Numbered from the stretch's first letter, positions 1-64,000 are shown. The stretch: DNA of 64,000 nt from Mollicutes bacterium (GCA_003554025.1 PWFC01000020.1:1-64000), one strand, 5' to 3'. Program-made: numbers and translations. Notes: generated from the letters alone by a model not told the origin.

Positions 1-1
1 C

Positions 2-121
2 CGGCGCACCTACATCTACGACACCGACCAAGGCAAAGAACTCCGCGCCGAAATCGAAGACCTCGCAAAACTCATCGACAGCTACCGAAAAGGCGTCATC
101 AAAGAACAGGAAAGCAACTAA
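2..121 (+). CDS. C-terminal fragment of an upstream gene, possibly class III fructose-1,6-bisphosphatase
   Basis: An open frame enters from the left edge at base 2 and ends in TAA at 119-121, giving 39 C-terminal residues that start RRTYIYDTDQGKEL and end in RKGVIKEQESN. Codon use (GAC, AAC, ATC, GAA) matches the neighbouring genes and a strong terminator follows at once, so it is a real gene end. The tail (a DTD-G-KEL motif, then a charged helix and an AYR/SYRKG-like segment) recalls the C-terminus of class III FbpB-type fructose bisphosphatases of Bacillota, but this is from memory of the family and only 39 residues are visible. The coding call is solid and the identity is a weak guess. Confidence 0.55.
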   Translation, partial: RRTYIYDTDQGKELRAEIEDLAKLIDSYRKGVIKEQESN

Positions 122-123
122 AA

Positions 124-151
124 GAGGCCAAAAAACGGCCTCTTTTTTTCT
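124..151 (+). terminator. Rho-independent terminator of the upstream gene
   Basis: A 7-bp stem AGAGGCC (124-130) and GGCCTCT (138-144) with loop AAAAAAC is followed by a T-run interrupted by one C. It begins three bases after the stop codon and isolates the PDH operon from upstream transcription. Confidence 0.9.
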
Positions 152-311
152 TTAGTAACGCCGATCAGACTCTTAATTGCAAGGATTATAAAAAAGTGCG
201 TTTTGCGTGCCATTTTCGCCAAAATACGTTACGATACAATTGTCATTACGAAATGGCTTTTCTTTTTTCATTTTTACAAATTAGAATAATTACATATAAG
301 GAGGCGTTCTC
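152..311 (+). promoter_or_regulatory. Leader and probable promoter region of the PDH operon
   Basis: This AT-rich stretch must hold the promoter of the four-gene operon. The best -10 candidate is TACAAT at 235-240 with a weak TTTTCG at 213-218 (spacing 16). TAGAAT at 282-287 is an alternative. A hexamer TTACGA is repeated directly at 229-234 and 246-251, 17 bases apart start to start, flanking the palindrome ACAATTGT, which could be a regulator site. An AAGGAGG ribosome binding site lies at 298-304, eight bases before the pdhA ATG. Confidence 0.35.
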
Positions 312-1397
312 ATGATTTTGGACGCATACGATTCCCTCAAGGGAGAAATGTTCGGTGTTTTAGACCCCGACGGAAAAGTCGTCAACAAAGACTACGAACC
401 GAAAATCGACGACGACACCTTGCTCAAAATGTATAAGACCATGGTGTTGGCCCGCATCGCCGACACCAAAGCTTTGCAATACCAGCGACAAGGCCGCATG
501 CTCACCTTCGCCCCCGTGATGGGGCAAGAAGGGGCGCAAGTCGGCCCGCTAGCCGCGAGCAAACAAAAAGACTGGCTCGTCCAGGCGTTCCGCGAAATGG
601 CCGCTCTGCTTTATAAAGGCGCGCCGCTCAAGCAACTCTACCTTTATTGGTACGGAAACGAAATGGGTTCTCGTTTCGACGATTTGAACATCTTGCCGGT
701 AAACGTGCCGATCGGTTCGCAAATTTCGCACGCGGCCGGCATCGCCTACGCCTCAAAACTCAAAAAGCGCGACGAATCGGTCATCGCCTTCATCGGCGAT
801 GGAGGCACCGCGCACGGCGAGTTTCACGAAGGCCTCAACTTCGCCGCCGTTTACGACCTCCCCGTCGTGACGATCATCCAAAACAACCAATACGCGATTT
901 CCACGCCCCGTTCCATGGCCAGCAAGGCGAAAACACTGGCCCAAAAAGCCGTGGGCTACGGCATTCCCGGCGTGCAAGTCGACGGCAACGACCCGCTTGC
1001 GATGTACGCGGCGACCAAAGAAGCACTCAAACGCGCAAAAGAAGGCAAAGGCCCGACTCTGATCGAAGCCGTCACCTACCGCCTAGGCCCCCACACCACC
1101 AGCGACGACCCTAGCATCTACAGAAGCGAAGAAGAGGTCAAGGAGTGGCAGGCTAAAGACCCCATCACCAGATTCCGCAAGTACCTTTCCAACCGGAAGC
1201 TTTGGAACAAGGACAAAGAAGAAGCGCTTCAAGAAGAATACAAAAAATTCGTCGCGGACACTTTCAAAGAAGTCGAGAAGATGCCGCTTCCAACCGCGGA
1301 CGAAGTCTTCGACTACACCTACGCGAACATGACTGAGGAACTAAAAAAGCAAAAAGAAGCCTACAAAAAACGATTGAACGAAAGCGAGGGTGAATAA
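312..1397 (+). CDS. pdhA: Pyruvate dehydrogenase E1 component, alpha subunit
   Basis: This 361-residue protein is the thiamine-diphosphate-binding alpha subunit of the E1 heterotetramer, which decarboxylates pyruvate and passes the acetyl group to lipoyl-E2 in the cytosol. The ThDP/Mg motif is plain: GDGGTAHGEFHEGLNFA near residue 158, ending about 30 residues later in IIQNNQYAIST. The phosphorylation-loop region YRLGPHTTSDDP is also present. Length matches Gram-positive PdhA. The ATG start at 312 follows an AAGGAGG site. pdhB starts two bases after the stop, so the two subunits are co-translated in the standard E1a-E1b-E2-E3 order. A branched-chain oxoacid E1 is the alternative; gene order and the 361-residue length favour pyruvate. 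Confidence 0.95.
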   Translation: MILDAYDSLKGEMFGVLDPDGKVVNKDYEPKIDDDTLLKMYKTMVLARIADTKALQYQRQGRMLTFAPVMGQEGAQVGPLAASKQKDWLVQAFREMAALLYKGAPLKQLYLYWYGNEMGSRFDDLNILPVNVPIGSQISHAAGIAYASKLKKRDESVIAFIGDGGTAHGEFHEGLNFAAVYDLPVVTIIQNNQYAISTPRSMASKAKTLAQKAVGYGIPGVQVDGNDPLAMYAATKEALKRAKEGKGPTLIEAVTYRLGPHTTSDDPSIYRSEEEVKEWQAKDPITRFRKYLSNRKLWNKDKEEALQEEYKKFVADTFKEVEKMPLPTADEVFDYTYANMTEELKKQKEAYKKRLNESEGE

Positions 1398-1399
1398 CC

Positions 1400-2380
1400 A
1401 TGGCTACCATGACCCTTTTAAAAGCGATCAACCAAACGCTCTTTGAACAAATGCGAAAAGACGACAACGTCGTGCTCTACGGCGAAGACGCCGGATACGA
1501 AGGCGGCGTCTTCCGCGTCACCGCGGGTCTCCAAAAAGAATTCGGCAAAGACCGCGTCTTCGACACCCCGATTTCCGAAGCCGCCATCATGGGCAGCGCC
1601 ATCGGCATGGCCGCGGCCGGACTGCGCCCGATCACCGAGATTCAGTTTTCGGGCTTCATGTTCCCGGGCTACAACCAAATCGCCACCCACATGGCCCGCA
1701 TGCACAACCGCTCCCGCGGCAAATACAAGATGCCCATCGTCGTCCGCATGCCTTATGGCGGCGGCGTCCGCGCGCTCGAACACCACAGCGAATCGCTCGA
1801 GACCCTCTTTGCGCATATTCCGGGGTTGAAACTCGTCATCCCCTCGACCCCATATGATGCGAAAGGGCTCCTCACCTCCGCCATCCAAGACGACGACCCC
1901 GTGATTTTCATGGAACCGAAGAAAATCTACCGCGCATTCAAACAAGAAGTCCCCGAAGAAGAATACAAAATTCCTCTCGGCAAGGCCAAAGTCGTTCAAA
2001 AGGGCACCGACGTCACCGTCGTGAGCTGGGGCGCGATGATGGTCGAAACCCAAAAGGCCATCAAGGCCCTTGAAGACGAAAACATCTCCGTCGAACTGAT
2101 CGACCTTCGCACAATCTCCCCCATCGACACAGAGACCATTATCAAATCTGTCAAAAAGACAGGACGTTTCCTAGTCGCCCACGAAGCCGTCAAGACGCTC
2201 GGCATCGGCGCCGAACTCATCAGCCGCGTCAACGAAGGAGCGTTCTTCCACCTTGAAGCGATGCCGACGCGAATCACCGGCCACGACATCACCGTGCCGC
2301 TCCCCAAAGGCGAACGTCATCAAACGGTAGACGCCACCCGCATCGCCGAAGAAATCAAAAAACTTGCCAGGTTCGAGTAA
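1400..2380 (+). CDS. pdhB: Pyruvate dehydrogenase E1 component, beta subunit
   Basis: The 326-residue E1 beta subunit forms the alpha2beta2 E1 with PdhA and completes the ThDP site at the subunit interface. The N-terminal half carries the transketolase pyrimidine-binding fold (VLYGEDAGYEGGVFRVT, then DTPISEAAIMGSAIGMA, with the catalytic Glu in the EQ/EI-type segment TEIQFSGFMFP). The C-terminal transketolase domain includes ELIDLRTISPID and the KTGRFLVAHEAV segment typical of the family. The start follows the PdhA stop by two bases, with GAGGGTG in the end of pdhA as the probable ribosome binding site. It is the second gene of the operon and shows no abnormality. Confidence 0.95.
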   Translation: MATMTLLKAINQTLFEQMRKDDNVVLYGEDAGYEGGVFRVTAGLQKEFGKDRVFDTPISEAAIMGSAIGMAAAGLRPITEIQFSGFMFPGYNQIATHMARMHNRSRGKYKMPIVVRMPYGGGVRALEHHSESLETLFAHIPGLKLVIPSTPYDAKGLLTSAIQDDDPVIFMEPKKIYRAFKQEVPEEEYKIPLGKAKVVQKGTDVTVVSWGAMMVETQKAIKALEDENISVELIDLRTISPIDTETIIKSVKKTGRFLVAHEAVKTLGIGAELISRVNEGAFFHLEAMPTRITGHDITVPLPKGERHQTVDATRIAEEIKKLARFE

Positions 2381-2393
2381 GGAGGAAAAACCA

Positions 2394-3695
2394 ATGATCA
2401 ATTTCAAATTCGCAGACATCGGCGAAGGCATCCATGAGGGAAAAATTCTCAAATGGCACTACGACGTCGGCGACAAAGTCGCCGAAGGCGAAACCATGGT
2501 TGTCATCGAAACCGACAAAGTCAACGCCGAAATCCCCGTTCCCGAAGACGGCGTGCTCAAGAAAAAAGGCGCCGAAGTCGGCGACACCATCGAAGTCGGC
2601 GAAGTTTTGGCCGTCATCGACGATGGCAGCGGCGACGAAGAAGCCGAAGATGAAACTGAGAAATCCGAAAAAGAAACCGACGAAAGCAAAAAAGAAAATT
2701 CCGACGACGAAGAATCCGCAAGCGTTGTCGGGTCCGTTGAAACTTCCGACGAAGTCTTGCCGCCAAGCGAAGAAAGCGAGGAGGAAGAGGAAGTTTCCGA
2801 CCGTCCCGCGCTCGCGACTCCTGTCGCCCGCAAAATGGCCAAAGACATGGGGGTTGACATCAAAAAAATCAAAGGCAGCGGTCCGGAAGGGCGCGTCATG
2901 AAAGAAGACATCAAAAAAGCCGCAGAGCAACAAGAAACCAAACAAGACCGTCAACCGAAACAAGCAAAACGTCCCACCATGCCTTCCATGCAGGAAAAAC
3001 GCACACGGCGCGAGAAAATCTCCACCTTGCGCAAAAGCGTCGTCAACGCCATGGACACTTCAAACACCCTGATTCCCGACACTACGGTCATGGACGAATT
3101 CGACGTCACCGAACTTGTCAAATTCCGCGGCGAACAAAAAGCGCTCGCCGAAGAAAAGGGCACCAAACTCACCTATTTGCCTTTGATCATCAAGGCCGTG
3201 ATTCTCGCGATGAAAGAATACCCGATTTTTAACGCAAGCTACGACCACGAACGCGAAGAAATCGTCTACAAAAACTATTACAACATCGGCATCGCCGTAG
3301 ACACCCCCGACGGCCTCATCGTGCCCAACATCAAAGACGCCGACCAAAAGAGCATCATCGAACTCGCCGGCGAAGTCGAAACGCTCGCGAAGAAAGCGCG
3401 CGACCGCAAATTGAACTTAGAAGACTTGAAAGACACCACCTTTTCCATCACAAATTATGGCGCGTTCGGCGCCAAACTCGGCACTCCTGTCATCAACCAT
3501 CCCGAAGTGGCCATCTTAGGCATGGGCGCCATCACCAAAAAACCCGTCGTGATCGACGACGAAATCAAAGTCCGCTCCATGTTTCCCGTCTCACTCACCG
3601 TTGACCACCGCATAATTGACGGTGGCGACGCCGGCCGTTTCATGGTAAAATTGAAAGAGTACTTGAGCAACCCGATGTTGCTACTACTTAGTTAA
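2394..3695 (+). CDS. pdhC: Dihydrolipoamide acetyltransferase, E2 core of the PDH complex
   Basis: The 433-residue E2 transfers acetyl from lipoamide to CoA and forms the core of the complex. One lipoyl domain spans residues 1-76, with the lipoylated Lys42 in ETDKVNAE. A long acidic Ser/Glu-rich linker (about 80-145) follows, then the peripheral subunit-binding domain (ATPVARKMAKDMGVDIKKIKG, about 148-182), a basic linker, and the acyltransferase domain ending in the catalytic HRIIDGGDAGRFM (His405, Asp409). An upstream TTG would add ten residues, but GGAGG at 2381-2385 is correctly placed only for the ATG at 2394. The acidic first linker is unusual; Bacillus E2 uses Ala/Pro-rich linkers. Lipoate is probably supplied by the ligase at 7946-8935. 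Confidence 0.95.
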   Translation: MINFKFADIGEGIHEGKILKWHYDVGDKVAEGETMVVIETDKVNAEIPVPEDGVLKKKGAEVGDTIEVGEVLAVIDDGSGDEEAEDETEKSEKETDESKKENSDDEESASVVGSVETSDEVLPPSEESEEEEEVSDRPALATPVARKMAKDMGVDIKKIKGSGPEGRVMKEDIKKAAEQQETKQDRQPKQAKRPTMPSMQEKRTRREKISTLRKSVVNAMDTSNTLIPDTTVMDEFDVTELVKFRGEQKALAEEKGTKLTYLPLIIKAVILAMKEYPIFNASYDHEREEIVYKNYYNIGIAVDTPDGLIVPNIKDADQKSIIELAGEVETLAKKARDRKLNLEDLKDTTFSITNYGAFGAKLGTPVINHPEVAILGMGAITKKPVVIDDEIKVRSMFPVSLTVDHRIIDGGDAGRFMVKLKEYLSNPMLLLLS

Positions 3696-3706
3696 GGAGT
3701 GAGATT

Positions 3707-5083
3707 GTGAAAGAATACGACATCACCATCCTAGGCGGCGGACCCGGAGGCTATGTGGCCGCCATCAAGGCGGCGCAAGCCGGAAAAAGCGTCGCACTCA
3801 TTGAAAAAGAGGCGATAGGCGGCGTTTGCCTAAACTGGGGGTGCATCCCCACCAAAGCGCTTCTCAAAAGCGCAAAAGTCTACGAAAACTTTAAAAACGC
3901 CAAATCCTACGGCTTCAAAGTCGACATGGACAACGTGGAGATCGACTTCAAAAAAATCATGCAACGCAAGAACAAAGCCGTCAAAAAGCTGACTTCAGGG
4001 GTCGGTTACCTGCTTAAGAAAAACAAGGTCGACGTGTACGAAGGCGAAGGCGTCGCAAAGGACGCCCACACCGTCGAAGTCAACGACCAAACCTTGAAAA
4101 CCGCCAAGCTCATCATCGCCACCGGCGCATCGCCCGTAGTGCCTCCAATCGACGGGTTGAAAGAAGGGCTTGAGAAGGGATATGTCCTGACCAGCAAAGG
4201 TCTGCTCGACATCGACAAGATTCCCGAAAAGCTCGCCATCGTCGGCGGCGGCGTCATCGGCGTCGAATTCGCCGCGATATTTAACGCACTTGGCAGCAAA
4301 GTAACCATTTTGGAACGCGAAGACGACATCTTGTTTGAGGTGGACCAAGACATAAAGGATCAATTCAAGAAAAAACTCAAGAAGGATAAAATCAAAGTTC
4401 TTACCGGCGCCACCCTCAAAAGCGTCGGAGAATCTTCTCTAACCTATGAGGAAGACGGAGAAGACAAAACTTTAGACGCCGACCGCGTGCTTTTGAGCGT
4501 CGGCATGAAACCGAACACCAAAGGCCTTGAAGCGTTAGACCTAGAAATGGAAAACGGCGGCATCAAGACCGACAATCTTCTTAGGACGAACATCGACGAC
4601 GTCTACGCCATCGGCGATTGCAACGGCAAATATCTGCTCGCGCATGTCGCCAGCAAAGAAGGCCTCGTCGCCGTCACGGACATTCTTGGAGAAAAACAAC
4701 AACCCATGAATTACGACCACATGCCCTCAGGCATCTACACATTCCCCGAAATCGCCCAGGTCGGCCTTACCGAAGAAAAAGCCAAAGCGCGCGGCATCGA
4801 TTACAAGACCAGCACTTTCCCGATTACCGCCAACGGCAAGGCTTTAGCCGAAGGTCAAAACATCGGCATGGTCAAAATGATCGCCTCAAAACCTTACAAC
4901 GAAATCATTGGTGTGCATATTTTAGCCGAAGGCGCCACAGAACTCATCAGCGAAAGCGTTTTGGGCATGGCCCTCGAAGCGACGGCCGCCGATTTCGCGC
5001 ATGCGGTGCACCCGCATCCGACCCTCTCGGAAATGGTCCACGAGACCGCCCACGGCATCCTCGACAAGCCCATTCATTTATGA
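3707..5083 (+). CDS. pdhD: Dihydrolipoamide dehydrogenase, E3 of the PDH complex
   Basis: This 458-residue FAD enzyme reoxidises dihydrolipoamide and makes NADH. The N-terminal FAD motif GGGPGGYVAAIKAAQ leads into the redox disulfide GGVCLNWGCIPTKALL. An NAD-binding GGGVIGVEFAAI lies in the centre, the second FAD contact is TNIDDVYAIGDC, and the C-terminal active-site segment is HAVHPHPTLSEMVHE. There is no fused lipoyl domain, unlike some Mollicute E3 proteins. The start is GTG, eight bases after AAGGAG. It is the last operon gene and its TGA stop lies inside the left flank of the terminator hairpin. Confidence 0.96.
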   Translation: MKEYDITILGGGPGGYVAAIKAAQAGKSVALIEKEAIGGVCLNWGCIPTKALLKSAKVYENFKNAKSYGFKVDMDNVEIDFKKIMQRKNKAVKKLTSGVGYLLKKNKVDVYEGEGVAKDAHTVEVNDQTLKTAKLIIATGASPVVPPIDGLKEGLEKGYVLTSKGLLDIDKIPEKLAIVGGGVIGVEFAAIFNALGSKVTILEREDDILFEVDQDIKDQFKKKLKKDKIKVLTGATLKSVGESSLTYEEDGEDKTLDADRVLLSVGMKPNTKGLEALDLEMENGGIKTDNLLRTNIDDVYAIGDCNGKYLLAHVASKEGLVAVTDILGEKQQPMNYDHMPSGIYTFPEIAQVGLTEEKAKARGIDYKTSTFPITANGKALAEGQNIGMVKMIASKPYNEIIGVHILAEGATELISESVLGMALEATAADFAHAVHPHPTLSEMVHETAHGILDKPIHL

Positions 5084-5110
5084 GACGATGGAAACATCGT
5101 CTCTTTTTTT
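5082..5110 (+). terminator. Terminator of the PDH operon
   Basis: A perfect 9-bp stem GAGACGATG (5082-5090) and CATCGTCTC (5095-5103) with a GAAA tetraloop is followed by seven T. The stem begins within the pdhD stop codon. Confidence 0.93.
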
Positions 5111-5188
5111 TAAAAAAAACTTGTCACATTTCAAGGGTGTAAAACGGGGAAAATCCCACTGTTTAGAGTAAAAGAAATCATAAAAAGG

Positions 5189-5217
5189 TTTACATTCATT
5201 ATGGAACTTGGTACAAT
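5189..5217 (+). promoter_or_regulatory. SigA-type promoter of the Ig/OB lipoprotein gene
   Basis: TTTACA (5189-5194) and TACAAT (5212-5217) are separated by exactly 17 bases. The start point would be near 5224, leaving a leader of about 100 bases. The leader can fold into a hairpin (ATAGAGT 5228-5234 with ACTCTAT 5272-5278, and inner GGAAG 5245-5249 with CTTCC 5257-5261). Confidence 0.8.
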
Positions 5218-5322
5218 TACAATAAAGATAGAGTGTTTTTTTGTGGAAGAAAACGACTTCCTAAATGAAAAACTCTATTCTCAACCAAAAAAGATACATA
5301 AAAAAAGTAGGAGGGATTTATT

Positions 5323-7875
5323 TTGAAAAAAGGATTACTGGCTTTTGTATCCGTTTTAATGCTGGCGATGATCGTCGCATGCGGAGCACCGGATCCTGAA
5401 TCCGTAGAACTTAACCAAACCGAAGTAGAAGTCGTTGTTGGCGAAACCGTTACCGTCGAAGCGACTGTAGAACCTGAAGACGCAGAGCAGGAAATTACCT
5501 GGTCAAGCGCGGACACCGATATCGCTACGGTCGATGACGGCGTCATCACCGGCGTAGAAATCGGTACAACAACCATTACGGCCACCGCTACCGGCACTGA
5601 CGTCAGCGCCGATGTTACTGTAGAGGTCGTATCTCCGTACATGAGTGTTGAAGACGTTTACGCACTTGAAGATGGAGAAGCCGTCGACGTGGTCGGCGTT
5701 GTTACCAAAGTAACCAATCACCGCACATTCTATATTGGTGACGACACCGGCGGTATTGCGGTTTATGACGGCGACGACGCATTCATCTACGACGAAGGCG
5801 AAGAAGAAGACGACTTAGGCGTTCAACGTTTGTTCATCGGCGATTATGTCCGTATCCAAGGCGAACGCGATGAGTTCAACGGACTTGAACAAATCGGCAG
5901 CCTCACCGATGTAGAAATCATGGAAAGCGGCTATCCTCTGCCTGCTTCTTCAGACATCGAAGTTAGTGACGACGATGAAGACATGCGTCCTTACATGGGC
6001 CGTCGTGTCAACATTGAAGGTCTTGTAGTCGATGACGTCAGCGAAGACAACTTTGGCAACATCACAGTTGATTTCTTCAGCGTAGAAACTGGCAATGAAA
6101 TTTCTATGCGCTACGATTCTCGCTTAGAAAACTTCGTTGATGACGCACCCGGCTACGCCGCACACTTGCTAAGCTTTGAAGAAGGCAACGTTGTGGACAT
6201 CGATTCCGCCATTCTCGGATGGTATAACGGTCCGCAATTGCTTTACACTTATTCCGGCGAAGTAACCGAAAGCGCCGTACCTTATGCGGATTATATCGCT
6301 CTTGACGATCCTGATCAATCCGAAATTTCTCTCGCATACGGTAGCACCGAAACCATCAATGCAACCGTCTACCCAACAGGAGCTCCCCAAAACATCACTT
6401 GGACCAGCTCCGATGAAGACGTTGTTACTGTTGAAGATGGCGTATTGACTCCGGTTGACACCGGAAGCGCGACCATTACCGTACGCGCAACCGGAACCGA
6501 CCAGCTCGTTTTTGTCGCAGTCACCGTCTACATGCCGTCCATAGCGGACGTTCACGCCGCGGAAGATGGCGAAGACGTAGTGACCGAAGGCGTCATCACC
6601 AACATCATCGACAGCCGTACGTTCTTCATCCAAGACGCGAGTGGCGCAATTGCCGTTTATGATGGCGGCGACGAGTACCTTGAAGACATGGGTCTTGCCG
6701 TTGGCGATCTCGTACGAGTCTTTGGTGAACGCGACGCTTGGAGCGGCCTCGAACAAATCAGCGGCTTGACAGCTGTTGAAGTTCTCGAGACTGACCAAGA
6801 CCTGCCCGACCCGGCAGACATCGACGGCATTGATTTAGAAGACAACGAAGCCATGCTGCCTTATCAAGGCATGCGTGTAAGCTTCACCGAAATGATTGTC
6901 TCCGGTCCGAACTCCGACGAAGCCGACGAAAGCTTTAGCATCGAACTTACCGATCCTTACAACGGTTCAACCATTGACGTCCGTTACGAATCGTATCACG
7001 ACGATGCGGACTTAGCGGCTTATCTCTCCGGACTTGAAGAGGGAGACGTTGTTGACGTCGTCAACATGACGCTTGGTTGGTTCGATCCTACCTGGATGGA
7101 CGGCGGAGCGCAACTTCTTATTACCGCTGAAGACCAGCTCGTTGCCGGCACATTGTCCGCAGACGCTGTAGAAGCGTACCTTACCGCAAACATCACCCTG
7201 CCTGAAGAAACCACGCAAGACTTGACACTCCCAATCGAATACCCCCTCGGCGCCTGGAATCTCGACATCGCTTGGGCTTCTGACAATGAAGACGTCATCG
7301 CTACCGATGGCACCGTTACTCGTCCTGAAGAGGGCGACGCGGAAGTCGAATTGACCGCGACCATTACCGACGACAACGACTTTGAACTGATTCTCACGTT
7401 CATGGTATTGGTTCCGGAAGCTCCAGACGAGCCCGAAACATACACCGAGCACTGGTCGACCTTTGAAGGTAGCGGAACTTCATACGTTACCGAAACATTC
7501 ATTGGCGATTCCGGCTTCGAATGGACCGTAACCGAATCCAGAAAGGACCTGGGCGGTTATGAAATCGACGGCGGCGGCATCATGTTCCGTGGCGGCGGTA
7601 CATTCACCGCAACCATTGATGGCGGCATTGATTCTTTGAGTCTTGACATCCTTATGGGCTTCACCGGCGGCGCACCTGAAGACCGTACGGTTGAAATCTA
7701 CATCGACGACGTCCTTGTAGGCTCTCATACGCTTTCAAGCACCGACGTAGAAACGTTGGTCATTGAAGACATAGACGTTGAAGGCGAATTTGAACTAAAA
7801 ATCGAAAACGCCGGTGACGACCGTCAAATCGTCCTGAACAACCTTGAATGGACTGAATACTGGGGCGAAGAATAA
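5323..7875 (+). CDS. Large surface lipoprotein with duplicated Big2-like and OB-fold-like domains
   Basis: The 850-residue product begins with a signal peptide and lipobox (MIVAC, Cys20), so it should be lipid-anchored outside the membrane. Two Big2-type Ig domains (about 27-105 and 325-405; signatures WSSADTDIATVDDGVITG and WTSSDEDVVTVEDGVLTP) are each followed by an OB-fold-like domain (about 108-320 and 408-610) with matching blocks such as RTFYIGDDTGGIAVYDG and RTFFIQDASGAIAVYDG. A third Ig-like domain (about 615-710) and a beta-rich C-terminal domain (about 715-850) complete it. The protein is very acidic. Similar domains flank secreted nucleases and phosphatases, but no catalytic domain is seen here. 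The start is TTG at 5323, placed by AGGAGGG at 5309-5315. It is monocistronic, with its own promoter and terminator. A binding or adhesin role is inference. Confidence 0.85.
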   Translation: MKKGLLAFVSVLMLAMIVACGAPDPESVELNQTEVEVVVGETVTVEATVEPEDAEQEITWSSADTDIATVDDGVITGVEIGTTTITATATGTDVSADVTVEVVSPYMSVEDVYALEDGEAVDVVGVVTKVTNHRTFYIGDDTGGIAVYDGDDAFIYDEGEEEDDLGVQRLFIGDYVRIQGERDEFNGLEQIGSLTDVEIMESGYPLPASSDIEVSDDDEDMRPYMGRRVNIEGLVVDDVSEDNFGNITVDFFSVETGNEISMRYDSRLENFVDDAPGYAAHLLSFEEGNVVDIDSAILGWYNGPQLLYTYSGEVTESAVPYADYIALDDPDQSEISLAYGSTETINATVYPTGAPQNITWTSSDEDVVTVEDGVLTPVDTGSATITVRATGTDQLVFVAVTVYMPSIADVHAAEDGEDVVTEGVITNIIDSRTFFIQDASGAIAVYDGGDEYLEDMGLAVGDLVRVFGERDAWSGLEQISGLTAVEVLETDQDLPDPADIDGIDLEDNEAMLPYQGMRVSFTEMIVSGPNSDEADESFSIELTDPYNGSTIDVRYESYHDDADLAAYLSGLEEGDVVDVVNMTLGWFDPTWMDGGAQLLITAEDQLVAGTLSADAVEAYLTANITLPEETTQDLTLPIEYPLGAWNLDIAWASDNEDVIATDGTVTRPEEGDAEVELTATITDDNDFELILTFMVLVPEAPDEPETYTEHWSTFEGSGTSYVTETFIGDSGFEWTVTESRKDLGGYEIDGGGIMFRGGGTFTATIDGGIDSLSLDILMGFTGGAPEDRTVEIYIDDVLVGSHTLSSTDVETLVIEDIDVEGEFELKIENAGDDRQIVLNNLEWTEYWGEE

Positions 7876-7896
7876 TCATCAACACCATTCCATAAC

Positions 7897-7928
7897 AAAA
7901 GACGCATCCTGCGGGATGCGTCTTTTTT
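7897..7928. terminator. Terminator shared by convergent genes
   Basis: The stem GACGCATCC (7901-7909) and GGATGCGTC (7914-7922) with loop TGCG is flanked by AAAA on the left and TTTTTT on the right. It terminates the lipoprotein gene and, read on the other strand, the lipoate ligase gene. Confidence 0.9.
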
Positions 7929-7945
7929 AAGGAGTCAAGAAAATG

Positions 7946-8935
7946 TCAACCGAACACGCAGTCGATGATGTCTTCAAGCGTGATGTTGAAAAAGTATTCC
8001 TCAAGCGGTTCTTCCTTTAAAGCGTCGCGAAAGGCGTTTTCGTCGTATTTAAGTCCTCGCACTTTATCTTCTAGGGACGATATGTCGCGCGCGCCTAAAA
8101 AATCCCCGAAGATTTTGACATCGTCGATGCGTCCTTCTTTGACGTTGAAATGGAATTCGACTTTTCCGCCCTCATAGCGGCCCGCTTTTTCAATGCTGAA
8201 GTCGGGAGATTCGCCATAATTCCACTCCCAACGTTTATAGCGCTTCTCCATCAGTTCATAGATTTTGTCGAGGTCTTCTTTGCCGAGTTCGTAGACGTGC
8301 TTGCTTATGTCGTCGGTATCAAGCAGGTATTCGAGCAGCGTCTTTTTGAATTCGGGCATGGACACTTGTTCTTTAAGATAGGGCTTGATGTTGGTAACGC
8401 GTGAACGTTTGGATTTGATGCCTTTGGAGGCGATTTTGTCTTGTTTGACGTTTAAGACGTCGGCGACGGTGGCGAGATTCGCATCAAAAAGGATGGTGCC
8501 GTGGTGCAACATCCGGTCTTTAAAAAAGCTTTGCGCGTTGCCGGAGATTTTCTTGCCGTCGACGACGATGTCGTTGCGCCCATGAAACTCGGCCGGGACG
8601 CCTAGGCTTTTGAGCGCTTCGATGACGGGCGCGGTGAATTTTTCGTAATTGTTCAAATTGTCTTTGAGCTTCGTGACGAACGAAAAGTTCAAATTGCCGA
8701 GATCGTGGTAGACGGCTCCGCCTCCGGTGATGCGTCGGACAACGCTCACGTCGTGTTCTTTGACGTAGCTCGTGTTGATTTCCTCGACGGTGTTTTGGTT
8801 GCGCCCGATGATGACGCTGTTTTCGTTTTGCCAAAGCAAAACGTAATCGTCCTTGTCCTCAAGGTATTTGAGCACGTATTCTTCAAGCGCCAAATTGAAA
8901 CGTGGGTCTTTCGAATCGTTCAAAATGGTCTTCAT
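7946..8935 (-). CDS. lplA: Lipoate-protein ligase A
   Basis: This 329-residue enzyme activates free lipoate with ATP and attaches it to the lipoyl lysine of E2 proteins. The N-terminal biotin/lipoyl ligase domain carries the expected RRITGGGAVYHDLGNLNFSF and the lysine-bearing segment KISGNAQSFFKDRMLHHGTILFD-like block (key residues GNAQ, HHGT). The C-terminal accessory domain of about 90 residues marks the full-length LplA type. No lipA/lipB is in the window, so scavenging is the likely source of lipoate for the adjacent PDH E2. The ATG at 8935 follows GAGGTGA on the minus strand, and a clear promoter lies upstream. Confidence 0.93.
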   Translation of the reverse strand: MKTILNDSKDPRFNLALEEYVLKYLEDKDDYVLLWQNENSVIIGRNQNTVEEINTSYVKEHDVSVVRRITGGGAVYHDLGNLNFSFVTKLKDNLNNYEKFTAPVIEALKSLGVPAEFHGRNDIVVDGKKISGNAQSFFKDRMLHHGTILFDANLATVADVLNVKQDKIASKGIKSKRSRVTNIKPYLKEQVSMPEFKKTLLEYLLDTDDISKHVYELGKEDLDKIYELMEKRYKRWEWNYGESPDFSIEKAGRYEGGKVEFHFNVKEGRIDDVKIFGDFLGARDISSLEDKVRGLKYDENAFRDALKEEPLEEYFFNITLEDIIDCVFG

Positions 8936-8966
8936 TCAAGTCACCTCTTTTGTATTCTCTACAAGT

Positions 8967-8995
8967 AGTGTAGCGCAAACAGAGCCGTTGGTCAA
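8967..8995 (-). promoter_or_regulatory. SigA-type promoter of lplA
   Basis: On the minus strand TTGACC (8995-8990) and TACACT (8972-8967) are spaced by 17 bases, about 32 bases upstream of the lplA start. Confidence 0.8.
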
Positions 8996-9041
8996 CGAGA
9001 GGGCGGAAAAAGCTTTGGCTTTCAAAGTGTGAATGCATTTC

Positions 9042-9070
9042 TTACAAACAAGCGCAAAACATGTTACAAT
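9042..9070 (+). promoter_or_regulatory. Promoter of pncA-pncB
   Basis: An extended -10 TGTTACAAT (TACAAT at 9065-9070) has TTACAA 17 bases upstream at 9042-9047. The AGGAGGG ribosome binding site and the pncA ATG follow within 30 bases. Confidence 0.65.
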
Positions 9071-9099
9071 AGCCTTGAAAGAAAAAAGGAGGGAACACC

Positions 9100-9633
9100 A
9101 TGGCCAAACGTTGCTTGATTGTGGTCGATATGCAAAACGATTTTATCGAAGGCGAACTGGGGTTTGAAAAAGCGCCTCTTGTTGTGCCCGCCGTCCGCAA
9201 AAAAATACAAGAATACCAAGAACAAAAATATGATGTCGTCTACACCATGGACACCCACGACACAAACTACCTGCAAACCGAAGAAGGCAGCCATCTTCCC
9301 GTCAAACACTGCATCAAAGGCACAAAGGGACACGCCTTGCATCCTGAAATCGAAGCGGTGAAAAAACCGGACGAGCGCGTGTTTGAAAAGCACACGTTCC
9401 CGTCTTTGGTTTTGGGCGATTATTTGGAAGACAAAGGCTATGAAACCGTTGAACTCGTCGGGCTCGTCTCCAACATTTGCGTTATATCCAACGCGGTGAT
9501 CGCCAAAGCGGCGCTTCCAAACGCCCGCATCGAAGTCGACGCGAACGCGACGGCAAGCTTTGATGAAGCTTTGCACAAAAAAGCCCTCGACGTCATGGAA
9601 GGCATGCACGTCGTCATCAAAAACAGGAGTTGA
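9100..9633 (+). CDS. pncA: Nicotinamidase
   Basis: The 177-residue cysteine hydrolase deaminates nicotinamide to nicotinate for NAD salvage. The catalytic triad of the isochorismatase-like family is visible: Asp10 in VVDMQNDF, Lys97 in VFEKHTF and Cys127 in GLVSNICVISNAV. Metal-site residues Asp51 and His53 lie in MDTHDTNY, with His70 in PVKHC as a third candidate. The SNICVISNAV version of the Cys loop, rather than TDICVL, is typical of Bacillota nicotinamidases. pncB starts three bases after the stop, which fixes the pathway. The ATG at 9100 follows AAGGAGGG. Confidence 0.92.
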   Translation: MAKRCLIVVDMQNDFIEGELGFEKAPLVVPAVRKKIQEYQEQKYDVVYTMDTHDTNYLQTEEGSHLPVKHCIKGTKGHALHPEIEAVKKPDERVFEKHTFPSLVLGDYLEDKGYETVELVGLVSNICVISNAVIAKAALPNARIEVDANATASFDEALHKKALDVMEGMHVVIKNRS

Positions 9634-9636
9634 CCT

Positions 9637-11079
9637 ATGGATAAACCCACCGAAAGCATGTTGATCGATTTTTACGAATTCACCATGGCTCACGGATATT
9701 TCGACAGTCCTGAGCGCGACCGTATTGTCTATTTCGACCTCTTTTTCCGCAGTGTTCCTAACGAAGGCGGATACGCCATCATGGCCGGACTCGAATCGGT
9801 CGTCGAATACATTGAGAACTTACGCTTCTCCGATTCAGACATCGAGTACTTGCGCAACCGAAACATGTTCAAAGAGGAATTTCTGGAATACTTGCGGAAC
9901 TTTCGGTTCGAAGGCGATTTGTACGCCGTCCCCGAAGGCACCGTGATTTTTCCGAACGAACCCATTTTGACGGTTCGCGCGACCGCCGTTGAAGCGCAGC
10001 TGCTTGAGACGTTTTTGTTGATGGCGATCAACCACCAGTCGTTGATCGCGACCAAAGCTTCGCGCATCAAATACGCGGCCGGCGACCGCATAGTCATCGA
10101 AATGGGCGCTAGGCGCGCACACGGCGCCTCAAGCGCGAACCTCGGCGCCCGCGCCGCCTACATCGGCGGCGCCGATAAGACGTCAAACACGTTGTCCGAC
10201 CGTCTCTACGACATTCCCGCAAGCGGAACCATGGCGCATTCTTGGATTCAAATGTTCGAAAACGAATACGAGGCGTTCAAACGCTACGCCGAACTCTATC
10301 CGACGATGAGCACCTTTCTTGTCGACACTTACGACACCTTGCGCAGCGGCGTCCCCAACGCCATCAAAGTCATCAAAGATGTTTTGAAGCCAAAAGGCGT
10401 CACATCCTACGCCATCCGTATCGACTCGGGGGATTTGACCTATTTGGCCAAAGAAGCCCGGAAGATGCTTGATGAAGCGGGTCTCCCCGAATGCAAGATT
10501 GTGGCCAGCAACGCGCTCGACGAATACCTGATTCGCGCGCTTCTTTCGCAAACGGCGCCCATCGACGTCTTCGGCGTGGGCGAACGCTTGATCACCGCCA
10601 AAAGCGATCCCGTCTTTGGCGGCGTCTACAAACTCACCGCCATCGAAGAGGAAGGAACCATCGTGCCGAAAATCAAAATCAGCGACAATCCCGACAAAAT
10701 CACAACCCCCCATTTCAAAAAGCTTTACCGCATTTACGACAAAACCCATCACGCCTGCGCGGACTTGCTGACGGTGCACGATGAAACCATCGACGAAAGC
10801 CAACCCCTCACCCTCTTTGACCCGACTCACACCTGGAAGCGCCAAACCTTTCACCGTTACACCGTCAAAAACTTGCTGCGCCCCATCTTTCAAAAGGGCG
10901 AACTCGTTTACGACCTGCCCGACGTTGAAAGCATCCGCAAACACCGGCAAGAAGAAATGGATTCTCTTTGGGAAGAAGTCAAACGCTTCGACTATCCCCA
11001 TCAATATTACGTGGATTTGTCCGAAAAACTTTGGAACATCAAACACGATTTGATCAAAAAGCACACCATGAAAGAATAA
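9637..11079 (+). CDS. pncB: Nicotinate phosphoribosyltransferase
   Basis: The 480-residue enzyme converts nicotinate and PRPP to nicotinate mononucleotide, the step after PncA in the Preiss-Handler pathway. Family blocks include FYEFTMAHGYF at the N-terminus, EMGARRAHGASSANLGARAA in the centre, and RIDSGDLTYLAKEARKMLD for phosphoribosyl binding, followed by ASNALDEYLI and DVFGVGERL. Length matches the long bacterial NAPRTase type. It is co-transcribed with pncA (gap of three bases) and ends at a terminator. Confidence 0.95.
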   Translation: MDKPTESMLIDFYEFTMAHGYFDSPERDRIVYFDLFFRSVPNEGGYAIMAGLESVVEYIENLRFSDSDIEYLRNRNMFKEEFLEYLRNFRFEGDLYAVPEGTVIFPNEPILTVRATAVEAQLLETFLLMAINHQSLIATKASRIKYAAGDRIVIEMGARRAHGASSANLGARAAYIGGADKTSNTLSDRLYDIPASGTMAHSWIQMFENEYEAFKRYAELYPTMSTFLVDTYDTLRSGVPNAIKVIKDVLKPKGVTSYAIRIDSGDLTYLAKEARKMLDEAGLPECKIVASNALDEYLIRALLSQTAPIDVFGVGERLITAKSDPVFGGVYKLTAIEEEGTIVPKIKISDNPDKITTPHFKKLYRIYDKTHHACADLLTVHDETIDESQPLTLFDPTHTWKRQTFHRYTVKNLLRPIFQKGELVYDLPDVESIRKHRQEEMDSLWEEVKRFDYPHQYYVDLSEKLWNIKHDLIKKHTMKE

Positions 11080-11100
11080 GCCGTTTTGCACGGCTTTTTT
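11079..11100 (+). terminator. Terminator of pncA-pncB
   Basis: GCCGT (11080-11084) pairs with ACGGC (11090-11094) around the loop TTTGC and is followed by six T. It starts at the stop codon. Confidence 0.85.
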
Positions 11101-11133
11101 CATGCGTAACAAAAGCCAAGCGTCTGATCTCTA

Positions 11134-11142
11134 TGATATACT
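11134..11142 (+). promoter_or_regulatory. Extended -10 promoter element of tpx
   Basis: TGATATACT (TGN plus TATACT at 11137-11142) lies 38 bases before the tpx ATG. No good -35 is seen, as expected for an extended -10 promoter. Confidence 0.5.
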
Positions 11143-11179
11143 GAAAGCAGAAGGAAAGATTATGGAAGGAGTGTTTCTC

Positions 11180-11686
11180 ATGTCTACAACATTCGGCGGA
11201 CAAACGGTCACAATCAAAGGCGACCGCAAAAAAGTCGGCGATTTTGCCCCGGATTTTCGCGCGGTCGACCGCGACTTGCAAGAAAGAAGTCTTAGCGAAT
11301 TCAAAGAAAAGTACCTGGTGCTCAGCGTCGTGCCCTCAGTCGATACGGGAGTGTGCGATTACCAGACCAAAATGTTCAACCAATCGCTTTCGAAATATGA
11401 AGACGTCAAGGTCATCACCATCTCAAACGATTTGCCCTTTGCGCAAAAGCGCTGGTGCGCCGCTGCGGATATGGAACATGTGGTGACGCTTTCCGACCAC
11501 AAAAGCCTAGATTTTGCGATGAAATACGGCACCCTGATTCGCGAGCACCGTTTGCAGGCGCGTTCTGTTTTCATCCTCGATGAGAACCGTGAGATCGTCT
11601 ACCTCGAATACGTGAAAGAAGTCTCCGATCATCCCGATTACGACGCCGTGGTTGACTTCTTAGAAAACAAGGCGAAAAAGATATGA
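11180..11686 (+). CDS. tpx: Thiol peroxidase (atypical 2-Cys peroxiredoxin)
   Basis: The 168-residue Tpx reduces hydrogen and alkyl peroxides with thioredoxin. The peroxidatic Cys59 sits in PSVDTGVCDYQT and the resolving Cys93 in FAQKRWCAAADM, matching the Cys61/Cys95 pair of E. coli Tpx. Start choice: an upstream in-frame codon would add 26 residues without a ribosome site, whereas GGAGTG at 11167-11172 serves the ATG at 11180 and gives the standard N-terminus (FGGQTVTIKG). It is a single-gene unit with its own promoter and terminator. Confidence 0.94.
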   Translation: MSTTFGGQTVTIKGDRKKVGDFAPDFRAVDRDLQERSLSEFKEKYLVLSVVPSVDTGVCDYQTKMFNQSLSKYEDVKVITISNDLPFAQKRWCAAADMEHVVTLSDHKSLDFAMKYGTLIREHRLQARSVFILDENREIVYLEYVKEVSDHPDYDAVVDFLENKAKKI

Positions 11687-11698
11687 GACTTTATCAAG

Positions 11699-11723
11699 GG
11701 CATCCCGTTCGGGGTGCCTTTTT
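11699..11723 (+). terminator. Terminator of tpx
   Basis: GGCATCCC (11699-11706) pairs with GGGGTGCC (11711-11718, one G-T pair) around GTTC and is followed by TTTTT. Confidence 0.88.
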
Positions 11724-11746
11724 CGTTTTAAGCGCCTTCGCTTCGC

Positions 11747-11775
11747 TTGACAAACGCCTCAAAACCCTCTAAAAT
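11747..11775 (+). promoter_or_regulatory. SigA-type promoter of htpG
   Basis: A consensus TTGACA (11747-11752) and TAAAAT (11770-11775) are spaced by 17 bases. No CIRCE or CtsR-like operator is visible nearby, so housekeeping expression is likely. Confidence 0.85.
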
Positions 11776-11798
11776 CATATTGGATTGGAGGGAATACT

Positions 11799-13712
11799 AT
11801 GGCAAAAACCAAAGAATTTCAAACCGAATCGAAAAAATTGCTCGATTTGATGGTCAATTCCATCTACACCCACAAAGACATTTTCCTGCGCGAGTTGATC
11901 TCCAACGCATCCGACGCGATCGACAAGCGCCATCACTATTCCTTGACGGACGACAACGTACCGGCCGCGGAAGAATACGAAATCTTCATTTCCACCGACA
12001 AAGACAACCGCACCATCACCATCCGCGACAACGGCATCGGACTGAATGAAGAAGGCTTGGTTCAAGAACTCGGAACCATCGCCGAAAGCGGCTCGAAAGC
12101 GTTTTTGGAAAAACTCGAGAAGAAAGATTTGGACATCATCGGCCAATTCGGCGTCGGCTTTTACAGCGCCTTCATGGTCGCAAAGGAGGTCGTCTTCCGC
12201 ACGCGTTCGCCCTTTGCGAAGACGGGATACGAGTGGCGCAGCGCCGGCGAATCCACTTACTCCATCGAGAAAATCGACCGAGAGGAGATTGGCTCGGAAA
12301 TCGTCTTATATTTGCGCGAGGACGACGAGGAAAACGAAGAGCGTTACAGCGAATATTTAGAAGAACACACCATCCGCAACCTCGTCAAAAAATACAGCGA
12401 CTACATCCGCTATCCCATTCGGATGGAAGTGGAAAAAACACGCAAAAAAGACGAAGACGACGACGAAAGTGAAACCGAGACCTATCATGAGATTGAAACC
12501 CTCAACTCGATGATTCCCATTTGGAAAAAGCCCAAAAGCGAGATCGAAGACGAAGAACTCAACGAATTTTACAAGCGTCAATACAACGACTTCGAAGACC
12601 CTTTAAAAGTCATTCACACAAACGTCGAAGGCCGAATCACCTACACCGCGCTTCTGTTCATTCCCAAAAAACCTCCTTACGACTTTTACACCGACAAATT
12701 CGAAAAGGGCTTGCAGCTTTATTCAAAGGGCGTCTTCATCGAAGACAAAAACAAAGAACTCGTTCCCGAACATTTCCGTTTTCTCCGCGGTCTTGTCGAT
12801 TCGGCGGACTTATCTCTCAACATCTCAAGAGAGATGCTGCAACACAACCGCCAATTGAAAAAAATCGCCTCACACCTTGAAAAGAAGGTCAAAAACGAAC
12901 TGGAAAAGATGCTCGAAAACGACCGTGAAACCTACACGGAGTTCTACGAAGCCTACGGCACAAACCTCAAATACGGCATCTACGACCAATTCGGGGCACA
13001 CAAGGAAAAACTGCAGGACCTCATCATGTTCAAAACTTCAAAAAGCGATGAGTACATCACCTTGAAAGAATACGTCGACCGGATGGGCGACGACCAAAAA
13101 ACCATCTACTACGCCACCGGAAAAAACAAGCATCAAATCATGAACCGCCCGCAAATGGACACGCTCAAAGAAAAAGACTACGAAGTGCTTTTCTTCACCG
13201 ACGATGTCGACGAGTTCATGGTGCAAATCCTAAACGAATACCAAGAAATCCCGTTCAAGTCCATCCAACAAGGCGAATCCGACTTGCTTGACGATGAGCA
13301 AAAAGACGCTTTGAAAGAAAAAGAGAAGGAACACGAAAAACTCCTTAAGTCCCTGAAAAAAACCCTCAAGGACAAAGTCAAAGACGTCCGTCTCTCCGGA
13401 AGGCTAAAAGAATCCCCGGTATGCTTAGTAAGCGGTGAAGGCTTGAGCCTCGAAATGGAGAAAGTCCTCAAGCAAATGCCCAACCAAAGCGGCATGCAGG
13501 CGGAAAAAATCCTAGAAATCAACCCCGACCACGAACTTTTCCAAGCGCTCAAAAGCGTGCACGAAGCCGACAAGAAACGCGCCAAAGATTACGCGCATCT
13601 GCTTTACAACCAAGCGCTTCTAATCGAAGGCTATCCGATTGAAAACCCAAAAGAAGTTTCCGATCTTATGGTCAAACTCATGGTCGAGGCGACGAAAACC
13701 CAATCGAACTAA
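11799..13712 (+). CDS. htpG: Molecular chaperone HtpG (Hsp90)
   Basis: The 637-residue cytosolic ATP-dependent chaperone has the GHKL ATPase domain at its N-terminus: ELISNASDAIDK (Mg/ATP Asn and Asp), IRDNGIGLNEEG and the glycine-rich IGQFGVGFYSAFM lid motif. The middle domain includes FYKRQYNDFEDPLKVIH and the catalytic-loop region LNISREMLQHNRQLKKI. The C-terminal dimerisation domain follows. A charged linker (KTRKKDEDDDESETE, about 210-230) separates N and M domains, longer than in E. coli HtpG. The start follows GGAGGG. It is monocistronic between its own promoter and a strong terminator. Confidence 0.97.
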   Translation: MAKTKEFQTESKKLLDLMVNSIYTHKDIFLRELISNASDAIDKRHHYSLTDDNVPAAEEYEIFISTDKDNRTITIRDNGIGLNEEGLVQELGTIAESGSKAFLEKLEKKDLDIIGQFGVGFYSAFMVAKEVVFRTRSPFAKTGYEWRSAGESTYSIEKIDREEIGSEIVLYLREDDEENEERYSEYLEEHTIRNLVKKYSDYIRYPIRMEVEKTRKKDEDDDESETETYHEIETLNSMIPIWKKPKSEIEDEELNEFYKRQYNDFEDPLKVIHTNVEGRITYTALLFIPKKPPYDFYTDKFEKGLQLYSKGVFIEDKNKELVPEHFRFLRGLVDSADLSLNISREMLQHNRQLKKIASHLEKKVKNELEKMLENDRETYTEFYEAYGTNLKYGIYDQFGAHKEKLQDLIMFKTSKSDEYITLKEYVDRMGDDQKTIYYATGKNKHQIMNRPQMDTLKEKDYEVLFFTDDVDEFMVQILNEYQEIPFKSIQQGESDLLDDEQKDALKEKEKEHEKLLKSLKKTLKDKVKDVRLSGRLKESPVCLVSGEGLSLEMEKVLKQMPNQSGMQAEKILEINPDHELFQALKSVHEADKKRAKDYAHLLYNQALLIEGYPIENPKEVSDLMVKLMVEATKTQSN

Positions 13713-13714
13713 GC

Positions 13715-13750
13715 AAATGCCGGCGTTTCATCCATGCCGGCATTTTCTTT
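13715..13750 (+). terminator. Terminator of htpG
   Basis: A 10-bp stem AAATGCCGGC (13715-13724) and GCCGGCATTT (13736-13745) with an 11-base loop is followed by a T-rich tail. Confidence 0.88.
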
Positions 13751-13785
13751 GAACAAGTGTTCCGCAAATCCTTGCCGCCGATGTA

Positions 13786-13794
13786 TGCTATAAT
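13786..13794 (+). promoter_or_regulatory. Extended -10 promoter of the amidohydrolase gene
   Basis: TGCTATAAT (TATAAT at 13789-13794) sits 26 bases before the chosen ATG. The same nine bases recur before several genes in this window. Confidence 0.6.
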
Positions 13795-13819
13795 GGGTGG
13801 GAAAGAGAGGTAGATGCCG

Positions 13820-15382
13820 ATGAAAACCGCATACATCCACGCAAACATCTTCGCTCAAAAAAACGATGCGTTCATCGTCGAAGACGGACGCTTCGTGAAA
13901 GTCGGAAAGGCGCGAGAAATTCTCAACCAGCCTATCGACAAGGTCGTAGACTTGAAAGAACGCACCGTTTTTCCGGGATTCCATGACGCTCACATGCACC
14001 TTTTGGGCATGGGGTGGATGATGGAGATGTTTGACGCCGGAAAGCCCAAAAGCATCAAAGCGCTCATCCAATCCGCTCGCCGTGAAAAGGGCGATTTCTT
14101 GTTGGGGCGCGGATTCCATGAAGAGCGTTTCGAAGAAAAAAGAAGCTTGGAAAAAGCGGATTTGAACCAAATATCTACCGATAAGCCCGTTCTTATGTAT
14201 CGCGCTTGCGGCCATTTGATCGTCGCCAATCAAAAGGCGATTGACGAAGCTTTGAAACTGCATGGCGACTACCCGAAAGACTCCTCGACTTATGAACTGG
14301 ACCGGGGGTTTTTTAAAGAAGACGCGCGCGCCTGGATTGCCGAGGTGCTTGGTGAAAGCGATGTCGAAACTTTGAAAAAGAGAATACTGGCCGCACAGGA
14401 CACATTGCTTCGTGAAGGCGTCACCGCCGTGCAAAGCGACGATTTGGCCACCGCAAAAACGAATTACGAAACCGTCATTCGCGCGTTTGTGGAACTCGAC
14501 CGCGAGAAGAAGCTTTCTTTGCGTGTCTACGAACAGGCGAATTTGCCGACGCTTGAACGATTCAGGGATTTCATTGACAAAGGGTATCCGAACCAATCCT
14601 ACAAAAAATTCGCAATGGGCCCATTGAAATTGTTGGCCGATGGGTCTTTGGGCGCTCGAACCGCCTACTTGCGGGAACCTTACACCGACAACCCCGACAC
14701 AAAAGGATTGCTTTTGTACACGCGAAAAGAACTCGAGGAGTTTTTTGAAACGGCCTATCAAGCCGGCATGGACTGGGCCGTTCACGCCATTGGAGATGGC
14801 GCATTGCAAACAATCTTGGACGCTAGTGAAAACACATTGTCTTCTATGCAAAGGCCGCACCGTAACGCCATCGTCCACGCACAACTCGCCGACCGCGCCC
14901 AAATCGAGCGTATGCACGATTTGCGCATCGGGGCGATGGTGCAGCCCATCTTTTTGCGCTCGGATTACCCGATCATCGCCGAACGCTTGGGTGAACGCCA
15001 AAATGAAACCTATTTGTTTCATACGTTGGCGAAAAGGACATTCTCGGCATTGTCGACGGATGCACCGATTGAACCAAGCGCTCCGTTTTTGAACCTTTAC
15101 ACCGCAACGACCCGTAAGACATTAAAGGATTTGCGCAAGCGTCCCTTCCTCAAAGAAGAGGCCATGAGTCTTGAAGACGCCGTTACCGCCTACACGTCCA
15201 CTTCCGCCTATTTTTCGAGAAGCGAAGACGAACTCGGCAAAATCAAAGCTGGACATCGAGCGGATTTTATAGTTGTCGACGGATTCTCAAACACGCCCGA
15301 AAGCTTTTTAGACGCTAAAGTTGAAGAAACATACATCGATGGAGAAATCGTCTATTCTACCCGGTCTTTTACAGGTCTGTGA
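13820..15382 (+). CDS. YtcJ-like metal-dependent amidohydrolase
   Basis: The 520-residue protein belongs to the amidohydrolase-3 (YtcJ/AepA-like) branch of the amidohydrolase superfamily. Metal-site signatures are present: HxH in FHDAHMHLLG near residue 56, the central GPLKLLADGSLGARTA, AVHAIGDGAL, AIVHAQLADR and the final Asp in LSTDAPIEPS. There is no signal peptide, so it acts in the cytosol. The substrate cannot be read from sequence; characterised relatives hydrolyse amides or N-formyl/acyl groups. An ATG at 13814 is only three bases from AGAGGT, so the ATG at 13820 is preferred. The downstream YesL-like gene has its own promoter overlapping this gene's end. Confidence 0.88.
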   Translation: MKTAYIHANIFAQKNDAFIVEDGRFVKVGKAREILNQPIDKVVDLKERTVFPGFHDAHMHLLGMGWMMEMFDAGKPKSIKALIQSARREKGDFLLGRGFHEERFEEKRSLEKADLNQISTDKPVLMYRACGHLIVANQKAIDEALKLHGDYPKDSSTYELDRGFFKEDARAWIAEVLGESDVETLKKRILAAQDTLLREGVTAVQSDDLATAKTNYETVIRAFVELDREKKLSLRVYEQANLPTLERFRDFIDKGYPNQSYKKFAMGPLKLLADGSLGARTAYLREPYTDNPDTKGLLLYTRKELEEFFETAYQAGMDWAVHAIGDGALQTILDASENTLSSMQRPHRNAIVHAQLADRAQIERMHDLRIGAMVQPIFLRSDYPIIAERLGERQNETYLFHTLAKRTFSALSTDAPIEPSAPFLNLYTATTRKTLKDLRKRPFLKEEAMSLEDAVTAYTSTSAYFSRSEDELGKIKAGHRADFIVVDGFSNTPESFLDAKVEETYIDGEIVYSTRSFTGL

Positions 15383-15395
15383 ATTGTGTTATAAT
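15368..15395 (+). promoter_or_regulatory. Promoter of the YesL-like gene
   Basis: TTTACA (15368-15373) and the extended -10 TGTTATAAT (TATAAT 15390-15395) are spaced by 16 bases. The -35 lies inside the last codons of the amidohydrolase gene. Confidence 0.78.
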
Positions 15396-15427
15396 CCTTT
15401 TGAGTACTTATATGAAAGAGTGATTGC

Positions 15428-16093
15428 ATGAACAAGGAAAAAAACCTCTCGGTCCTCGATTTGATTTTAGACACCTTTATGCTGAGCGTCATTTGGTTTT
15501 TGTCGACATTGCTCACGCTTGGATTTGGTCTCGGCCCGGCCACTAGCGCCGTCTACAAAGTCCTGTTTAGGATGTTTCGTTACGGCGAACGTCCGGAGTC
15601 CATCTTCCACCAATTTAAAGAAGATTTCAAGTCCACCCTTCCAAACAGTGTATTCATGACGTTTCTTTTGCTTTTCCTCTTAGGTGTTTCGCTGTATCTT
15701 TCGACGCTCACCACCGACCTTTCGCTGACCATTCCTCTTTATGTTTTGGCGTTTGAGTCCATCATCGTCCTCATCTACGTTTTTCCCGCCTTGGCCGTTT
15801 TCAAGTTTGAAAACATGAAACACGCGTTCAAAACGACGGTTTTGATGGCGAACTTTCACGCCTTGACGACTTTTCCGGCCCTCGCGCTTCTTATCATACT
15901 TGTGGGGGCGGTGTATTTCGTCCCCTACATTTGGATCGTTCCGCTGATCGCGTATTTCATTCTTTCGGCAAAAGTGTTTCACAAACGCTTCATGGTTTAC
16001 ATCCGTCGCATTGAAAAAGCCGACGCGGAAGAAGAACGCCAGCGCGCCGAAGCCATCGAACACGAAACTTCTGAAGACAAAACGCCCGAGTGA
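15428..16093 (+). CDS. YesL/DUF624-like integral membrane protein
   Basis: The 221-residue protein has a short N-terminal cytosolic segment, a first hydrophobic helix pair around WFLSTLLTLGFGLGPATSAVY (about 18-40), a loop with the family block FRMFRYGERPESIFHQFKEDFK, and further membrane helices at about 75-95, 103-125, 140-160 and 165-185. The arrangement and the GPATSAVYKV motif fit DUF624 (YesL). Family members are often next to carbohydrate ABC transporters, but here none is adjacent. The C-terminal tail is a charged cytosolic helix. Molecular function is unknown for the family. The start follows GAAAGAGTG. Confidence 0.82.
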   Translation: MNKEKNLSVLDLILDTFMLSVIWFLSTLLTLGFGLGPATSAVYKVLFRMFRYGERPESIFHQFKEDFKSTLPNSVFMTFLLLFLLGVSLYLSTLTTDLSLTIPLYVLAFESIIVLIYVFPALAVFKFENMKHAFKTTVLMANFHALTTFPALALLIILVGAVYFVPYIWIVPLIAYFILSAKVFHKRFMVYIRRIEKADAEEERQRAEAIEHETSEDKTPE

Positions 16094-16106
16094 ATCAAAG
16101 CCAAAG

Positions 16107-16204
16107 AAAAACTCCCCTGAGCCGAATGAAGTGAACCCAAACCTTGGAGAGAACAGTTCCAATCGAAAGGGTGCGGTTCATTTGCGAAGACGGGGAGTTT
16201 TTTT
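16107..16204. other. Structured 98-base intergenic element between convergent genes
   Basis: An 11-bp outer stem joins AAAAACTCCCC (16107-16117) to GGGGAGTTTTT (16192-16202), which continues as a T-run. Inside it TGAACC (16132-16137) can pair with GGTTCA (16175-16180), and TTGGA (16144-16148) with TCCAA (16158-16162). On either strand the element ends in a U-rich tail, so it can act as a two-way terminator for the YesL-like and HD-GYP genes. The 74-base structured interior is far longer than a normal terminator loop. No known RNA family was recognised. Confidence 0.6.
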
Positions 16205-18224
16205 ATAGCGTGGAAAATTCCGGGTCGCGGTCCAAAATGTGGACGACGGCGTCGACGATTGTCGGCGAGAACTGGGTGCCCTTGTACCGTCGCAATTCTC
16301 GTTTGATTTCCTCTTTCGACCGGCGTTTTTGATACGGACGGTCCGTCGCCATGGTCGCAACGGCGTCGGCGACGCCTAAAATTTGGCCGCCGATTGAGAT
16401 GTCGTGTTCTTTGAGCCCTTGCGGATAGCCTTTTCCGTTCCACCACTCGTGATGGTGGTTGACCATGGTGGCGATGGGTTTCAACCCTTCAAAGCCGATC
16501 AGAATGTCGTAGCCGTGTTGGACATGTTTTTGGATTGTCCGGTATTCATCGTCGGTCAACTTGTCTTTTTTGTTGAGGATGTTGTAGGGAACTCCGAGTT
16601 TTCCGACATCGTGCAAAAGACCGGCCCAATAGATGTTTTTGCGGACTTCGGCGCTTAGGCCCAAATACTCGGCGACTTTTTCCGAAAGATGGGCGACATC
16701 CTCGCTATGCCCTTTGGTGTAGCGGTCGTAGAGGTCGAGCGCTCTGACGAATGTGAGAATCGTGTCGCCTTTGAGCTCCAATGCGTAGGAGGTGGCGTAG
16801 TTTTTCCGAAACAGCTTGTTCAGAATTTTGGTGAAATCGCTCATGCGTCGCATTTCGGTGTCGTCGAGATCACGGTCGGCATAATCGAGACCGACGACAT
16901 AATAAGTCTTGGGCGTGAACGTGAAAACCATATACGCTCGAGTGAACGTTTCGTAGTGCTTGAACTTGTCGCGGACGAACGCTTCGGAGTAACGGTTCCG
17001 CAAGTCTTTGCGGACATCCGAATGGAAGATTGTGTCTTCGTTGCGGATGCGTTCGGCGTCGTGCAAATCGTAAAGGAAAGGAATGCGCTTGATTGGATAA
17101 TTTTTTGCGTTGACCATCGTAAGAACGCCCTCATCGTCAAAATACGAGAAGATGTGGTCGGCGTCAAAAAGCAGCGTCGCAATCTCAAACGTTCGCCTCG
17201 CAAAAGCGTCGCGGCTTCTGCTTTGGGTCAGGATATCTTTGGAAAGAGCCAAAAACCCTCGCAAGTATTCGAGCATGTTGTCGAGAGATTCGGTCGTTTC
17301 TTTCAGTTCGAGCGTCTGCGCAAAACGGAGATCCTTGAAACGTTTCAACAAAATCGCGGTGATGGTTGATATATAGACAAAGGCAAGCAGGGTGATGGTG
17401 GTGAAGAGAAATTCTTCGACGTTTTCCAAACTGACATACTGCAATCTTAAAAGCGTCAGCGTCGCCAACACCAAAACGGCGATAAACCGATACGAAAACA
17501 AAAACGCCGCGGCCAAGAAAAACAAAATGAACAAATAAAGATTCCGTGTCAGCACAAGCGGAGCGTCAACATAGGCAATCCCCAAGACCGAAGCGGTTAA
17601 GAGCGCATAGAAAAGCGCGTATAGCGCAAGCCGAGTCTTCAGGCCGTAATCTAACGTTTTTCTTTCGGAAACAAAACAAAGCTCGACAATCGGCGCAAGA
17701 ATCGCAAGGCCGAAAAAGTCGCCAATCGAAGCGAACAAGAAAGCGTATTGTTCGGGCAGCGTTTCCGGGTGGATCCACATATATCCGCCATAGCGAATAA
17801 AGCCGCCAACAAGCGCTACTACGACCGCCAAAAAGAAGATGGACACATTCGCTCTTGAAAGTTCGGTTTTGTCAAAGGACTTCAAGCCGATTTTTTCAAG
17901 CGTGTAATCGACCACGAGAAGCTGGCCCGCAAAAATTGTCGTTGAAAGCACTACCATTGCCATCCCAAGACCGGGGGCGGCTTCGGTGAAAACGGCGTGA
18001 AGGAAAGACGACCCCAAGAAGAATCCAATCACCAAAGAAAATAGGATGCGCCTTTCATAGACGATCATCAATCCTGCGCCAATTCCGAGAGCCGGATTGA
18101 AAAGGGCAAGCGGGGAAAGCTCGTGGGCAAATAAAGAAGAGTAGATGACCGTTATGAAGATTGCGACGGCGAATAGGAACGCCCGCCACTCAAATGCTGC
18201 TAACCTTTTGTCCACTCTTGTCAC
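16203..18224 (-). CDS. Membrane-bound HD-GYP phosphodiesterase with N-terminal MASE1-like sensor
   Basis: The 673-residue protein has about eight to nine N-terminal membrane helices resembling MASE1 (about residues 10-290; FNPALGIGAGLMIVYERR, SIGDFFGLAILAPIVE), a coiled linker, a GAF-like region (about 315-480) and a C-terminal HD-GYP domain. The HD-GYP motifs are intact: HSEDVAHL, HDVGKLG, HVQHG, HHHEWWNGKGYPQGL and DAVATMATDRPY. It should degrade cyclic di-GMP or a related dinucleotide at the inner face of the membrane in response to a membrane or cytosolic signal. A paralog lies at 31141-33165. The start is GTG at 18224. TATAAT lies only about 16 bases upstream, so the mRNA leader is very short. 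Confidence 0.88.
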   Translation of the reverse strand: MTRVDKRLAAFEWRAFLFAVAIFITVIYSSLFAHELSPLALFNPALGIGAGLMIVYERRILFSLVIGFFLGSSFLHAVFTEAAPGLGMAMVVLSTTIFAGQLLVVDYTLEKIGLKSFDKTELSRANVSIFFLAVVVALVGGFIRYGGYMWIHPETLPEQYAFLFASIGDFFGLAILAPIVELCFVSERKTLDYGLKTRLALYALFYALLTASVLGIAYVDAPLVLTRNLYLFILFFLAAAFLFSYRFIAVLVLATLTLLRLQYVSLENVEEFLFTTITLLAFVYISTITAILLKRFKDLRFAQTLELKETTESLDNMLEYLRGFLALSKDILTQSRSRDAFARRTFEIATLLFDADHIFSYFDDEGVLTMVNAKNYPIKRIPFLYDLHDAERIRNEDTIFHSDVRKDLRNRYSEAFVRDKFKHYETFTRAYMVFTFTPKTYYVVGLDYADRDLDDTEMRRMSDFTKILNKLFRKNYATSYALELKGDTILTFVRALDLYDRYTKGHSEDVAHLSEKVAEYLGLSAEVRKNIYWAGLLHDVGKLGVPYNILNKKDKLTDDEYRTIQKHVQHGYDILIGFEGLKPIATMVNHHHEWWNGKGYPQGLKEHDISIGGQILGVADAVATMATDRPYQKRRSKEEIKRELRRYKGTQFSPTIVDAVVHILDRDPEFSTL

Positions 18225-18240
18225 CCCATTTCATTATACC

Positions 18241-18249
18241 ATTATAGCA
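18241..18249 (-). promoter_or_regulatory. Extended -10 promoter of the HD-GYP gene
   Basis: On the minus strand TGCTATAAT reads from 18249 to 18241. A second TATAAT (18238-18233) follows directly downstream. Transcripts would have a leader of about 10 bases or less. Confidence 0.6.
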
Positions 18250-18321
18250 CAGACCTCTTTATGTATCGAAAAAAAACGTGCGTCCACTCTCATAGTGCTT
18301 TATTTCTATGGTTTTTTGCGC

Positions 18322-18327
18322 TATACT
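18322..18327 (+). promoter_or_regulatory. Probable -10 of the PhzF-like gene
   Basis: TATACT (in CGCTATACT) lies 29 bases before the GTG start. The candidate -35 TTTATT at 18299-18304 is weak (spacing 17). Confidence 0.45.
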
Positions 18328-18356
18328 TTGAGTAAAGAGAGAAAGAGGGGATTATC

Positions 18357-19181
18357 GTGCGCATTCATCGTTTGAGCGCCTTCAGCGAAGGTACCCGCGG
18401 AGGAAATCCGGCCGGTGTCGTCTTGCCGGAAAACATTCCGGACGAATCTACAATGCAAAAAATCGCGAAAGACGTCGGCTATTCGGAGACCGCGTTCTTT
18501 CTCCCTTCGAAAAAAGCCCCTTACCGGCTGCGTTTTTTTACGCCGACCACCGAAGTTCCCTTGTGTGGGCACGCAAGCGTGGCCGCTTTCAACTTATTGC
18601 GAGATTTGGGCGACATAAAGATCTCAAAAACAACCTTTGAAACCGATGCCGGAATTCTCGAAATCCACATCGAAAAAGACAAAGTCTTTTTAGAACTCGC
18701 CCCACCCGCTTTCCACGGGAATCTATCCAAAGAGCCTCTCGCCGAAATCCTTCGCATCCCTGAAGAAAACATCACGCATACGCCCCACATCGTTTCGACC
18801 GGAATCAAGGAGGTTTTCTTAGGCGTCGATTCGCTTAAAACGCTTGCACAAGCCAAACCGGACCGCGACGCGCTGATTGACTTTAGCGCACGCTACGATG
18901 TCAAGGGCGTGTATTTGTTCACGCTCGAGACCGCTCATAATATAAGCGACGCACAAGGCCGGAATTTCCTGCCATCAATTGGCATCGACGAAGAAAGCGC
19001 AACCGGCACGGCCGCCGGCGCCCTTGCGTATTATTTTCATCGTTTCGTTGAATCAAAGACGGAATACCTTTTTGAACAAGGGCATACCATGCGCCGCCCC
19101 TCCGCCTTGCATGTGAAACTAAAAGAACAATCCGGACCATTACGCATCTTCGTCGGCGGTGAGGCAAGGGTCATTGCTTAA
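18357..19181 (+). CDS. PhzF family protein (isomerase/epimerase fold)
   Basis: The 274-residue protein has the duplicated diaminopimelate-epimerase-like fold of PhzF. The N-terminal GGNPAGVVL block is followed by the catalytic Glu44 in GYSETAFFLPS (Glu45 in PhzF), then PLCGHASVAAFNLL, and later DEESATGTAAGALAYYF with the anion-binding GTAAGAL. No phenazine genes are nearby, so it is a housekeeping PhzF-like enzyme of unknown substrate, as in most bacteria. The start is GTG at 18357 after AGAGGGG. Confidence 0.88.
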   Translation: MRIHRLSAFSEGTRGGNPAGVVLPENIPDESTMQKIAKDVGYSETAFFLPSKKAPYRLRFFTPTTEVPLCGHASVAAFNLLRDLGDIKISKTTFETDAGILEIHIEKDKVFLELAPPAFHGNLSKEPLAEILRIPEENITHTPHIVSTGIKEVFLGVDSLKTLAQAKPDRDALIDFSARYDVKGVYLFTLETAHNISDAQGRNFLPSIGIDEESATGTAAGALAYYFHRFVESKTEYLFEQGHTMRRPSALHVKLKEQSGPLRIFVGGEARVIA

Positions 19182-19241
19182 CGCAAAACCGTTAGAAGTT
19201 TACGCAAAAACAGTGAAAATATGGTTGTAGGGGATAAAAAA

Positions 19242-19250
19242 TGCTAAAAT
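19242..19250 (+). promoter_or_regulatory. Extended -10 promoter of the coiled-coil gene
   Basis: TGCTAAAAT (TAAAAT at 19245-19250) precedes AGGGGGGA and the ATG at 19271. No clear -35 is seen. Confidence 0.55.
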
Positions 19251-19270
19251 AAACAAAAGGGGGGATTTTC

Positions 19271-21979
19271 ATGGCAAAAGAAGAGGACAAGCTTCAAAAT
19301 CTTTTGCATAAGCACTATCGGCCGATTGTCGAGAAACATTTGCAAACACTTGGTATTTTGGACGAAAAATACCACCTTTTTCAAAGCAATTACCAAAAGG
19401 TTGACGCGTCGCTCAAACAAAATTTGAAAAACCACCATCAGAACCAGGAAACCTTTGACAAAGAATACGACGACGCGGTCGCAAAATTGCACGATGAATA
19501 CAAGAAAAACACCACCACTTTGGAAAAGGAAAAGCAAAAAGCCAAAGATCAACATAACAAACGCATCGAAGAAATCGAAGAATCCTTTGAAAACAAGCGC
19601 TCGCTTAACAAGCTCAAATCGCAGAAAGTGAGCGCCAACTATGACTATGCGGTCAAAGAAGCGAACAAGAACGTCTTAGAAACCGAAAAGGCCGCCGACA
19701 AAAACATAGACGATGCGACCAGCCGGCATAACGAACACATGAGCGAGCTTTTAAAAGAGACCAACATCAAACACGCCGTCAACGAAAACACCCTCGCTCA
19801 CGCCCGTGTGAAGTTTGACGTTGCCCACGATGAAATCAAAAAAGACCATGAACGCAAAAGGGAAGAGACCAAAGAAAAAAAGCAAGAGTTCGAGGCCTCT
19901 TTCCAAGAAGAACTCACCGAGTTAGAAAAAGAATATTCCGAAGCCTTGAAGCCTTTGGATAAAGCGATTGATACGCTGAAGAAAAAGCAAGACAAAGAAC
20001 GCAAAGGCCTACGGGACAAGCACCAAAAAGCCCTCAACAAGCTTGAAAACTACAAAAAGGAAGCCCAAAAGATTGGCGACAACGCCACCGTTTCCAAGCA
20101 GGACAAGAAAATCAAAGAACAAAAGAAACTGCAGAAAAACGAACTAGAGAGCTTGCAAGAACAACACCGACACGATTTAGAGGCCGAAGAAGCGGAAAAA
20201 CAAGACGTTATAGAATCCTACAAAAAACGCTTCAGCCAAGCGAAGTCCCGAGGGATTGCTTCGTTGAAGCAATTCCTTGAAACTCTAGAAGAACACCGAA
20301 TGCAAGAATTGCTGCAAATCGAAGAACAAAACAAGAACTTCAACCAAACGTTCGCCCGTTTTCAAAAAGACAAAAAGGCGATACGGCTTGACTACGATTT
20401 GCAAAACGTCAACTACAATCGGGCTTTGGATGAAGCGAAAGCAGAAAACGAACATCTAAAAGCCGTCTCAAAACCTGAAAACGACCTAAAGGAAAACGAA
20501 GCGAAATTTCACATGAACGCTGAAATGAACGAATTGAACAAGGCGCTCAACGTCGCCAAAGCCAAACACAAAAGAGACGTTGATACCGCTGAAAACGATT
20601 TGGATTTGGCCATGAAGTCTTTTGACAAAAAGGCAAAGACCTTGCAATACCACCTTGAACACGACTGCGAAAACCAACAAATCGAAAAGGCGTTGAAATA
20701 TTACCACCAAGACCATGAAACCGAATCCATGATTTTAGACCATCACATCCTTCACAGCAAAAACTATGCCGCGCTTAAAAACGACGAATTTAAAACCGTA
20801 AAACCCGATTTCATTCACGAAATCGACAAACGTACCGAACGCAAAATCACAGCGTACGAAGAGATGTTAGAAGATGCGAAACGAGACCACGACAACATCG
20901 TCGAGAAAATCTATTCGACATACGACAAAGAACGAGCTGTCTATGTCAAAAACCATCGCGAACTGCTCGATGAACACCGCAAGATTCTCTCGCAACTCAA
21001 ACGCAAACAGGACATGGAACTGAAACAGTACGAAGAAAAAATCGACAACCTCGACGAGAAAAAAGATCGAAAAACCATCGAACAGATGGATAAAGAACTC
21101 GAACAAAAGCGCACCGCCCATAGCCATGCGTATCGAGAAAAAGAAGAAGAACTCGAAAAACGCCGTTCCATCTACAAGCGCATGCTCGACACCGTCGAGA
21201 AGAAATGCAACCAATCGGTCGAAGAAGCGGAAACTCTGCTTTACCACATCACCGACCAACTAAACGGCGCCATCAAAGAAACCAAGGAACGCGGCGAAAC
21301 CGAAAAACGCATGCTCAAGGAAATGGGCAGCGAAATAGCCCTTCGCACTTCACTTTTTTGGTCTTTCCAAGAAGACCGCCAGAAAACGACCCTAGAAGAA
21401 GCCAAAAATTATTTGAACACCCGCATTCACCGCATCAAAAACCGAAAGACCAAAAACGAAAACACCCTATCCGATCGATTAGAGGCGGCCGAAAGCGAAC
21501 ATTCGGCTTTCAAGAAAAAACACGAAAACGCGCAGGAAACCATCGACCGCAATTACGACAAAGAATTGACGGCGATCGAACGCGAAAAAGAGGAAAAATA
21601 CAACGAACACCGGGAACACTATGAAGAAGAGAAACGAAACCTCGAACTCTACATCCTCAAGCTGAAAAAGCGCCACGAAGAAACGATGGAATCGTACAAA
21701 GAGAAAGCCCAAGCGAGCGAACGGCAGTATTTTTCCGAAAAAGAGAAAAACGAGGAAACCTATAAGGCGGAACTCGATCGGTTGCAAAACGAGTTTGAAG
21801 AAGAAAAAACCCGCAAAGAAAAACGGTTCAACAAACTAATAGATACATACGACGAATACGCCGGTATGCTTTCAAGCGTTATGCGGAAAGACCCGATATC
21901 GAGGTTGCGAGCGAAAGATGTCAACAAGCTTTCACGCATCGTAACCGGCGAAGACGAACCTAGCATCATCATCCCATAG
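19271..21979 (+). CDS. Giant coiled-coil protein of unknown function
   Basis: The 902-residue product is almost entirely Glu/Lys/Asn/Gln-rich alpha helix with heptad-like spacing of Leu, Ile and Tyr from about residue 60 to 870. There is no signal peptide, membrane helix, Walker A motif or recognised globular domain, so it is not an SMC or Rad50 ATPase. Short non-coil segments occur at the N-terminus (LLHKHYRPIVEKHL) and the C-terminus (ending in EDEPSIIIP), which may be docking sites. The cardiolipin synthase gene starts 24 bases downstream, so the two are probably co-expressed. A cytoskeletal or membrane-scaffold role is inference from architecture and context. I do not recognise the family. 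Confidence 0.8.
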   Translation: MAKEEDKLQNLLHKHYRPIVEKHLQTLGILDEKYHLFQSNYQKVDASLKQNLKNHHQNQETFDKEYDDAVAKLHDEYKKNTTTLEKEKQKAKDQHNKRIEEIEESFENKRSLNKLKSQKVSANYDYAVKEANKNVLETEKAADKNIDDATSRHNEHMSELLKETNIKHAVNENTLAHARVKFDVAHDEIKKDHERKREETKEKKQEFEASFQEELTELEKEYSEALKPLDKAIDTLKKKQDKERKGLRDKHQKALNKLENYKKEAQKIGDNATVSKQDKKIKEQKKLQKNELESLQEQHRHDLEAEEAEKQDVIESYKKRFSQAKSRGIASLKQFLETLEEHRMQELLQIEEQNKNFNQTFARFQKDKKAIRLDYDLQNVNYNRALDEAKAENEHLKAVSKPENDLKENEAKFHMNAEMNELNKALNVAKAKHKRDVDTAENDLDLAMKSFDKKAKTLQYHLEHDCENQQIEKALKYYHQDHETESMILDHHILHSKNYAALKNDEFKTVKPDFIHEIDKRTERKITAYEEMLEDAKRDHDNIVEKIYSTYDKERAVYVKNHRELLDEHRKILSQLKRKQDMELKQYEEKIDNLDEKKDRKTIEQMDKELEQKRTAHSHAYREKEEELEKRRSIYKRMLDTVEKKCNQSVEEAETLLYHITDQLNGAIKETKERGETEKRMLKEMGSEIALRTSLFWSFQEDRQKTTLEEAKNYLNTRIHRIKNRKTKNENTLSDRLEAAESEHSAFKKKHENAQETIDRNYDKELTAIEREKEEKYNEHREHYEEEKRNLELYILKLKKRHEETMESYKEKAQASERQYFSEKEKNEETYKAELDRLQNEFEEEKTRKEKRFNKLIDTYDEYAGMLSSVMRKDPISRLRAKDVNKLSRIVTGEDEPSIIIP

Positions 21980-22003
21980 AAAAACAACATAAAGGACGGT
22001 TGC

Positions 22004-23548
22004 ATGGAAAAGAACATCCGAAAGATTTTGATGATCCTTCTTGTCATCGCCATCGCGGTTTCTCTGCGTTTTGGCATAGAGTTCGCTTTCAATCTGATTT
22101 GGGAGTTTTTTGATTTATCCACAATTTTCGGATACATTGTCCGCACATTTTTTGTAGCCATTTTTGTGCTGATTTGGCTTTCGATTACGCTTCGGAGCGA
22201 AAACCCCCATCAAAAGCTGCCTTGGCTTTTGCTTTTAACGTTCGAGCCCGTTGTTGGCATCACACTTTTCTTGACCTTTGGGAGAAACTTCAAAAACAGT
22301 TTCCGCTACAAAAACCGCCCGCTCATGCACAAAGACGAATACATCACTCGCGAGAAGAGGCCCCACGAAGTTGAATTCAAACTTTTCGGCTACGACGACA
22401 ACACGCAAGAACTCTTTCACGTCGCCCATCACCTTTCCTATCATCAGCCCTTTTTGAACAACACAAAAATCGAAGTGTTGAAAAACGGCGAAGCGTTTTA
22501 TCCGGATTTGAAAGCCGCATTGAAAAAAGCTCAGAAGTTCATACTTTTTGAGTTTTTCATAGTCCGCGCCGACAAACGGGGCCGTGAAATCGTGAACCTC
22601 CTGATGCAAAAAGCGGAGGAGGGCGTGGATGTCAAAATGATCATCGACGGGCTCGGAAGCGCTCGCATGAGCCGATCATACTTGCGAAAAATCCGGCAGT
22701 CGAAAATAGATTTGGTGGTCAACGACAAAATCTACTTTCCGCTTTTCAACACCCGCATCAACTACCGAAACCATCGAAAAATCGTCGTTGTCGACGGGCA
22801 TACCGCTTATACCGGCGGAATGAACATCGCCAACGAATACGACAACACCGTCGACCATCCCTACTATTTCCGCGATACCCAGCTAAAACTAGAGGGCAAG
22901 GCCGTCAAATCTCTCACCTCGCTTTTTTTCAAGGATTATTATTACAACACCAACAATTTCTTCGACAACGATTTTTACTATCCGGAAACGAACGTCAAAA
23001 GCGAAAACGTCGTGCAGGTTTTGCAATCGGGCCCCGATTCGGACGCCGCAACGATTCGCAATCTCTATTTGAAGATGCTTATGATGGCCAAGAAATCCGT
23101 CAAAATCATGACGCCCTACATGGCGCTTGACCAAGAAACCTTGACGGCGCTTTCCATCGCGGCGCAATCCGGCATCGACGTCGAAATCATCATTCCCGGC
23201 GAGCCCGATAAGTATCTCGTGTACAAAGTGACCAAATCTTTTGTCGGCAATTTGCTAGGAAGCGGCGTCAACATCTACCAATACCAAAAGGGCTTTTGCC
23301 ATGCGAAAGTCTTCATCGTAGACGACAAAATCGCCTCCGTAGGCAGCTACAATCTCGACAACCGCAGCGCGGTCATCGATTTCGAGGTCACCCTGCTCAT
23401 GAGCGGCGCCCCCTTGCCGCGGCTGATCGCCGATTTTGAAGAAGACAAGAAAGACTCGACGCGCATCGACCCGAAAGAGTGGGCGAACCGTCCGCTCATC
23501 ACCCGGCTCGTCGAAGGCGTCATGAGCATATTCTCACCCATCATATAA
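22004..23548 (+). CDS. cls: Cardiolipin synthase (phospholipase D family)
   Basis: The 514-residue membrane enzyme joins two phosphatidylglycerols to form cardiolipin. Two N-terminal membrane helices (about 10-30 and 38-60) precede two PLD domains with complete HxK(x)4D motifs, NHRKIVVVDGHTAYTGG and CHAKVFIVDDKIASVGSYN. The WLLLLTFEPVVGITLFLTFG segment is the usual Cls membrane hairpin. Length agrees with Bacillus ClsA. GAAAGGACGG-like sequence before the ATG (AAAGGACGG) gives the ribosome site. It follows the coiled-coil gene by 24 bases and precedes an ABC exporter by 11 bases. Confidence 0.93.
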   Translation: MEKNIRKILMILLVIAIAVSLRFGIEFAFNLIWEFFDLSTIFGYIVRTFFVAIFVLIWLSITLRSENPHQKLPWLLLLTFEPVVGITLFLTFGRNFKNSFRYKNRPLMHKDEYITREKRPHEVEFKLFGYDDNTQELFHVAHHLSYHQPFLNNTKIEVLKNGEAFYPDLKAALKKAQKFILFEFFIVRADKRGREIVNLLMQKAEEGVDVKMIIDGLGSARMSRSYLRKIRQSKIDLVVNDKIYFPLFNTRINYRNHRKIVVVDGHTAYTGGMNIANEYDNTVDHPYYFRDTQLKLEGKAVKSLTSLFFKDYYYNTNNFFDNDFYYPETNVKSENVVQVLQSGPDSDAATIRNLYLKMLMMAKKSVKIMTPYMALDQETLTALSIAAQSGIDVEIIIPGEPDKYLVYKVTKSFVGNLLGSGVNIYQYQKGFCHAKVFIVDDKIASVGSYNLDNRSAVIDFEVTLLMSGAPLPRLIADFEEDKKDSTRIDPKEWANRPLITRLVEGVMSIFSPII

Positions 23549-23559
23549 GGAGGAAAGAC

Positions 23560-24480
23560 ATGATCAGCGTAAACCATCTGACCAAAGATTATGAAAAGAC
23601 ACGAGCGCTTGACGATGTCAGCTTTCATGTCAAAGAAGGGGCCTTTTTCGCGCTTTTAGGACCGAATGGTGCGGGAAAAAGCACCACAATCGAAATCGTT
23701 TCCACGCTCAAAGGCAAAACATCGGGCGACGTAAAGGTAAACGGCGCAACGCTTGGCAAAGACGACGACCAAATTCGCAAGGCCATCGGTGTGGTTTTTC
23801 AGTATTCAACGCTTGACGACGACTTGACGGCTTACGAAAACCTCTTTTTGCGCGGGCGTTTCTACACCGACGACAAAACGGCCATCCACAATCGCATCCA
23901 ATATCTCCAAGACTTTTTGGGGTTTAAAAGCTACGTCGGCCGCCGCGTCAAAACCCTTTCCGGCGGGCAAAGGCGAAAAATCGACATCGCTAGGGCTTTG
24001 CTGCATGAACCGAGAGTCCTTTTGCTTGACGAACCCACAACCGGACTCGACCCGCAAAGCAGGGAGAACATTTGGGAACTGGTGCTTGAGTTGAAAAAGA
24101 AAACCAACATGACCATCGTTTTGACGACCCATTATATGGAAGAAGTTGCCGATTGCGATCAAGTCATCATTCTTCATGAAGGGAAAATTCGCGCCGAAGA
24201 CTCCGCCGAAAAGCTTCGCGCCAACTACGCTACGGACAAATTGCGCGTTTTGCCGAAAGACAATGGGCTGGAAAACATATTGAAAAAGGAAAAAATAGCG
24301 TATTCCACCGTCCAAAACACACTGCACATTCCTTTGCGCGATTCTTTCGAAGGACTGGATTATGTGGAACGTTTCAAAGAATCGATTGAAACGTTTGAAA
24401 TCGTCAAGGGTACAATGGACGACGTGTTTTTAAACATCACGGGAAGAAAGTTGAGTGATTACGATGACCGCCTTAATTAA
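23560..24480 (+). CDS. ABC transporter ATP-binding protein, DrrA/CcmA-like
   Basis: The 306-residue ATPase has Walker A GPNGAGKST, Q-loop VVFQYSTLDDDL, signature LSGGQRRKIDIARAL, Walker B VLLLDEPTTGLDP and the H-loop TTHYMEE. The C-terminal extension is the kind found in DrrA-type exporters. An upstream frame extends to 23479, but AAGGAGG at 23548-23554 fixes the ATG at 23560. The gene overlaps the permease gene that follows, so the two form one ABC-2 exporter. Substrate unknown; the context with cls hints at an envelope role but does not prove it. Confidence 0.92.
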   Translation: MISVNHLTKDYEKTRALDDVSFHVKEGAFFALLGPNGAGKSTTIEIVSTLKGKTSGDVKVNGATLGKDDDQIRKAIGVVFQYSTLDDDLTAYENLFLRGRFYTDDKTAIHNRIQYLQDFLGFKSYVGRRVKTLSGGQRRKIDIARALLHEPRVLLLDEPTTGLDPQSRENIWELVLELKKKTNMTIVLTTHYMEEVADCDQVIILHEGKIRAEDSAEKLRANYATDKLRVLPKDNGLENILKKEKIAYSTVQNTLHIPLRDSFEGLDYVERFKESIETFEIVKGTMDDVFLNITGRKLSDYDDRLN

Positions 24481-25327
24481 ACGACATATCCTATGTTTTC
24501 TTCGCGATCGTTGGTCGGTCTTTTTCTCCTTTTTGAGCGTTTTGATCATTTTGATGCTGTTTGCTTTTTTCCTGGGCGCGATGCATGAGACCACCGTCCC
24601 CGAGCAGCTTCGGGGCACAAACGAAGGGAATCATCTAATCTATAGCTGGCTTTTTTCCGGCGTGCTTATGGTCGCAACGGTCACCGTACCGCTCGGTTTT
24701 CTGCATTTCATGGTTAAAGACCGCGCCACCAAAAGCATCAACGATTTCTACGTCACCCCCATGCCGCGCACAAAAATCGTCTTGAGCTACCTTGTGGCCT
24801 CGATTGTCATCTCCACCGCCTTAGGCGTGATCAATTTGCTGGTTGGACAAGGCGTTGTGTATTTGAACGCCGGGACGTTTTTGCCGCTTTTCTCTTTTGT
24901 GCAAGTTCTCGCACTCATCGTATTGTCTTCCACGCTTTTTTCCGCGCTTTTCTACTTTGTCACAAGCTACCTTAAGTCTTTGAACGCTCACGGCACGCTT
25001 TCGACGCTTGTGGGTACGTTGATCGGTTTTGTGACGGGCGTCTACGTACCCGTCAGCAATCTAGGCACCACCTTGAACAACATTCTTGCGGCCTTGCCCC
25101 CGCTTCAAATCGCCGGGCTCTTTCGCAGGATTTATATGGACAAAGCGCTCGCCGACGTTTTCGGAGACGCCACGGAACCGATGACGCGTTATATGGAAAA
25201 CATGGGCGTCGACGTCGTGGTGTTCAACCACACGTTCACCACGTTGCAACTTCTTATGCTATCCGTCTTTTGGATTGTCTTATTCATCGTGTTGTCCATC
25301 CTGCGTTTGCGCCGTTTCAAAATTTAG
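24464..25327 (+). CDS. ABC-2 type transporter permease
   Basis: The 287-residue membrane protein has six predicted helices (first around residues 25-45; the others grouped between 65 and 285), with the ABC-2 block VKDRATKSINDFYVTPMPR between helices 2 and 3. It pairs with the ATPase upstream, whose last 17 bases it overlaps in another frame. A GTG nine bases earlier (24455) is an alternative start; neither has a strong ribosome site, which suggests coupled translation. The substrate is unknown. Confidence 0.88.
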   Translation: MTALIKRHILCFLRDRWSVFFSFLSVLIILMLFAFFLGAMHETTVPEQLRGTNEGNHLIYSWLFSGVLMVATVTVPLGFLHFMVKDRATKSINDFYVTPMPRTKIVLSYLVASIVISTALGVINLLVGQGVVYLNAGTFLPLFSFVQVLALIVLSSTLFSALFYFVTSYLKSLNAHGTLSTLVGTLIGFVTGVYVPVSNLGTTLNNILAALPPLQIAGLFRRIYMDKALADVFGDATEPMTRYMENMGVDVVVFNHTFTTLQLLMLSVFWIVLFIVLSILRLRRFKI

Positions 25328-25365
25328 GCAAAGCATGGGTTTGTCTTTCTCTCCGCTTTGCGACA

Positions 25366-25374
25366 TGCTATAAT
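25366..25374 (+). promoter_or_regulatory. Extended -10 promoter of the adenosyltransferase gene
   Basis: TGCTATAAT (TATAAT at 25369-25374) precedes AAGGAGTG by 10 bases. No consensus -35 is evident. Confidence 0.6.
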
Positions 25375-25400
25375 AAAGAAAAGAAGGAGTGTGATTGATT

Positions 25401-25931
25401 GTGGCCATCAAACATCTGCGGCACATCTCGACCACCAAGGGAGATGAAGGGCTCTCCCGCAACTATTCCAACGAAGAACTGCCCAAAGACGATGTGCTTT
25501 TCGAGACGCTTGGGACCATAGACGAATTGAGTGCGTTTTTAGGGCTCACCTTTCACCACGCCAAGTACGAACACATCAAAAACATCCAAGACACCTTGCA
25601 AGCCATCAATTCGTTAATCGCCACCAATCCGCAACAAGATGCCTACAAGAAACTCCGTCAAATCAACGAACGGGACATCGAGTTCATCGAGGACCAAGAA
25701 GAAAAACTCTTGCTAAACGAGAAAATCGAGAATCGGTTTTATCTTCCCGGCAGTGAAACCACGCTTCCCAACGCATATTTCGATTACGCTAGGACCATTT
25801 GCCGTCGCGGCGAGCGCATTATGGTGCATTTCATCAACGAACGTGACCGCCAAGACCTCGCGTACGCTCGAAAATACTTGAACCGCCTAAGCGACTTGCT
25901 GTTCATTCTCGCACGGAACTACCGGCAATAA
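25401..25931 (+). CDS. PduO-type cob(I)alamin adenosyltransferase
   Basis: The 176-residue protein matches the PduO-type ATR fold, which makes adenosylcobalamin from cob(I)alamin and ATP. The N-terminal ATP loop is divergent (TTKGDEGLSRNYSNEELPKDD in place of TRTGDxGxT), followed by ETLGTIDELSAFLGL, the helix with ARTICRRGER, and the C-terminal YLNRLSDLLFILARNY, which is close to the family consensus. GTG at 25401 is well spaced from AAGGAGTG; TTG at 25395 is possible. It implies use of cobalamin; the only likely B12-linked protein in view is the QueG/RdhA-like protein at 43429-44523. Confidence 0.82.
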   Translation: MAIKHLRHISTTKGDEGLSRNYSNEELPKDDVLFETLGTIDELSAFLGLTFHHAKYEHIKNIQDTLQAINSLIATNPQQDAYKKLRQINERDIEFIEDQEEKLLLNEKIENRFYLPGSETTLPNAYFDYARTICRRGERIMVHFINERDRQDLAYARKYLNRLSDLLFILARNYRQ

Positions 25932-25984
25932 TCGGGCATCGCCCTATTTTGCATAAACCATCCAACAGAAGGGAGTCGACCAAC

Positions 25985-26839
25985 ATGCCCAAAATAGGTG
26001 TTGTCGCATGTACGAACGCTTGCCTCGACTATTTCGACCATGATTACGACATTCGCATCCTGCGTTCCATCATTCATTTAGGAGAAGAGGAATACCTCGA
26101 CCACATCGAACTCAAAGCCGAAGAGTTTTATCGTCGCTTGCAAAGCGACGCCAAACTGTTTCCAAAAACTTCGCAACCGCCCACGGCGGAAATGATCAAA
26201 ACGTATGAATCCATGCAAAAAGACGGATACACCGACATCATCGTCGTGACGATTTCATCCCACATGAGCGGCATTTACGGCGCCGCGCAGGTCGCCGCAA
26301 AAAGCGTTCCCGATGTGAACGTACACGTTTTCGACTCAAAATCCGTCGCGTATCCGCAAGCGAAAATGGCGCTTTTGGCCGCCGAGATGGCGGAAAAAAG
26401 CAAACCCGTCAAAGAAATTTTGGATGCCCTTGAAGACATTCGCAGTCACAACCACATTTTCTTTGCGGTCAACACCTTGGCCTATCTTGTCAAAAACGGC
26501 CGCCTATCAAACGCTCAAGGGTTTATGGGCAGCATGTTGAAAATCAAGCCTCTGCTCCATATATCCAAAGAAGGAAAAGTCGAGAACATCGAAAAAATCC
26601 GCACCTTCAAAAAAGCGGTGAAACGCGTCGTTGAAATGTATCTTGAAGAAACAAAAAATCTCGATGTTTCGCCCTTTATTTGCCACGCCCACAACAAAGA
26701 GGTTCGCGATGAAATCGAAGCGGCCTTAAAAGAGGCCGACCCGAATTTGAAAGAAGTCTTCAGCATGCCCCTAACCCCTGCGGTCGGCGCCCATGCGGGC
26801 CCCGGCGCCATCGGGCTCGGCTATATACAAAACCGCTGA
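25985..26839 (+). CDS. DegV family fatty-acid-binding protein (paralog 1)
   Basis: The 284-residue protein is a DegV/FakB-like fold, which in other Bacillota binds a fatty acid and presents it to the kinase FakA. Family blocks are VVTISSHMSGIYGAAQ, the central FFAVNTLAYLVKNGRLS, LKIKPLLHISKEGKVE and the C-terminal GAHAGPGAIGLGYI. The usual N-terminal DSTADLP motif is replaced by ACTNACLDYFD, a feature shared with the other two paralogs here (45127-45984 and 47258-48130). The ATG at 25985 follows GGGAG. It is 53 bases after the adenosyltransferase gene without an intervening terminator and ends in a strong terminator. Confidence 0.9.
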   Translation: MPKIGVVACTNACLDYFDHDYDIRILRSIIHLGEEEYLDHIELKAEEFYRRLQSDAKLFPKTSQPPTAEMIKTYESMQKDGYTDIIVVTISSHMSGIYGAAQVAAKSVPDVNVHVFDSKSVAYPQAKMALLAAEMAEKSKPVKEILDALEDIRSHNHIFFAVNTLAYLVKNGRLSNAQGFMGSMLKIKPLLHISKEGKVENIEKIRTFKKAVKRVVEMYLEETKNLDVSPFICHAHNKEVRDEIEAALKEADPNLKEVFSMPLTPAVGAHAGPGAIGLGYIQNR

Positions 26840-26842
26840 GAG

Positions 26843-26868
26843 AACACCCTTTTCAGGGTGTTTTTTTT
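26843..26868 (+). terminator. Terminator after degV paralog 1
   Basis: AACACCCT (26843-26850) pairs with AGGGTGTT (26855-26862) around TTTC and is followed by T6. Confidence 0.92.
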
Positions 26869-26882
26869 ATTGAGTCGTCTTA

Positions 26883-26927
26883 TTGTGTTTTACACAATTA
26901 TGTGATACACTAACTGTGTAATACACA
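26883..26927 (+). promoter_or_regulatory. PadR promoter with phased palindromic operators
   Basis: TTGTGT (26883-26888) and the extended -10 TGATACACT (TACACT 26906-26911) are spaced by 17 bases. Overlapping them are two 13-base palindromes, TGTGTTTTACACA (26884-26896) and TGTGTAATACACA (26915-26927), and a central GTGATACAC (26902-26910). Their centres (26890, 26906, 26921) are 15-16 bases apart. This fits autoregulation by the PadR protein encoded immediately downstream. Confidence 0.72.
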
Positions 26928-26944
26928 AAAAAAGGAGGGAGCTC

Positions 26945-27265
26945 ATGAATGCGCAATTCAAAAGAGGCATTGTCGAGTTGCTTGTTTTAAAGACGGTCGA
27001 AGAACGTCCCCGTTCGAGTTTCGAAGTGATCGAAGTTTTGAGCGAAGCGGTGGATGTGAACGAAAACACCATTTATCCGATTTTGCGAAGATTGAGCAAA
27101 CAAGGCTATTTTGACATTGAAAAGGACCATAGCGACATAGGCGCTCCGCGAAAAGTTTACACCATCACCAAAGAAGGTGAGGAACGCTTGGCGGAGTTTG
27201 AAAGAGAGTGGGAAACCTTCTTGCAGAATGTGTTAAAAATATTGGGGGGCAAGCGATATGGTTGA
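26945..27265 (+). CDS. PadR family transcriptional regulator
   Basis: The 106-residue protein is a short (class s-PadR) winged-helix regulator: KRGIVELLVLKTVEE, the recognition region VNENTIYPILRRLSKQGYFD, the wing APRKVYTITKEGEERL and a C-terminal dimerisation helix. It starts at an ATG after AGGAGGGAG and overlaps the next gene by eight bases, so it is co-translated with a HAAS membrane protein, a common PadR partner. The palindrome-rich promoter directly upstream suggests autorepression. Confidence 0.92.
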   Translation: MNAQFKRGIVELLVLKTVEERPRSSFEVIEVLSEAVDVNENTIYPILRRLSKQGYFDIEKDHSDIGAPRKVYTITKEGEERLAEFEREWETFLQNVLKILGGKRYG

Positions 27266-28358
27266 TCGATTCTTAGAAGCGCTTCGAGAAAAACTGCACT
27301 TGTTTGAGATGAGTGAAGACGAGAGACAAGACATCCTCTCCGACTATGAACAGATGATTCGCGACGGCCTTGACAAAGGCAAGAGCGAAGAAGAGGTTTT
27401 GGACATGCTAGGCACACCGGATTGTATCGTCGATTCGTTGAGCCAAGAATACAAAATGAAAAAAAGGTTGCCGGCATCGGAGAAGATTGTCGCGCTTTCG
27501 CCTTTCGTGTGTACGATTCTTTACATAATCATGGGCATTGCCGGAGGCCTTTGGCACCCAGGATGGCTGATTTTTCTGTTGATTCCGGTGACGGCGATTG
27601 TCTCCGATTCCATCAGCGAAGGAGAAAAGCATTTGCTGACGGCGATCAGTCCCTTTTTGGCCGTAATTTTCTTTTTCTTTCTTGGTTTCTTTCAAGGGCT
27701 TTGGCATCCCGGTTGGCTCGTCTTTTTCATTGTGCCGGTTTTCGCCATTTTCAATTCGAAAAAGTCTTTGTCCTTGTTGGCGCTTTTGACGTCCCTTTCT
27801 CCGTTTTTCACCTTGACGGCGTTTTTCATCGTCGGCCACATCACCGGTGTGTACCATCCGACCTGGGTGGTGTTGCTGCTAGTTTTGTTCCTCGGAATCC
27901 TGCATGAAAAAAAGGCCGCAGAGCGTTATATTTTAGCCGGTACCCTCGCTTTTTCCACCGCCCTTTATTTGGTTTTGGGGTATGCCTTTGAGGATTGGCT
28001 TTTGGCCCTTGGCGCCTATTTGATTTTCGCCGTTGCGCTTTTGGCGACGGGGAATCGCATCATTCAAATCGACGGTTTTGACACTCCGCTTGAAAAGTCT
28101 GTCGGCGTTGTGAGCTTGCTGTTGTTTGCGCTGATTGGCTATTTCTTTTCGCTGTTTGCGATCAGTTGGCTGTTTTTGCTTTTGATTCCAATCACTTCGA
28201 TATTGTTGAATGCCCGTGAAAGCAAGAAGTTCACCGCCATCAGTCCGTTTGTTTCGGTGGCCGCGTTTATGCTGATTGGGTATTTCGGCGGCTACTGGCA
28301 TCCGGGTTGGTTGGTATTTCTCCTAATTCCCATTGTGGCCATCATCGAAGACGCGTAA
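27258..28358 (+). CDS. HAAS-domain membrane protein with internal WHPGW repeats
   Basis: The 366-residue protein starts with a cytosolic HAAS/DUF1700-like three-helix domain (about 1-70; FEMSEDERQDILSDYEQM, EEEVLDMLGTPD). The remainder is membrane helices arranged as repeats. Units with WHPGWLIFLLIPVTAI, WHPGWLVFFIVPVFAI, YHPTWVVLLLVLFLGI, ISWLFLLLIPITSI and WHPGWLVFLLIPIVAI recur roughly every 55-60 residues, most preceded by an SPF motif and a hydrophobic helix. The repeats are clear in the sequence; their function is unknown. The PadR gene just upstream overlaps by eight bases, so membrane stress or drug response is a reasonable inference. Confidence 0.85.
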   Translation: MVDRFLEALREKLHLFEMSEDERQDILSDYEQMIRDGLDKGKSEEEVLDMLGTPDCIVDSLSQEYKMKKRLPASEKIVALSPFVCTILYIIMGIAGGLWHPGWLIFLLIPVTAIVSDSISEGEKHLLTAISPFLAVIFFFFLGFFQGLWHPGWLVFFIVPVFAIFNSKKSLSLLALLTSLSPFFTLTAFFIVGHITGVYHPTWVVLLLVLFLGILHEKKAAERYILAGTLAFSTALYLVLGYAFEDWLLALGAYLIFAVALLATGNRIIQIDGFDTPLEKSVGVVSLLLFALIGYFFSLFAISWLFLLLIPITSILLNARESKKFTAISPFVSVAAFMLIGYFGGYWHPGWLVFLLIPIVAIIEDA

Positions 28359-28399
28359 ATGCGTTTGACATAGTAAACGTCTTGAAAAGGAGATATTCT

Positions 28400-28735
28400 A
28401 TGATTGATCCAAAGACGTATCTCAAGCACGAAATCATTCTCATCTTAGCGACCATGAACCACCTTTTGATTGTGACGTTTATCGTCGAACCTTCGATTCT
28501 AGCGGCGATTTTGGGCTTTTTTGTGGGCGTCATCAATTTGGCGTTTTTGATCCATTATTTCACGCTGGCCATCCGGTTGTATTCTCACTATCGTGCACAA
28601 GAGGAGTTTTCAGACCATCCGGTTTTGCTTGTGAATTTGATTTTCGGCGTCTTGTTCAATGGTGCTTTTATGTACCTTTTGTTTGTTTTGTTGTTTAACT
28701 ACATACTTTCTTTCGGTTCGCTCTTCACCGGATAA
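28400..28735 (+). CDS. Small integral membrane protein, unknown
   Basis: The 111-residue protein has three to four hydrophobic helices (about 10-28, 32-55 and 75-105) and a short charged loop (SHYRAQEEFSDH). AAAAGGAGA before the ATG at 28400 gives a good ribosome site; an open frame extends upstream but lacks one. It lies 41 bases after the WHPGW-repeat gene with no terminator, so it is probably the third gene of the PadR operon. I do not recognise a family. Confidence 0.75.
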   Translation: MIDPKTYLKHEIILILATMNHLLIVTFIVEPSILAAILGFFVGVINLAFLIHYFTLAIRLYSHYRAQEEFSDHPVLLVNLIFGVLFNGAFMYLLFVLLFNYILSFGSLFTG

Positions 28736-28767
28736 ACGCAAATTTTTACAACGATTTCTTGGTCGCG

Positions 28768-28776
28768 TGCTATAAT
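28768..28776 (+). promoter_or_regulatory. Extended -10 promoter of gpx
   Basis: TGCTATAAT (TATAAT at 28771-28776) is followed by AAGGAGGCGG and the gpx ATG. A TTTACA at 28745-28750 is 20 bases away, too far for a normal -35. Confidence 0.6.
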
Positions 28777-28796
28777 AACATCAAGGAGGCGGTAAG

Positions 28797-29276
28797 ATGA
28801 AACTCTACGACATCGAGGTCAAAAGCATCGATGGAGAAGCGTACGAACTCAAACGTTACGAGGGGAAAGTTCTCCTCATTGTCAACACCGCAAGCAAATG
28901 CGGCTTTACCAAGCAGTTTGAGACTTTGGAGAAACTCTACAAAAACCACAAGGACAGCGGTTTTGTCGTATTGGGGTTTCCCTGCAACCAGTTTTTGCGC
29001 CAAGAACCGCTTTCTCACGAGGAAATCGTCGAGTTTTGCACATTGCACTACGGCGTCACCTTTCCCATGCACGAAAAGATCGATGTGAAGAAAAAAACCA
29101 TTCACCCACTGTATAAGCATTTGACGGAAAACGCTCCAAAAGGACAAACCGGAACCGTCAAGTGGAATTTCGAGAAGTTTTTGATTGGCAAAGACGGAAC
29201 GATTCTCAAACGGTATCGTTCAAAGGTCGACCCGCTTGAAATCGAACACGATGTCAAAAAAGCGTTGGAGGCATAG
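28797..29276 (+). CDS. gpx: Glutathione peroxidase family thiol peroxidase
   Basis: The 159-residue protein is a Cys-type GPx (BsaA-like) with the catalytic Cys35 in NTASKCGFTKQF, the GFPCNQF block and the tryptophan motif VKWNFEKFL. Bacterial relatives use thioredoxin instead of glutathione. It follows AAGGAGGCGG and is joined by one base to the small gene at 29278. Together with Tpx (11180-11686) it gives two independent peroxide-reducing systems. Confidence 0.93.
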   Translation: MKLYDIEVKSIDGEAYELKRYEGKVLLIVNTASKCGFTKQFETLEKLYKNHKDSGFVVLGFPCNQFLRQEPLSHEEIVEFCTLHYGVTFPMHEKIDVKKKTIHPLYKHLTENAPKGQTGTVKWNFEKFLIGKDGTILKRYRSKVDPLEIEHDVKKALEA

Positions 29277-29277
29277 T

Positions 29278-29589
29278 ATGGATTGGCGCGAACGAGCGAA
29301 GCAAGCTCGGAAACTGGCTGAAAGCGGCCGGTTTGAACAAAAATTAAGCAACGATTTTTCCCGCTTTGTGAAACCACCGGTCAAAGATTCGTTTTCGCAC
29401 GAAGGCAAAACGTTCTCGCTTTTGTACGACAAACGAGAAGACGTCTTTGTCTATGGACGAATTGAAGAAAGGGAGTCTCACAAAGCGCTTCATTATCTGT
29501 CTTTTTTGCAATACGACCGAACGTTTGGAGACGACGACGCTTACGAGTGGTACGACGTCTACCGTTTCGGTTTTGACGATTTGGATTAA
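29278..29589 (+). CDS. Small soluble protein of unknown function
   Basis: The 103-residue protein has a basic helical N-terminus (DWRERAKQARKLAESGRFEQ) and an acidic, aromatic C-terminal half ending in YEWYDVYRFGFDDLD. TTGGAGGC upstream of the ATG (end of gpx) is its ribosome site, and the gpx stop is one base away, so the two are one transcript. No domain is recognised. A role linked to peroxide defence is only suggested by position. Confidence 0.7.
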   Translation: MDWRERAKQARKLAESGRFEQKLSNDFSRFVKPPVKDSFSHEGKTFSLLYDKREDVFVYGRIEERESHKALHYLSFLQYDRTFGDDDAYEWYDVYRFGFDDLD

Positions 29590-29626
29590 ACAAAGAAACG
29601 TCATTATAAAATAAAAGAGGTGTCCA

Positions 29627-31090
29627 ATGAAAAAAACTTTTGGCATTGTCCTATTTTTGTTGATGGCTTTTGCGTTGTCGGCGTGCGGGATATTCGGAGG
29701 CGAAGCCGAAGATTCGGTCGATGATCTTATCGAAACCCACGACGGCGGTTTGAAACACCTGCAGCCCTTGAGCGACAGCGTTGAAGGAAGCGACGATTAC
29801 TCCACGTCTTTATCGCTCAATCTTTCCTTTGAGGATCCGATGGATCCAAACAACACACAAACGTTATACCTTTCATACGCGGAAAGTTTCTCCCGCAGTG
29901 AAGCCGGGATTGTCACCGAAACCAAGACAATCCTAGAAATTGACGATGAAACCTTCGAGTTGCATTACCTTACCGTCGAAGACGAGGACACCATAACTTA
30001 TTATATCCTTGCCGACCGATTGCTCGATGAACTGCAACAAGATTTGGATGAAGAAGCGATGTCCGGCGACATTCGCGAAATCTTCGCCATCGACCATGAT
30101 ATGATGAAACTTGTCATTGACAAAGAGATGCTCGATGAATACGACGATTTAGTAAAAAGCGACATGGACGACAGTCTTGCGCCGTATGGACTCGATATTG
30201 AAGACATCGAAGCGATGCTTGAAAGCATGGAGCGTTTCAGCAAATATGCGAGCGTCGGCTATTACGACGATCATGAGCATTTAGAAGCCGACGTGGAAAA
30301 AATCGACGAAACGACCGTAGCCACCATCGTCACCTTCACCCCCGAGATGCTTCAAGCGATGGCGAACGACTTGCTTGAAGATTTGATCGATTTCATGCAT
30401 GAACACGAAGTCGAAGGCGCTCCCCAGTCTAAAGAAGATTTCGAAGGCTATGACGAGATGATGGCCAACATCGCAGAAGCGGGGCCCTATGAACTGCGCA
30501 TTCACCACGCCCCCTCCGATTTGACGTGGATGAGCTTTGAATTCGATGTCGCATCTTTGCTGCACGATCTTGCGGGAGACGAAGCGTCACCGATTCAAGC
30601 GTTTGACCTTTCCGTTTTTGTTTCAATCACTTCCGACATCGAATTGCCCACACCATACACCGATGCGAACGACATCCTCGATGAATTCATCAAACTTTTG
30701 ATGGTGCAAATAGCCTTTGACGACATTTTGGAACAAGTGAATAAACTTGCCAACGAAGGCGTTTTGGACGAGGGCGCATACACGTTGAGCCAAGTGAAAA
30801 GCGAAGCCGAGAATCGTTTTCGCCACTTTTTCATCCCGCCCATTTTCGCCAAAAACACAAGCAGCGTCACAGTGGGCACGGATGCTGTTTCTGCCGATCT
30901 TTACTATATCGACGACACTCCGGTTTTCAACGATACGTTGACCCATGCCGAGCTCGATGCGCTTTTAAACACCGAAAGCATCGACAGAACCTTGCTTCTG
31001 GACATTATTTCCCTGATCGACGAGGACAGTTACGATTACAAGTATTTCCTGATCGTTTTCATGGAGGAAATCGAGACATCGATGCCCTGA
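29627..31090 (+). CDS. Acidic lipoprotein of unknown function
   Basis: The 487-residue product has a signal peptide and lipobox (FALSAC, Cys20) and should be anchored on the outer face of the membrane. The mature part is strongly acidic, with Asp/Glu-rich helical stretches (about 125-235) and beta-rich segments such as SLNLSFEDPMDPNNTQTLYL. Several blocks (DHEHLEADVEKIDETTVATI, TFTPEMLQAMANDLLED) resemble the pattern of DUF-type bacterial lipoproteins that bind lipids or metals, but I recognise no family. AAAGAGGTG precedes the ATG by 6 bases. It ends at a strong two-way terminator. Confidence 0.82.
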   Translation: MKKTFGIVLFLLMAFALSACGIFGGEAEDSVDDLIETHDGGLKHLQPLSDSVEGSDDYSTSLSLNLSFEDPMDPNNTQTLYLSYAESFSRSEAGIVTETKTILEIDDETFELHYLTVEDEDTITYYILADRLLDELQQDLDEEAMSGDIREIFAIDHDMMKLVIDKEMLDEYDDLVKSDMDDSLAPYGLDIEDIEAMLESMERFSKYASVGYYDDHEHLEADVEKIDETTVATIVTFTPEMLQAMANDLLEDLIDFMHEHEVEGAPQSKEDFEGYDEMMANIAEAGPYELRIHHAPSDLTWMSFEFDVASLLHDLAGDEASPIQAFDLSVFVSITSDIELPTPYTDANDILDEFIKLLMVQIAFDDILEQVNKLANEGVLDEGAYTLSQVKSEAENRFRHFFIPPIFAKNTSSVTVGTDAVSADLYYIDDTPVFNDTLTHAELDALLNTESIDRTLLLDIISLIDEDSYDYKYFLIVFMEEIETSMP

Positions 31091-31100
31091 TTCATGCCAC

Positions 31101-31142
31101 AAAAAAAGGTACGGTGCGGCTTTTGCCGCTCCGTACCTTTTT
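31101..31142. terminator. Bidirectional terminator between convergent genes
   Basis: The stem AAAAGGTACGG (31104-31114) and CCGTACCTTTT (31131-31141) is extended by inner GCGGC (31116-31120) and GCCGC (31125-31129) around TTTT. A-runs and T-runs on the two sides let it stop both the lipoprotein gene and the HD-GYP gene. Confidence 0.92.
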
Positions 31143-33165
31143 ACTCTTCGTAAAGGTAGTCGATTATGCCCTCTTCGATCAAACGAATGGCGGCATCCGC
31201 GCATTTTGGCTCAAATTGAGAGCCCTTTTCCTGATACAGTTCGTTGATGATTTGCGGTGGGGTTTTTGCCGGCGAGTAAGGCTGCTTTCTTCCCATGGCC
31301 GCAATCGCTTCGGCTAAAGCCAAAACGCATGCCTCAACGGGAATCTCGTCGCCTTTTAGACCTTCGGGATACCCCTGGCCGTCGTAACGTTCGTGGTGGC
31401 TTTTCACGTAGAAGGCGATGTCGCTTAGCGCACGGGATTTCTTCAACAGATTACTGCCGAGCTCGGCGTGGCGTTTCATCTGCTCGTATTCGTCGACGCT
31501 ATATTGGCCTTCTTTGCGGACGACATCCCTGCTAACGCCGATTTTCCCGATGTCGTGGGTGATGCCGGCCCAATAGAGCTTGTTGACGGTTTCACGGTCG
31601 AACTTTAAAGCCGTTGCGAGTTCGCTGGCGATGTAGGCGACGTCCTCGCTATGAAATCGAATGGTTTCGTCGAACATTCCAATGGTCGTAAGCAAACTCG
31701 AAACCATGCTTCGTTTCATCCTGTTGTGTTTTTGGATGGATACTTCCGCTTCAAAGAAGCTATTCATCAGCATATTCAGCGTTTGCAAATAGTCTAGAAT
31801 ATGTTCGTCAAACGTGTCGTCGCTACCCTCGCGTATGTCAAAACTCATCTCGCAAACCAACTCCGGGCCGATTTTGACGCTCATCATGACGCTTTCCTTG
31901 ATGGAGGGGTTGTGTTTGCGGTAGCTTTCGTAGTGTTCGCCCAACGATTCTTTCAAGCGCTGTTCCATATTGGTGAGCCGTTCGGGCTTGTCCAAGTTCG
32001 CTTTCCATTCGGATACGTTAAACGCTTTTGAATTGAGAAATTCTAAGTCGTGCCCCACCGCATCGATGTAATGAATGCGGTCTTCTTTGACCATCATGCA
32101 GCTGCCGTAATCAATGCGGTTGAAAAGACGGTAAATCATCCTAAAAATTTTCGAAGCGACCGCATCGGTTGCGTCGGGGTCTTTGACGGTGACGGTTTCG
32201 GCAAAGGAGAAGAGGCTTTCTGTCGAGTTCACCAATTGTTCGAGCCGGGTTCGTCTTTGTTTCAAATCCTCCTGTTCAAGATTCAATGTAAAAAGAATGT
32301 AGCGGATGGAAAGAAAGACAAAGGTGATGACGGTCAAAAAGACATTGACTTCAAGGAAGTATTCAAAATAGCTCGCTTCGCCCAAAAAAGGCGGAAAGAA
32401 AACCATGACGCTAAGAAAGATCAAGGAACCGATGACCAAAGAACGGTAGGGAAAATAGAAAGCGACGATAACGGCAAGTGGAAAAAATAGGAATTTGTGT
32501 GTGCCATACCCCACAAAGGGAATTTGTCGGTTGAAAAACAACAACGTGAACAGAAGAAGGATAAAGTAAAAAAAGACCTCTTCGCGAAGCGAACGTTTAG
32601 TGTATTCCTCTCCGTCCAAATGAAGCGCCAAGGAAAAAGGAATGCCGAAATACAAAAGACCGAAAAAGTCGCCACCGGCCCAAATTAGAGCGCTCCCCCA
32701 AAACGCATCGATTTCAAGGACGCCAAGCATAAGCAACGTTAAGTTGCTCAAAATGGCGGCGGTAAACGATATGGCGATAAACACGGCAAAAAACAGCGTC
32801 GTATCGCGAAAAGTGATGCGCCAGTTCACGTTCATTTTGAGCAAAAACCATGCGCCATACCATACGACAACGCTTGTTATGGCGGCGGAGAAGAGCGATT
32901 GCGCAGGAACCATCCATCCGGAGGTAGGCTGGATTAAGCCGTGTGAAAACAAATATCCGACAAGCAAGCCGAGAAAAACGCTATAAGCGATGGATTTTTT
33001 GTGAAAAACCATCAGAAACGCAAACACAAAACCTATCGAAGGCCAGACCAGGCTCGCATCAAAGACGCTGATTGTGAACGCGTGACCGATTGGCACAGTC
33101 GCGCCGCAAAGAAAAAACGCCAGCATTTTTTTGTGGTGCGTCTTAACGATCGCCATAATGTCCAT
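31141..33165 (-). CDS. Membrane-bound HD-GYP phosphodiesterase, second paralog
   Basis: The 674-residue protein repeats the architecture of the gene at 16203-18224: an N-terminal membrane region of about eight to nine helices (about 12-295; WPSIGFVFAFLMVFHKKS, WAGGDFFGLLYFGIPFS), a linker, a GAF-like region and a C-terminal HD-GYP domain. Motifs are HSEDVAYIAS, HDIGKIG, HAELG, HHERYDGQGYPEGL and, in place of the usual ADVFDAM, LAEAIAAM. The HD and GYP residues are intact, so hydrolysis of a cyclic dinucleotide is expected. The two copies differ most in the sensor half. The ATG at 33165 is used; an in-frame ATG nine bases downstream is possible. Confidence 0.87.
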   Translation of the reverse strand: MDIMAIVKTHHKKMLAFFLCGATVPIGHAFTISVFDASLVWPSIGFVFAFLMVFHKKSIAYSVFLGLLVGYLFSHGLIQPTSGWMVPAQSLFSAAITSVVVWYGAWFLLKMNVNWRITFRDTTLFFAVFIAISFTAAILSNLTLLMLGVLEIDAFWGSALIWAGGDFFGLLYFGIPFSLALHLDGEEYTKRSLREEVFFYFILLLFTLLFFNRQIPFVGYGTHKFLFFPLAVIVAFYFPYRSLVIGSLIFLSVMVFFPPFLGEASYFEYFLEVNVFLTVITFVFLSIRYILFTLNLEQEDLKQRRTRLEQLVNSTESLFSFAETVTVKDPDATDAVASKIFRMIYRLFNRIDYGSCMMVKEDRIHYIDAVGHDLEFLNSKAFNVSEWKANLDKPERLTNMEQRLKESLGEHYESYRKHNPSIKESVMMSVKIGPELVCEMSFDIREGSDDTFDEHILDYLQTLNMLMNSFFEAEVSIQKHNRMKRSMVSSLLTTIGMFDETIRFHSEDVAYIASELATALKFDRETVNKLYWAGITHDIGKIGVSRDVVRKEGQYSVDEYEQMKRHAELGSNLLKKSRALSDIAFYVKSHHERYDGQGYPEGLKGDEIPVEACVLALAEAIAAMGRKQPYSPAKTPPQIINELYQEKGSQFEPKCADAAIRLIEEGIIDYLYEE

Positions 33166-33191
33166 GATACCACCGACCTTTCAACACTTAC

Positions 33192-33200
33192 ATTTTATCA
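33192..33200 (-). promoter_or_regulatory. Extended -10 promoter of the second HD-GYP gene
   Basis: On the minus strand TGATAAAAT reads from 33200 to 33192, about 26 bases before the ATG. Confidence 0.5.
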
Positions 33201-33225
33201 TACTTTTCGCTTCATTGTGTATTCA

Positions 33226-33254
33226 CTCACAAAGAGTTCTCGATGTGTTATAAT
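33226..33254 (+). promoter_or_regulatory. Promoter of the YgjV-like gene
   Basis: Extended -10 TGTTATAAT (TATAAT 33249-33254) with CTCACA at 33226-33231, spacing 17. It is divergent from the HD-GYP promoter. Confidence 0.6.
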
Positions 33255-33280
33255 GTGAAGGACTTCAAAGGAGGTTTTTT

Positions 33281-33907
33281 ATGGAATTCATCGAATGGAT
33301 TGGCTACGTTGCGTCGTTTATCATTTTGGTATCTTTGCTGATGCGTTCGCTCAAGCGCCTGCGCATCATCAATTTGATCGGCGCTTTGATATTTGCGGTG
33401 TACGGTTATCTCATATCCGCGCCTCCGGTTATGGTGATGAACCTAGGCATCCTCTTTGTGAACGTCTATTATCTGCGGCAAATTTACACATCGAAAGAAT
33501 ACTTCAAGATTATCTCTTTGTCCTTGGTTGGCGAATACGTACGTTCGCTGATCGATTTCCACCGCAAGGACATCGAAAAATTCATGCCGCTTCCGGAGGA
33601 CGCGCTTGATGAGAGTACCTTCCGGTTTCTTATTGTTCGAAACATGGTTCCGGCCGGCATTTTTGCCGCCAAGCCCTTTGACGATACCACGCTCGAAGTC
33701 ACCCTTGATTACGCCATGCGTCCCTATCAGGACTTTAAGACCGGGCAATACATCTACCAAAGTCAACGACACCGTTTTCTAAACGAAGGGTATGAAAGAC
33801 TCATTGCTTTCGTGCATTCAACGGTGCACGAGAAATATTTGAAACGCATGGGCTTTTCCGAAACGACTCTTGACGATGGACGCCCCGCCTATATAAAAAA
33901 TGTCTGA
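33281..33907 (+). CDS. YgjV-like membrane protein with C-terminal GNAT-like domain
   Basis: The 208-residue protein has three N-terminal helices (about 5-22, 29-47 and 50-70) with the YgjV-like pattern IGYVASFIILVSLLMRSLKRLRIIN. The C-terminal 135 residues are soluble, and the pattern FRFLIVRNMVPAGIFAAKP, then LDYAMRPYQDFKTGQYIY and an end-segment EKYLKRMGFSET, resembles a GNAT acetyltransferase fold. The joined architecture is seen in some Bacteroidota and Bacillota, and its substrate is unknown. AAAGGAGG precedes the ATG. The gene is monocistronic with a terminator. Confidence 0.75.
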   Translation: MEFIEWIGYVASFIILVSLLMRSLKRLRIINLIGALIFAVYGYLISAPPVMVMNLGILFVNVYYLRQIYTSKEYFKIISLSLVGEYVRSLIDFHRKDIEKFMPLPEDALDESTFRFLIVRNMVPAGIFAAKPFDDTTLEVTLDYAMRPYQDFKTGQYIYQSQRHRFLNEGYERLIAFVHSTVHEKYLKRMGFSETTLDDGRPAYIKNV

Positions 33908-33913
33908 TAAAAG

Positions 33914-33937
33914 TACGGAGAAAATCCGTATTTTTTT
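33914..33937 (+). terminator. Terminator of the YgjV-like gene
   Basis: TACGGA (33914-33919) pairs with TCCGTA (33925-33930) around GAAAA and is followed by seven T. Confidence 0.87.
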
Positions 33938-33958
33938 CTTTTATCCCCCCACAGGAGG

Positions 33959-33969
33959 TATAATATAAT
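33959..33969 (+). promoter_or_regulatory. Overlapping -10 elements upstream of the ABC-FtsX genes
   Basis: TATAATATAAT contains two overlapping TATAAT boxes (33959-33964 and 33964-33969). They overlap the 3' end of an AGGAGGT sequence (33953-33959), which therefore is probably not transcribed. Transcription would begin near 33971-33976, giving a short leader before the ATG at 33993. Confidence 0.45.
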
Positions 33970-33992
33970 CATGAATGATGGGAAGTGATGCT

Positions 33993-36230
33993 ATGATTCG
34001 TTTGGAAAACGTATCAAAATACTATCACCAAAACGGAGGAGTCACCAGAGCGTTGGACCGAATCAACGTGTCGTTCCGTCGAGGGGAGTTTGTGGTCATC
34101 ACCGGTGAAAGCGGCAGCGGAAAGAGCACGTTCTTAAACGTCGTAAGCGGCCTTGACCGCTACGAATCCGGTGAGATGTACATAGACGGGAAAGAAACGT
34201 CTTATTATGGCGTCTCCGATTTTGAAGATTATCGGCGCGACAACGTCGCCTTCATTTTTCAGGATTACAACATCATCGACGCTTACACCGTATACGAAAA
34301 CATCGATGTGGCGCTGATGATTGGCGGTTTGAGCAAAACCGAGCGCAAACAAAAGATCCGCGCCATCATCGACCGCGTTGGGCTCACGCCTCAAATTCAT
34401 CAGAAGACCTCGAAATTATCGGGCGGCGAGAAGCAACGCGTCGCCATCGCGAGAGCGCTTGCCAAGGACGCGCCTTTGATTGTGGCCGACGAACCTACGG
34501 GAAATCTCGACAAAAAGACAAGCCAGAAAATCTTGGAACTATTGAAAGAACTCAGTGAAGACAAACTCGTCTTGCTTGTCTCGCACAGCTATGAAGTGGC
34601 CAAGGGGTACGCCAGCCGCCACATTCGTCTTTTTGACGGGAGAATCATAGAGGATAAAGTTTTTGAACGAAAACCCACCCACGAGTCTTTGGGACGAAAA
34701 GTCACCGAAAAGGTCTTTTTGTCCGTCAAATCCTTGCTTGCGATTTCAGCGCAGAACTTAAAGGCGATGCCCAAACGGACGTTGTTCGTGTTCGCTTTGA
34801 GCCTGCTTATCGTCCTTTCCTTCGCGTTCACTTACGGGTCTTACGTCGAACAAGTGCATGCACGCTCCCCAAGTTGGCATCCCCATTTCAACAACACCAC
34901 CGAAAGCCGGATTGTCGTCAGCAAAGCCGGCGGTGAAGCGATTACCGCGTCCGAGTTGGAAGATTTCCGCAATATACGCGGTGTGCAAGCGGTCCTCCCT
35001 TACGACACCATTTTGGACCAACGTTTCAGCATGTACACCGAAGACGATCGTTTCGGCGGTCCGACTCCCGGATATTTTCGCCAAACCAGCATCAATCACG
35101 CCTCCATGCTTCGAAGCCGGGATTTGCTTGACGGGCGTTTGCCCGAAAACGCAAACGAGGTTGTCGTCAACGAGTATATGCATCGCTTCGCCGACGCCGA
35201 TTCTTTGGAGACGATTCGGATAAATTTCGAACCGTGGCGCTACCAATACACGGAAAACACCGACCTTGAATCTTTTGATGTCGTAGGAACGGTTTCCGAC
35301 CCCGCCACCGCACGCCACAGCAGCGTTGTGTATTACCACGCGTCGTTTTTCGAACGCGACCGTGTCAAAACCGCGGCCATGAAGCCTTATCACAACCTAC
35401 GCATGTCCCATGAAACGCAAGAAAGCTGGTTGTACGAGTTTGAGTTGTTTATGGAAAGCGTGGTAGAACCCGGAAAAATTGAAGTCAGCCACTATTTTTT
35501 GCAAGACAAGTTTCCCGCTCTCGATGAAGAGGATTTGATCGGCAAAACCTTTACAATCAAAACCGAGGACGCCTTGACGGGAGAAGCCTACAGCATCGAT
35601 GTGGAAGTGTCAAACGTTTATGGTATGGACGAACAAGCGGCCCGTTCGCTCGTTACGATTCATCCCGATACGCTTTACGGTTTGTTTGAAGACATCGAAA
35701 TTCACCAGGTTTCTTTGATTGTCTTCGACCGTTTCACCGCCAACAACGTCATGGAAGAGATTGACGATGAGCGTTATGGCGTAGTGTATCCCGCCGAATA
35801 CGAAAGCGAGTTCAACCAAATATTCCGCATCATAGGCCAAATCATGCAAGGCATCGCTTCCATCGCGCTATTGGTGGTTCTTTACTTCCTTGCCTTTTTG
35901 GCGCTTCGCAACGTCATGCAAGCCCGCACCAAAGACTTTGTCATCTTGCGAAGCCTCGGGGCGAAACAAAAAGACATTCACCGCATCAGCGTCTTAGAGA
36001 TGAGTATGGTCATGCTTTTCGCGTTGGCGGTGGTGTTTGCGCTGATGCATATAAACAGCGCGTATCCCACGCCGATACCGGATTATATTTCTTACTTCAG
36101 CGTTTCCAACTATCTGATGATGATTGGCGCCTTGCTTGCACTTTCGGTGTTCTTGGCGCTCAGGTTCAACCAAAAGATCTACGCGAAAAGCGTAACCAAA
36201 GCGTTCAAGGACGTTGGTGATGCCCAATGA
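33993..36230 (+). CDS. ABC transporter with ATPase fused to FtsX/MacB-like permease (first of pair)
   Basis: The 745-residue protein joins a LolD/MacB-type ATPase (about 1-225) to an FtsX-like permease. ATPase motifs are GESGSGKST, Q-loop FIFQDYNIID, signature LSGGEKQRVAIARAL, Walker [15 protein letters not shown] and H-loop VSHSYE. A first membrane helix at about 262-283 is followed by a large extracellular domain (about 285-610) and three C-terminal helices (about 615-730). GGAAGTG supports the ATG at 33993; an ATG 18 bases earlier is possible. Its last four bases overlap the second fusion gene, so the two probably form a heterodimer. MacB-type pumps act on peptides, lipoproteins or antibiotics; the substrate here is unknown. 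Confidence 0.87.
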   Translation: MIRLENVSKYYHQNGGVTRALDRINVSFRRGEFVVITGESGSGKSTFLNVVSGLDRYESGEMYIDGKETSYYGVSDFEDYRRDNVAFIFQDYNIIDAYTVYENIDVALMIGGLSKTERKQKIRAIIDRVGLTPQIHQKTSKLSGGEKQRVAIARALAKDAPLIVADEPTGNLDKKTSQKILELLKELSEDKLVLLVSHSYEVAKGYASRHIRLFDGRIIEDKVFERKPTHESLGRKVTEKVFLSVKSLLAISAQNLKAMPKRTLFVFALSLLIVLSFAFTYGSYVEQVHARSPSWHPHFNNTTESRIVVSKAGGEAITASELEDFRNIRGVQAVLPYDTILDQRFSMYTEDDRFGGPTPGYFRQTSINHASMLRSRDLLDGRLPENANEVVVNEYMHRFADADSLETIRINFEPWRYQYTENTDLESFDVVGTVSDPATARHSSVVYYHASFFERDRVKTAAMKPYHNLRMSHETQESWLYEFELFMESVVEPGKIEVSHYFLQDKFPALDEEDLIGKTFTIKTEDALTGEAYSIDVEVSNVYGMDEQAARSLVTIHPDTLYGLFEDIEIHQVSLIVFDRFTANNVMEEIDDERYGVVYPAEYESEFNQIFRIIGQIMQGIASIALLVVLYFLAFLALRNVMQARTKDFVILRSLGAKQKDIHRISVLEMSMVMLFALAVVFALMHINSAYPTPIPDYISYFSVSNYLMMIGALLALSVFLALRFNQKIYAKSVTKAFKDVGDAQ

Positions 36231-38689
36231 TTTCTGTTAAAAACCTGCGAAAAACCTACAATAAGCGCAAACGGAACGAACGCCGCGTTTTGGACCATGT
36301 CACCTTGGATTTCCCCAGCAAAGGCCTGGTGATGATTCTCGGGGATTCGGGCAGCGGCAAAACGACGCTTCTAAACGTCATGGGCGGCATGGACGCCGCC
36401 GACCAAGGCAGCGTCTCCATCGGAGAGAAGGTGTTCTCGCGGTATTCGCCCGCAAGGATCGATTTGATCCGCAACGAATCGATCGGCACCGTTTTTCAGC
36501 ATTACTATTTGTTGCCGCACGAGACCGTCTATCAAAACATTCGCCTGACTCTTCATATGATCGGTCTCAGCGACGAACAGGAAATCAACGCCCGTATCAA
36601 TTATCTTTTGGACCTTGTCAACATGCGCCATTACAAAATGCGCCGCGCCAACCAGCTCTCCGGCGGCCAGCAACAACGCATCGCCATCGTGCGCGCTCTA
36701 GCCAAAGACCCCGATGTCATCTTGGCCGATGAACCGACCGGAAACTTAGACAGCCGCAACACGCTTGAGATTATGAAAATACTCAAGACCATCTCCAAAG
36801 ACAAACTGGTCGTGATGGTCACCCACGAGCAAAATCTTGCCAAACACTACGCCGATGCTATCGTCGAAATCGAAGACGGCAAGATATTGACGCACACCGA
36901 AAACGGCGCGCCCACGCATCTCGATGAACGCTTCGAACACGACATCTATTTGGGCGACTTGCAAAAAATCGGCGGAAGCGACACCGAAAAGACCGCCATC
37001 GAAGCCTACGCCGACGAATCCTTGGACAAAACCCTAAAGGTTCGCTTGATAGTGAAAAACAACACCCTCTACCTAGACTATGACAAAAACACATTCCAAA
37101 CCGTTCACCATCTTGACGAACAATCCGAAATCAGCGTGCACGAAGGACGCCGGGCAGAAGAAGCCGCACCCGAGAAAAAAGAGAGAACGTTCGACTACGC
37201 AAAACGCTTTCCGATCGACACAAAAAAAAGCCGTTCGGTCTTTCGTTTCAAACACCTCTTTGCCCGCGCCTTTGCGAAAATCCGCGAAAGCTCCCGTCTT
37301 TCGAAGCTTTTATACGCCGGGTTCGCCTTTGGCGCCGCGCTTTTTGCCTTCGCCCTATATATACTCGCAAACATTGTCGTAATCGACGACTCCGAATTCT
37401 TGGAACATCCGAAAACCACGTTCACCATCACCGATGGCGCCCACGAAACCTATGAAGATTTCGCCGCCGCCTATTCGCACTCCGCAATCGACGGCATGAA
37501 CCTGCTTGCCGAAAAACGCGTAAGACTCGTGCTTCCGAATTTCTACCAGACGCCAAAAACCGTGGATTTTGTCAAACACGTCGCTCCGCTCGAACTGGCG
37601 GATGAAGAAGACTTGTTCGCCGGACGTTTTCCCGAGGAATCCGGCGAAATGCTCATGACAAAAACGTTGGCCGAGGAGATTGTCGAAAACGATTATTACC
37701 GGGCGATGGGGCTGACATCCTACGCGCGGCTTGTGAACATCGCGTTCGCCACAAACGTAACACGGGCCGGCGATCAACATCCTGAAGAAGAATACGGACA
37801 ACCCGTGTTACCCGATGAATTGCCGTTCAATTTCCGCATTGTCGGCATCGTTGAGGACAAGGCGTCGATGTTTTACGCGGACGAACGGATGATCGGATTC
37901 TTGCTTTCCGACGATTTGGCGCCCGTTTCGTTTTTTGACGACGTCGAAGGCTTTGAAGTCTTGCAAGGCACAACGCCGCTTGCCGAAAACGAAGTCATGA
38001 TTCCTCACCAAGAAGGTATCGACCCAATCGGCGAAGACCGGCTCATTCACGATAGAGACTTTGAAATCGTGGGCACCTACCGAATCGAAGGCGTCGACAT
38101 CAACCGCTTGCTTTTAAGCGAAGAGGGATTGCTCGCGCATCATTACATAAGGACCCACGCAATCAACACCGAACGTTATGTCTACACCGATGCGCCAACG
38201 ATTCTTGCGGAATTTCTAAGTGAAGAAGGGGCGAACTACACGAATCTCTACGATGAAGCCCGCAACACCATAAGGCAAGAACGCGCCGCGGCGATGAGCG
38301 GACTTCTGGTCTTCGCATTCATCGTTCTTGCCGCGACGGCGCTCAGTTTCTATTTCATCATCCGTTCATCGATGATGAAGCGCATCTATGAAATTGGGGT
38401 GTATCGCTCGCTTGGGGTCAAACGAGCCGACGTTTTGAAACTTTTTGCCGTCGAAACGTTTTTGCTGACGACGATCAGTTCGCTGCTTGGCTTTTTGGCG
38501 ATGACGTATGCCCTTTTCCGCATTCAAAGAGAGGCCGCGGCCGTTATTGAGCTTTTCAGCGTCAGCGCCCCCCTTGCGCTTTTGGGCATCGGCATCCTTT
38601 ATTTCATCAATCTCTTTTTCGGACTTTTGCCCCTTTCGATGGTCCTTCGCAAAACACCGGCCCAAATCATGAGCGCCTACGACCTATAA
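36227..38689 (+). CDS. ABC transporter with ATPase fused to FtsX/MacB-like permease (second of pair)
   Basis: The 820-residue partner starts at an ATGA overlap with the first fusion gene. Its ATPase (about 1-225) has [25 protein letters not shown], signature [15 protein letters not shown], Walker [15 protein letters not shown] and TH. A cytosolic linker of about 120 charged residues separates it from the first membrane helix (about 363-385), which is longer than in the first protein. A large extracellular domain (about 390-690) precedes three C-terminal helices (about 690-810). The reading frame is complete. There is no dedicated plus-strand terminator; the hairpin at 38695-38717 lacks a T-run in this direction. 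Confidence 0.87.
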
Positions 38690-38717
38690 AAAAAATGATG
38701 CCGCGTCGCGGCATCAT
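38687..38717 (-). terminator. Terminator of the photolyase gene
   Basis: On the minus strand ATGATGCCGC (38717-38708) pairs with GCGGCATCAT (38704-38695), loop GAC, followed by T8. The photolyase stop codon lies inside the stem. On the plus strand it has no T-run. Confidence 0.88.
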
Positions 38718-40081
38718 AAATGTTTGGTGTAGGCGATGTATTTGTCCATATCGAACTTTCGCTTCAAGCCGTTTTTGGTCAATGGACGAAGCTTTCCGAA
38801 GATTTCCCGTTCCTGAAAGGCTCGGTCGTGGCGGCCGAAGCACCAAGCAACACCCGCGTATGAATTTGGGTCTCGTCCGTCTAAGAAATATTTGTTGTTG
38901 AGATACAAAATGGTTTCGTAGGCTTCTTTGTAATCGCGGCTCCACAATATGATTTGTTTTCCCCAATACATGCGCATGTAGTTGTGCATGTGCCCCGTTT
39001 CCATCATTTCTCTCATGGCGGCGTTGAAATAGGGGTCGTGCGTTTCGCCTTTTTCGTAATCGCGGAGAGTGTATAGATGTTCGCGCTTGTCGCCAACGTG
39101 CACGTTCATCGTTTCGTAAGCCCACGGATGCGTCATCGTCTCAAACCGGTCGTAGCCTTCAAGGTGCCAAACGAAATTGAACGAAAGCGTTCGGCGCACC
39201 AAGAGCTGTTCGATGAAGGCCTCCGCCGCATGCAAAGGCACTTCATTGTTTGCGATTTTCTCTTCGACGCGCTTGTAGATGGTCAGCAAAGAGATATGCC
39301 CGAAATGCAAATAGGGCGAAAGCTTGCTGTTGGCGTGTTTTCCGGGATCGTTGCTTTCGTGGTAGTTCTCAAGCTTTTCCTCTAAGAACCGTTCAAGTTG
39401 CTTTTGGGCTTCTTTTTCGCCGCCGTGGAAGTAATGGGTTTTGCGGACGGTTCGGTCGATATTTAGACGCTCGATGACATCTTCAAGCGGCATTTCCACA
39501 ACCTTCGGCTTTTGAAAAGAACGGATATTGAGCGGACGGATGATCGCCTCGTCTAAGAAATCGTCGACTTGTTTCATGATTTTCGGGCGGATGGTTCTGG
39601 CCGCGTATTCGAGTTTGTCGCTAATTTGTTCGAGCGGGACAATCAGTTCGGAATCGATTTCGACGGTGTAAAGAGAATGTTTTTCGGCCTCTTTGGCCAA
39701 TAAACGCCTCAACGTGCGCAAATGCCGCAAATAGGCCTTGTCCATGATGAACGCCGCGGCTTTTGGCAAATGGCTTTGAACGACCTCGAAAAACTCGCCG
39801 ATTTCAATTTGAAAATCCACGCCAATGCGCTTGAAAGAGCCCGATAAGGATTTCAGGCCTTCAAGCATGAAAGCGTAGTGGCGCTCGTTGGCGTCTTTGA
39901 AAGCTCTTGCGACGCAAAAGACGACCCTTAAAGGTTTGTTTGTGGCGTTGGCGGCTTCGATGGCGTAGGCCAAGGCGAAATTGTTCTCGACGCGTTGCGT
40001 GCTTTGCATCCAATAGAGTATGTATTCGCCGTCTTCTTTGAAGGGTTTTTTCACATGATGCTTCATGCGTGCTTCACTCAT
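38714..40081 (-). CDS. phr: Class II CPD photolyase
   Basis: The 455-residue flavoprotein repairs cyclobutane pyrimidine dimers with blue light. It is the class II type: the N-terminal YWMQSTQRVENNFALAYAIE, RHYAFMLEGLKSL, then the FAD-domain block GHMHNYMRMYWGKQIILWS and the end-signature YLNNKYFLDGRDPNSYAGVA followed by WCFGRHDRAF. Length is typical. Class II is the archaeal/eukaryotic-like branch and is less common in bacteria than class I. The ATG at 40081 follows AAGGAGAG. The start lies 28 bases from the divergent OLD-like gene, so their promoters must overlap coding sequence. Confidence 0.94.
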   Translation of the reverse strand: MSEARMKHHVKKPFKEDGEYILYWMQSTQRVENNFALAYAIEAANATNKPLRVVFCVARAFKDANERHYAFMLEGLKSLSGSFKRIGVDFQIEIGEFFEVVQSHLPKAAAFIMDKAYLRHLRTLRRLLAKEAEKHSLYTVEIDSELIVPLEQISDKLEYAARTIRPKIMKQVDDFLDEAIIRPLNIRSFQKPKVVEMPLEDVIERLNIDRTVRKTHYFHGGEKEAQKQLERFLEEKLENYHESNDPGKHANSKLSPYLHFGHISLLTIYKRVEEKIANNEVPLHAAEAFIEQLLVRRTLSFNFVWHLEGYDRFETMTHPWAYETMNVHVGDKREHLYTLRDYEKGETHDPYFNAAMREMMETGHMHNYMRMYWGKQIILWSRDYKEAYETILYLNNKYFLDGRDPNSYAGVAWCFGRHDRAFQEREIFGKLRPLTKNGLKRKFDMDKYIAYTKHL

Positions 40082-40109
40082 GGCATTCTCTCCTTAAAGG
40101 GGTGTTTCT

Positions 40110-41309
40110 ATGATAGACAGTGTGACGATTGAAAATTTCAAAGCGTTCAAAAATGAAACGTTGGTGCTTGGAAACCACACGCTTTTCATCGGCACGAACA
40201 ACAGCGGCAAAACGACGCTTTTAGAAGCGCTCGACGTTTTTTTCAACCATCGTCTCGACATAAAAGACGTCCGAAACAAAACCAAGCCGGTTGTCGTCGA
40301 ATGTTTGATCGATGAAAAGCGTTATCGTAAAGTCTTCGTTCCGCCTCATTACCATTTTGACGTTCGCGCATCCGAAGGGGATTTCGAAGATTTGATGGAC
40401 ATTCGATACTTGTACATGCCCAAAAAACCCGTTCGCCTCGAACATTTTTTCAATCAATGCTTCGCCCTTCATTATACGGCAGACAACAATCCAAATGCAA
40501 ATACGGTCTTGAAAAAATACGCGTTCTTTGAAAACGACGCCCGTCTAATTCACAAACACGAAACGTTCGTTTTTCGGGTCAAACTCCGAAACGTCCCTTC
40601 CGACAAAGAGAAAAAACGCTTGCGGGCGAAAATGTTAAAAGACGCCAGCGACGGATTGCGCATCTATTTGGGCGTCGACGAAATTGAACGCTCCCTCCCC
40701 TTTGAAACGTACCGAAACATTGTGGAAAAAGTCGAACAGGCGTTCATCGTCTCCAAGCAAAAAAGATTCATCAACGATTTTCCTTACACCTTTCATCCGC
40801 TTTACAAGACCGACATCCAAAAGGAGTTCCAAAACGTCACCGACCCTCTCCATAAAACCAAGAAAAAACCCTTCTTGCTTGTGGAGGGGAAATACGACGT
40901 GCCTTGGTTTGAAAGCGCCCTTGTGCATCTGGGAAAGTTCGAAGACTACCGCGTTCTTCCTTGCGGGGGTTCCGGGAACATCCAATTTGTCGAACGGCAA
41001 CTCAAAAAAGCCCGGTACAAAACCATCGCCATCACCGATGGCGACACAAACACCACCGATTACCGTTTGAAACGCGAAATCATCGAACTTTACGCCGATT
41101 ACGAGTTTGTCAACGCCAAATTCCGCGCCGGTTTCAAAAAGCAGCCCAAAACGAAACGAGATCTCTTCAAAGCGATTTCCGCACACGACGACGAAGTCAA
41201 ACGGGTTTTGGCAAGCTATCCTACCCACCATTTGCACAAAAGCCATCCCTTTGTCGAAGAAGTGGCCTCGATTTTGCAAACGGTTGAAAAAAAACACAAA
41301 TCTTTATAA
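40110..41309 (+). CDS. Reduced OLD-like protein: Walker A lobe plus TOPRIM domain
   Basis: The 399-residue protein starts like an OLD/RecF ATPase (VTIENFKAFKNETLVLGNHT, Walker A GTNNSGKTT at 28-36) and ends with a TOPRIM nuclease-type domain: Glu259 in LLVEGKYDVPWFES and Asp310/Asp312 in AITDGDTNTTDY. Between them I find no ABC signature motif or Walker B (DEPE-like), so the second ATPase lobe is missing or highly diverged; full OLD proteins are longer. The C-terminal 70 residues are basic and helical. It is adjacent to, and divergent from, a DNA photolyase gene. DNA repair or defence is a fair inference. The start follows AAAGGGGTG. Confidence 0.75.
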   Translation: MIDSVTIENFKAFKNETLVLGNHTLFIGTNNSGKTTLLEALDVFFNHRLDIKDVRNKTKPVVVECLIDEKRYRKVFVPPHYHFDVRASEGDFEDLMDIRYLYMPKKPVRLEHFFNQCFALHYTADNNPNANTVLKKYAFFENDARLIHKHETFVFRVKLRNVPSDKEKKRLRAKMLKDASDGLRIYLGVDEIERSLPFETYRNIVEKVEQAFIVSKQKRFINDFPYTFHPLYKTDIQKEFQNVTDPLHKTKKKPFLLVEGKYDVPWFESALVHLGKFEDYRVLPCGGSGNIQFVERQLKKARYKTIAITDGDTNTTDYRLKREIIELYADYEFVNAKFRAGFKKQPKTKRDLFKAISAHDDEVKRVLASYPTHHLHKSHPFVEEVASILQTVEKKHKSL

Positions 41310-41331
41310 AACGCCTGAAATCCTGTATAAT
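41303..41331 (+). promoter_or_regulatory. Promoter of the LOR-like gene
   Basis: TTTATA (41303-41308) and TATAAT (41326-41331) are spaced by 17 bases. The -35 overlaps the stop of the OLD-like gene. Confidence 0.7.
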
Positions 41332-41363
41332 GTCCTTAACACCCGTCTAAGGAGGTGAAGGGT

Positions 41364-41858
41364 GTGAAATTTTACATCAGCCCCACCCATTTCGCATCGC
41401 AACGAGAGTTTATCATTCGCGACGAGGACCAAAACAAGCTTTTCCGCATTAAAGGGCGCTTTTTGTTCAGCATGCGCTGGCTGAAGATGCGGGATATGAA
41501 CGACGCCTTCATCTATGGCGTCCGCAAACACTTCACACTCGGCTTCATCCGCCGCTACCACATCACCGACGACGAACGCAAGATTGTTGCGTCCATCAAA
41601 AGGACTTATGGCTTTTTGCGGCCGAAATTCACGGTGAGCGTAGCGGAAGACACATACCAAGTCGACGGTTCGCTCTACCAGCACCGTTTTGAAATCACAA
41701 AAGACGGCGAAACCTATGCGCGCATCTCGAAAAGCGTCTTTTCTTTCGGCGACGCCTTCGAAATCGAAGTCCTGCACGAAAGAAGCCCGTTGCTCTTTAT
41801 GTTCCTGATTGTGACGATCGACCAGTTCCTGCATGAACGCAAAAAGTTCTTCAAATAA
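41364..41858 (+). CDS. LURP-one-related (LOR/tubby-like) family protein
   Basis: The 164-residue protein fits the LOR/YxjI family, a tubby-C-terminal-like beta barrel: FYISPTHFASQREFIIRDED near the N-terminus, LFRIKGRFLFS, RRYHITDDERKIVASIKR, the central TYQVDGSLYQHRFEIT, and a hydrophobic C-terminal helix LLFMFLIVTIDQFLHERKKF typical of the buried tail of the fold. Function is unknown in bacteria. GTG at 41364 is seven bases from AAGGAGGT; an in-frame GTG at 41355 lies inside that site and is rejected. The next gene overlaps by 26 bases. Confidence 0.8.
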   Translation: MKFYISPTHFASQREFIIRDEDQNKLFRIKGRFLFSMRWLKMRDMNDAFIYGVRKHFTLGFIRRYHITDDERKIVASIKRTYGFLRPKFTVSVAEDTYQVDGSLYQHRFEITKDGETYARISKSVFSFGDAFEIEVLHERSPLLFMFLIVTIDQFLHERKKFFK

Positions 41859-42504
41859 TTGCATCGTCTGCAACGGGACGACGCATACGCTTCATGATTT
41901 TGAGATTCAAGCGACCTACCATGTGTGCGACGAGTGCGGTTTCACCCGCAAACGACCCGCCGATCAACCGGAAAAAGAAGAAGAAAAATCGTTGTACGAC
42001 ACGCATGTGAACACCTTTGAAAACAAAGGCTATGTGAACATGTTCGAACAGTTTTTGCAAGTCGCCGTCTTTCCGTTCAAACAAGGAGGGTCGGCGCTTG
42101 ATTTTGGCAGCGGACCCGGACCCGTCCTCTATGAGATGCTCCTTCGCTACGGGTATGACGCTGAACATTACGACCCTTTTTATAGACCGGATTCAAACGC
42201 CTTGCAAAAACGCTACGACCTCATCACTTCGACCGAAGTGTTCGAGCATCTTTCGGACCCGCTCTTTGAGACAAAAAGGCTATCACGCATGCTCAAAGAG
42301 GGCGGCGTCTTGTCCGTCATGACGTCGTTTCGCCCAAAACGGGACGAAGACTTTTTAAAGTGGTGGTACCGCCGCGACAAAACGCACATCGGATTCTTTA
42401 CGCCTCAAGCCATGAAGGCGCTTGTCAAAAACTTGCCTTTGAACATCGTCTACACCGACCGCGAAAAATACACGGTTTTCCAAAAAGGACGTGAACAAGG
42501 ATGA
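41833..42504 (+). CDS. Class I SAM-dependent methyltransferase with N-terminal zinc-finger-like motif
   Basis: The 223-residue protein has an N-terminal CxxC...CxxC pair (CIVC and CDEC, about residues 10-13 and 32-35) that could bind zinc, then a methyltransferase-23-type Rossmann domain. Motif I is ALDFGSGPGPVLYEM, the acidic loop is HYDPFYRPD, the post-motif is DLITSTEVFEHLSDP, and LSRMLKEGGVLSVMTSF follows. This layout is shared with methyltransferases acting on sugars or small molecules. The ATG at 41833 overlaps the LOR gene and has no ribosome site, so translation is probably coupled. Substrate unknown. Confidence 0.85.
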   Translation: MNAKSSSNNCIVCNGTTHTLHDFEIQATYHVCDECGFTRKRPADQPEKEEEKSLYDTHVNTFENKGYVNMFEQFLQVAVFPFKQGGSALDFGSGPGPVLYEMLLRYGYDAEHYDPFYRPDSNALQKRYDLITSTEVFEHLSDPLFETKRLSRMLKEGGVLSVMTSFRPKRDEDFLKWWYRRDKTHIGFFTPQAMKALVKNLPLNIVYTDREKYTVFQKGREQG

Positions 42505-43415
42505 AAATACATACACCCTATATAGAACATCAACGCTACCTAAAAGAACACATGCCCAATTCGATGGCCCTCACCGACGACAAATTGGAAGCGGACGTTT
42601 ACATCAACGGCAAATTCGACCCCGAAGACTACCACCCGGGATTAAAAGCGATCGTCATTCCCTTTACCGCGCATAATGGCATCGATTTGAAGACGGTGCG
42701 ACGCCACAAAATCAAACTGTTCAACACCGCCGTGCACGCGCCTTATGTGGCCGAACGCGCTATGCAGCTTACGCTTGCGCTTATGGGGAGGGTCGTCGAA
42801 TTTCATCGCCGCTTGCAAAAGGGCGACTGGATCAACCGCAACACCTTGGACCGTTTGCACTGGGCTTCCCTATATGGAAAACGAATCGGCATCTATGGCT
42901 ATGGACGCATTGGAAAAGCGTATAGAAAGTTGATCGAGCCTTTCGGATGCGAAATCGTCGTCATCGACCGTGGAAAGGATTACGATGGCGCAAAGACCGT
43001 CGACACCCTTGAAGCGCTCATCGAGGCTAGCGACGTCGTCATGATTGCCGCGCCGCTGACGAAAGAAACCGAAGGGGCTTTTGACGCCGAACTGCTCTCC
43101 ATCATGCGAGAAACATTCTTGATCAACGTCGCAAGGGGAAAGATTGTCGAAGAAAAGGCGTTGTACGAAGCACTAGAGAACCAAACCCTCGCCGGTTATG
43201 CAAGCGACGTTTGGTACCGCTATCCGAAAGAAAACGAGCGCATCTCCCCTTCGACGTATCCGATCGAACGTTTTGAAAACGTCGTTCTTTCGCCCCATTG
43301 CGGAAGCTTCACCAAAGACGCCCGCCGCAACATGCAAGAACACGTGTTGCGCATTCTCAAAGACATCGAAGCCGGCGATTGGAAAAACGCTTTGGATGTC
43401 GAGACTCTTCGCTAA
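42501..43415 (+). CDS. D-2-hydroxyacid dehydrogenase family protein
   Basis: The 304-residue NAD(P)-dependent oxidoreductase has the family Rossmann motif GIYGYGRIGKAYRKLIEPFG, the arginine of INVARGKIVEE and the catalytic His in VVLSPHCGSFTKDARRNM. The N-terminal catalytic half is short and lacks motifs that would identify the substrate; SerA-, LdhA- and formate-dehydrogenase-like members look similar. It starts at an ATGA overlap with the methyltransferase gene and ends 13 bases before the Fe-S protein gene, so all are one transcript. Confidence 0.87.
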   Translation: MKIHTPYIEHQRYLKEHMPNSMALTDDKLEADVYINGKFDPEDYHPGLKAIVIPFTAHNGIDLKTVRRHKIKLFNTAVHAPYVAERAMQLTLALMGRVVEFHRRLQKGDWINRNTLDRLHWASLYGKRIGIYGYGRIGKAYRKLIEPFGCEIVVIDRGKDYDGAKTVDTLEALIEASDVVMIAAPLTKETEGAFDAELLSIMRETFLINVARGKIVEEKALYEALENQTLAGYASDVWYRYPKENERISPSTYPIERFENVVLSPHCGSFTKDARRNMQEHVLRILKDIEAGDWKNALDVETLR

Positions 43416-43428
43416 AGGAGTTACGCCC

Positions 43429-44523
43429 ATGAAGACCCGCTACGACCAGCGAAACACCATATTCTCCCGCATGCGCCTCCAACCTTCGACGCCCGCTTAC
43501 AACGAGTATTACGGACGTCATCCAAACGTCAAAGAAGCCGACGACGCTTTGCGAGGCATGGACATCATGAAAAATCTCCGAGCCGAAAAACACGAAAAGG
43601 ACAAAATTCATGCGCTGATGGATGCCGGCGACCAAAAAGTGCGCGGCCTGCATGAGAAACTCGCCTCTACAAAGCTTGGCCTGAGTCAAAAACCTCTCGC
43701 AAAGCAAGACGCCTTGAACCAGTTGCGTGAAGAAGGCGCCGTTGCTTATGGCGTTGTGCGTTTAAACGAAGCGCACTATTACACCGCCTACGGAGGCGTT
43801 GGCGAGAATTTAGGGCGCAAGGATTACGGGAAAAGTCCCGACAAACACTACACCCACGCCGTCGTTTTTGCCGTCCCGATGGATATGGAAGGTATTTTAG
43901 CCGCTCCGAAAGCGCCCTCGCTCATTGCGACGAAAAACGCTTATTTAAAGATGGCGGAAGCCGGTTATCGGCTTGCGAGCTCTTTGCAGCAACGCGGGTA
44001 TCCGACCGTTTTTGCAAGCGAGGATTTCTACCCGGCGCCCTTGGTGCCGCTCGCCTACGATGCGGGCATCGGAGAGATCGGCATGGCCAACCACATCGTC
44101 CATCCGGTCTATGGAAACCGCATTCGCCTCGGCGCCGTGTTCACCACACACCCCTTCGAAGAAGACGCGCCCGACGATTACGGCGTTGAAGATTTTTGCC
44201 GTCGTTGCGCCTTATGTCTGATGAACTGCCCCTCGCAGGCCATCAAGCACAAAAAGCGCATCGTCAACGGCCGCCCTTTTTTCAAATTTGACGAACACGC
44301 CTGCTTCAAGATGTTCAAACAATTCGGCACCGATTGTTCGATTTGCCTGCAAAGCTGTCCTTTTACCCACGGTATAAACGCTTGGGTGCGGCGGCGAATG
44401 CGCAAAAACCGCAAAAATATGGATTTGGTCGTCAAAGAGCACTTGCGCCAACGCGGCCGCAAACCCAAAGAACACAAGGAGCTATTTCTCAAAAGGGAGT
44501 GGTTTGATGGAAATCACCGTTGA
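43429..44523 (+). CDS. QueG/reductive-dehalogenase-like iron-sulfur protein
   Basis: The 364-residue protein has the cobalamin-dependent epoxyqueuosine reductase/RdhA core: AYDAGIGEIGMANHIVHPVYG, then GNRIRLGAVFTTHPF, followed by ferredoxin motifs CRRCALCLMNCP (CxxCxxCxxxCP) and CSICLQSCP, sufficient for two [4Fe-4S] clusters with one upstream Cys. It lacks a twin-arginine signal, so it acts in the cytosol, which favours the QueG-like group over respiratory dehalogenases. The HEAT-repeat tail of canonical QueG is absent and the N-terminal 115 residues do not match QueG closely, so the substrate is uncertain. GCTAAAGGAG supports the ATG at 43429. A PduO-type gene at 25401 provides a cobalamin link. 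Confidence 0.78.
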   Translation: MKTRYDQRNTIFSRMRLQPSTPAYNEYYGRHPNVKEADDALRGMDIMKNLRAEKHEKDKIHALMDAGDQKVRGLHEKLASTKLGLSQKPLAKQDALNQLREEGAVAYGVVRLNEAHYYTAYGGVGENLGRKDYGKSPDKHYTHAVVFAVPMDMEGILAAPKAPSLIATKNAYLKMAEAGYRLASSLQQRGYPTVFASEDFYPAPLVPLAYDAGIGEIGMANHIVHPVYGNRIRLGAVFTTHPFEEDAPDDYGVEDFCRRCALCLMNCPSQAIKHKKRIVNGRPFFKFDEHACFKMFKQFGTDCSICLQSCPFTHGINAWVRRRMRKNRKNMDLVVKEHLRQRGRKPKEHKELFLKREWFDGNHR

Positions 44524-44740
44524 CATTCACGGCATGAGCGAATACGACGCCATCAAGTACTTAGAAGACGTCGTTAAAAACGCCGCTAGCGAAACCAGGA
44601 CCATACGCGTCATCCACGGGTATTCGCGGGGCGACACGCTAAAAGAGATGATGAGCGACCCCAACAAGCTGCGCAGCCGCCGCATCAAAAGAAGAAGGTA
44701 CACCCAAAATCGCGGCGAAACGCTTTTGGAGCTTTATTGA
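44507..44740 (+). CDS. Stand-alone Smr domain protein
   Basis: The 77-residue protein is essentially one Smr domain: VDIHGMSEYDAIKYLEDVV, the catalytic-type motif TIRVIHGYSRGDTLKEMM (HGxGxG-like, here HGYSRGDTL), and a basic C-terminal tail (RSRRIKRRRYTQNRG). Smr domains nick DNA or cleave RNA, for example at collided ribosomes in SmrB. The ATG at 44507 follows AAGGGAG and overlaps the end of the Fe-S gene by 17 bases. The substrate is not evident. Confidence 0.84.
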   Translation: MEITVDIHGMSEYDAIKYLEDVVKNAASETRTIRVIHGYSRGDTLKEMMSDPNKLRSRRIKRRRYTQNRGETLLELY

Positions 44741-44741
44741 C

Positions 44742-45044
44742 ATGTGGAGAAGCGCTCCGGCACGAACCGTTTTCTTGATTGGGTTTGTCCTCGGCTTCGT
44801 TTTGATGGGGAGCGCTTTTTTCAGTGGCGCCTACAACGTTCTATTGTTTACTTTGGGGCTTATGATTTTCGTTGGCGCGTTTTTCTCCGCGCAAGTCCTT
44901 CACGCCTTTTTGGCCCTCCGCGAGGAGGAAAGACGCCGCAAACGGCAAATGACGCCTTGCCAAAATTGCCAAGCGCTTCTTTATCCCGAAGAGACGGTTT
45001 GCCCGTATTGCCAAACCCGGCGCAAAGAAGACCTCCAACCTTAA
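44742..45044 (+). CDS. Two-helix membrane protein with C-terminal zinc ribbon
   Basis: The 100-residue protein has two membrane helices (about 8-30 and 33-57) and a cytosolic zinc ribbon with CQNC and CPYC (about residues 73-76 and 87-90). It starts one base after the Smr stop. Such small zinc-ribbon membrane proteins are common in Bacillota but have no known function. It is the last gene of the run that begins at 41364. Confidence 0.8.
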   Translation: MWRSAPARTVFLIGFVLGFVLMGSAFFSGAYNVLLFTLGLMIFVGAFFSAQVLHAFLALREEERRRKRQMTPCQNCQALLYPEETVCPYCQTRRKEDLQP

Positions 45045-45051
45045 TTTTTCG

Positions 45052-45080
45052 TTGACAATCCTTCGGAATCTTGTTACACT
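45052..45080 (+). promoter_or_regulatory. SigA-type promoter of degV paralog 2
   Basis: Consensus TTGACA (45052-45057) and the extended -10 TGTTACACT (TACACT 45075-45080) are spaced by 17 bases. This is one of the strongest promoters in the window. Confidence 0.88.
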
Positions 45081-45126
45081 TGTCATAAATAAACTTTGAA
45101 CATCAAAACATATCTGGAGGCAAACG

Positions 45127-45984
45127 ATGAAAAAGATTGGTTTTGTGGTATGCGGCAACTCCGGCATCGATTATTTGGATCACGACTACGACATTCGTGT
45201 CATCCGTTCCACGCTGCTTTTCGGCGACAAGGAATACACCGATTTCGTTGACATCAAGGCGGAGGATTTTTACAAGCAATTGAAAGAAAACCCCGATCTT
45301 CATCCGACCACCGCTCAAACGGCGACGGGGGTTATTTTGGAGACCTACGAACAACTCAAGAAAGACGGCTACACCGACGCAATCGTCGTTACGATTTCTT
45401 CGAAATTGAGCGGCACGTATGAAGGCGCCAAAATGGCCGCAAGCATGGTTGAAGGCATCAACGTGCACGTCTTCGATTCGCTTTCGCTTTCTTACAACGA
45501 AGCGTACATGGTCTTGCGCGCCGCAGAACTGGCGCAAGCGGGCAAGGACGTTCCCGAAATCATCGACGAACTCTCTTGGATTCGCGAACACCAAGGGCTT
45601 TATGTGTCGGTCGATACACTCAGGTACTTGGTCAAAAACGGCCGTTTAACCGGCGCGAGCGGATTTTTGGGATCGTTTTTGAAAATCAAGCCCATGCTCC
45701 ATTTGACACGCGAGGGGCGGGTTGAGCCTGTAGAAAAAATCCGGACCCGCAAAAAAGCGATTGAACGCATCATCGAAAAATTCCTTGACGATTTCGAAGA
45801 CGCAAAAAACATGGAAGTCTTCGTCATCCATTCGAACGCTTTTGACGCCATCGACTACGTCAAGGACAAACTAAAGGCCGCACGGCCCGATTTCGGCGAA
45901 ATCAAGGATTATCCGTTGACACCTGTGGTGGGCGCGCATGCGGGCCCTGGCGCCATCGCCATCGGGTGGATTTTGAAAAGATAA
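45127..45984 (+). CDS. DegV family fatty-acid-binding protein (paralog 2)
   Basis: The 285-residue protein is close to paralog 1: VVTISSKLSGTYEGAKM, VDTLRYLVKNGRLTGASGFLGSF, LKIKPMLHLTREGRVEP and C-terminal GAHAGPGAIAIGWI. Its N-terminus reads VCGNSGIDYLDHDYDIRVIR, again without the DSTADLP motif. It should bind a fatty acid for phosphorylation or transfer. CTGGAGG precedes the ATG. It has its own strong promoter and no nearby terminator; the MarR gene follows 49 bases later with a separate -10. Confidence 0.9.
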   Translation: MKKIGFVVCGNSGIDYLDHDYDIRVIRSTLLFGDKEYTDFVDIKAEDFYKQLKENPDLHPTTAQTATGVILETYEQLKKDGYTDAIVVTISSKLSGTYEGAKMAASMVEGINVHVFDSLSLSYNEAYMVLRAAELAQAGKDVPEIIDELSWIREHQGLYVSVDTLRYLVKNGRLTGASGFLGSFLKIKPMLHLTREGRVEPVEKIRTRKKAIERIIEKFLDDFEDAKNMEVFVIHSNAFDAIDYVKDKLKAARPDFGEIKDYPLTPVVGAHAGPGAIAIGWILKR

Positions 45985-46006
45985 TGCATAACGCGCCGTT
46001 TTTCGC

Positions 46007-46012
46007 TATAAT
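46007..46012 (+). promoter_or_regulatory. Probable -10 of the MarR-PadR-HAAS-DegV operon
   Basis: TATAAT in CGCTATAAT lies about 22 bases before the MarR start. No good -35 was found. Confidence 0.45.
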
Positions 46013-46033
46013 AGGTAATGAGGCAGGTGATGT

Positions 46034-46483
46034 GTGTTGAAAGAATCAGAAAAAGCGAAGGAAGTCATCAACGAGTTGCTCGTCGAAGTGTTCAACCACA
46101 TATTGAGCATCGAACAAGAGCATCTGCGCAAACAGGGCGTACAGCTTTCCATGAACGAAATCCACGTTTTGGAAGCGATCAAAAAAAGCAGCGAAGCGAC
46201 GATGTCGAATGTCGCCAAACGTTTGCGCATAACGGTGGGAACGTTGACGACGTCCATCAACCGTCTTGTTGAAAAGGGGTATTGCGAACGATATTCGAAA
46301 CCCGGCGACCGCCGCAAAGTCTTCCTCCGGCTGACCAAAAAAGCGGAAAAAGTGCTCAAAATTCACGACGATTTTCATGAAGAGATGATCACCGCCACGC
46401 TTGAGGACTTGAAATTAGAAGACAACACCGTGCTTATCGATTCGTTAGAAAAATTAAGCGCGTATTTCAAAGAGAAGTATTAG
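46034..46483 (+). CDS. MarR family transcriptional regulator
   Basis: The 149-residue protein is a winged-helix MarR regulator: SMNEIHVLEAIKKSSEATMSNVAKRLRI (helix-turn-helix start), TVGTLTTSINRLVEKGYCER and the wing SKPGDRRKVFLRLTKKAEKVL. It could be FabT-like, since the operon ends in a DegV fatty-acid-binding gene, but MarR sequences alone do not reveal the ligand. Start uncertain: GTG at 46034 is close to AGGTGA (46025-46030); TTG at 46037 is better spaced. A PadR gene follows in the same transcript. Confidence 0.88.
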   Translation: MLKESEKAKEVINELLVEVFNHILSIEQEHLRKQGVQLSMNEIHVLEAIKKSSEATMSNVAKRLRITVGTLTTSINRLVEKGYCERYSKPGDRRKVFLRLTKKAEKVLKIHDDFHEEMITATLEDLKLEDNTVLIDSLEKLSAYFKEKY

Positions 46484-46497
46484 GGAGGGGAAGTTTC

Positions 46498-46830
46498 TTG
46501 TCGATCAGCTCCGATGTGTTGCGCGGTCATCTTGAGAGCATCATTTTGACGTTGATTCAGGAAAAGGACCGTTACGGCTACGAAATCGCCAGCGAAATAA
46601 GGGAGCGCACCCATGAAACCTTTGAAATGAAAGAGGCCACGCTTTATTCGATGGTGCAGCGGCTTGAGCGCAAGGAACTCATCACTTCCTACGTCGGCGA
46701 AAAGAGCCATGGCGGAAAACGCCGCTACTACCGCATCACCCCGCTTGGAAAAGCGTACTTGCAAGAAAAACGAAAAGAATGGGATGCGCTTCAGTCTGTG
46801 ATGAGCGTGTTTTTGGAGGGTCAATCATGA
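46498..46830 (+). CDS. PadR family transcriptional regulator (second)
   Basis: The 110-residue PadR protein has RGHLESIILTLIQEKDRYGYEI, the recognition helix EATLYSMVQRLERKELI, and the wing GGKRRYYRITPLGKAYLQEK. TTG start at 46498 after AGGGAGGGG. It ends in an ATGA overlap with a HAAS-domain gene, the same PadR-HAAS pairing as at 26945-28358. Confidence 0.9.
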   Translation: MSISSDVLRGHLESIILTLIQEKDRYGYEIASEIRERTHETFEMKEATLYSMVQRLERKELITSYVGEKSHGGKRRYYRITPLGKAYLQEKRKEWDALQSVMSVFLEGQS

Positions 46831-47261
46831 AAAGCATTGAGCAATTCATCAAACGCGTGTTCAAAAACCATCCGCCTAAAGACCGCAGCCTCCAACAATT
46901 GATCGAGATGCTTGAGGAAAAGGTCGAGGATTTGAAAGAAGAGGGATACACCGAAGAAGACGCCATCGACAAAACCATCAAGGAATTCGGTGATTTAGAA
47001 GACTACGATTTGCCCAACATGGAAAAAGAAAAAAGACGCCATATACGCATCAAGACAATCAAACATCACAAAAACGCGTTGCTTTTTTCCGGGATATCCT
47101 CCGCGCTGATCATCGCCATTTCGCTTTTGTTGAATTTCGTGCTGTTTCGCGACCTCGGTGTCTTGTCGAAACCATGGTCCCCCATCGTTGCAATCGGCGT
47201 GCTTTTTTGGCCGCTTAGCCTACTATACAAACTATTAAATAAAAAGGGAGATATGTCATGA
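46827..47261 (+). CDS. HAAS-domain two-helix membrane protein
   Basis: The 144-residue protein starts with a HAAS/permease-prefix-like helical domain (about 1-70; LQQLIEMLEEKVEDLKEEGY, EDAIDKTIKEFGDLEDY), followed by a basic linker and two membrane helices (about 87-110 and 118-136). ATGA overlaps join it to the PadR gene on one side and to degV paralog 3 on the other. HAAS domains are thought to dock signalling partners such as histidine kinases or PadR-linked systems; the partner here is unknown. Confidence 0.8.
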   Translation: MKSIEQFIKRVFKNHPPKDRSLQQLIEMLEEKVEDLKEEGYTEEDAIDKTIKEFGDLEDYDLPNMEKEKRRHIRIKTIKHHKNALLFSGISSALIIAISLLLNFVLFRDLGVLSKPWSPIVAIGVLFWPLSLLYKLLNKKGDMS

Positions 47262-48130
47262 AAAAAACCGCAGTCATCGCTGTTAGCACAGGATGCTTGG
47301 ATTATCTTGACATCAAGCACGACAACCTCTTCATCATTCGCTGCAAAATCATCATGGGCGACAAAACCTACAACGATTATGTAGACCTAAACGCCGACAA
47401 GTTTTACGAAACCATCAAAAGCGATTCAAACATCATTCCCACTTCTTCAATGCCCTCGTTAGGGGAAATCACCGAAGCGTTTGAAGAGATTGAAAAGGCC
47501 GGGTACGAAGAGGTCATCGTCAACACCATCTCCAGCGCATTGAGCGGAACGTATCAGACTTGCCAAATGGCGAAAAATTCTTACGAAGGCAAGCTGGAGA
47601 TCCATCTTGTCGATACGAAGAACGCCGCCATCAGCGAGGGGTTCATCTCGCTTGAAGCGCTGCGACTCATTGAAGAAGGCAAAGACGCCAAAACGATCGT
47701 CCCCTACCTTGAAAAGCTTTCGCTTTGCCGCACGCAGTATTTCATGGTCGACAACCTACGGTTGCTTGTCAAAAACGGCCGTTTGAGCGGCGCGAGCGGA
47801 CTGCTTGGCCGCATGTTCAAAATCAAGCCGATTTTGGAAGTCAACGACGAAGGCAAAATCGTGCCCTTTGAAAAAGTGCGCACCCAAAGAAAGTCGCTCG
47901 AACGCATGGTCGATCATATCCTCGAACAACTCAAGTCGCTCGACAATTTCGTCATCACTTACAACACCAGCGACAACACCGAAGGGTTCGAATATGTCAA
48001 AAGCCGCATCGAAGCGCTTTACCCCAAAGTGAAATCCTACGCCGCGCCCATCACCCCCGTCATCGGGGCGCACACCGGGCACGGCACCGTCGGCATCGCG
48101 TATTTCGATTTGGACAAAGCCAAAGAGTAA
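47258..48130 (+). CDS. DegV family fatty-acid-binding protein (paralog 3)
   Basis: The 290-residue protein is the most divergent of the three DegV copies: VNTISSALSGTYQTCQMAKN, MVDNLRLLVKNGRLSGASGL, KIKPILEVNDEGKIVPFEK and GAHTGHGTVGIAYFDLD. The N-terminus AVSTGCLDYLDIKHDNLFIIR keeps the LDY motif in place of DSTADLP. It is the last gene of the MarR-PadR-HAAS-DegV unit, so its level is probably set by the two regulators. The ATG overlaps the HAAS stop. Confidence 0.9.
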   Translation: MKKTAVIAVSTGCLDYLDIKHDNLFIIRCKIIMGDKTYNDYVDLNADKFYETIKSDSNIIPTSSMPSLGEITEAFEEIEKAGYEEVIVNTISSALSGTYQTCQMAKNSYEGKLEIHLVDTKNAAISEGFISLEALRLIEEGKDAKTIVPYLEKLSLCRTQYFMVDNLRLLVKNGRLSGASGLLGRMFKIKPILEVNDEGKIVPFEKVRTQRKSLERMVDHILEQLKSLDNFVITYNTSDNTEGFEYVKSRIEALYPKVKSYAAPITPVIGAHTGHGTVGIAYFDLDKAKE

Positions 48131-48147
48131 CGACTCTCCTTTCATAG

Positions 48148-48177
48148 AAAGATGCGCTTTTTTGAAGCGCATCTTTT
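48148..48177 (+). terminator. Terminator of the MarR-PadR-HAAS-DegV operon
   Basis: A 12-bp stem AAAGATGCGCTT (48148-48159) and AAGCGCATCTTT (48165-48176) with loop TTTTG and T-rich tail. Confidence 0.88.
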
Positions 48178-48180
48178 CCT

Positions 48181-48209
48181 TTGCATTTTCAATAGGAATC
48201 GGTTATACT
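48181..48209 (+). promoter_or_regulatory. Promoter of the EetB-like gene
   Basis: TTGCAT (48181-48186) and TATACT (48204-48209) are spaced by 17 bases. The 40-base leader holds a small hairpin CCACG (48227-48231) / CGTGG (48236-48240). Confidence 0.75.
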
Positions 48210-48255
48210 AAAACGCGCAAATTCCGCCACGCAACCGTGGACGATAGGTGGTTTC

Positions 48256-48771
48256 ATGAACACGAAAAGATTGGTGTTTCTCGCGATTATGCTCACCGTG
48301 AGCATAGCGCTCAATATTATAGAACGACTCGTGCTGATGGGGTTCACCGGCCTTCCCATGGTCCGCCTTGGCCTTGCGAACGTCGTCGTTTTGATTTTGC
48401 TTTACGTGTATTCTTTCCGCGACGCTTTCGCCGTGCTTTTGCTTCGGATTCTTCTCGTCGGCCTCCTTGCTCCGGGCGCTACGATTTTTTCTTTTTTCCT
48501 GTCCTTGGCGGGCGGTCTTTTCGCCATCGCGATGATGACGCTTTTCAAACGGCTTCCGTCTTTTAGCATCATAGGCGTCAGCGTAATGGGCGCGGCCGGT
48601 CATGCCGTTGGCCAGATTTTGACGGCGGTGTTTTTGTTCTCAACAGAAGAAGTCGTCTTCATCCTTCCTTTGTTCATGACCTTGAGCATTCCGACCGGTG
48701 TTTTCACCGGAATCGTGGCCAAGCGGATGATTGTTCTTTTGAAACAGACATCCTCGACCTACGAATATTAA
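48256..48771 (+). CDS. EetB-like / heptaprenyl-diphosphate-synthase-component-I family membrane protein
   Basis: The 171-residue protein belongs to the Gx-transporter/Hpre_diP_synt_I family, with five hydrophobic segments and the core block LPMVRLGLANVVVLILLY, then FRDAFAVLLLRILLVGLL, and GHAVGQILTAVFLF. In Listeria this family member (EetB) is encoded in the flavin-based extracellular electron transfer locus and is thought to supply flavin to the cell surface. Here apbE-like, PplA-like and NusG II genes follow, supporting the same role. AGGTGG precedes the ATG. The substrate is inferred from context. Confidence 0.84.
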   Translation: MNTKRLVFLAIMLTVSIALNIIERLVLMGFTGLPMVRLGLANVVVLILLYVYSFRDAFAVLLLRILLVGLLAPGATIFSFFLSLAGGLFAIAMMTLFKRLPSFSIIGVSVMGAAGHAVGQILTAVFLFSTEEVVFILPLFMTLSIPTGVFTGIVAKRMIVLLKQTSSTYEY

Positions 48772-48803
48772 AAAAATCTCGCCGGATAGCGAGATTTTTT
48801 TAT
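48771..48803. terminator. Bidirectional terminator between the EetB-like gene and apbE
   Basis: AATCTCGC (48775-48782) pairs with GCGAGATT (48789-48796) around CGGATA, with an A-run before and T-run after. It serves both converging genes. Confidence 0.9.
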
Positions 48804-50083
48804 TTTTTCTGTTTGCGGATGCGCAAAACCAGCAACACGCCTCCTGCGGCGACGATGAATCCGCCGCCAATGACCAAAAGAGGCAAGATGCAAGGCGGAC
48901 GGTCCTCGGGAGCGCTCCATTCATGACCGTGCAGAAGTTCGCCTTCAAAGCCTTCCGTTTTGAAGATGCGGCCGTCGGCGCCGTAGAAAACGCCTTCGGT
49001 ATCTTCGAGATTTTCAACGAACGCAAGCGCTTCTTCAAGCGGCATCAAAAACGCGGCGGTTACCAAGATGTCGCCGATTAAGGGGTCGTCGGTCTCTAAC
49101 CACGCACCCAAAAAATAGTCCTTTTGCGTGTTGCAAAGCAGTTCGTCACGGATGCGTTCGAAACGGCTTTGGTCTTCTTCAAGCGAACCGCTCGGATAAA
49201 GGGTGTAGGGGTTGATCAGATGGTGGTAGCGCACGCCGTCGACTTCGAAATAGCGTTCGTAGTTTCCGCTGCCGACGATGTTTCTTCCATCGGCGATGAA
49301 AATTTCGGCGAACACTTCCCGCTCACCGCGAATGATCGACCATATGTCGGGTTCAAAGGCAGGGTCGACAAATTCGATTTTCCAAAGACCGCTTTCTCTT
49401 GTGGGGTGTTCTCCGTAGACTTCGATGTTCGAAGTGCCGGCGTTTAGGATGAACGCTTCGATTTCGTCATACGTTTTAAGGTATTCTCCGGCGACTTTCG
49501 CGCCATAGCCTTTGGCGATGCCGCCCAAGTCGAGCTTCATGCCTTCTTCGATGCGGACGGTCCGGTTTTCCTCATCGAGCGTGACATCTTTGATGTCCGT
49601 ATGACGGTCGGCCTCGTTCAATTCATCTTCGGTGGGCAAGTCTTCCCTTTCCAATTCGCAGTGCATGCCGGAGCACATATCGAGACGCTCTTGCCATAGC
49701 GAGATGATTGGTCCGAGGGCGATGTTGAAATAGCCGTCGGTCTTCTCGTAGTATTCAACGCCCAACGAAATCATCTCGAAAAGGTGAACGTCCACTTCGT
49801 GGTCGACGCCCGGATTTTCGTTGATGGTGCGCAGGTTTGTCAGGTCTTCGTAATCGTCGAAGATGGTCGCGAGCCTATGAATTTCTTGCAGCGTGTCTTC
49901 AAAACCCGACAAAATGCCGTCAATGTCGGCTTCAGTTGTCGCATACAGCGTCAAATCGATGGTCGTGTCGTAATATTGGGTGTATGTGCGCTCGGTGCGG
50001 ATTGGTTCTTCCGTTTCGCCCGAAAGCGAAGCCGGGAAGCTTAGGGTTAGAGCACCAAGCAGAAGAAGCAGTATTTTACGCAT
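48800..50083 (-). CDS. apbE: FAD:protein FMN transferase, surface-anchored (ApbE/FmnB-like)
   Basis: The 427-residue enzyme attaches FMN covalently to threonine residues of target proteins outside the membrane. It has an N-terminal signal sequence (LLLLLGALTLSFPASL) without a lipobox Cys, the ApbE body with YYDTTIDLTLYA, LDLGGIAKGYGAKVAGEYL, AFILNAGTSNIEVYGEH and the metal/FAD segment YHHLINPYTLYPSG, and an extra C-terminal membrane helix (LPLLVIGGGFIVAAGGVLLVL) with a KKK-type tail. The enzyme is therefore anchored at its C-terminus, unlike lipoprotein FmnB. The likely target is the twin-repeat lipoprotein gene just upstream. AAAGGAACG supports the start at 50083. Confidence 0.9.
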   Translation of the reverse strand: MRKILLLLLGALTLSFPASLSGETEEPIRTERTYTQYYDTTIDLTLYATTEADIDGILSGFEDTLQEIHRLATIFDDYEDLTNLRTINENPGVDHEVDVHLFEMISLGVEYYEKTDGYFNIALGPIISLWQERLDMCSGMHCELEREDLPTEDELNEADRHTDIKDVTLDEENRTVRIEEGMKLDLGGIAKGYGAKVAGEYLKTYDEIEAFILNAGTSNIEVYGEHPTRESGLWKIEFVDPAFEPDIWSIIRGEREVFAEIFIADGRNIVGSGNYERYFEVDGVRYHHLINPYTLYPSGSLEEDQSRFERIRDELLCNTQKDYFLGAWLETDDPLIGDILVTAAFLMPLEEALAFVENLEDTEGVFYGADGRIFKTEGFEGELLHGHEWSAPEDRPPCILPLLVIGGGFIVAAGGVLLVLRIRKQKK

Positions 50084-50109
50084 AGAAATCGTTCCTTTCA
50101 ACCGCTGAC

Positions 50110-50118
50110 ATTATACCA
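50110..50118 (-). promoter_or_regulatory. Extended -10 promoter of apbE
   Basis: On the minus strand TGGTATAAT reads from 50118 to 50110. It lies between the PplA-like terminator and apbE, so the two genes can be transcribed separately. Confidence 0.6.
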
Positions 50119-50147
50119 CGCCGTACTCCAAAGCGAAAGATTGGCGC

Positions 50148-50179
50148 AAAAAAAATGCGCTTCCGAAGAAGCGCATTTT
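50148..50179 (-). terminator. Terminator of the PplA-like gene
   Basis: AAAATGCGCTTC (50152-50163) pairs with GAAGCGCATTTT (50168-50179) around CGAA. The T-run needed for minus-strand termination is formed by the A-run at 50148-50155. Confidence 0.88.
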
Positions 50180-50185
50180 CAAGAA

Positions 50186-51070
50186 TCAGTCCCAGCCAAG
50201 AGCGTTGCGGATGGCACTGAGGTAGCCACCGATATTGATGGTGACACCGGCAACGGCATCTGCAGGGTCTTCTTCAAGACCGCTTGGAATGGCTTGAGCC
50301 TCGACGATTGCCGTGGCAATCATGTCGATTTGTTCGACCCATAGATATTCGTTGTCGTCGGTCATGATGTAGCCGTAACCGTAATCAAGCGTACGTTTGG
50401 TGATGGCGATTTCATTGTCGTCATCGTCGGTGGTGGTGTAGACGCTGTCGATCATGATGTGCTCAATGAATCCGTCTTCGTTAACGGCCACATAAGCATG
50501 ATCGTTGCGATGGCCTTCGGTGTAGCCGTGATGGATGCCCGCTTCAAGGTCCGAAGTGCCTTCGCCTTCAGGGACGTCGAAGTCATGTGGGCTTTCACCG
50601 TCTTCTAGACGTGCGCGATCAAGCGCGTTATTCAAAGCTTCCAAATATCCATCCACGGAAATGGTAACACCCGCTAGGGCATCGCTCGGATCGACAAGGT
50701 CTCCATCTTCATCCACTTCGTCTTCCAATTCACCTTGGTTTTCGACCAACACATCAATCAACATGTTCAGCTGTTCAATCCAAAGGTGGTCGCCGCTGCC
50801 TGACATGGTATAGTCGTAGCCGTCGTTCAAGGTACGCTTGGTGATTGCGATTTCATTGTCTTCATCGTCGGTGGTGGTGTAGACGCTGTCGATGAAGATG
50901 TCCTTGATAAACCCGTCGCGGTCGATATAAACGTAAACGACGTCGTTACGGTGTCCTTCCGTGTACCCTAGGTGCAAACCGGGTTGGAATTCGCCGAGAT
51001 CTTCCGATCCACACGCCGCGATCACCAATACGCTGACCAAAGCGACAAAAACGCTTAGTAGTTTCTTCAC
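50186..51070 (-). CDS. PplA-like lipoprotein with two FMN-attachment repeats
   Basis: The 294-residue lipoprotein (lipobox VIAAC, Cys20) holds two repeats of about 110 residues (30-150 and 175-294) that share GYTEGHRND, IDSVYTTTDD and NEIAITKRTL. Each ends in an ApbE-type flavinylation site: DALAGVTISVDGYLEAL with Thr136 and DAVAGVTINIGGYLSAI with Thr277, matching D-x-x-[SA]-G-[AV]-T. Two covalent FMN are therefore predicted, as in Listeria PplA, which carries electrons to extracellular acceptors. The start is GTG, 8 bases after AAGGAGGA. The gene is preceded by a consensus promoter and followed by the ApbE gene on the same strand. Confidence 0.88.
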   Translation of the reverse strand: MKKLLSVFVALVSVLVIAACGSEDLGEFQPGLHLGYTEGHRNDVVYVYIDRDGFIKDIFIDSVYTTTDDEDNEIAITKRTLNDGYDYTMSGSGDHLWIEQLNMLIDVLVENQGELEDEVDEDGDLVDPSDALAGVTISVDGYLEALNNALDRARLEDGESPHDFDVPEGEGTSDLEAGIHHGYTEGHRNDHAYVAVNEDGFIEHIMIDSVYTTTDDDDNEIAITKRTLDYGYGYIMTDDNEYLWVEQIDMIATAIVEAQAIPSGLEEDPADAVAGVTINIGGYLSAIRNALGWD

Positions 51071-51107
51071 GATTAGTCCTCCTTATTATTATTGTTTGAC
51101 CTTTTAC

Positions 51108-51136
51108 ATTATAAGAAGAAAGGAGGTATATGTCAA
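51108..51136 (-). promoter_or_regulatory. Consensus SigA promoter of the PplA-like gene
   Basis: On the minus strand TTGACA (51136-51131) and TATAAT (51113-51108) are spaced by exactly 17 bases. This is the closest match to consensus in the window, so the lipoprotein is probably made in large amounts. Confidence 0.92.
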
Positions 51137-51190
51137 AAAATCGGATAAAATTCTAAATAACATTCGATATTATAAAGAAGCGTTTTCGGC

Positions 51191-51220
51191 TTGCAACGAC
51201 CAAGGGGTTTCAAGTATACT
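51191..51220 (+). promoter_or_regulatory. Promoter of the EetA-like gene
   Basis: TTGCAA (51191-51196) and TATACT (51215-51220) are spaced by 18 bases. It diverges from the PplA-like promoter. Confidence 0.65.
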
Positions 51221-51258
51221 ATGAATGAAAGTAAGGCAATTGTTTGAGGCGAAAGCGT

Positions 51259-51672
51259 ATGAAACGAAACGATATAGTGTTGATTGCAGTTTTATTGGCG
51301 TTCAGTTTGGCGGCGCTTTTCGGCGTGCGCCACCTTCAAAACCTCACGGCCTCCGAAGACGGAACCGCCAGGGTTTTTTATCAGGGCGCTCTGATTCTTG
51401 AAATCGAGTTGGAAGACGGAAGCGCAAGGGCGTTTCACGACGATGTGATCATCGACGAAGAAAACCAAACATTCATCGTCCCCGGCAACCTGGGCGATGT
51501 GACCATCCGCTATCAAAACCATCAAGTCGAAGTGATCGACGAAACCAGCCCCCGCAACATCTGCCAGCACCAAGGGAAGACGAATTCTCCCTATAAACCG
51601 CTCACCTGCCTGCCCAACGACGTAGTGATCCGCATTGAGCGGGCCACCGACAGCGACGGCATCGTGCAATAA
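51259..51672 (+). CDS. NusG domain II protein (EetA-like)
   Basis: The 137-residue protein has one N-terminal membrane helix (about 5-22) and an extracellular NusG_II domain: ARVFYQGALILEIELEDG, VTIRYQNHQVEVIDETSP, ICQHQGKTNSPYKPLTCLPN, DVVIRIERAT. The Cys pair in NICQHQG and LTCLPN is the family hallmark. In Listeria the homologue is EetA and sits in the flavin electron transfer locus. The start ATG at 51259 has only a weak ribosome site (GAGGCG). The DUF1146 gene follows 18 bases after the stop. Confidence 0.87.
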   Translation: MKRNDIVLIAVLLAFSLAALFGVRHLQNLTASEDGTARVFYQGALILEIELEDGSARAFHDDVIIDEENQTFIVPGNLGDVTIRYQNHQVEVIDETSPRNICQHQGKTNSPYKPLTCLPNDVVIRIERATDSDGIVQ

Positions 51673-51690
51673 CTTCAAGGAGGAATGAAC

Positions 51691-51912
51691 ATGGACCAAA
51701 TGACAATGGATATTTTTGAAGCGTTGCTTTTTTTCATCATTTTGGCGGTCACGTTCAAAGCCATCGTCAAAATCGACATCACCAAGCACTTTGAAAAAGG
51801 CGCCATCTGGCAAATGCAAATCACCTACGTTTTCCTTGCCATCGGACTCAGTTATCTAGTGTTGAAAGCGATTATGAATCTTGTGGAAATTTCACGCAGA
51901 TTGTTCACATAG
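51691..51912 (+). CDS. DUF1146 (YwzB-like) membrane protein
   Basis: The 73-residue protein has two membrane helices (about 9-25 and 46-66) and the family pattern IFEALLFFIILAVTFKAI, then KGAIWQMQITYVFLAIGLSY. YwzB is widely conserved in Bacillota, near ATP synthase or peptidoglycan genes, with unknown function. AAGGAGG (51677-51683) is too close to the ATG at 51685, so the ATG at 51691 is preferred. It is probably co-transcribed with the NusG II gene. Its TAG abuts the stop of the convergent YigZ gene with no base between them. Confidence 0.84.
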   Translation: MDQMTMDIFEALLFFIILAVTFKAIVKIDITKHFEKGAIWQMQITYVFLAIGLSYLVLKAIMNLVEISRRLFT

Positions 51913-52527
51913 TCAGACAAACACCGTATAGCTTTTCAAGGGAGTGAGCGCAAACGCTCCCTTTGTTTTTTCCCGTAGTTGTTCCAAAAACCCTTCATAA
52001 ACGCTTTTCTCGATTCTCAGCGTCAACGACATCTTTTCGTTTCCGTAGTGACGGTCGAGGATGTGTGCGTTTTGCCGCAAGAAAGACTCGATTTTTCCGC
52101 CTAGGGCGAAATCGAGTTCGACGCAAAATTCTTGAAAGGTTTTCTTCCGGGTCCTAACCGCCTTTTGCACGGCGTTGCTGGCGCCTTTTTTGTAGGCGCG
52201 AATCAACCCGCCGGCGCCTAGCTTGATACCGCCGTAATAACGGACGACCACGCACAAGACATTGGTCAGGTTGTTCTTTTTGAGGACCTGCAATATGGGC
52301 ATGCCGGCGGTTTGCGAAGGTTCGCCGTCGTCGTCGAAACGTTCGAGTTCTCCGTCCATGCCGATGATGGCCCCAAAACAATGGTGAGAAGCGTCGGAAT
52401 GCTTTTCCCGCAATCGGCGCAAAACGCCTTGCATCGCTTGTGCGTCCGCGATTGGATGAAGTTCGGTGATGAACGTCGAGCGTTTGGTCTCAAAACGGTC
52501 CGTGGTTGTGTTTTTTATGCTTTCCAA
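51913..52527 (-). CDS. YigZ/IMPACT family protein
   Basis: The 204-residue protein matches the bacterial YigZ/YvyE family: KRSTFITELHPI, HHCFGAIIGMDGELER, DDDGEPSQTAGMPILQVLK and VLCVVVRYYGGIKLGAGGL, then RAYKKGASNAV, followed by a ferredoxin-like C-terminal domain. It is a conserved cytosolic protein probably linked to translation or RNA, function not settled. The start is TTG at 52527, eight bases after GGGAGGT. Confidence 0.9.
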   Translation of the reverse strand: MESIKNTTTDRFETKRSTFITELHPIADAQAMQGVLRRLREKHSDASHHCFGAIIGMDGELERFDDDGEPSQTAGMPILQVLKKNNLTNVLCVVVRYYGGIKLGAGGLIRAYKKGASNAVQKAVRTRKKTFQEFCVELDFALGGKIESFLRQNAHILDRHYGNEKMSLTLRIEKSVYEGFLEQLREKTKGAFALTPLKSYTVFV

Positions 52528-52606
52528 GGGTATCGACCTCCCTTTACCATCATAGCATTAATTCGACAAAAACGTTGGATTAATGGAAAAAACACCCCAT
52601 ATATAG

Positions 52607-52612
52607 TATAAT
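52607..52612 (+). promoter_or_regulatory. Probable -10 of the cca-pulA-yhaM operon
   Basis: TATAAT in TAGTATAAT lies 18 bases before the cca ATG; the transcript would have a leader of about 10 bases. No clear -35 was found. Confidence 0.5.
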
Positions 52613-52629
52613 TCAACGTGGTGATTCCT

Positions 52630-53817
52630 ATGAAAAAGTCGCATCGACTGGGTATAGAAATCTTGCAAACACTCAACAACGCCGGCTACGAAGCCTATTT
52701 TGTCGGCGGTTTTGTGCGCGATTATCTTTTGCGTAGGGAAACCGGCGACATCGACATCACCACCAACGCTCGCCCCGACGAAGTCGAGGCGCTTTTTGAC
52801 AAAGTCGTGGCGACCGGAAAAGCTTTCGGCACCATGACCATTGTCCAAGAAGGCCTGCATTTCGAGGTGACGACCTACCGCCGGGAAACCACTTACGACA
52901 ACCATCGCCATCCCGATTCGATCCGTTTTGCAAAAACGCTTGAAGAGGACTTGTCTCGCCGCGATTTCACCGTCAACCAACTTGTGATGGACAAAGACGG
53001 AAACATCCACGACCATCATGGCGGTCGCGACGATTTGGACAACAAACGCCTCCGCACCATCGGCGACCCCGCCGAACGGTTCTATGAGGATGCGTTGCGG
53101 ATGCTTCGAGCCTTTCGTTTCATGGCGAAACTCGACTTTTCCATGGAAGAAGAAACCCGCAAAGCTTTAACAGAGCAAAAACACTTGATTCGCAAGATAT
53201 CAATCGAACGGATTCAAGACGAACTTTTCAAGCTCTTTGACGCCCCAAACAAACAAAAGGCCCTTAAAGCCATGGTCGAGACAGACTTTGCTTCCGCTTT
53301 ATACGGACATGAAGCGGGCTTTCGGAAATTGTCAATAAGCCCTGTAATTTACGGCCCTCTTGAGGCGTTTTCCGTCCTGCACATAGTCGATGGAATAGAT
53401 TTGACTTTGTGGCGCCTTCCGAAAAAATTTGTAGAGGCCATCAAAGAAATCGAAAGCATCCACATGCAAACCGACCGTGAACCTTTCACCCCGGAAGCTT
53501 TGTTTCATTTCGGAGAAAAACGTTGCTTGCAAGCCGATACCGTCAACCGCATCTTCGGGCGCAAAAGCCAAAAAAAACGCATCGAACATCTCGAAAAGAC
53601 ATTGCCGATTCGCAAAGTGCACGACCTTCCCTACCGCGGCGCCGAGATTTCAAAAATCGTCCCTAAAGACAAGCCGCACTATATACGCCTGATATTGGAT
53701 ACCCTGCTCAAAAGGGTGCTCAACCGGGAAGTCGAAAACGAACGCGGCGCTTTGAAAGAAGAAGCGTGGCGGATTTTACAATCTTTAAAGGAAAGTGAAA
53801 ACAATGGTCAACTTTGA
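52630..53817 (+). CDS. cca: CCA-adding tRNA nucleotidyltransferase
   Basis: The 395-residue enzyme adds or repairs the 3' CCA of tRNA. The nucleotidyltransferase core is clear: VGGFVRDYLLRRETGDIDITT with the metal-binding DID, then the template-like block EVTTYRRETTYDN, EEDLSRRDFTVNQLVMD and DPAERFYEDALRMLRAFRFM. The C-terminal half is helical and less conserved, as usual for class II enzymes. ATG at 52630 follows GTGGTGA; an upstream GTG at 52618 would add four residues. The 3' end overlaps pulA. Confidence 0.92.
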   Translation: MKKSHRLGIEILQTLNNAGYEAYFVGGFVRDYLLRRETGDIDITTNARPDEVEALFDKVVATGKAFGTMTIVQEGLHFEVTTYRRETTYDNHRHPDSIRFAKTLEEDLSRRDFTVNQLVMDKDGNIHDHHGGRDDLDNKRLRTIGDPAERFYEDALRMLRAFRFMAKLDFSMEEETRKALTEQKHLIRKISIERIQDELFKLFDAPNKQKALKAMVETDFASALYGHEAGFRKLSISPVIYGPLEAFSVLHIVDGIDLTLWRLPKKFVEAIKEIESIHMQTDREPFTPEALFHFGEKRCLQADTVNRIFGRKSQKKRIEHLEKTLPIRKVHDLPYRGAEISKIVPKDKPHYIRLILDTLLKRVLNREVENERGALKEEAWRILQSLKESENNGQL

Positions 53818-55888
53818 AGCGTTTCATGAAGATTTCCGCACCATCAGCCTTCTCGTTCCAAAATCCCGCGGGGAACCTTCCCGTTTTGAAGTGTCTTGCA
53901 GCGAAGAAACCCTGCCTCTAGAAATCAAGCGAAAAGAAACAATCGAAGGCGGGTATAAATACACCCTGACCTACGAAGGTTTCATTTTCTTGAACCGAAT
54001 CTATACCGTCAAAGACGACTTGGGCCACGAATGCGAACTCAAAAGCGGCGAAATCGTCCGAACCGAAATGTTCGACACGCTTTACGCTTACGACGGCGAC
54101 GATTTGGGCGTCACCTATTCGAAAGAGGAAACCACGTTCAAAATTTGGACGCCAATCGCCAAAGAAGTAAAGCTCGTCGCAAAACGCAACGGCTCTTTTG
54201 AAAAAATTCCACTCGAATATGAAAACCAAGGCGTATGGAGTCTCACCCTAAAAGGGGACTTGGAGAAGACCCCTTATTATTACGAAGCTTATGTCAACGG
54301 CGAGACTCATGCGTTTTTGGACCCTTACGCGAGGTCTTCTTCGGCCAATGGAAAGCACAATTACGTCATCGACCCCGACAAAATCCGGCCGATGCGGCGT
54401 TCTCGTGTGGGCGTTTGTGGCACGGACGCCATCATCTATGAAGCGAGCATCCGCGATATGACGCGAGATCCAAACCTCAAAGCCACGAACCCTTCGACGT
54501 ACCCCGCGTTTTCACAAAGCGGACTCAAAACCCCGGGCGGCAACCCGGCAGGCATAGATTATTTGCGATCCCTCGGCGTCACCCACGTCCAAATCCTGCC
54601 CTTTTACGACTTCGAAGGCGTGGATGAAAAAGATCCCTTCAAACAATACAACTGGGGATACAACCCTTCGCAATACAACGTCCCCGAAGGATCCTATTCG
54701 ACCGACCCCGAAGATCCTTACCGTCGCATAAACGAATTGAAAGAAACCATCGACAAGTTGCACGAGGCCGGACTCGGCGTCGTGATGGACGTTGTTTACA
54801 ACCATGTCTTCAAAGTGGAAACCTTTCCCTTTGCGAACATGGTGCCCGGCTATTTTTTCCGCGTCGATAAGCACGGGTATATGACCGAAGCGAGCGGCTG
54901 TGGCAACGATCTCGCCACCGAACGCCGCATGGTGCGAAAATTCATCGTCGATTCGGTGCTGTATTGGGCGAAAGCGTTCGCGCTTGATGGGTTCCGTTTC
55001 GACATCATGGGCATCATCGACCTTGAGACCATGCACGAACTTCGCCAAAAGCTTGAACGCCTCGACAAATCGATCATGGTTTACGGCGAAGGCTGGAAAA
55101 TACCTTCCCCCCTGCCTTCAAAGAAACTCGCCCATATGCACAACGACGACGCGCTTTTCAACATCGGCTTTTTCAACGACCTCGCCCGTGAAAACATCAA
55201 AGGTTCGACGTTCAATCTGCAAGACAAAGGCTACGCCCTAGGCCACAAAGGCCGAAGTGAAACCTTAAAAGCCGTCATGAGGGGCAGCACCTTCGTCCAC
55301 GGTGGCATCAAATACCCCGCGCAATCGATCAACTACGTCGAGTGCCACGACGATCACACCTTTTACGACAAAGCCAAAGCCGCGTTGCCAAAGACCTCGA
55401 AAAAAGACCGGCTGAAGATGCAAAAACTCGCCACAAGCATGGTGTTGCTCGCCCAAGGCGTCGCTTTCATTCACGCCGGACAGGAATTTTACCGCAGCAA
55501 AAAAGGCGTCCGCAACTCCTACAAAAGTCCCGACAGCGTGAACATGATTCCATGGCGTCAAGCCGACGAACACTTGAAGGACATCGACGATTTCCGCGCT
55601 TTGATCAAACTGCGCAAAGACCATGCGCTTTTCCGCCTGAAAAACGCGGGCTACATCCGCGCGCACACGCGTGTGCGCATCAACAAGACTGGCACCATGT
55701 TTTATGAACTCTTCGACGAACAAGAAACGCTGCTTTGCGTTTTCAAAAACTGCAAGCAGCCCGAAAAAATGCCCTTAGAGGGAACTTACGAGCTGCTTTA
55801 CCATTCGCTTGAAGAATCCCCTTTGCAAGATGAAACGCTTCGCCTAAGCGACATCGGCACCACGGTGCTGAAAAAGCAGAAAGGATGA
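53804..55888 (+). CDS. pulA: Type I pullulanase / glycogen debranching enzyme
   Basis: The 694-residue GH13 enzyme hydrolyses alpha-1,6 links in alpha-glucans. A starch-binding-like N-terminal domain (about 1-100) and a CBM48-type domain (about 100-205; FKIWTPIAKEVKLVAK) precede the catalytic barrel. The type I pullulanase signature YNWGYNPSQYNVPEGSYST is intact, with DVVYNHVF, nucleophile Asp in GFRFDIMG, acid Glu in YGEGW and the Asp of VECHDDHTFYDK. There is no signal peptide, so it acts inside the cell, on glycogen or imported dextrins. ATG at 53804 is preferred over GTG at 53795, which overlaps AAAGGAAAG. It overlaps cca and yhaM, so all are one operon. Confidence 0.93.
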   Translation: MVNFEAFHEDFRTISLLVPKSRGEPSRFEVSCSEETLPLEIKRKETIEGGYKYTLTYEGFIFLNRIYTVKDDLGHECELKSGEIVRTEMFDTLYAYDGDDLGVTYSKEETTFKIWTPIAKEVKLVAKRNGSFEKIPLEYENQGVWSLTLKGDLEKTPYYYEAYVNGETHAFLDPYARSSSANGKHNYVIDPDKIRPMRRSRVGVCGTDAIIYEASIRDMTRDPNLKATNPSTYPAFSQSGLKTPGGNPAGIDYLRSLGVTHVQILPFYDFEGVDEKDPFKQYNWGYNPSQYNVPEGSYSTDPEDPYRRINELKETIDKLHEAGLGVVMDVVYNHVFKVETFPFANMVPGYFFRVDKHGYMTEASGCGNDLATERRMVRKFIVDSVLYWAKAFALDGFRFDIMGIIDLETMHELRQKLERLDKSIMVYGEGWKIPSPLPSKKLAHMHNDDALFNIGFFNDLARENIKGSTFNLQDKGYALGHKGRSETLKAVMRGSTFVHGGIKYPAQSINYVECHDDHTFYDKAKAALPKTSKKDRLKMQKLATSMVLLAQGVAFIHAGQEFYRSKKGVRNSYKSPDSVNMIPWRQADEHLKDIDDFRALIKLRKDHALFRLKNAGYIRAHTRVRINKTGTMFYELFDEQETLLCVFKNCKQPEKMPLEGTYELLYHSLEESPLQDETLRLSDIGTTVLKKQKG

Positions 55889-56811
55889 AACCCGTGAAAA
55901 AATTCTACGCCAAAATCGACAGCTACAACCAGACCACCTATGAAACCAACACCCTCTCCGTTTTGCTTTCCGACGAGACGCGCCTGACGCTTCGCATCGA
56001 CGAACGCGAAGACGTCAAAGAGGAGGAAGTCTATTATTTCGAGACCAAACCGGTCGAATTCAAGGGACGCGAACAACACCTCGTCGAACATTACCGCCAC
56101 ATCAGCGACTGCGACATCGACCTTGATGAAAAAATCCGCGTCATGCGGGAATTTTACCGTTTCGCGCCGGTTGATGTCACGCGTTCGAAAAAAACCGTCG
56201 AACATTACCTCTCCGCCATCGAAAACCCGATTGTCAAAACCATCACCGACGACCTATACAATACATACAAGGAAGCTTTTTACCTATACCCCGCCGCCAC
56301 CCGCTTCCACCACGCCTACATCGGCGGCGTGGCCCATCATACGGCGACCATGCTCACCTTAAGCGACGGTCTTGTCAAAACGTACGCGTTTTTGGACCAC
56401 GACTTGTTGATTGCGGGCATCGTGTTGCACGATTTGTTCAAAACCGTCGAACTGTCCAATTACTACGCCCCCGAATACACCAAGGAAGGCCGCTTGCTCG
56501 GCCATATCGTCATGGGCAGCGAAGCGATCGGCGAAACCGCGCGCAAACACGGTTTTTATGAAGAAGAAGAACGGCTCTTGCTTCAGCACATGCTGCTTTC
56601 GCACCATTACTACGGAAACTTCGGTTCTCCGAAAAAACCCAACATCCCCGAAGCCTTAGCCCTTCATTTCATCGACAACATCGATTCCAAGTTCGCCGTT
56701 CTCGGCGAAGCGCTCGAAGAAATCGAAGAAGGCGAATTCACTTCCCCTCTTGGCGTCTTGGACCGCGAGCGCTATTACAAGGCGAAAAAAACCAAACATG
56801 AAAAAAAATAG
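55885..56811 (+). CDS. yhaM: 3'-5' exoribonuclease YhaM (OB-fold plus HD domain)
   Basis: The 308-residue protein has an N-terminal OB-fold region (about 1-90) and an HD hydrolase domain, with HHAYIGGVAHHTATML, LLIAGIVLHDLFKTVELS (HD), LLGHIVMGSEAI and LLSHHYYGNFGSPKKPN. This arrangement and length (about 310) match Bacillus YhaM, an Mn-dependent 3'-5' exonuclease acting on RNA and single-stranded DNA. It begins at an ATGA overlap with pulA. A divergent HD hydrolase role is possible, but the OB-HD order is distinctive. Confidence 0.92.
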   Translation: MKPVKKFYAKIDSYNQTTYETNTLSVLLSDETRLTLRIDEREDVKEEEVYYFETKPVEFKGREQHLVEHYRHISDCDIDLDEKIRVMREFYRFAPVDVTRSKKTVEHYLSAIENPIVKTITDDLYNTYKEAFYLYPAATRFHHAYIGGVAHHTATMLTLSDGLVKTYAFLDHDLLIAGIVLHDLFKTVELSNYYAPEYTKEGRLLGHIVMGSEAIGETARKHGFYEEEERLLLQHMLLSHHYYGNFGSPKKPNIPEALALHFIDNIDSKFAVLGEALEEIEEGEFTSPLGVLDRERYYKAKKTKHEKK

Positions 56812-56837
56812 ACAAACAACGTTCTCTGTGTTATACT
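56809..56837 (+). promoter_or_regulatory. Promoter of the L25 gene
   Basis: TAGACA (56809-56814) and the extended -10 TGTTATACT (TATACT 56832-56837) are spaced by 17 bases. The -35 overlaps the yhaM stop codon. Confidence 0.82.
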
Positions 56838-56889
56838 CGTTAAGTGACAAATTGAAAACATTGCCAGCGAAAGATAGAGGAGTGAAAGC

Positions 56890-57534
56890 ATGAAACTGGA
56901 AAAACGTACGGAGAAGCTCAACAAGGTTCGCGAGCAAAGGCTCGTTCCCGGCGTCGTATACGGCAAGGAAATCGAAAGCACCCCGGTGCAGGCCGAATTC
57001 AAGGAATTCGCCGATGCCTACTCGGAATACGGAATGAGTATGACCTTCAAGGCAAAACTCGGACGCAAAACCCACCAAGTGTATTTCAAGGAAGTACAAG
57101 TGGATCCTTTGCGTCACAACCACGTATTGCATTTCGATCTGCAAAAAGTCAGCGCAACGGACAGCATCACCGCCGAAATCCCCGTCGTGCTTGTCAATAA
57201 AGAGCAAGTCGAAGACCGCGGTCTCGTCGTCGAGCTCATCGCGTCGTCGATTGAAACCGAATTCCCCGCCGGAGAAGGGATTAGCAACTTCGAACTCGAC
57301 GTCAGCGGACTTGAAGGAAACGAAGCCTTGCACGTCAGCGACTTGGACCTTCCCGAAGGCTTCAAGGTGTTAGCGCCTGAAGACAAAATCATCGTCAGCA
57401 TCTCTTATCCGCAAGAGGAAGAAGAGATTGAAGAAGAAGTCGACGAAGATGAAGAACTCGAAGTCGAAGCCATCAAGCAAAAAGACGAAGACGAAGAAGA
57501 AACCGACGAAGATTCCGAAGAAGAGGAAGAATGA
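56890..57534 (+). CDS. rplY: 50S ribosomal protein L25, CTC type with acidic tail
   Basis: The 214-residue protein is the long (TL5/CTC) form of L25, which binds 5S rRNA. The N-terminal domain has KRTEKLNKVREQRLVPGVVYGKE and the central KEVQVDPLRHNHVLHFDLQ, and the C-terminal domain includes SNFELDVSGLEGNEALHVSD. It ends in about 35 residues that are almost all Glu/Asp/Lys (EEEEIEEEVDEDEELEVE and on), longer than in Bacillus CTC. GAGGAGTG precedes the ATG. It is monocistronic with a strong promoter and tandem terminators. Confidence 0.94.
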   Translation: MKLEKRTEKLNKVREQRLVPGVVYGKEIESTPVQAEFKEFADAYSEYGMSMTFKAKLGRKTHQVYFKEVQVDPLRHNHVLHFDLQKVSATDSITAEIPVVLVNKEQVEDRGLVVELIASSIETEFPAGEGISNFELDVSGLEGNEALHVSDLDLPEGFKVLAPEDKIIVSISYPQEEEEIEEEVDEDEELEVEAIKQKDEDEEETDEDSEEEEE

Positions 57535-57540
57535 TTTCCC

Positions 57541-57563
57541 ACCCCGCCCAAGGCGGGGTTTTT
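57541..57563 (+). terminator. Terminator of rplY (first)
   Basis: ACCCCGCC (57541-57548) pairs with GGCGGGGT (57552-57559) around CAA and is followed by T-rich sequence. Confidence 0.9.
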
Positions 57564-57568
57564 CTTTG

Positions 57569-57600
57569 AAAAAGACCCTTTTACAGGAAGGGTCTTTTTT
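57569..57600. terminator. Second terminator after rplY, bidirectional
   Basis: A 12-bp stem AAAAAGACCCTT (57569-57580) and AAGGGTCTTTTT (57588-57599) with loop TTACAGG. T-runs are present for both strands. Confidence 0.9.
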
Positions 57601-57610
57601 TTGTGAAAAG

Positions 57611-57632
57611 AAAAGGGCCTCGGTTGAGGCCC
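57611..57632 (-). terminator. Terminator of the PrsA-like gene
   Basis: On the minus strand GGGCCTC (57632-57626) pairs with GAGGCCC (57621-57615) around AACC and is followed by TTTTCTTTT. It is the third hairpin in 92 bases. Confidence 0.82.
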
Positions 57633-57639
57633 CTGAAAG

Positions 57640-60099
57640 TCAATCAAGCTCGGGAAACTGCGAACGGTAGAACAAATCTCGGATGGTGTTGAACATCTTG
57701 ACGTGATGCTCTTCGTTATCGCCGAAGGAGTATTCGCCTTCGAGGATTTCATCGATCAGCAAGATGGAGAAATTGACGTTGGAATAAAAGCGGTCGTGCA
57801 TGGGTTTGAAATACGCTTCTAATGCTTCTTTTACGCTGTCGGGCATTTCGATGTCGCTGTCGCCGTCCCGGCGGGTTTCAAGGCGCATTTGCGCATACAG
57901 CGCGAGTTGGGCGGGGCTTGGCATGGACTCGTCGTTTTCAAGCGCGTCCGGATAGTCTCCGTCGGCGTTATCAAAAACGGCGGACGGCTTTTCAAAGCCC
58001 GGACCTTTTTCGGCGCGGACAAAATAGTATTGGTGTTGCGTCTTGGCCAAACGGCGACCGATGAACTCGTCGTCGTCGACGTTCTCATCGCGCTGGTAGG
58101 CTTCGTAGATGTCTTGGTAAAGTTCCACAAGGGCTTCGTCTAAGTCTTTTGCTTCGGAGTAGTCCATTTCGCCCTTGTTTTGATGGGCGATGCGAATGCC
58201 GGCGTTTTTGAAACGGGCCCAGCGGCTGTAGTCGTCGTCTTCTTCATCCTCACCGCGTAGCGCGCGTTGGTATTCGGTGGCGATTTCGTTTAAGGACTTG
58301 TCTTCGGCGGCTTGTTTCAATTCTTCTTCGAGGTTGGTCAATAGTGAGTTGAACGCGTTTCGTTCGCTTTCGTCAAGTTCTTCGAGATACGCTTCGATGT
58401 CGTCTTCCATGAAGTCGTCGTTCATGTCTATGTAGATGCGGATTTGCCGGATGTCCAAGGAGAAATAGTTGTTGTAGTAGTCTTCGACATAAGGCATGGT
58501 GTCGGTCAAATCGACGCGGTCGAAGAGATAGTCGCCCCGGAGGTGTTCGGCCACACGTTTGGTAAGGTAGCTCTCTTCGGTGGCGATGCCGTATTGGAGT
58601 TCGAAGAACACCCGCCAATCGATGCCGAATTGTACGGCTTGCTGTTTTTCCTGGCTGAGTTCGCCGCGCCAGTCGCGGAATTGTTGGCTTCGGTTTTCAA
58701 AGACGTTGCGGTTGCTGCCGAAATGTTCGGAGAAATAGTCGCTATGAAGCAGGTATTGTTCCTTGATGAGTTCGGTGGCGTAAAGCGCGCCGATTCTTTC
58801 GGAGAGATAGTCGAAGAACTCATCGACGGTCACGTTGAAGTCGTCAAGCTTTGCGATGTGCTGGCCGTCATAATCTTCGGAATACAGTTCGCGTCTGGTT
58901 TGGAACTGTTGTTGGTAGGTCATGGCGATGGCCTCGTCGTAGATGGTCAGGCCTTCTTCCTCGTGGAGTCTCTTGAACGCTTCGATGATTTGCTGGTCGC
59001 CGACAAGGTTGTCGATGTAACGGTCTCGTAGCTCGAGGATTTCATCGCCGTCGATCTCTTCAAACTCGGGGACCTCTTCACGGTCGAAGACGAAGAATAG
59101 GAAACGGTCGCCGCCCAAAGATTTGGATTCGCGGGAATAAGGTTTGTCGTCTTCCTCTTCAACTTCCAAAGAGCGGTAGAGGTAATCCGCCATGTTCGCA
59201 TAGGCCTTGTCGTCGCGTTCGGCGGAGAGTTCTTGGAGTTCGCGCTGGTTGTAGCGGAAATGTCCGTTTTCAAGCGCGATCAAATCTTCGATGGAGCTGT
59301 TTTCGTCGATCGAATCACGATGCTGGTTCATGTAATTGTACATTTTGATGTAATACTGCAAAACCTCGTCGTCGTCTAAGACTTCGGTGTTGTCCTCGTC
59401 GAACTCATCGACGTCTTCAATCGGGTCGTCTCCCGTATAAAGACCCCAACCGTCTTCGTAATCTTCAACGAGGTTGAAGTGTCTTAGGACGTTGCGGTAT
59501 TCGGTCGCGCTGTTGAAGCGAACGGGGATGGCGAACAAATCGCCCATCTCATAGTCGTAGTAATAATCGGAAAGGTCTTGCGTGGAGATGTAGAAAATGG
59601 AATCGGGATCGTCTTCGGTTTCGTAGCGTTCGACTGTGTAGGCTTGCTTGGCCAAACGGAGACGAATGAACGTCTCTTCGCTTTCTTCGTCGTCAGGGTC
59701 GAAGCCGGCCATGACGACAAGGTCTCTATAATCCTGTTCCATTCTTTCCTTTTCCGCTTCCGTGAGGTGCTCTATCTCGATGGGATCGGTGGTCTCATAA
59801 GTCAGTTCGAGAATTTCATCCTGAATGGCATCGTCGGTGACGGCGTCCATGTAATCGGTGAGCAACTTCGTGTCGATCAGATTCATAAGCTGCATCATTC
59901 CGTCGGCCGCTTTCATGCGGGTGTAGACGTCGCCGTTGGTGATTTCGATGCCGTTGTAGGTCATGAACACATCGTCGGGGTTTGAAACCGTCGGTCTTTC
60001 GTCCTCGCCGATTAGAAAATTGCAGGCAACGGCGGAACCGATAATCACAAGCAACAAGGTCAACACGATGAGTCCGCGTTTGATGATTAAGCTGTCCAT
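57640..60099 (-). CDS. Large acidic PrsA/SurA-like lipoprotein with degenerate parvulin region
   Basis: The 819-residue protein has a membrane-anchoring N-terminus with a lipobox-like GSAVAC (Cys26). The segment VFMTYNGIEITNGDVYTRMK matches the start of SurA_N/PrsA chaperone domains, and long helical, Asp/Glu-rich stretches follow. Near residues 560-720 there is a parvulin-like order (LDIRQIRIYIDMND, EEELKQAAEDKSLNEIATEY, GEMDYSEAKDLDEALVELY, QHQYYFVRAEKG) without the catalytic residues I would expect, so isomerase activity is doubtful. Related proteins fold secreted proteins outside the membrane. It is 2-3 times the usual PrsA length. The ATG at 60099 follows AGGAGTG. Confidence 0.8.
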   Translation of the reverse strand: MDSLIIKRGLIVLTLLLVIIGSAVACNFLIGEDERPTVSNPDDVFMTYNGIEITNGDVYTRMKAADGMMQLMNLIDTKLLTDYMDAVTDDAIQDEILELTYETTDPIEIEHLTEAEKERMEQDYRDLVVMAGFDPDDEESEETFIRLRLAKQAYTVERYETEDDPDSIFYISTQDLSDYYYDYEMGDLFAIPVRFNSATEYRNVLRHFNLVEDYEDGWGLYTGDDPIEDVDEFDEDNTEVLDDDEVLQYYIKMYNYMNQHRDSIDENSSIEDLIALENGHFRYNQRELQELSAERDDKAYANMADYLYRSLEVEEEDDKPYSRESKSLGGDRFLFFVFDREEVPEFEEIDGDEILELRDRYIDNLVGDQQIIEAFKRLHEEEGLTIYDEAIAMTYQQQFQTRRELYSEDYDGQHIAKLDDFNVTVDEFFDYLSERIGALYATELIKEQYLLHSDYFSEHFGSNRNVFENRSQQFRDWRGELSQEKQQAVQFGIDWRVFFELQYGIATEESYLTKRVAEHLRGDYLFDRVDLTDTMPYVEDYYNNYFSLDIRQIRIYIDMNDDFMEDDIEAYLEELDESERNAFNSLLTNLEEELKQAAEDKSLNEIATEYQRALRGEDEEDDDYSRWARFKNAGIRIAHQNKGEMDYSEAKDLDEALVELYQDIYEAYQRDENVDDDEFIGRRLAKTQHQYYFVRAEKGPGFEKPSAVFDNADGDYPDALENDESMPSPAQLALYAQMRLETRRDGDSDIEMPDSVKEALEAYFKPMHDRFYSNVNFSILLIDEILEGEYSFGDNEEHHVKMFNTIRDLFYRSQFPELD

Positions 60100-60117
60100 G
60101 TGTAATCACTCCTAAAT

Positions 60118-60143
60118 ATACTACGCAAAAAAATACGCAGTAT
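60118..60143. repeat. Imperfect inverted and direct repeat in the PrsA-like promoter region
   Basis: ATACTACGCA (60118-60127) and TACGCAGTAT (60134-60143) form an imperfect palindrome (8 of 10 positions), and TACGCA is repeated directly 12 bases apart (60122-60127, 60134-60139). It lies at the predicted start site of the minus-strand gene, so it could be an operator. Confidence 0.5.
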
Positions 60144-60145
60144 AT

Positions 60146-60174
60146 ATATTACCATTTCTCAACGTATAAGACAA
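60146..60174 (-). promoter_or_regulatory. Promoter of the PrsA-like gene
   Basis: On the minus strand TTGTCT (60174-60169) and TAATAT (60151-60146) are spaced by 17 bases. Confidence 0.6.
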
Positions 60175-60227
60175 CTGAAAAAACGCAAAATTCAACGAAC
60201 GACGCTTCTATGCAAGGGGTACTATTA

Positions 60228-60255
60228 TTGCATTTACCGTCTCTTCGTGTATAAT
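60228..60255 (+). promoter_or_regulatory. Promoter of the walJ gene
   Basis: TTGCAT (60228-60233) and TATAAT (60250-60255) are spaced by 16 bases, with TG directly before the -10. Confidence 0.7.
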
Positions 60256-60279
60256 GTTTTTAGAAACGGAGGGAGTTTC

Positions 60280-61059
60280 ATGGAAGCCATTGTATTAGCC
60301 AGCGGTTCCAAAGGCAACGCCACATACCTGAAAAAAGGCGATACCGCGCTGTTGATCGACGCCGGGATTTCCCATAAAGCGTTTAGGGAACGCTTAGCGC
60401 TTCGCGAGATTTCTTTCGAGGGACTTGACGGTATGCTTCTGACTCATGCGCATAGCGATCACACACGCGGATTGACAAGCCTTTTGAACAAAATCCCCAC
60501 CACGCTTTTCACAACGGAAAGCACCTATGCGGCCGTTATGAATAAGCTTCCAAAAAACACACCCCACGAAACCATCGCTCCGGATCAGCCTTTTACCATC
60601 GGTGCGTTCACCATCACGCCGCTCTTGCTTTCTCACGACAGCAAGACCACGCTTGGCTTTGTTTTTGAATGCGAAGGGAAACGCTTGGTCTACATCACCG
60701 ATACGGGCTTCATCCCCGAACTCGACTATCCGCTGATCGGCAACGCGGAGATGTACATCTTTGAAGCCAACTACGATGTGGCGATGCTTTTTCGAAGCGA
60801 ACGCCCCCATTATCTCAAACAGCGAATCGACTCGGTCAAAGGCCATCTTTCCAACGCCGACAGCGCCTATTATCTCACCCAACTTGTCGGCGATAAGACC
60901 AAGACCCTCGTTTTGGCCCATCCCTCCGAAGAATGCAACACCAAAGAACACACGCTTGAAACCTTTTCCTCGGTCTTTGAAAGCTACGAACTTTCCTTGG
61001 GCGATTTCGACGTCGCCATCGCCGGGCAGAAGCGGCCGACAAAAGTGTTCAAACTATAA
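60280..61059 (+). CDS. walJ: WalJ/YycJ-type metallo-beta-lactamase-fold protein
   Basis: The 259-residue protein is a metallo-beta-lactamase-fold hydrolase with the metal motif THAHSDHTRGL and later metal ligands in LLSHDSKTTLGF, YITDTGFIP and LAHPSEECNTKEHT. The start LASGSKGNATYLKKGD is the hallmark of YycJ/WalJ, a 5'-3' exonuclease family linked to mismatch repair and encoded in many Bacillota with WalRK, which are not in this window. GGAGGGAG supports the ATG at 60280. A choline-kinase-like gene follows 15 bases later. Confidence 0.92.
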   Translation: MEAIVLASGSKGNATYLKKGDTALLIDAGISHKAFRERLALREISFEGLDGMLLTHAHSDHTRGLTSLLNKIPTTLFTTESTYAAVMNKLPKNTPHETIAPDQPFTIGAFTITPLLLSHDSKTTLGFVFECEGKRLVYITDTGFIPELDYPLIGNAEMYIFEANYDVAMLFRSERPHYLKQRIDSVKGHLSNADSAYYLTQLVGDKTKTLVLAHPSEECNTKEHTLETFSSVFESYELSLGDFDVAIAGQKRPTKVFKL

Positions 61060-61074
61060 TAAAAGGAGTTTTCT

Positions 61075-61947
61075 ATGACCCACGAACAGCAAATTCAAAC
61101 CACGTGCGCACAAGTTTTCAACACCGATAGGGAAAACGTTCGACTAGTCGAACGTTTGATGGGCGGCATGTCGAATTACACCTACATCGTCGAAGTCGAC
61201 AACAAGAAATACACCTACCGCATCACCGGCAAAAACGCCGACAATTTTGTCGACCGCGACGTCGAAGCGTATCACTTGAAATTCATCGAACCGCTGGCCC
61301 TAAACAACAAGACCGTCTATTTCGACCAAGAAAGCGGCGTCAAAATCGCCGAATACGTCGAAGGTGTCCCTTTGCACGAAAAAGACCCCTACGATTACTT
61401 GGATGAGGCCGCGGAAGTCTTAAGAAACATCCACAAAAACAGCGAACGTTCGAAATACGATTACGAGCCCTTCCAACGCCTTGATAAATACGAATCCTAT
61501 CTGCGCGAACTGGGCCATTCCCACGAGAAGCGCTACACCGAGTACAAGCGCAAACTTCTAAGCCACAAGGATTTCCTCGCCAAAGGCGATCTGACCCTTG
61601 TGCACGGCGATGCGCAAATCAGCAATTTCATCGCGACCGAAAAGGGCCTGCGACTAACCGATTGGGAGTTCACCGGCAACGCCGACCCTTTTCACGACAT
61701 CGCCTGTTTCGGCAACAACAATTTCGACCACGCCATCGCGCTTTTGCCTATCTATTTGAGGAGGACACCGACCGGCGACGATTACAAGCGGCTCTATCTT
61801 CGCAGGGTTTTTCAATGCTTGCAGTGGCACAATGTCGCCCTGTTCAAAGACAAAATCGGCTTAAGCGAAGATTTGAACATCGACTTTGGCTACGTCGGCG
61901 GCCTCTACCTCGACAAAGCCGAAGCGCTCCTTTCCAAATTGAAATAA
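61075..61947 (+). CDS. LicA/choline-kinase-like phosphotransferase
   Basis: The 290-residue protein has the protein-kinase-like APH/choline-kinase fold. The nucleotide-binding N-lobe has GGMSNYTYIVEV and KKYTYRITGK, the Brenner motif is LVHGDAQISNFI and the metal Asp is in LTDWEFTGNADPFHDIACF. LicA phosphorylates choline for decoration of glycolipids or teichoic acids, and related kinases act on thiamine or ethanolamine. No licBCD genes are in the window, so the substrate stays open. GGAGTT precedes the ATG. It is co-transcribed with walJ and followed by a terminator. Confidence 0.85.
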   Translation: MTHEQQIQTTCAQVFNTDRENVRLVERLMGGMSNYTYIVEVDNKKYTYRITGKNADNFVDRDVEAYHLKFIEPLALNNKTVYFDQESGVKIAEYVEGVPLHEKDPYDYLDEAAEVLRNIHKNSERSKYDYEPFQRLDKYESYLRELGHSHEKRYTEYKRKLLSHKDFLAKGDLTLVHGDAQISNFIATEKGLRLTDWEFTGNADPFHDIACFGNNNFDHAIALLPIYLRRTPTGDDYKRLYLRRVFQCLQWHNVALFKDKIGLSEDLNIDFGYVGGLYLDKAEALLSKLK

Positions 61948-61970
61948 ACCTTGAATTTTCTAAATAGTCC

Positions 61971-62001
61971 GAAAACACTTCTCATGTAAGTGTTTTCTTT
62001 T
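61971..62001 (+). terminator. Terminator of walJ and the kinase-like gene
   Basis: GAAAACACTT (61971-61980) pairs with AAGTGTTTTC (61988-61997) around CTCATGT and is followed by TTTT. Confidence 0.87.
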
Positions 62002-62022
62002 ATGAAATCGTCTTTTTCCCCG

Positions 62023-62051
62023 TTGTCTCACAATGGTTCATGTTGTATAAT
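62023..62051 (+). promoter_or_regulatory. Promoter of the PFOR gene
   Basis: TTGTCT (62023-62028) and TATAAT (62046-62051) are spaced by 17 bases. TGGAGGT at 62085-62091 is the ribosome site. Confidence 0.78.
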
Positions 62052-62098
62052 GAATTTGTATGACAAGATAGCAAAAAATTTAAATGGAGGTAGTTGCA

Positions 62099-64000
62099 AT
62101 GGCGACTAACAAAAAAGTGTTTCAGTCCATGGACGGGAATCAGGCCGCTGCTCATGCAGCCTATGCGTTCACGGAAGTAGCGGGCATTTATCCCATCACT
62201 CCTTCTTCGCCTATGGCTGAACATACGGACCTTTGGGCTTCCCAAGGCAAGAAGAACTTGTTTGGAATGCCCGTGAAAGTTGTCGAGATGCAATCGGAGG
62301 CGGGAGCCGCCGGTGCGGTTCACGGCTCGCTGCAGTCGGGCGCTTTGACAACCACGTACACAGCATCGCAGGGCTTGCTTCTAAAATTGCCCAACATGTA
62401 TAAAATAGCGGGTGAACTGCTCCCCGGAGTCATTCACATCGCTTCACGAAGCATCGCAGTACAGGCGCTCTCAATCTTTGGCGACCACCAAGACGCCATG
62501 GCTGCTCGTCCGACCGGGTTTGCGTTGCTCGCATCCGGTTCCGTGCAGCAAACAATGGATTTGGCCGGTGTCGCGCACCTCGCGGCGATCAAATCCAGCA
62601 TTCCGTTCTTGCATTTCTTCGACGGCTTCCGCACCTCAAACGAAGTCAACAAAATCGAAGTGATGGATTACGATGTTTTCGACCGTCTCTTAGACAGAGA
62701 CGCCGTGCGCCGTTTCAAAAAACGCGCCTTGAACAGTGAAAACCCCGTTACTCGCGGTTCGGCGCAAAACGACGACGTCTACATGCAAGCGCGTGAAATT
62801 CAGGAAAAATACTACAAGGACATCCCCGACATCGTTGCCTATTACTTAAAAGAGATTTCCAAAGAAACCGGTCGCGATTATGCACCGTTTACGTATTATG
62901 GCGACGATAACGCCGAAGACGTCATTGTCGCGATGGGTTCCGTCACGGAAACCGTCCGCGAAACCGTCGATTACCTCAACGAAAAAGAGGGACGGAGCGT
63001 CGGCCTTTTGACCGTGCATCTCTATCGTCCTTTCAGCGCCAAGTATTTCCTTGAAGCGCTCCCTGAAACCGTCAAGCGCATTGCCGTCTTGGACCGCACC
63101 AAAGAAAACGGATCCATCGGCGAACCGCTTTATCTTGACGTGCGCAGCGTATTCTACGGTGAAAAAGACGCCCCAGTTGTGATTGGCGGACGTTACGGTC
63201 TTTCCAGCAAAGACACAACCCCCGCGCAAATCAAGGCCGTCTACGACAACCTCGCCGGCAAACAAAAGGACCGTTTCACCATCGGCATCGAAGACGACGT
63301 CAACTACACATCGCTCGAAGTGCCCGAAGAAATCGACGCGACCGATGAGACCACGACGGAGCTTCTATTCTACGGCTTCGGCAGCGACGGCACCGTCGGC
63401 GCATCGAAAAACACCATCAAGATTATCGGCGAAAACACCGATATGTACGGACAAGCCTATTCCAGCTACGACTCGAAGAAATCGGGCGGCATCACCCGCA
63501 TGCATCTTCGCTTCAGCGAAAACCCAATCCGTTCGACCTACCTTGTCAGCCATCCCCACTTCGTCAGCTGTTCAAAAGATTCCTATCTGTTCAAATACGA
63601 TATGCTCGGCGGCATGCGCAAAGGTGGAACTTTCTTGCTAAACACCATCAAGACAAAAGAGGAAATCGAAGCGTTCCTCCCGAACAAAGTCAAGCGCCAG
63701 CTTGCCGAAAAAGACGCCAAACTCTACATCATCAACGCCGTCAAACTGGCTGAGGACATCGGCCTCGGCGGCATGATCAACACCATCATGCAATCGGCTT
63801 TCTTCGCGCTCAATGAACACATCATGCCTTATGAACGCGCGCAAAAGCTGATGAAAGAATACGCCGAGAAAGAATACGGACGCAAAGGCAAAGAAATCGT
63901 CGAGAAGAACTTCAAAGCCATCGACAGCGGCAAAGAAGGCCTCGTCGAAGTCAACGTCAAAGACGAGTGGAAAGACCTCGAAGACGATGCGAAGCCAAAA
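62099..64000 (+). CDS. nifJ: Pyruvate:ferredoxin (flavodoxin) oxidoreductase, N-terminal 634 residues
   Basis: The open frame starts at ATG 62099 after GGAGGT and runs to the window edge, which cuts it after 634 codons of the roughly 1170 expected. It begins with MDGNQAAAHAAYAFTEVAGI, followed by YPITPSSPMAEHTD and EMQSEAGAAGAVHGSLQSGA, the PFOR domain I signature. Domain II blocks (VIVAMGSVTETVRETVDYL, RIAVLDRTKENGSIGEPLYL) and the CoA-binding domain III (TTTELLFYGFGSDGTVGASK) follow. The enzyme makes acetyl-CoA, CO2 and reduced ferredoxin; its Fe-S and ThDP parts lie beyond the edge. It duplicates the PDH reaction at 312-5083 with a different electron carrier. Confidence 0.95.
   Translation, partial: MATNKKVFQSMDGNQAAAHAAYAFTEVAGIYPITPSSPMAEHTDLWASQGKKNLFGMPVKVVEMQSEAGAAGAVHGSLQSGALTTTYTASQGLLLKLPNMYKIAGELLPGVIHIASRSIAVQALSIFGDHQDAMAARPTGFALLASGSVQQTMDLAGVAHLAAIKSSIPFLHFFDGFRTSNEVNKIEVMDYDVFDRLLDRDAVRRFKKRALNSENPVTRGSAQNDDVYMQAREIQEKYYKDIPDIVAYYLKEISKETGRDYAPFTYYGDDNAEDVIVAMGSVTETVRETVDYLNEKEGRSVGLLTVHLYRPFSAKYFLEALPETVKRIAVLDRTKENGSIGEPLYLDVRSVFYGEKDAPVVIGGRYGLSSKDTTPAQIKAVYDNLAGKQKDRFTIGIEDDVNYTSLEVPEEIDATDETTTELLFYGFGSDGTVGASKNTIKIIGENTDMYGQAYSSYDSKKSGGITRMHLRFSENPIRSTYLVSHPHFVSCSKDSYLFKYDMLGGMRKGGTFLLNTIKTKEEIEAFLPNKVKRQLAEKDAKLYIINAVKLAEDIGLGGMINTIMQSAFFALNEHIMPYERAQKLMKEYAEKEYGRKGKEIVEKNFKAIDSGKEGLVEVNVKDEWKDLEDDAKPK

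What the first reader, a model, noticed from the sequence alone, without database searches (positions are those of the whole stretch)
48181..51912. Probable flavin-based extracellular electron transfer locus
Four adjacent genes match the parts of the Listeria EET system: an EetB-like membrane protein, an ApbE/FmnB-type flavin transferase, a PplA-like lipoprotein and an EetA-like NusG II protein. The order and strands differ from Listeria, and Ndh2 and the quinone genes (dmkA/dmkB) are not in the window. If the host belongs to the Mollicute-related lineages, a respiratory-type electron outlet in a fermenter would be notable.
Basis: partly seen in the sequence, partly recalled or inferred. Interest (0 to 1): 0.75.

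Follow-up and report, generated by a model that had tools for sequence, protein, structure and literature searches.

The report
Flavin-electron lipoprotein locus lacking its dehydrogenase
Four neighbouring genes in an uncultured Mollicute-like fermenter export flavin, attach it to proteins outside the cell and encode a probably flavin-carrying surface lipoprotein, but the genome lacks the dehydrogenase that feeds the Listeria version and instead has the Rnf membrane complex, which is the likelier electron source.

Summary
The four genes are real, intact and under purifying selection: EetB-type ECF-S protein (48256-48771 +), ApbE flavin transferase (48800-50083 -), tandem FMN-domain lipoprotein (50186-51070 -) and EetA-type NusG_II protein (51259-51672 +). 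The lipoprotein aligns over its full length with PplA-like lipoproteins encoded beside EET-type Ndh2 in other Bacilli, so the PplA resemblance holds. Its motif is D-x-x-[AS]-G-V-[ST], not the SGAT reported for Listeria.

The Listeria-type reading fails at its defining part. No Ndh2 was found in this genome or in 60 relatives, although the same query finds true Ndh2 at E about 1e-187 in other families. No UbiA (DmkA) family gene was found either. The genome does carry an Rnf operon with an RnfG of tandem FMN-type domains. The window's ApbE is the only one found, so it must serve Rnf. In five sister genera the syntenic island contains a whole Rnf operon next to the same lipoprotein. Across the class, PplA-like lipoproteins co-occur with Rnf (68 of 77 genomes versus 82 of 180) and often sit within 0.4-5 kb of it.

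Best reading: a flavin-export, flavinylation and lipoprotein module that works with Rnf, probably as an electron outlet. The outward transfer step and its acceptor are inferred.

The parts
48256..48771 (+). EetB-like ECF-S protein (Hpre_diP_synt_I, PF07456), 171 aa; predicted FAD-export substrate subunit
   Evidence: Pfam 7e-34, full length; conserved in synteny in the genus and family; Listeria EetB is the FAD-exporting ECF-S (PMC9973259)
48769..48802 (+). inverted repeat with flanking A/T runs between the convergent eetB and apbE genes, likely shared terminator
   Evidence: and the sequence
48800..50083 (-). ApbE flavin transferase (427 aa from the ATG; 433 aa from an upstream TTG at 50101); signal peptide at the start and a C-terminal transmembrane segment
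   Evidence: Pfam 9e-51; PDB hits TM1553 3e-28 and FmnB 7esa 2.5e-25 with SG.YER, YHH and the catalytic Asp conserved; the only ApbE found in the genome
50186..51070 (-). PplA-like lipoprotein, 294 aa, lipobox IAAC, two tandem FMN_bind-type domains each ending in a flavinylation-like motif (DALAGVT, DAVAGVT)
   Evidence: Pfam FMN_bind 1.5e-6; alignment A1; profile match to Ndh2-linked PplA-like proteins E 2.6e-28
51108..51136 (-). perfect consensus sigma-70 promoter-like site (TTGACA-17-TATAAT) upstream of the lipoprotein gene
   Evidence: 12 of 12; pattern match only
51259..51672 (+). EetA-like protein: N-terminal membrane anchor plus NusG_II domain with two Cys that are conserved in the relatives read
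   Evidence: Pfam NusG_II 2.2e-16; conserved beside the lipoprotein in the genus and family
51691..51912 (+). DUF1146 small membrane protein, 73 aa, conserved between EetA and YigZ in the family; no known link to the electron pathway
   Evidence: Pfam 1.1e-6; 72-74 aa ORF at the same place in relatives

Best explanation
The locus is the flavin-export, flavinylation and acceptor half of a Gram-positive flavin-based electron outlet, fed by the Rnf complex and not by Ndh2 plus quinone. Shown: the gene identities; an Rnf operon elsewhere in the genome (contig C78) whose RnfG has tandem FMN-type domains; a single ApbE; an EcfA-EcfA'-EcfT set; no Ndh2 found. Inferred: EetB with EcfTAA' exports FAD; ApbE uses it to flavinylate RnfG, RnfD and the lipoprotein; electrons reaching the outward FMN domains of RnfG pass to the two FMNs of the lipoprotein and on to an extracytoplasmic acceptor (Fe(III), soluble flavins or quinones, or sulfur compounds; not determined). 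A minimum version, in which ApbE, EetA and EetB mainly mature Rnf, follows from the same data and is more certain than the outlet step.
For: Rnf operon RnfC-D-G-E-A-B at C78:5232-11042. RnfG of about 470 aa in the genus with motifs DGRTGAT and DALAGGT (alignment A3). One ApbE in the genome. EcfA-EcfA'-EcfT on C20. No Ndh2 with a working positive control. In genera g6, g7, g9, g11 and g17 of the same family the syntenic island holds a full Rnf operon between ApbE and the PplA-like lipoprotein/EetA/YigZ, as far as contigs reach. G032 keeps only an RnfC-like and an RnfD-like gene at that spot. In family f13 the four genes form one operon (G115, G070) and four of five f13 genomes with the lipoprotein have Rnf, none has Ndh2. 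Class-wide co-occurrence 68/77 vs 82/180, Fisher p 2.6e-11 (4e-9 without the own family), and 16 genomes in five families with the lipoprotein 0.4-5 kb from Rnf genes. ApbE tree: the window's ApbE groups with the family's, Rnf-island ApbEs included (95/96), apart from Ndh2-linked ApbEs. Literature: EetB is the FAD exporter and often colocalises with Rnf (PMC9973259); multi-flavinylated RnfG was proposed to give a second, outward electron path (PMC8238504).
Against: In this genome the lipoprotein and Rnf are on different contigs (94 kb apart on one contig in G002). The motif has Val where the canonical one has Ala; that change about halved flavinylation in a Klebsiella fumarate reductase (PMC12052999). 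The AlphaFold model had no significant PDB match, so the flavin fold is not confirmed by structure. The co-occurrence test does not correct for phylogeny. No biochemical data exist for these proteins.
Confidence: 0.6

Rival explanations
1. Canonical Listeria-type EET: a type II NADH dehydrogenase reduces demethylmenaquinone, which reduces the PplA-like lipoprotein; the missing genes lie in the unassembled part of the genome.
For: EetA, EetB, ApbE and a two-domain PplA-like lipoprotein are present; PplA-like relatives do sit beside Ndh2 in G082, G129 and G097; two of the five other genus members have a UbiA-family gene.
Against: All strong Pyr_redox_2 hits in the genome look like other enzymes (dihydrolipoamide dehydrogenase, CoA-disulfide-reductase type, thioredoxin reductase, a 2Fe-2S-linked oxidoreductase). 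The Ndh2 query finds nothing at E<=0.001 in the 96%-complete genus-mates G002 and G004 and nothing better than 6e-13 in 61 genomes, against 1e-187 for true Ndh2 elsewhere. No UbiA in own genome, G002, G003 or G005.
Confidence: 0.07
2. Pure Rnf maturation locus: EetB and ApbE supply covalent FMN to RnfG and RnfD, EetA assists, and the lipoprotein is an accessory (flavin store or chaperone) that carries no respiratory current outward.
For: Single ApbE in the genome; eetB colocalises with Rnf in 572 Clostridia genomes (PMC9973259); the Rnf complex is present.
Against: The lipoprotein is a conserved two-site FMN-type protein, related to lipoproteins beside Ndh2, where an electron role is established for Listeria PplA; an accessory for Rnf maturation would not be expected next to Ndh2.
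Confidence: 0.22
3. Rnf-driven extracytoplasmic sulfur (polysulfide or thiosulfate) reduction: the flavin lipoproteins deliver electrons to sulfur species, as suggested by rhodanese domains in the sister islands; the window lineage keeps a reduced version.
For: In the sister-genus islands the PplA-like domain is fused to a rhodanese domain (active-site loop C-x-x-G-x-R-A in all six read) and a second rhodanese-fold lipoprotein and an [FeFe]-hydrogenase are encoded in the same island; thiosulfate is reported to promote growth of the related isolate X. coldseepsis (PMC8397711).
Against: The window's own lipoprotein has no rhodanese domain and no hydrogenase gene was seen beside it; acceptor untested.
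Confidence: 0.11

Closest known systems
[quoted passage not shown]
   Same: EetA, EetB, ApbE/FmnB and a lipoprotein with two FMN-type domains
   Different: No Ndh2 and no UbiA/DmkA found; order and strands differ; motif GVT instead of the two SGAT motifs reported for Listeria (PMC7074142); ApbE has a C-terminal transmembrane segment; ApbE groups apart from Ndh2-linked ApbEs
Rnf clusters with eetA/eetB/apbE in Firmicutes (PMC9973259) and multi-flavinylated RnfG clusters (PMC8238504)
   Same: EetA, EetB and ApbE with Rnf in the genome; RnfG with tandem FMN-type domains; in sister genera all in one island
   Different: In the window lineage the module is unlinked from Rnf; a PplA-like lipoprotein is a constant member; RnfB lacks the C-terminal ferredoxin domain
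Nqr/Rnf-like unidirectional systems (PMC8238504, PMC11334425)
   Same: Idea of one-way electron flow from the cytosol to an extracytosolic FMN protein; G032 has only RnfC-like and RnfD-like genes in the island
   Different: No NqrF-type domain fused to RnfD; a complete Rnf is present in this genome

Membership tests
Listeria-type flavin-based EET | Ndh2 with transmembrane part in or near the flavinylation cluster (operational definition, PMC8238504) | tested here: not met
   positive control. Genome 91.6% complete; genus-mates at 96% also lack it
Listeria-type flavin-based EET | demethylmenaquinone synthesis (DmkA, UbiA family) | tested here: not met
   no PF01040 match in own genome; present in 2 of 5 other genus members and 10 of 41 genomes searched. 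DmkB not searched
Listeria-type flavin-based EET | PplA: secreted lipoprotein with two flavinylation sites | tested here: met
   lipobox, two domains, motif variant D-x-x-[AS]-G-V-[ST]; full-length profile match to Ndh2-linked relatives. Listeria PplA itself was not available for comparison; flavinylation untested
Listeria-type flavin-based EET | ApbE/FmnB transferase | tested here: met
   Pfam 9e-51; FmnB structure hit 2.5e-25 with catalytic residues aligned
Listeria-type flavin-based EET | EetA and EetB | tested here: met
   PF07009 2e-16, PF07456 7e-34
Listeria-type flavin-based EET | ECF-T/A subunits for FAD export (FmnA, EcfAA') | tested here: met
   one EcfT beside two EcfA on C20; no second EcfT that would be a dedicated FmnA
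Listeria-type flavin-based EET | ferric iron or electrode reduction | not testable with these tools
   uncultured MAG
Rnf complex with ApbE/EetAB accessory genes | RnfC, D, G, E, A, B in the genome | tested here: met
   C78:5232-11042, Pfam for each subunit
Rnf complex with ApbE/EetAB accessory genes | RnfB with C-terminal ferredoxin domain | tested here: not met
   only the FeS domain PF04060; 98-110 aa in 16 relatives' Rnf operons
Rnf complex with ApbE/EetAB accessory genes | genomic linkage of the module to rnf | tested here: inconclusive
   unlinked in the window genome and G002; linked in five sister genera at the syntenic site

The most novel reading that the evidence does not exclude
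Rnf, with a multi-FMN RnfG and an RnfB without its ferredoxin domain, drives a PplA-type flavolipoprotein electron outlet in Mollicute-related fermenters, independent of Ndh2 and quinone; in sister genera the same outlet is joined to an [FeFe]-hydrogenase and to rhodanese-PplA fusions, making a quinone-free extracytoplasmic sulfur or metal respiration.
Probability: 0.35. Interest if true: 0.78.

Novelty: new variant of a known kind. Interest (0 to 1): 0.52.

Why it matters
Known Gram-positive EET is fed by Ndh2 through quinone. A PplA-type lipoprotein in genomes with Rnf and without Ndh2 or DmkA would mean that strict fermenters can vent electrons outside straight from an ion-pumping complex, changing their energy budget and their role in iron or sulfur cycling in soda-lake sediments. 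It also contradicts a published statement that cad(pplA)-apbE pairs occur only where rnf is missing (PMC7074142).

Tried and rejected
AlphaFold model of the lipoprotein: one of five models reached pLDDT 80, the others about 35, and Foldseek gave no hit at E<=0.001, so structure was not used as evidence. Profile comparison of the lipoprotein with the genus RnfG gave no relation beyond the motif. NCBIfam gave no specific name for the lipoprotein. C69 Pyr_redox_2 hits were examined as Ndh2 candidates and rejected: they sit with a 2Fe-2S protein and a DAO-type oxidase (assignment by sequence likeness). In one search the ORF printed for L075 is out of frame and was ignored.

Full report
What is there. 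The window is nearly all of contig C19 of a 1.51 Mb, 91.6% complete draft genome. Its genus-mates in the named collection are 'Mollicutes bacterium' MAGs from hypersaline soda-lake sediments, a group described as NB1-n relatives, free-living anaerobic sugar fermenters (PMC6146748). The four genes of the finding are intact and identified by Pfam: EetB-like PF07456, ApbE PF02424, FMN_bind lipoprotein PF04205 and EetA-like NusG_II PF07009. A fifth small gene, DUF1146, fills the end of the interval. The same order recurs through the genus: DegV, EetB (+), ApbE (-), lipoprotein (-), EetA (+), DUF1146 (+), YigZ (-) (EetB and DegV were not seen beside ApbE in G004). dN/dS of 0.08-0.14 against G005 shows purifying selection on all four.

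The lipoprotein. It has a lipobox (IAAC) and two tandem domains. Invariant features of the genus and family alignment are TK, Y.M, W, Q and D...GV[ST] at the end of each domain. The profile matches, over nearly its full length, a set of PplA-like lipoproteins led by one that is divergently transcribed from an EET-type Ndh2 and followed by ApbE in G082 (hhalign E 2.6e-28). The set was gathered with the same profile, so the E-value is not an independent discovery, but full-length co-linearity and the independent Pfam FMN_bind match in both support kinship. The flavinylation motif differs from the canonical D-x-x-[ST]-G-A-[ST] by Ala to Val; this change lowered flavinylation to about half in one tested protein (PMC12052999). 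Listeria orthologues are reported to carry two SGAT motifs (PMC7074142). The Ndh2-linked protein of G082 also has SGVT twice. The structure model gave no PDB match and is not used.

Electron input. The operational definition of the EET system is an Ndh2 with a membrane part near the flavinylation genes (PMC8238504). All strong Pyr_redox_2 hits of this genome were inspected and look like other enzymes (assignments by sequence and neighbours). An EET-type Ndh2 query finds nothing in the two 96%-complete genus-mates and only weak N-terminal matches (best 6e-13) in 61 genomes, while it recovers true Ndh2 at E about 1e-187 in two genera of another family. No UbiA-family gene was found in this genome, though two genus-mates have one. 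In contrast, Rnf is present: RnfC, D, G, E, A and B at C78:5232-11042 and the Rnf-Nqr family in 58 of 61 genomes. RnfG of the genus is about 470 aa with a canonical first motif (DGRTGAT) and a second at the C-terminus (DALAGGT here, SGAT in G004). The window's ApbE is the only one found, so it must serve Rnf whatever else it does. EcfA, EcfA' and EcfT for the proposed FAD exporter lie on C20.

Comparative evidence for an Rnf partner. In genera g6, g7, g9, g11 and g17 of the same family, the island between ApbE and the lipoprotein/EetA/YigZ holds a whole Rnf operon, preceded by a NuoF-type fragment and an [FeFe]-hydrogenase (PF02906 5e-88 in G011) (in G033 and G011 one end lies beyond the stretch read). 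G032 keeps only RnfC-like and RnfD-like genes at that spot. Whether the window lineage lost the operon or the others gained it is not decided. In family f13 ApbE, EetA, EetB and a one-domain lipoprotein form one operon in G115 and G070; four of five f13 genomes with the lipoprotein have Rnf, and none has Ndh2. Across 257 genomes of the class Rnf is found in 68 of 77 with a PplA-like match and in 82 of 180 without (p 2.6e-11; 4e-9 without the own family; phylogeny not corrected). Of the nine exceptions, four belong to genus g39, where Ndh2 was found in both members tested, and two to g33, where the one island read holds RnfC- and RnfD-like genes with ApbE and EetA. In 16 genomes of five families the lipoprotein lies 0.4-5 kb from Rnf genes. 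The ApbE tree places the window's enzyme with its family, Rnf-island members included (95/96), apart from the Ndh2-linked ones.

Mechanism. Steps shown by sequence: the parts and their conservation. Steps from established knowledge: EetB is the FAD-exporting ECF-S and ApbE moves FMN from FAD to Thr/Ser (PMC9973259). Inferred: transfer of electrons from RnfG's outer FMN domains to the lipoprotein and onward. A second, outward path from multi-flavinylated RnfG has been proposed before (PMC8238504), so the idea is not new; what is added is a specific partner, the PplA-like lipoprotein, in a lineage without Ndh2.

Verdict. Observation confirmed; Listeria-type EET not supported at its defining parts; an Rnf-linked variant is the best reading, with the outlet step unproven. 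Sister genera with rhodanese-PplA fusions point to sulfur as one possible acceptor there, but the window's lipoprotein has no such domain.

Noticed in passing
L084, L086, L090, L093, L095, L072 (same family): Rnf operon with an [FeFe]-hydrogenase, a NuoF-type fragment and PplA-like domains fused to rhodanese (C-x-x-G-x-R-A active-site loop), plus a second rhodanese-fold lipoprotein without that loop and a third with a YLSCTCR-like motif.
   Followed up: partly
L056:10644-11042 and 16 relatives' Rnf operons: RnfB is only about 100 aa: membrane anchor and one FeS domain, without the C-terminal ferredoxin domain that accepts electrons in characterised Rnf; the electron entry point is unexplained.
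   Followed up: partly
L068:2382-4503: G032 has an RnfC-like and an RnfD-like gene alone between ApbE and the lipoprotein; the RnfC-like protein barely matches the NADH/FMN domain (Complex1_51K E 0.009), a possible remnant or one-way system.
   Followed up: partly
L141:5937-8315, L143:7645-9948: Small genomes of another family carry ApbE-EetA-EetB-PplA-like as one compact operon.
   Followed up: partly
L073:8636-11125: 829-aa lipoprotein with several PplA-like repeats directly downstream of an Rnf operon (G040).
   Followed up: no
window 51108-51136 (-): Perfect consensus sigma-70 promoter-like site upstream of the lipoprotein gene, suggesting strong expression.
   Followed up: no
window 25949-26839, 45127-45984, 47258-48130: Three DegV/FakB-like genes in one contig (the first judged by sequence likeness only); one is constantly beside EetB in the family.
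   Followed up: no
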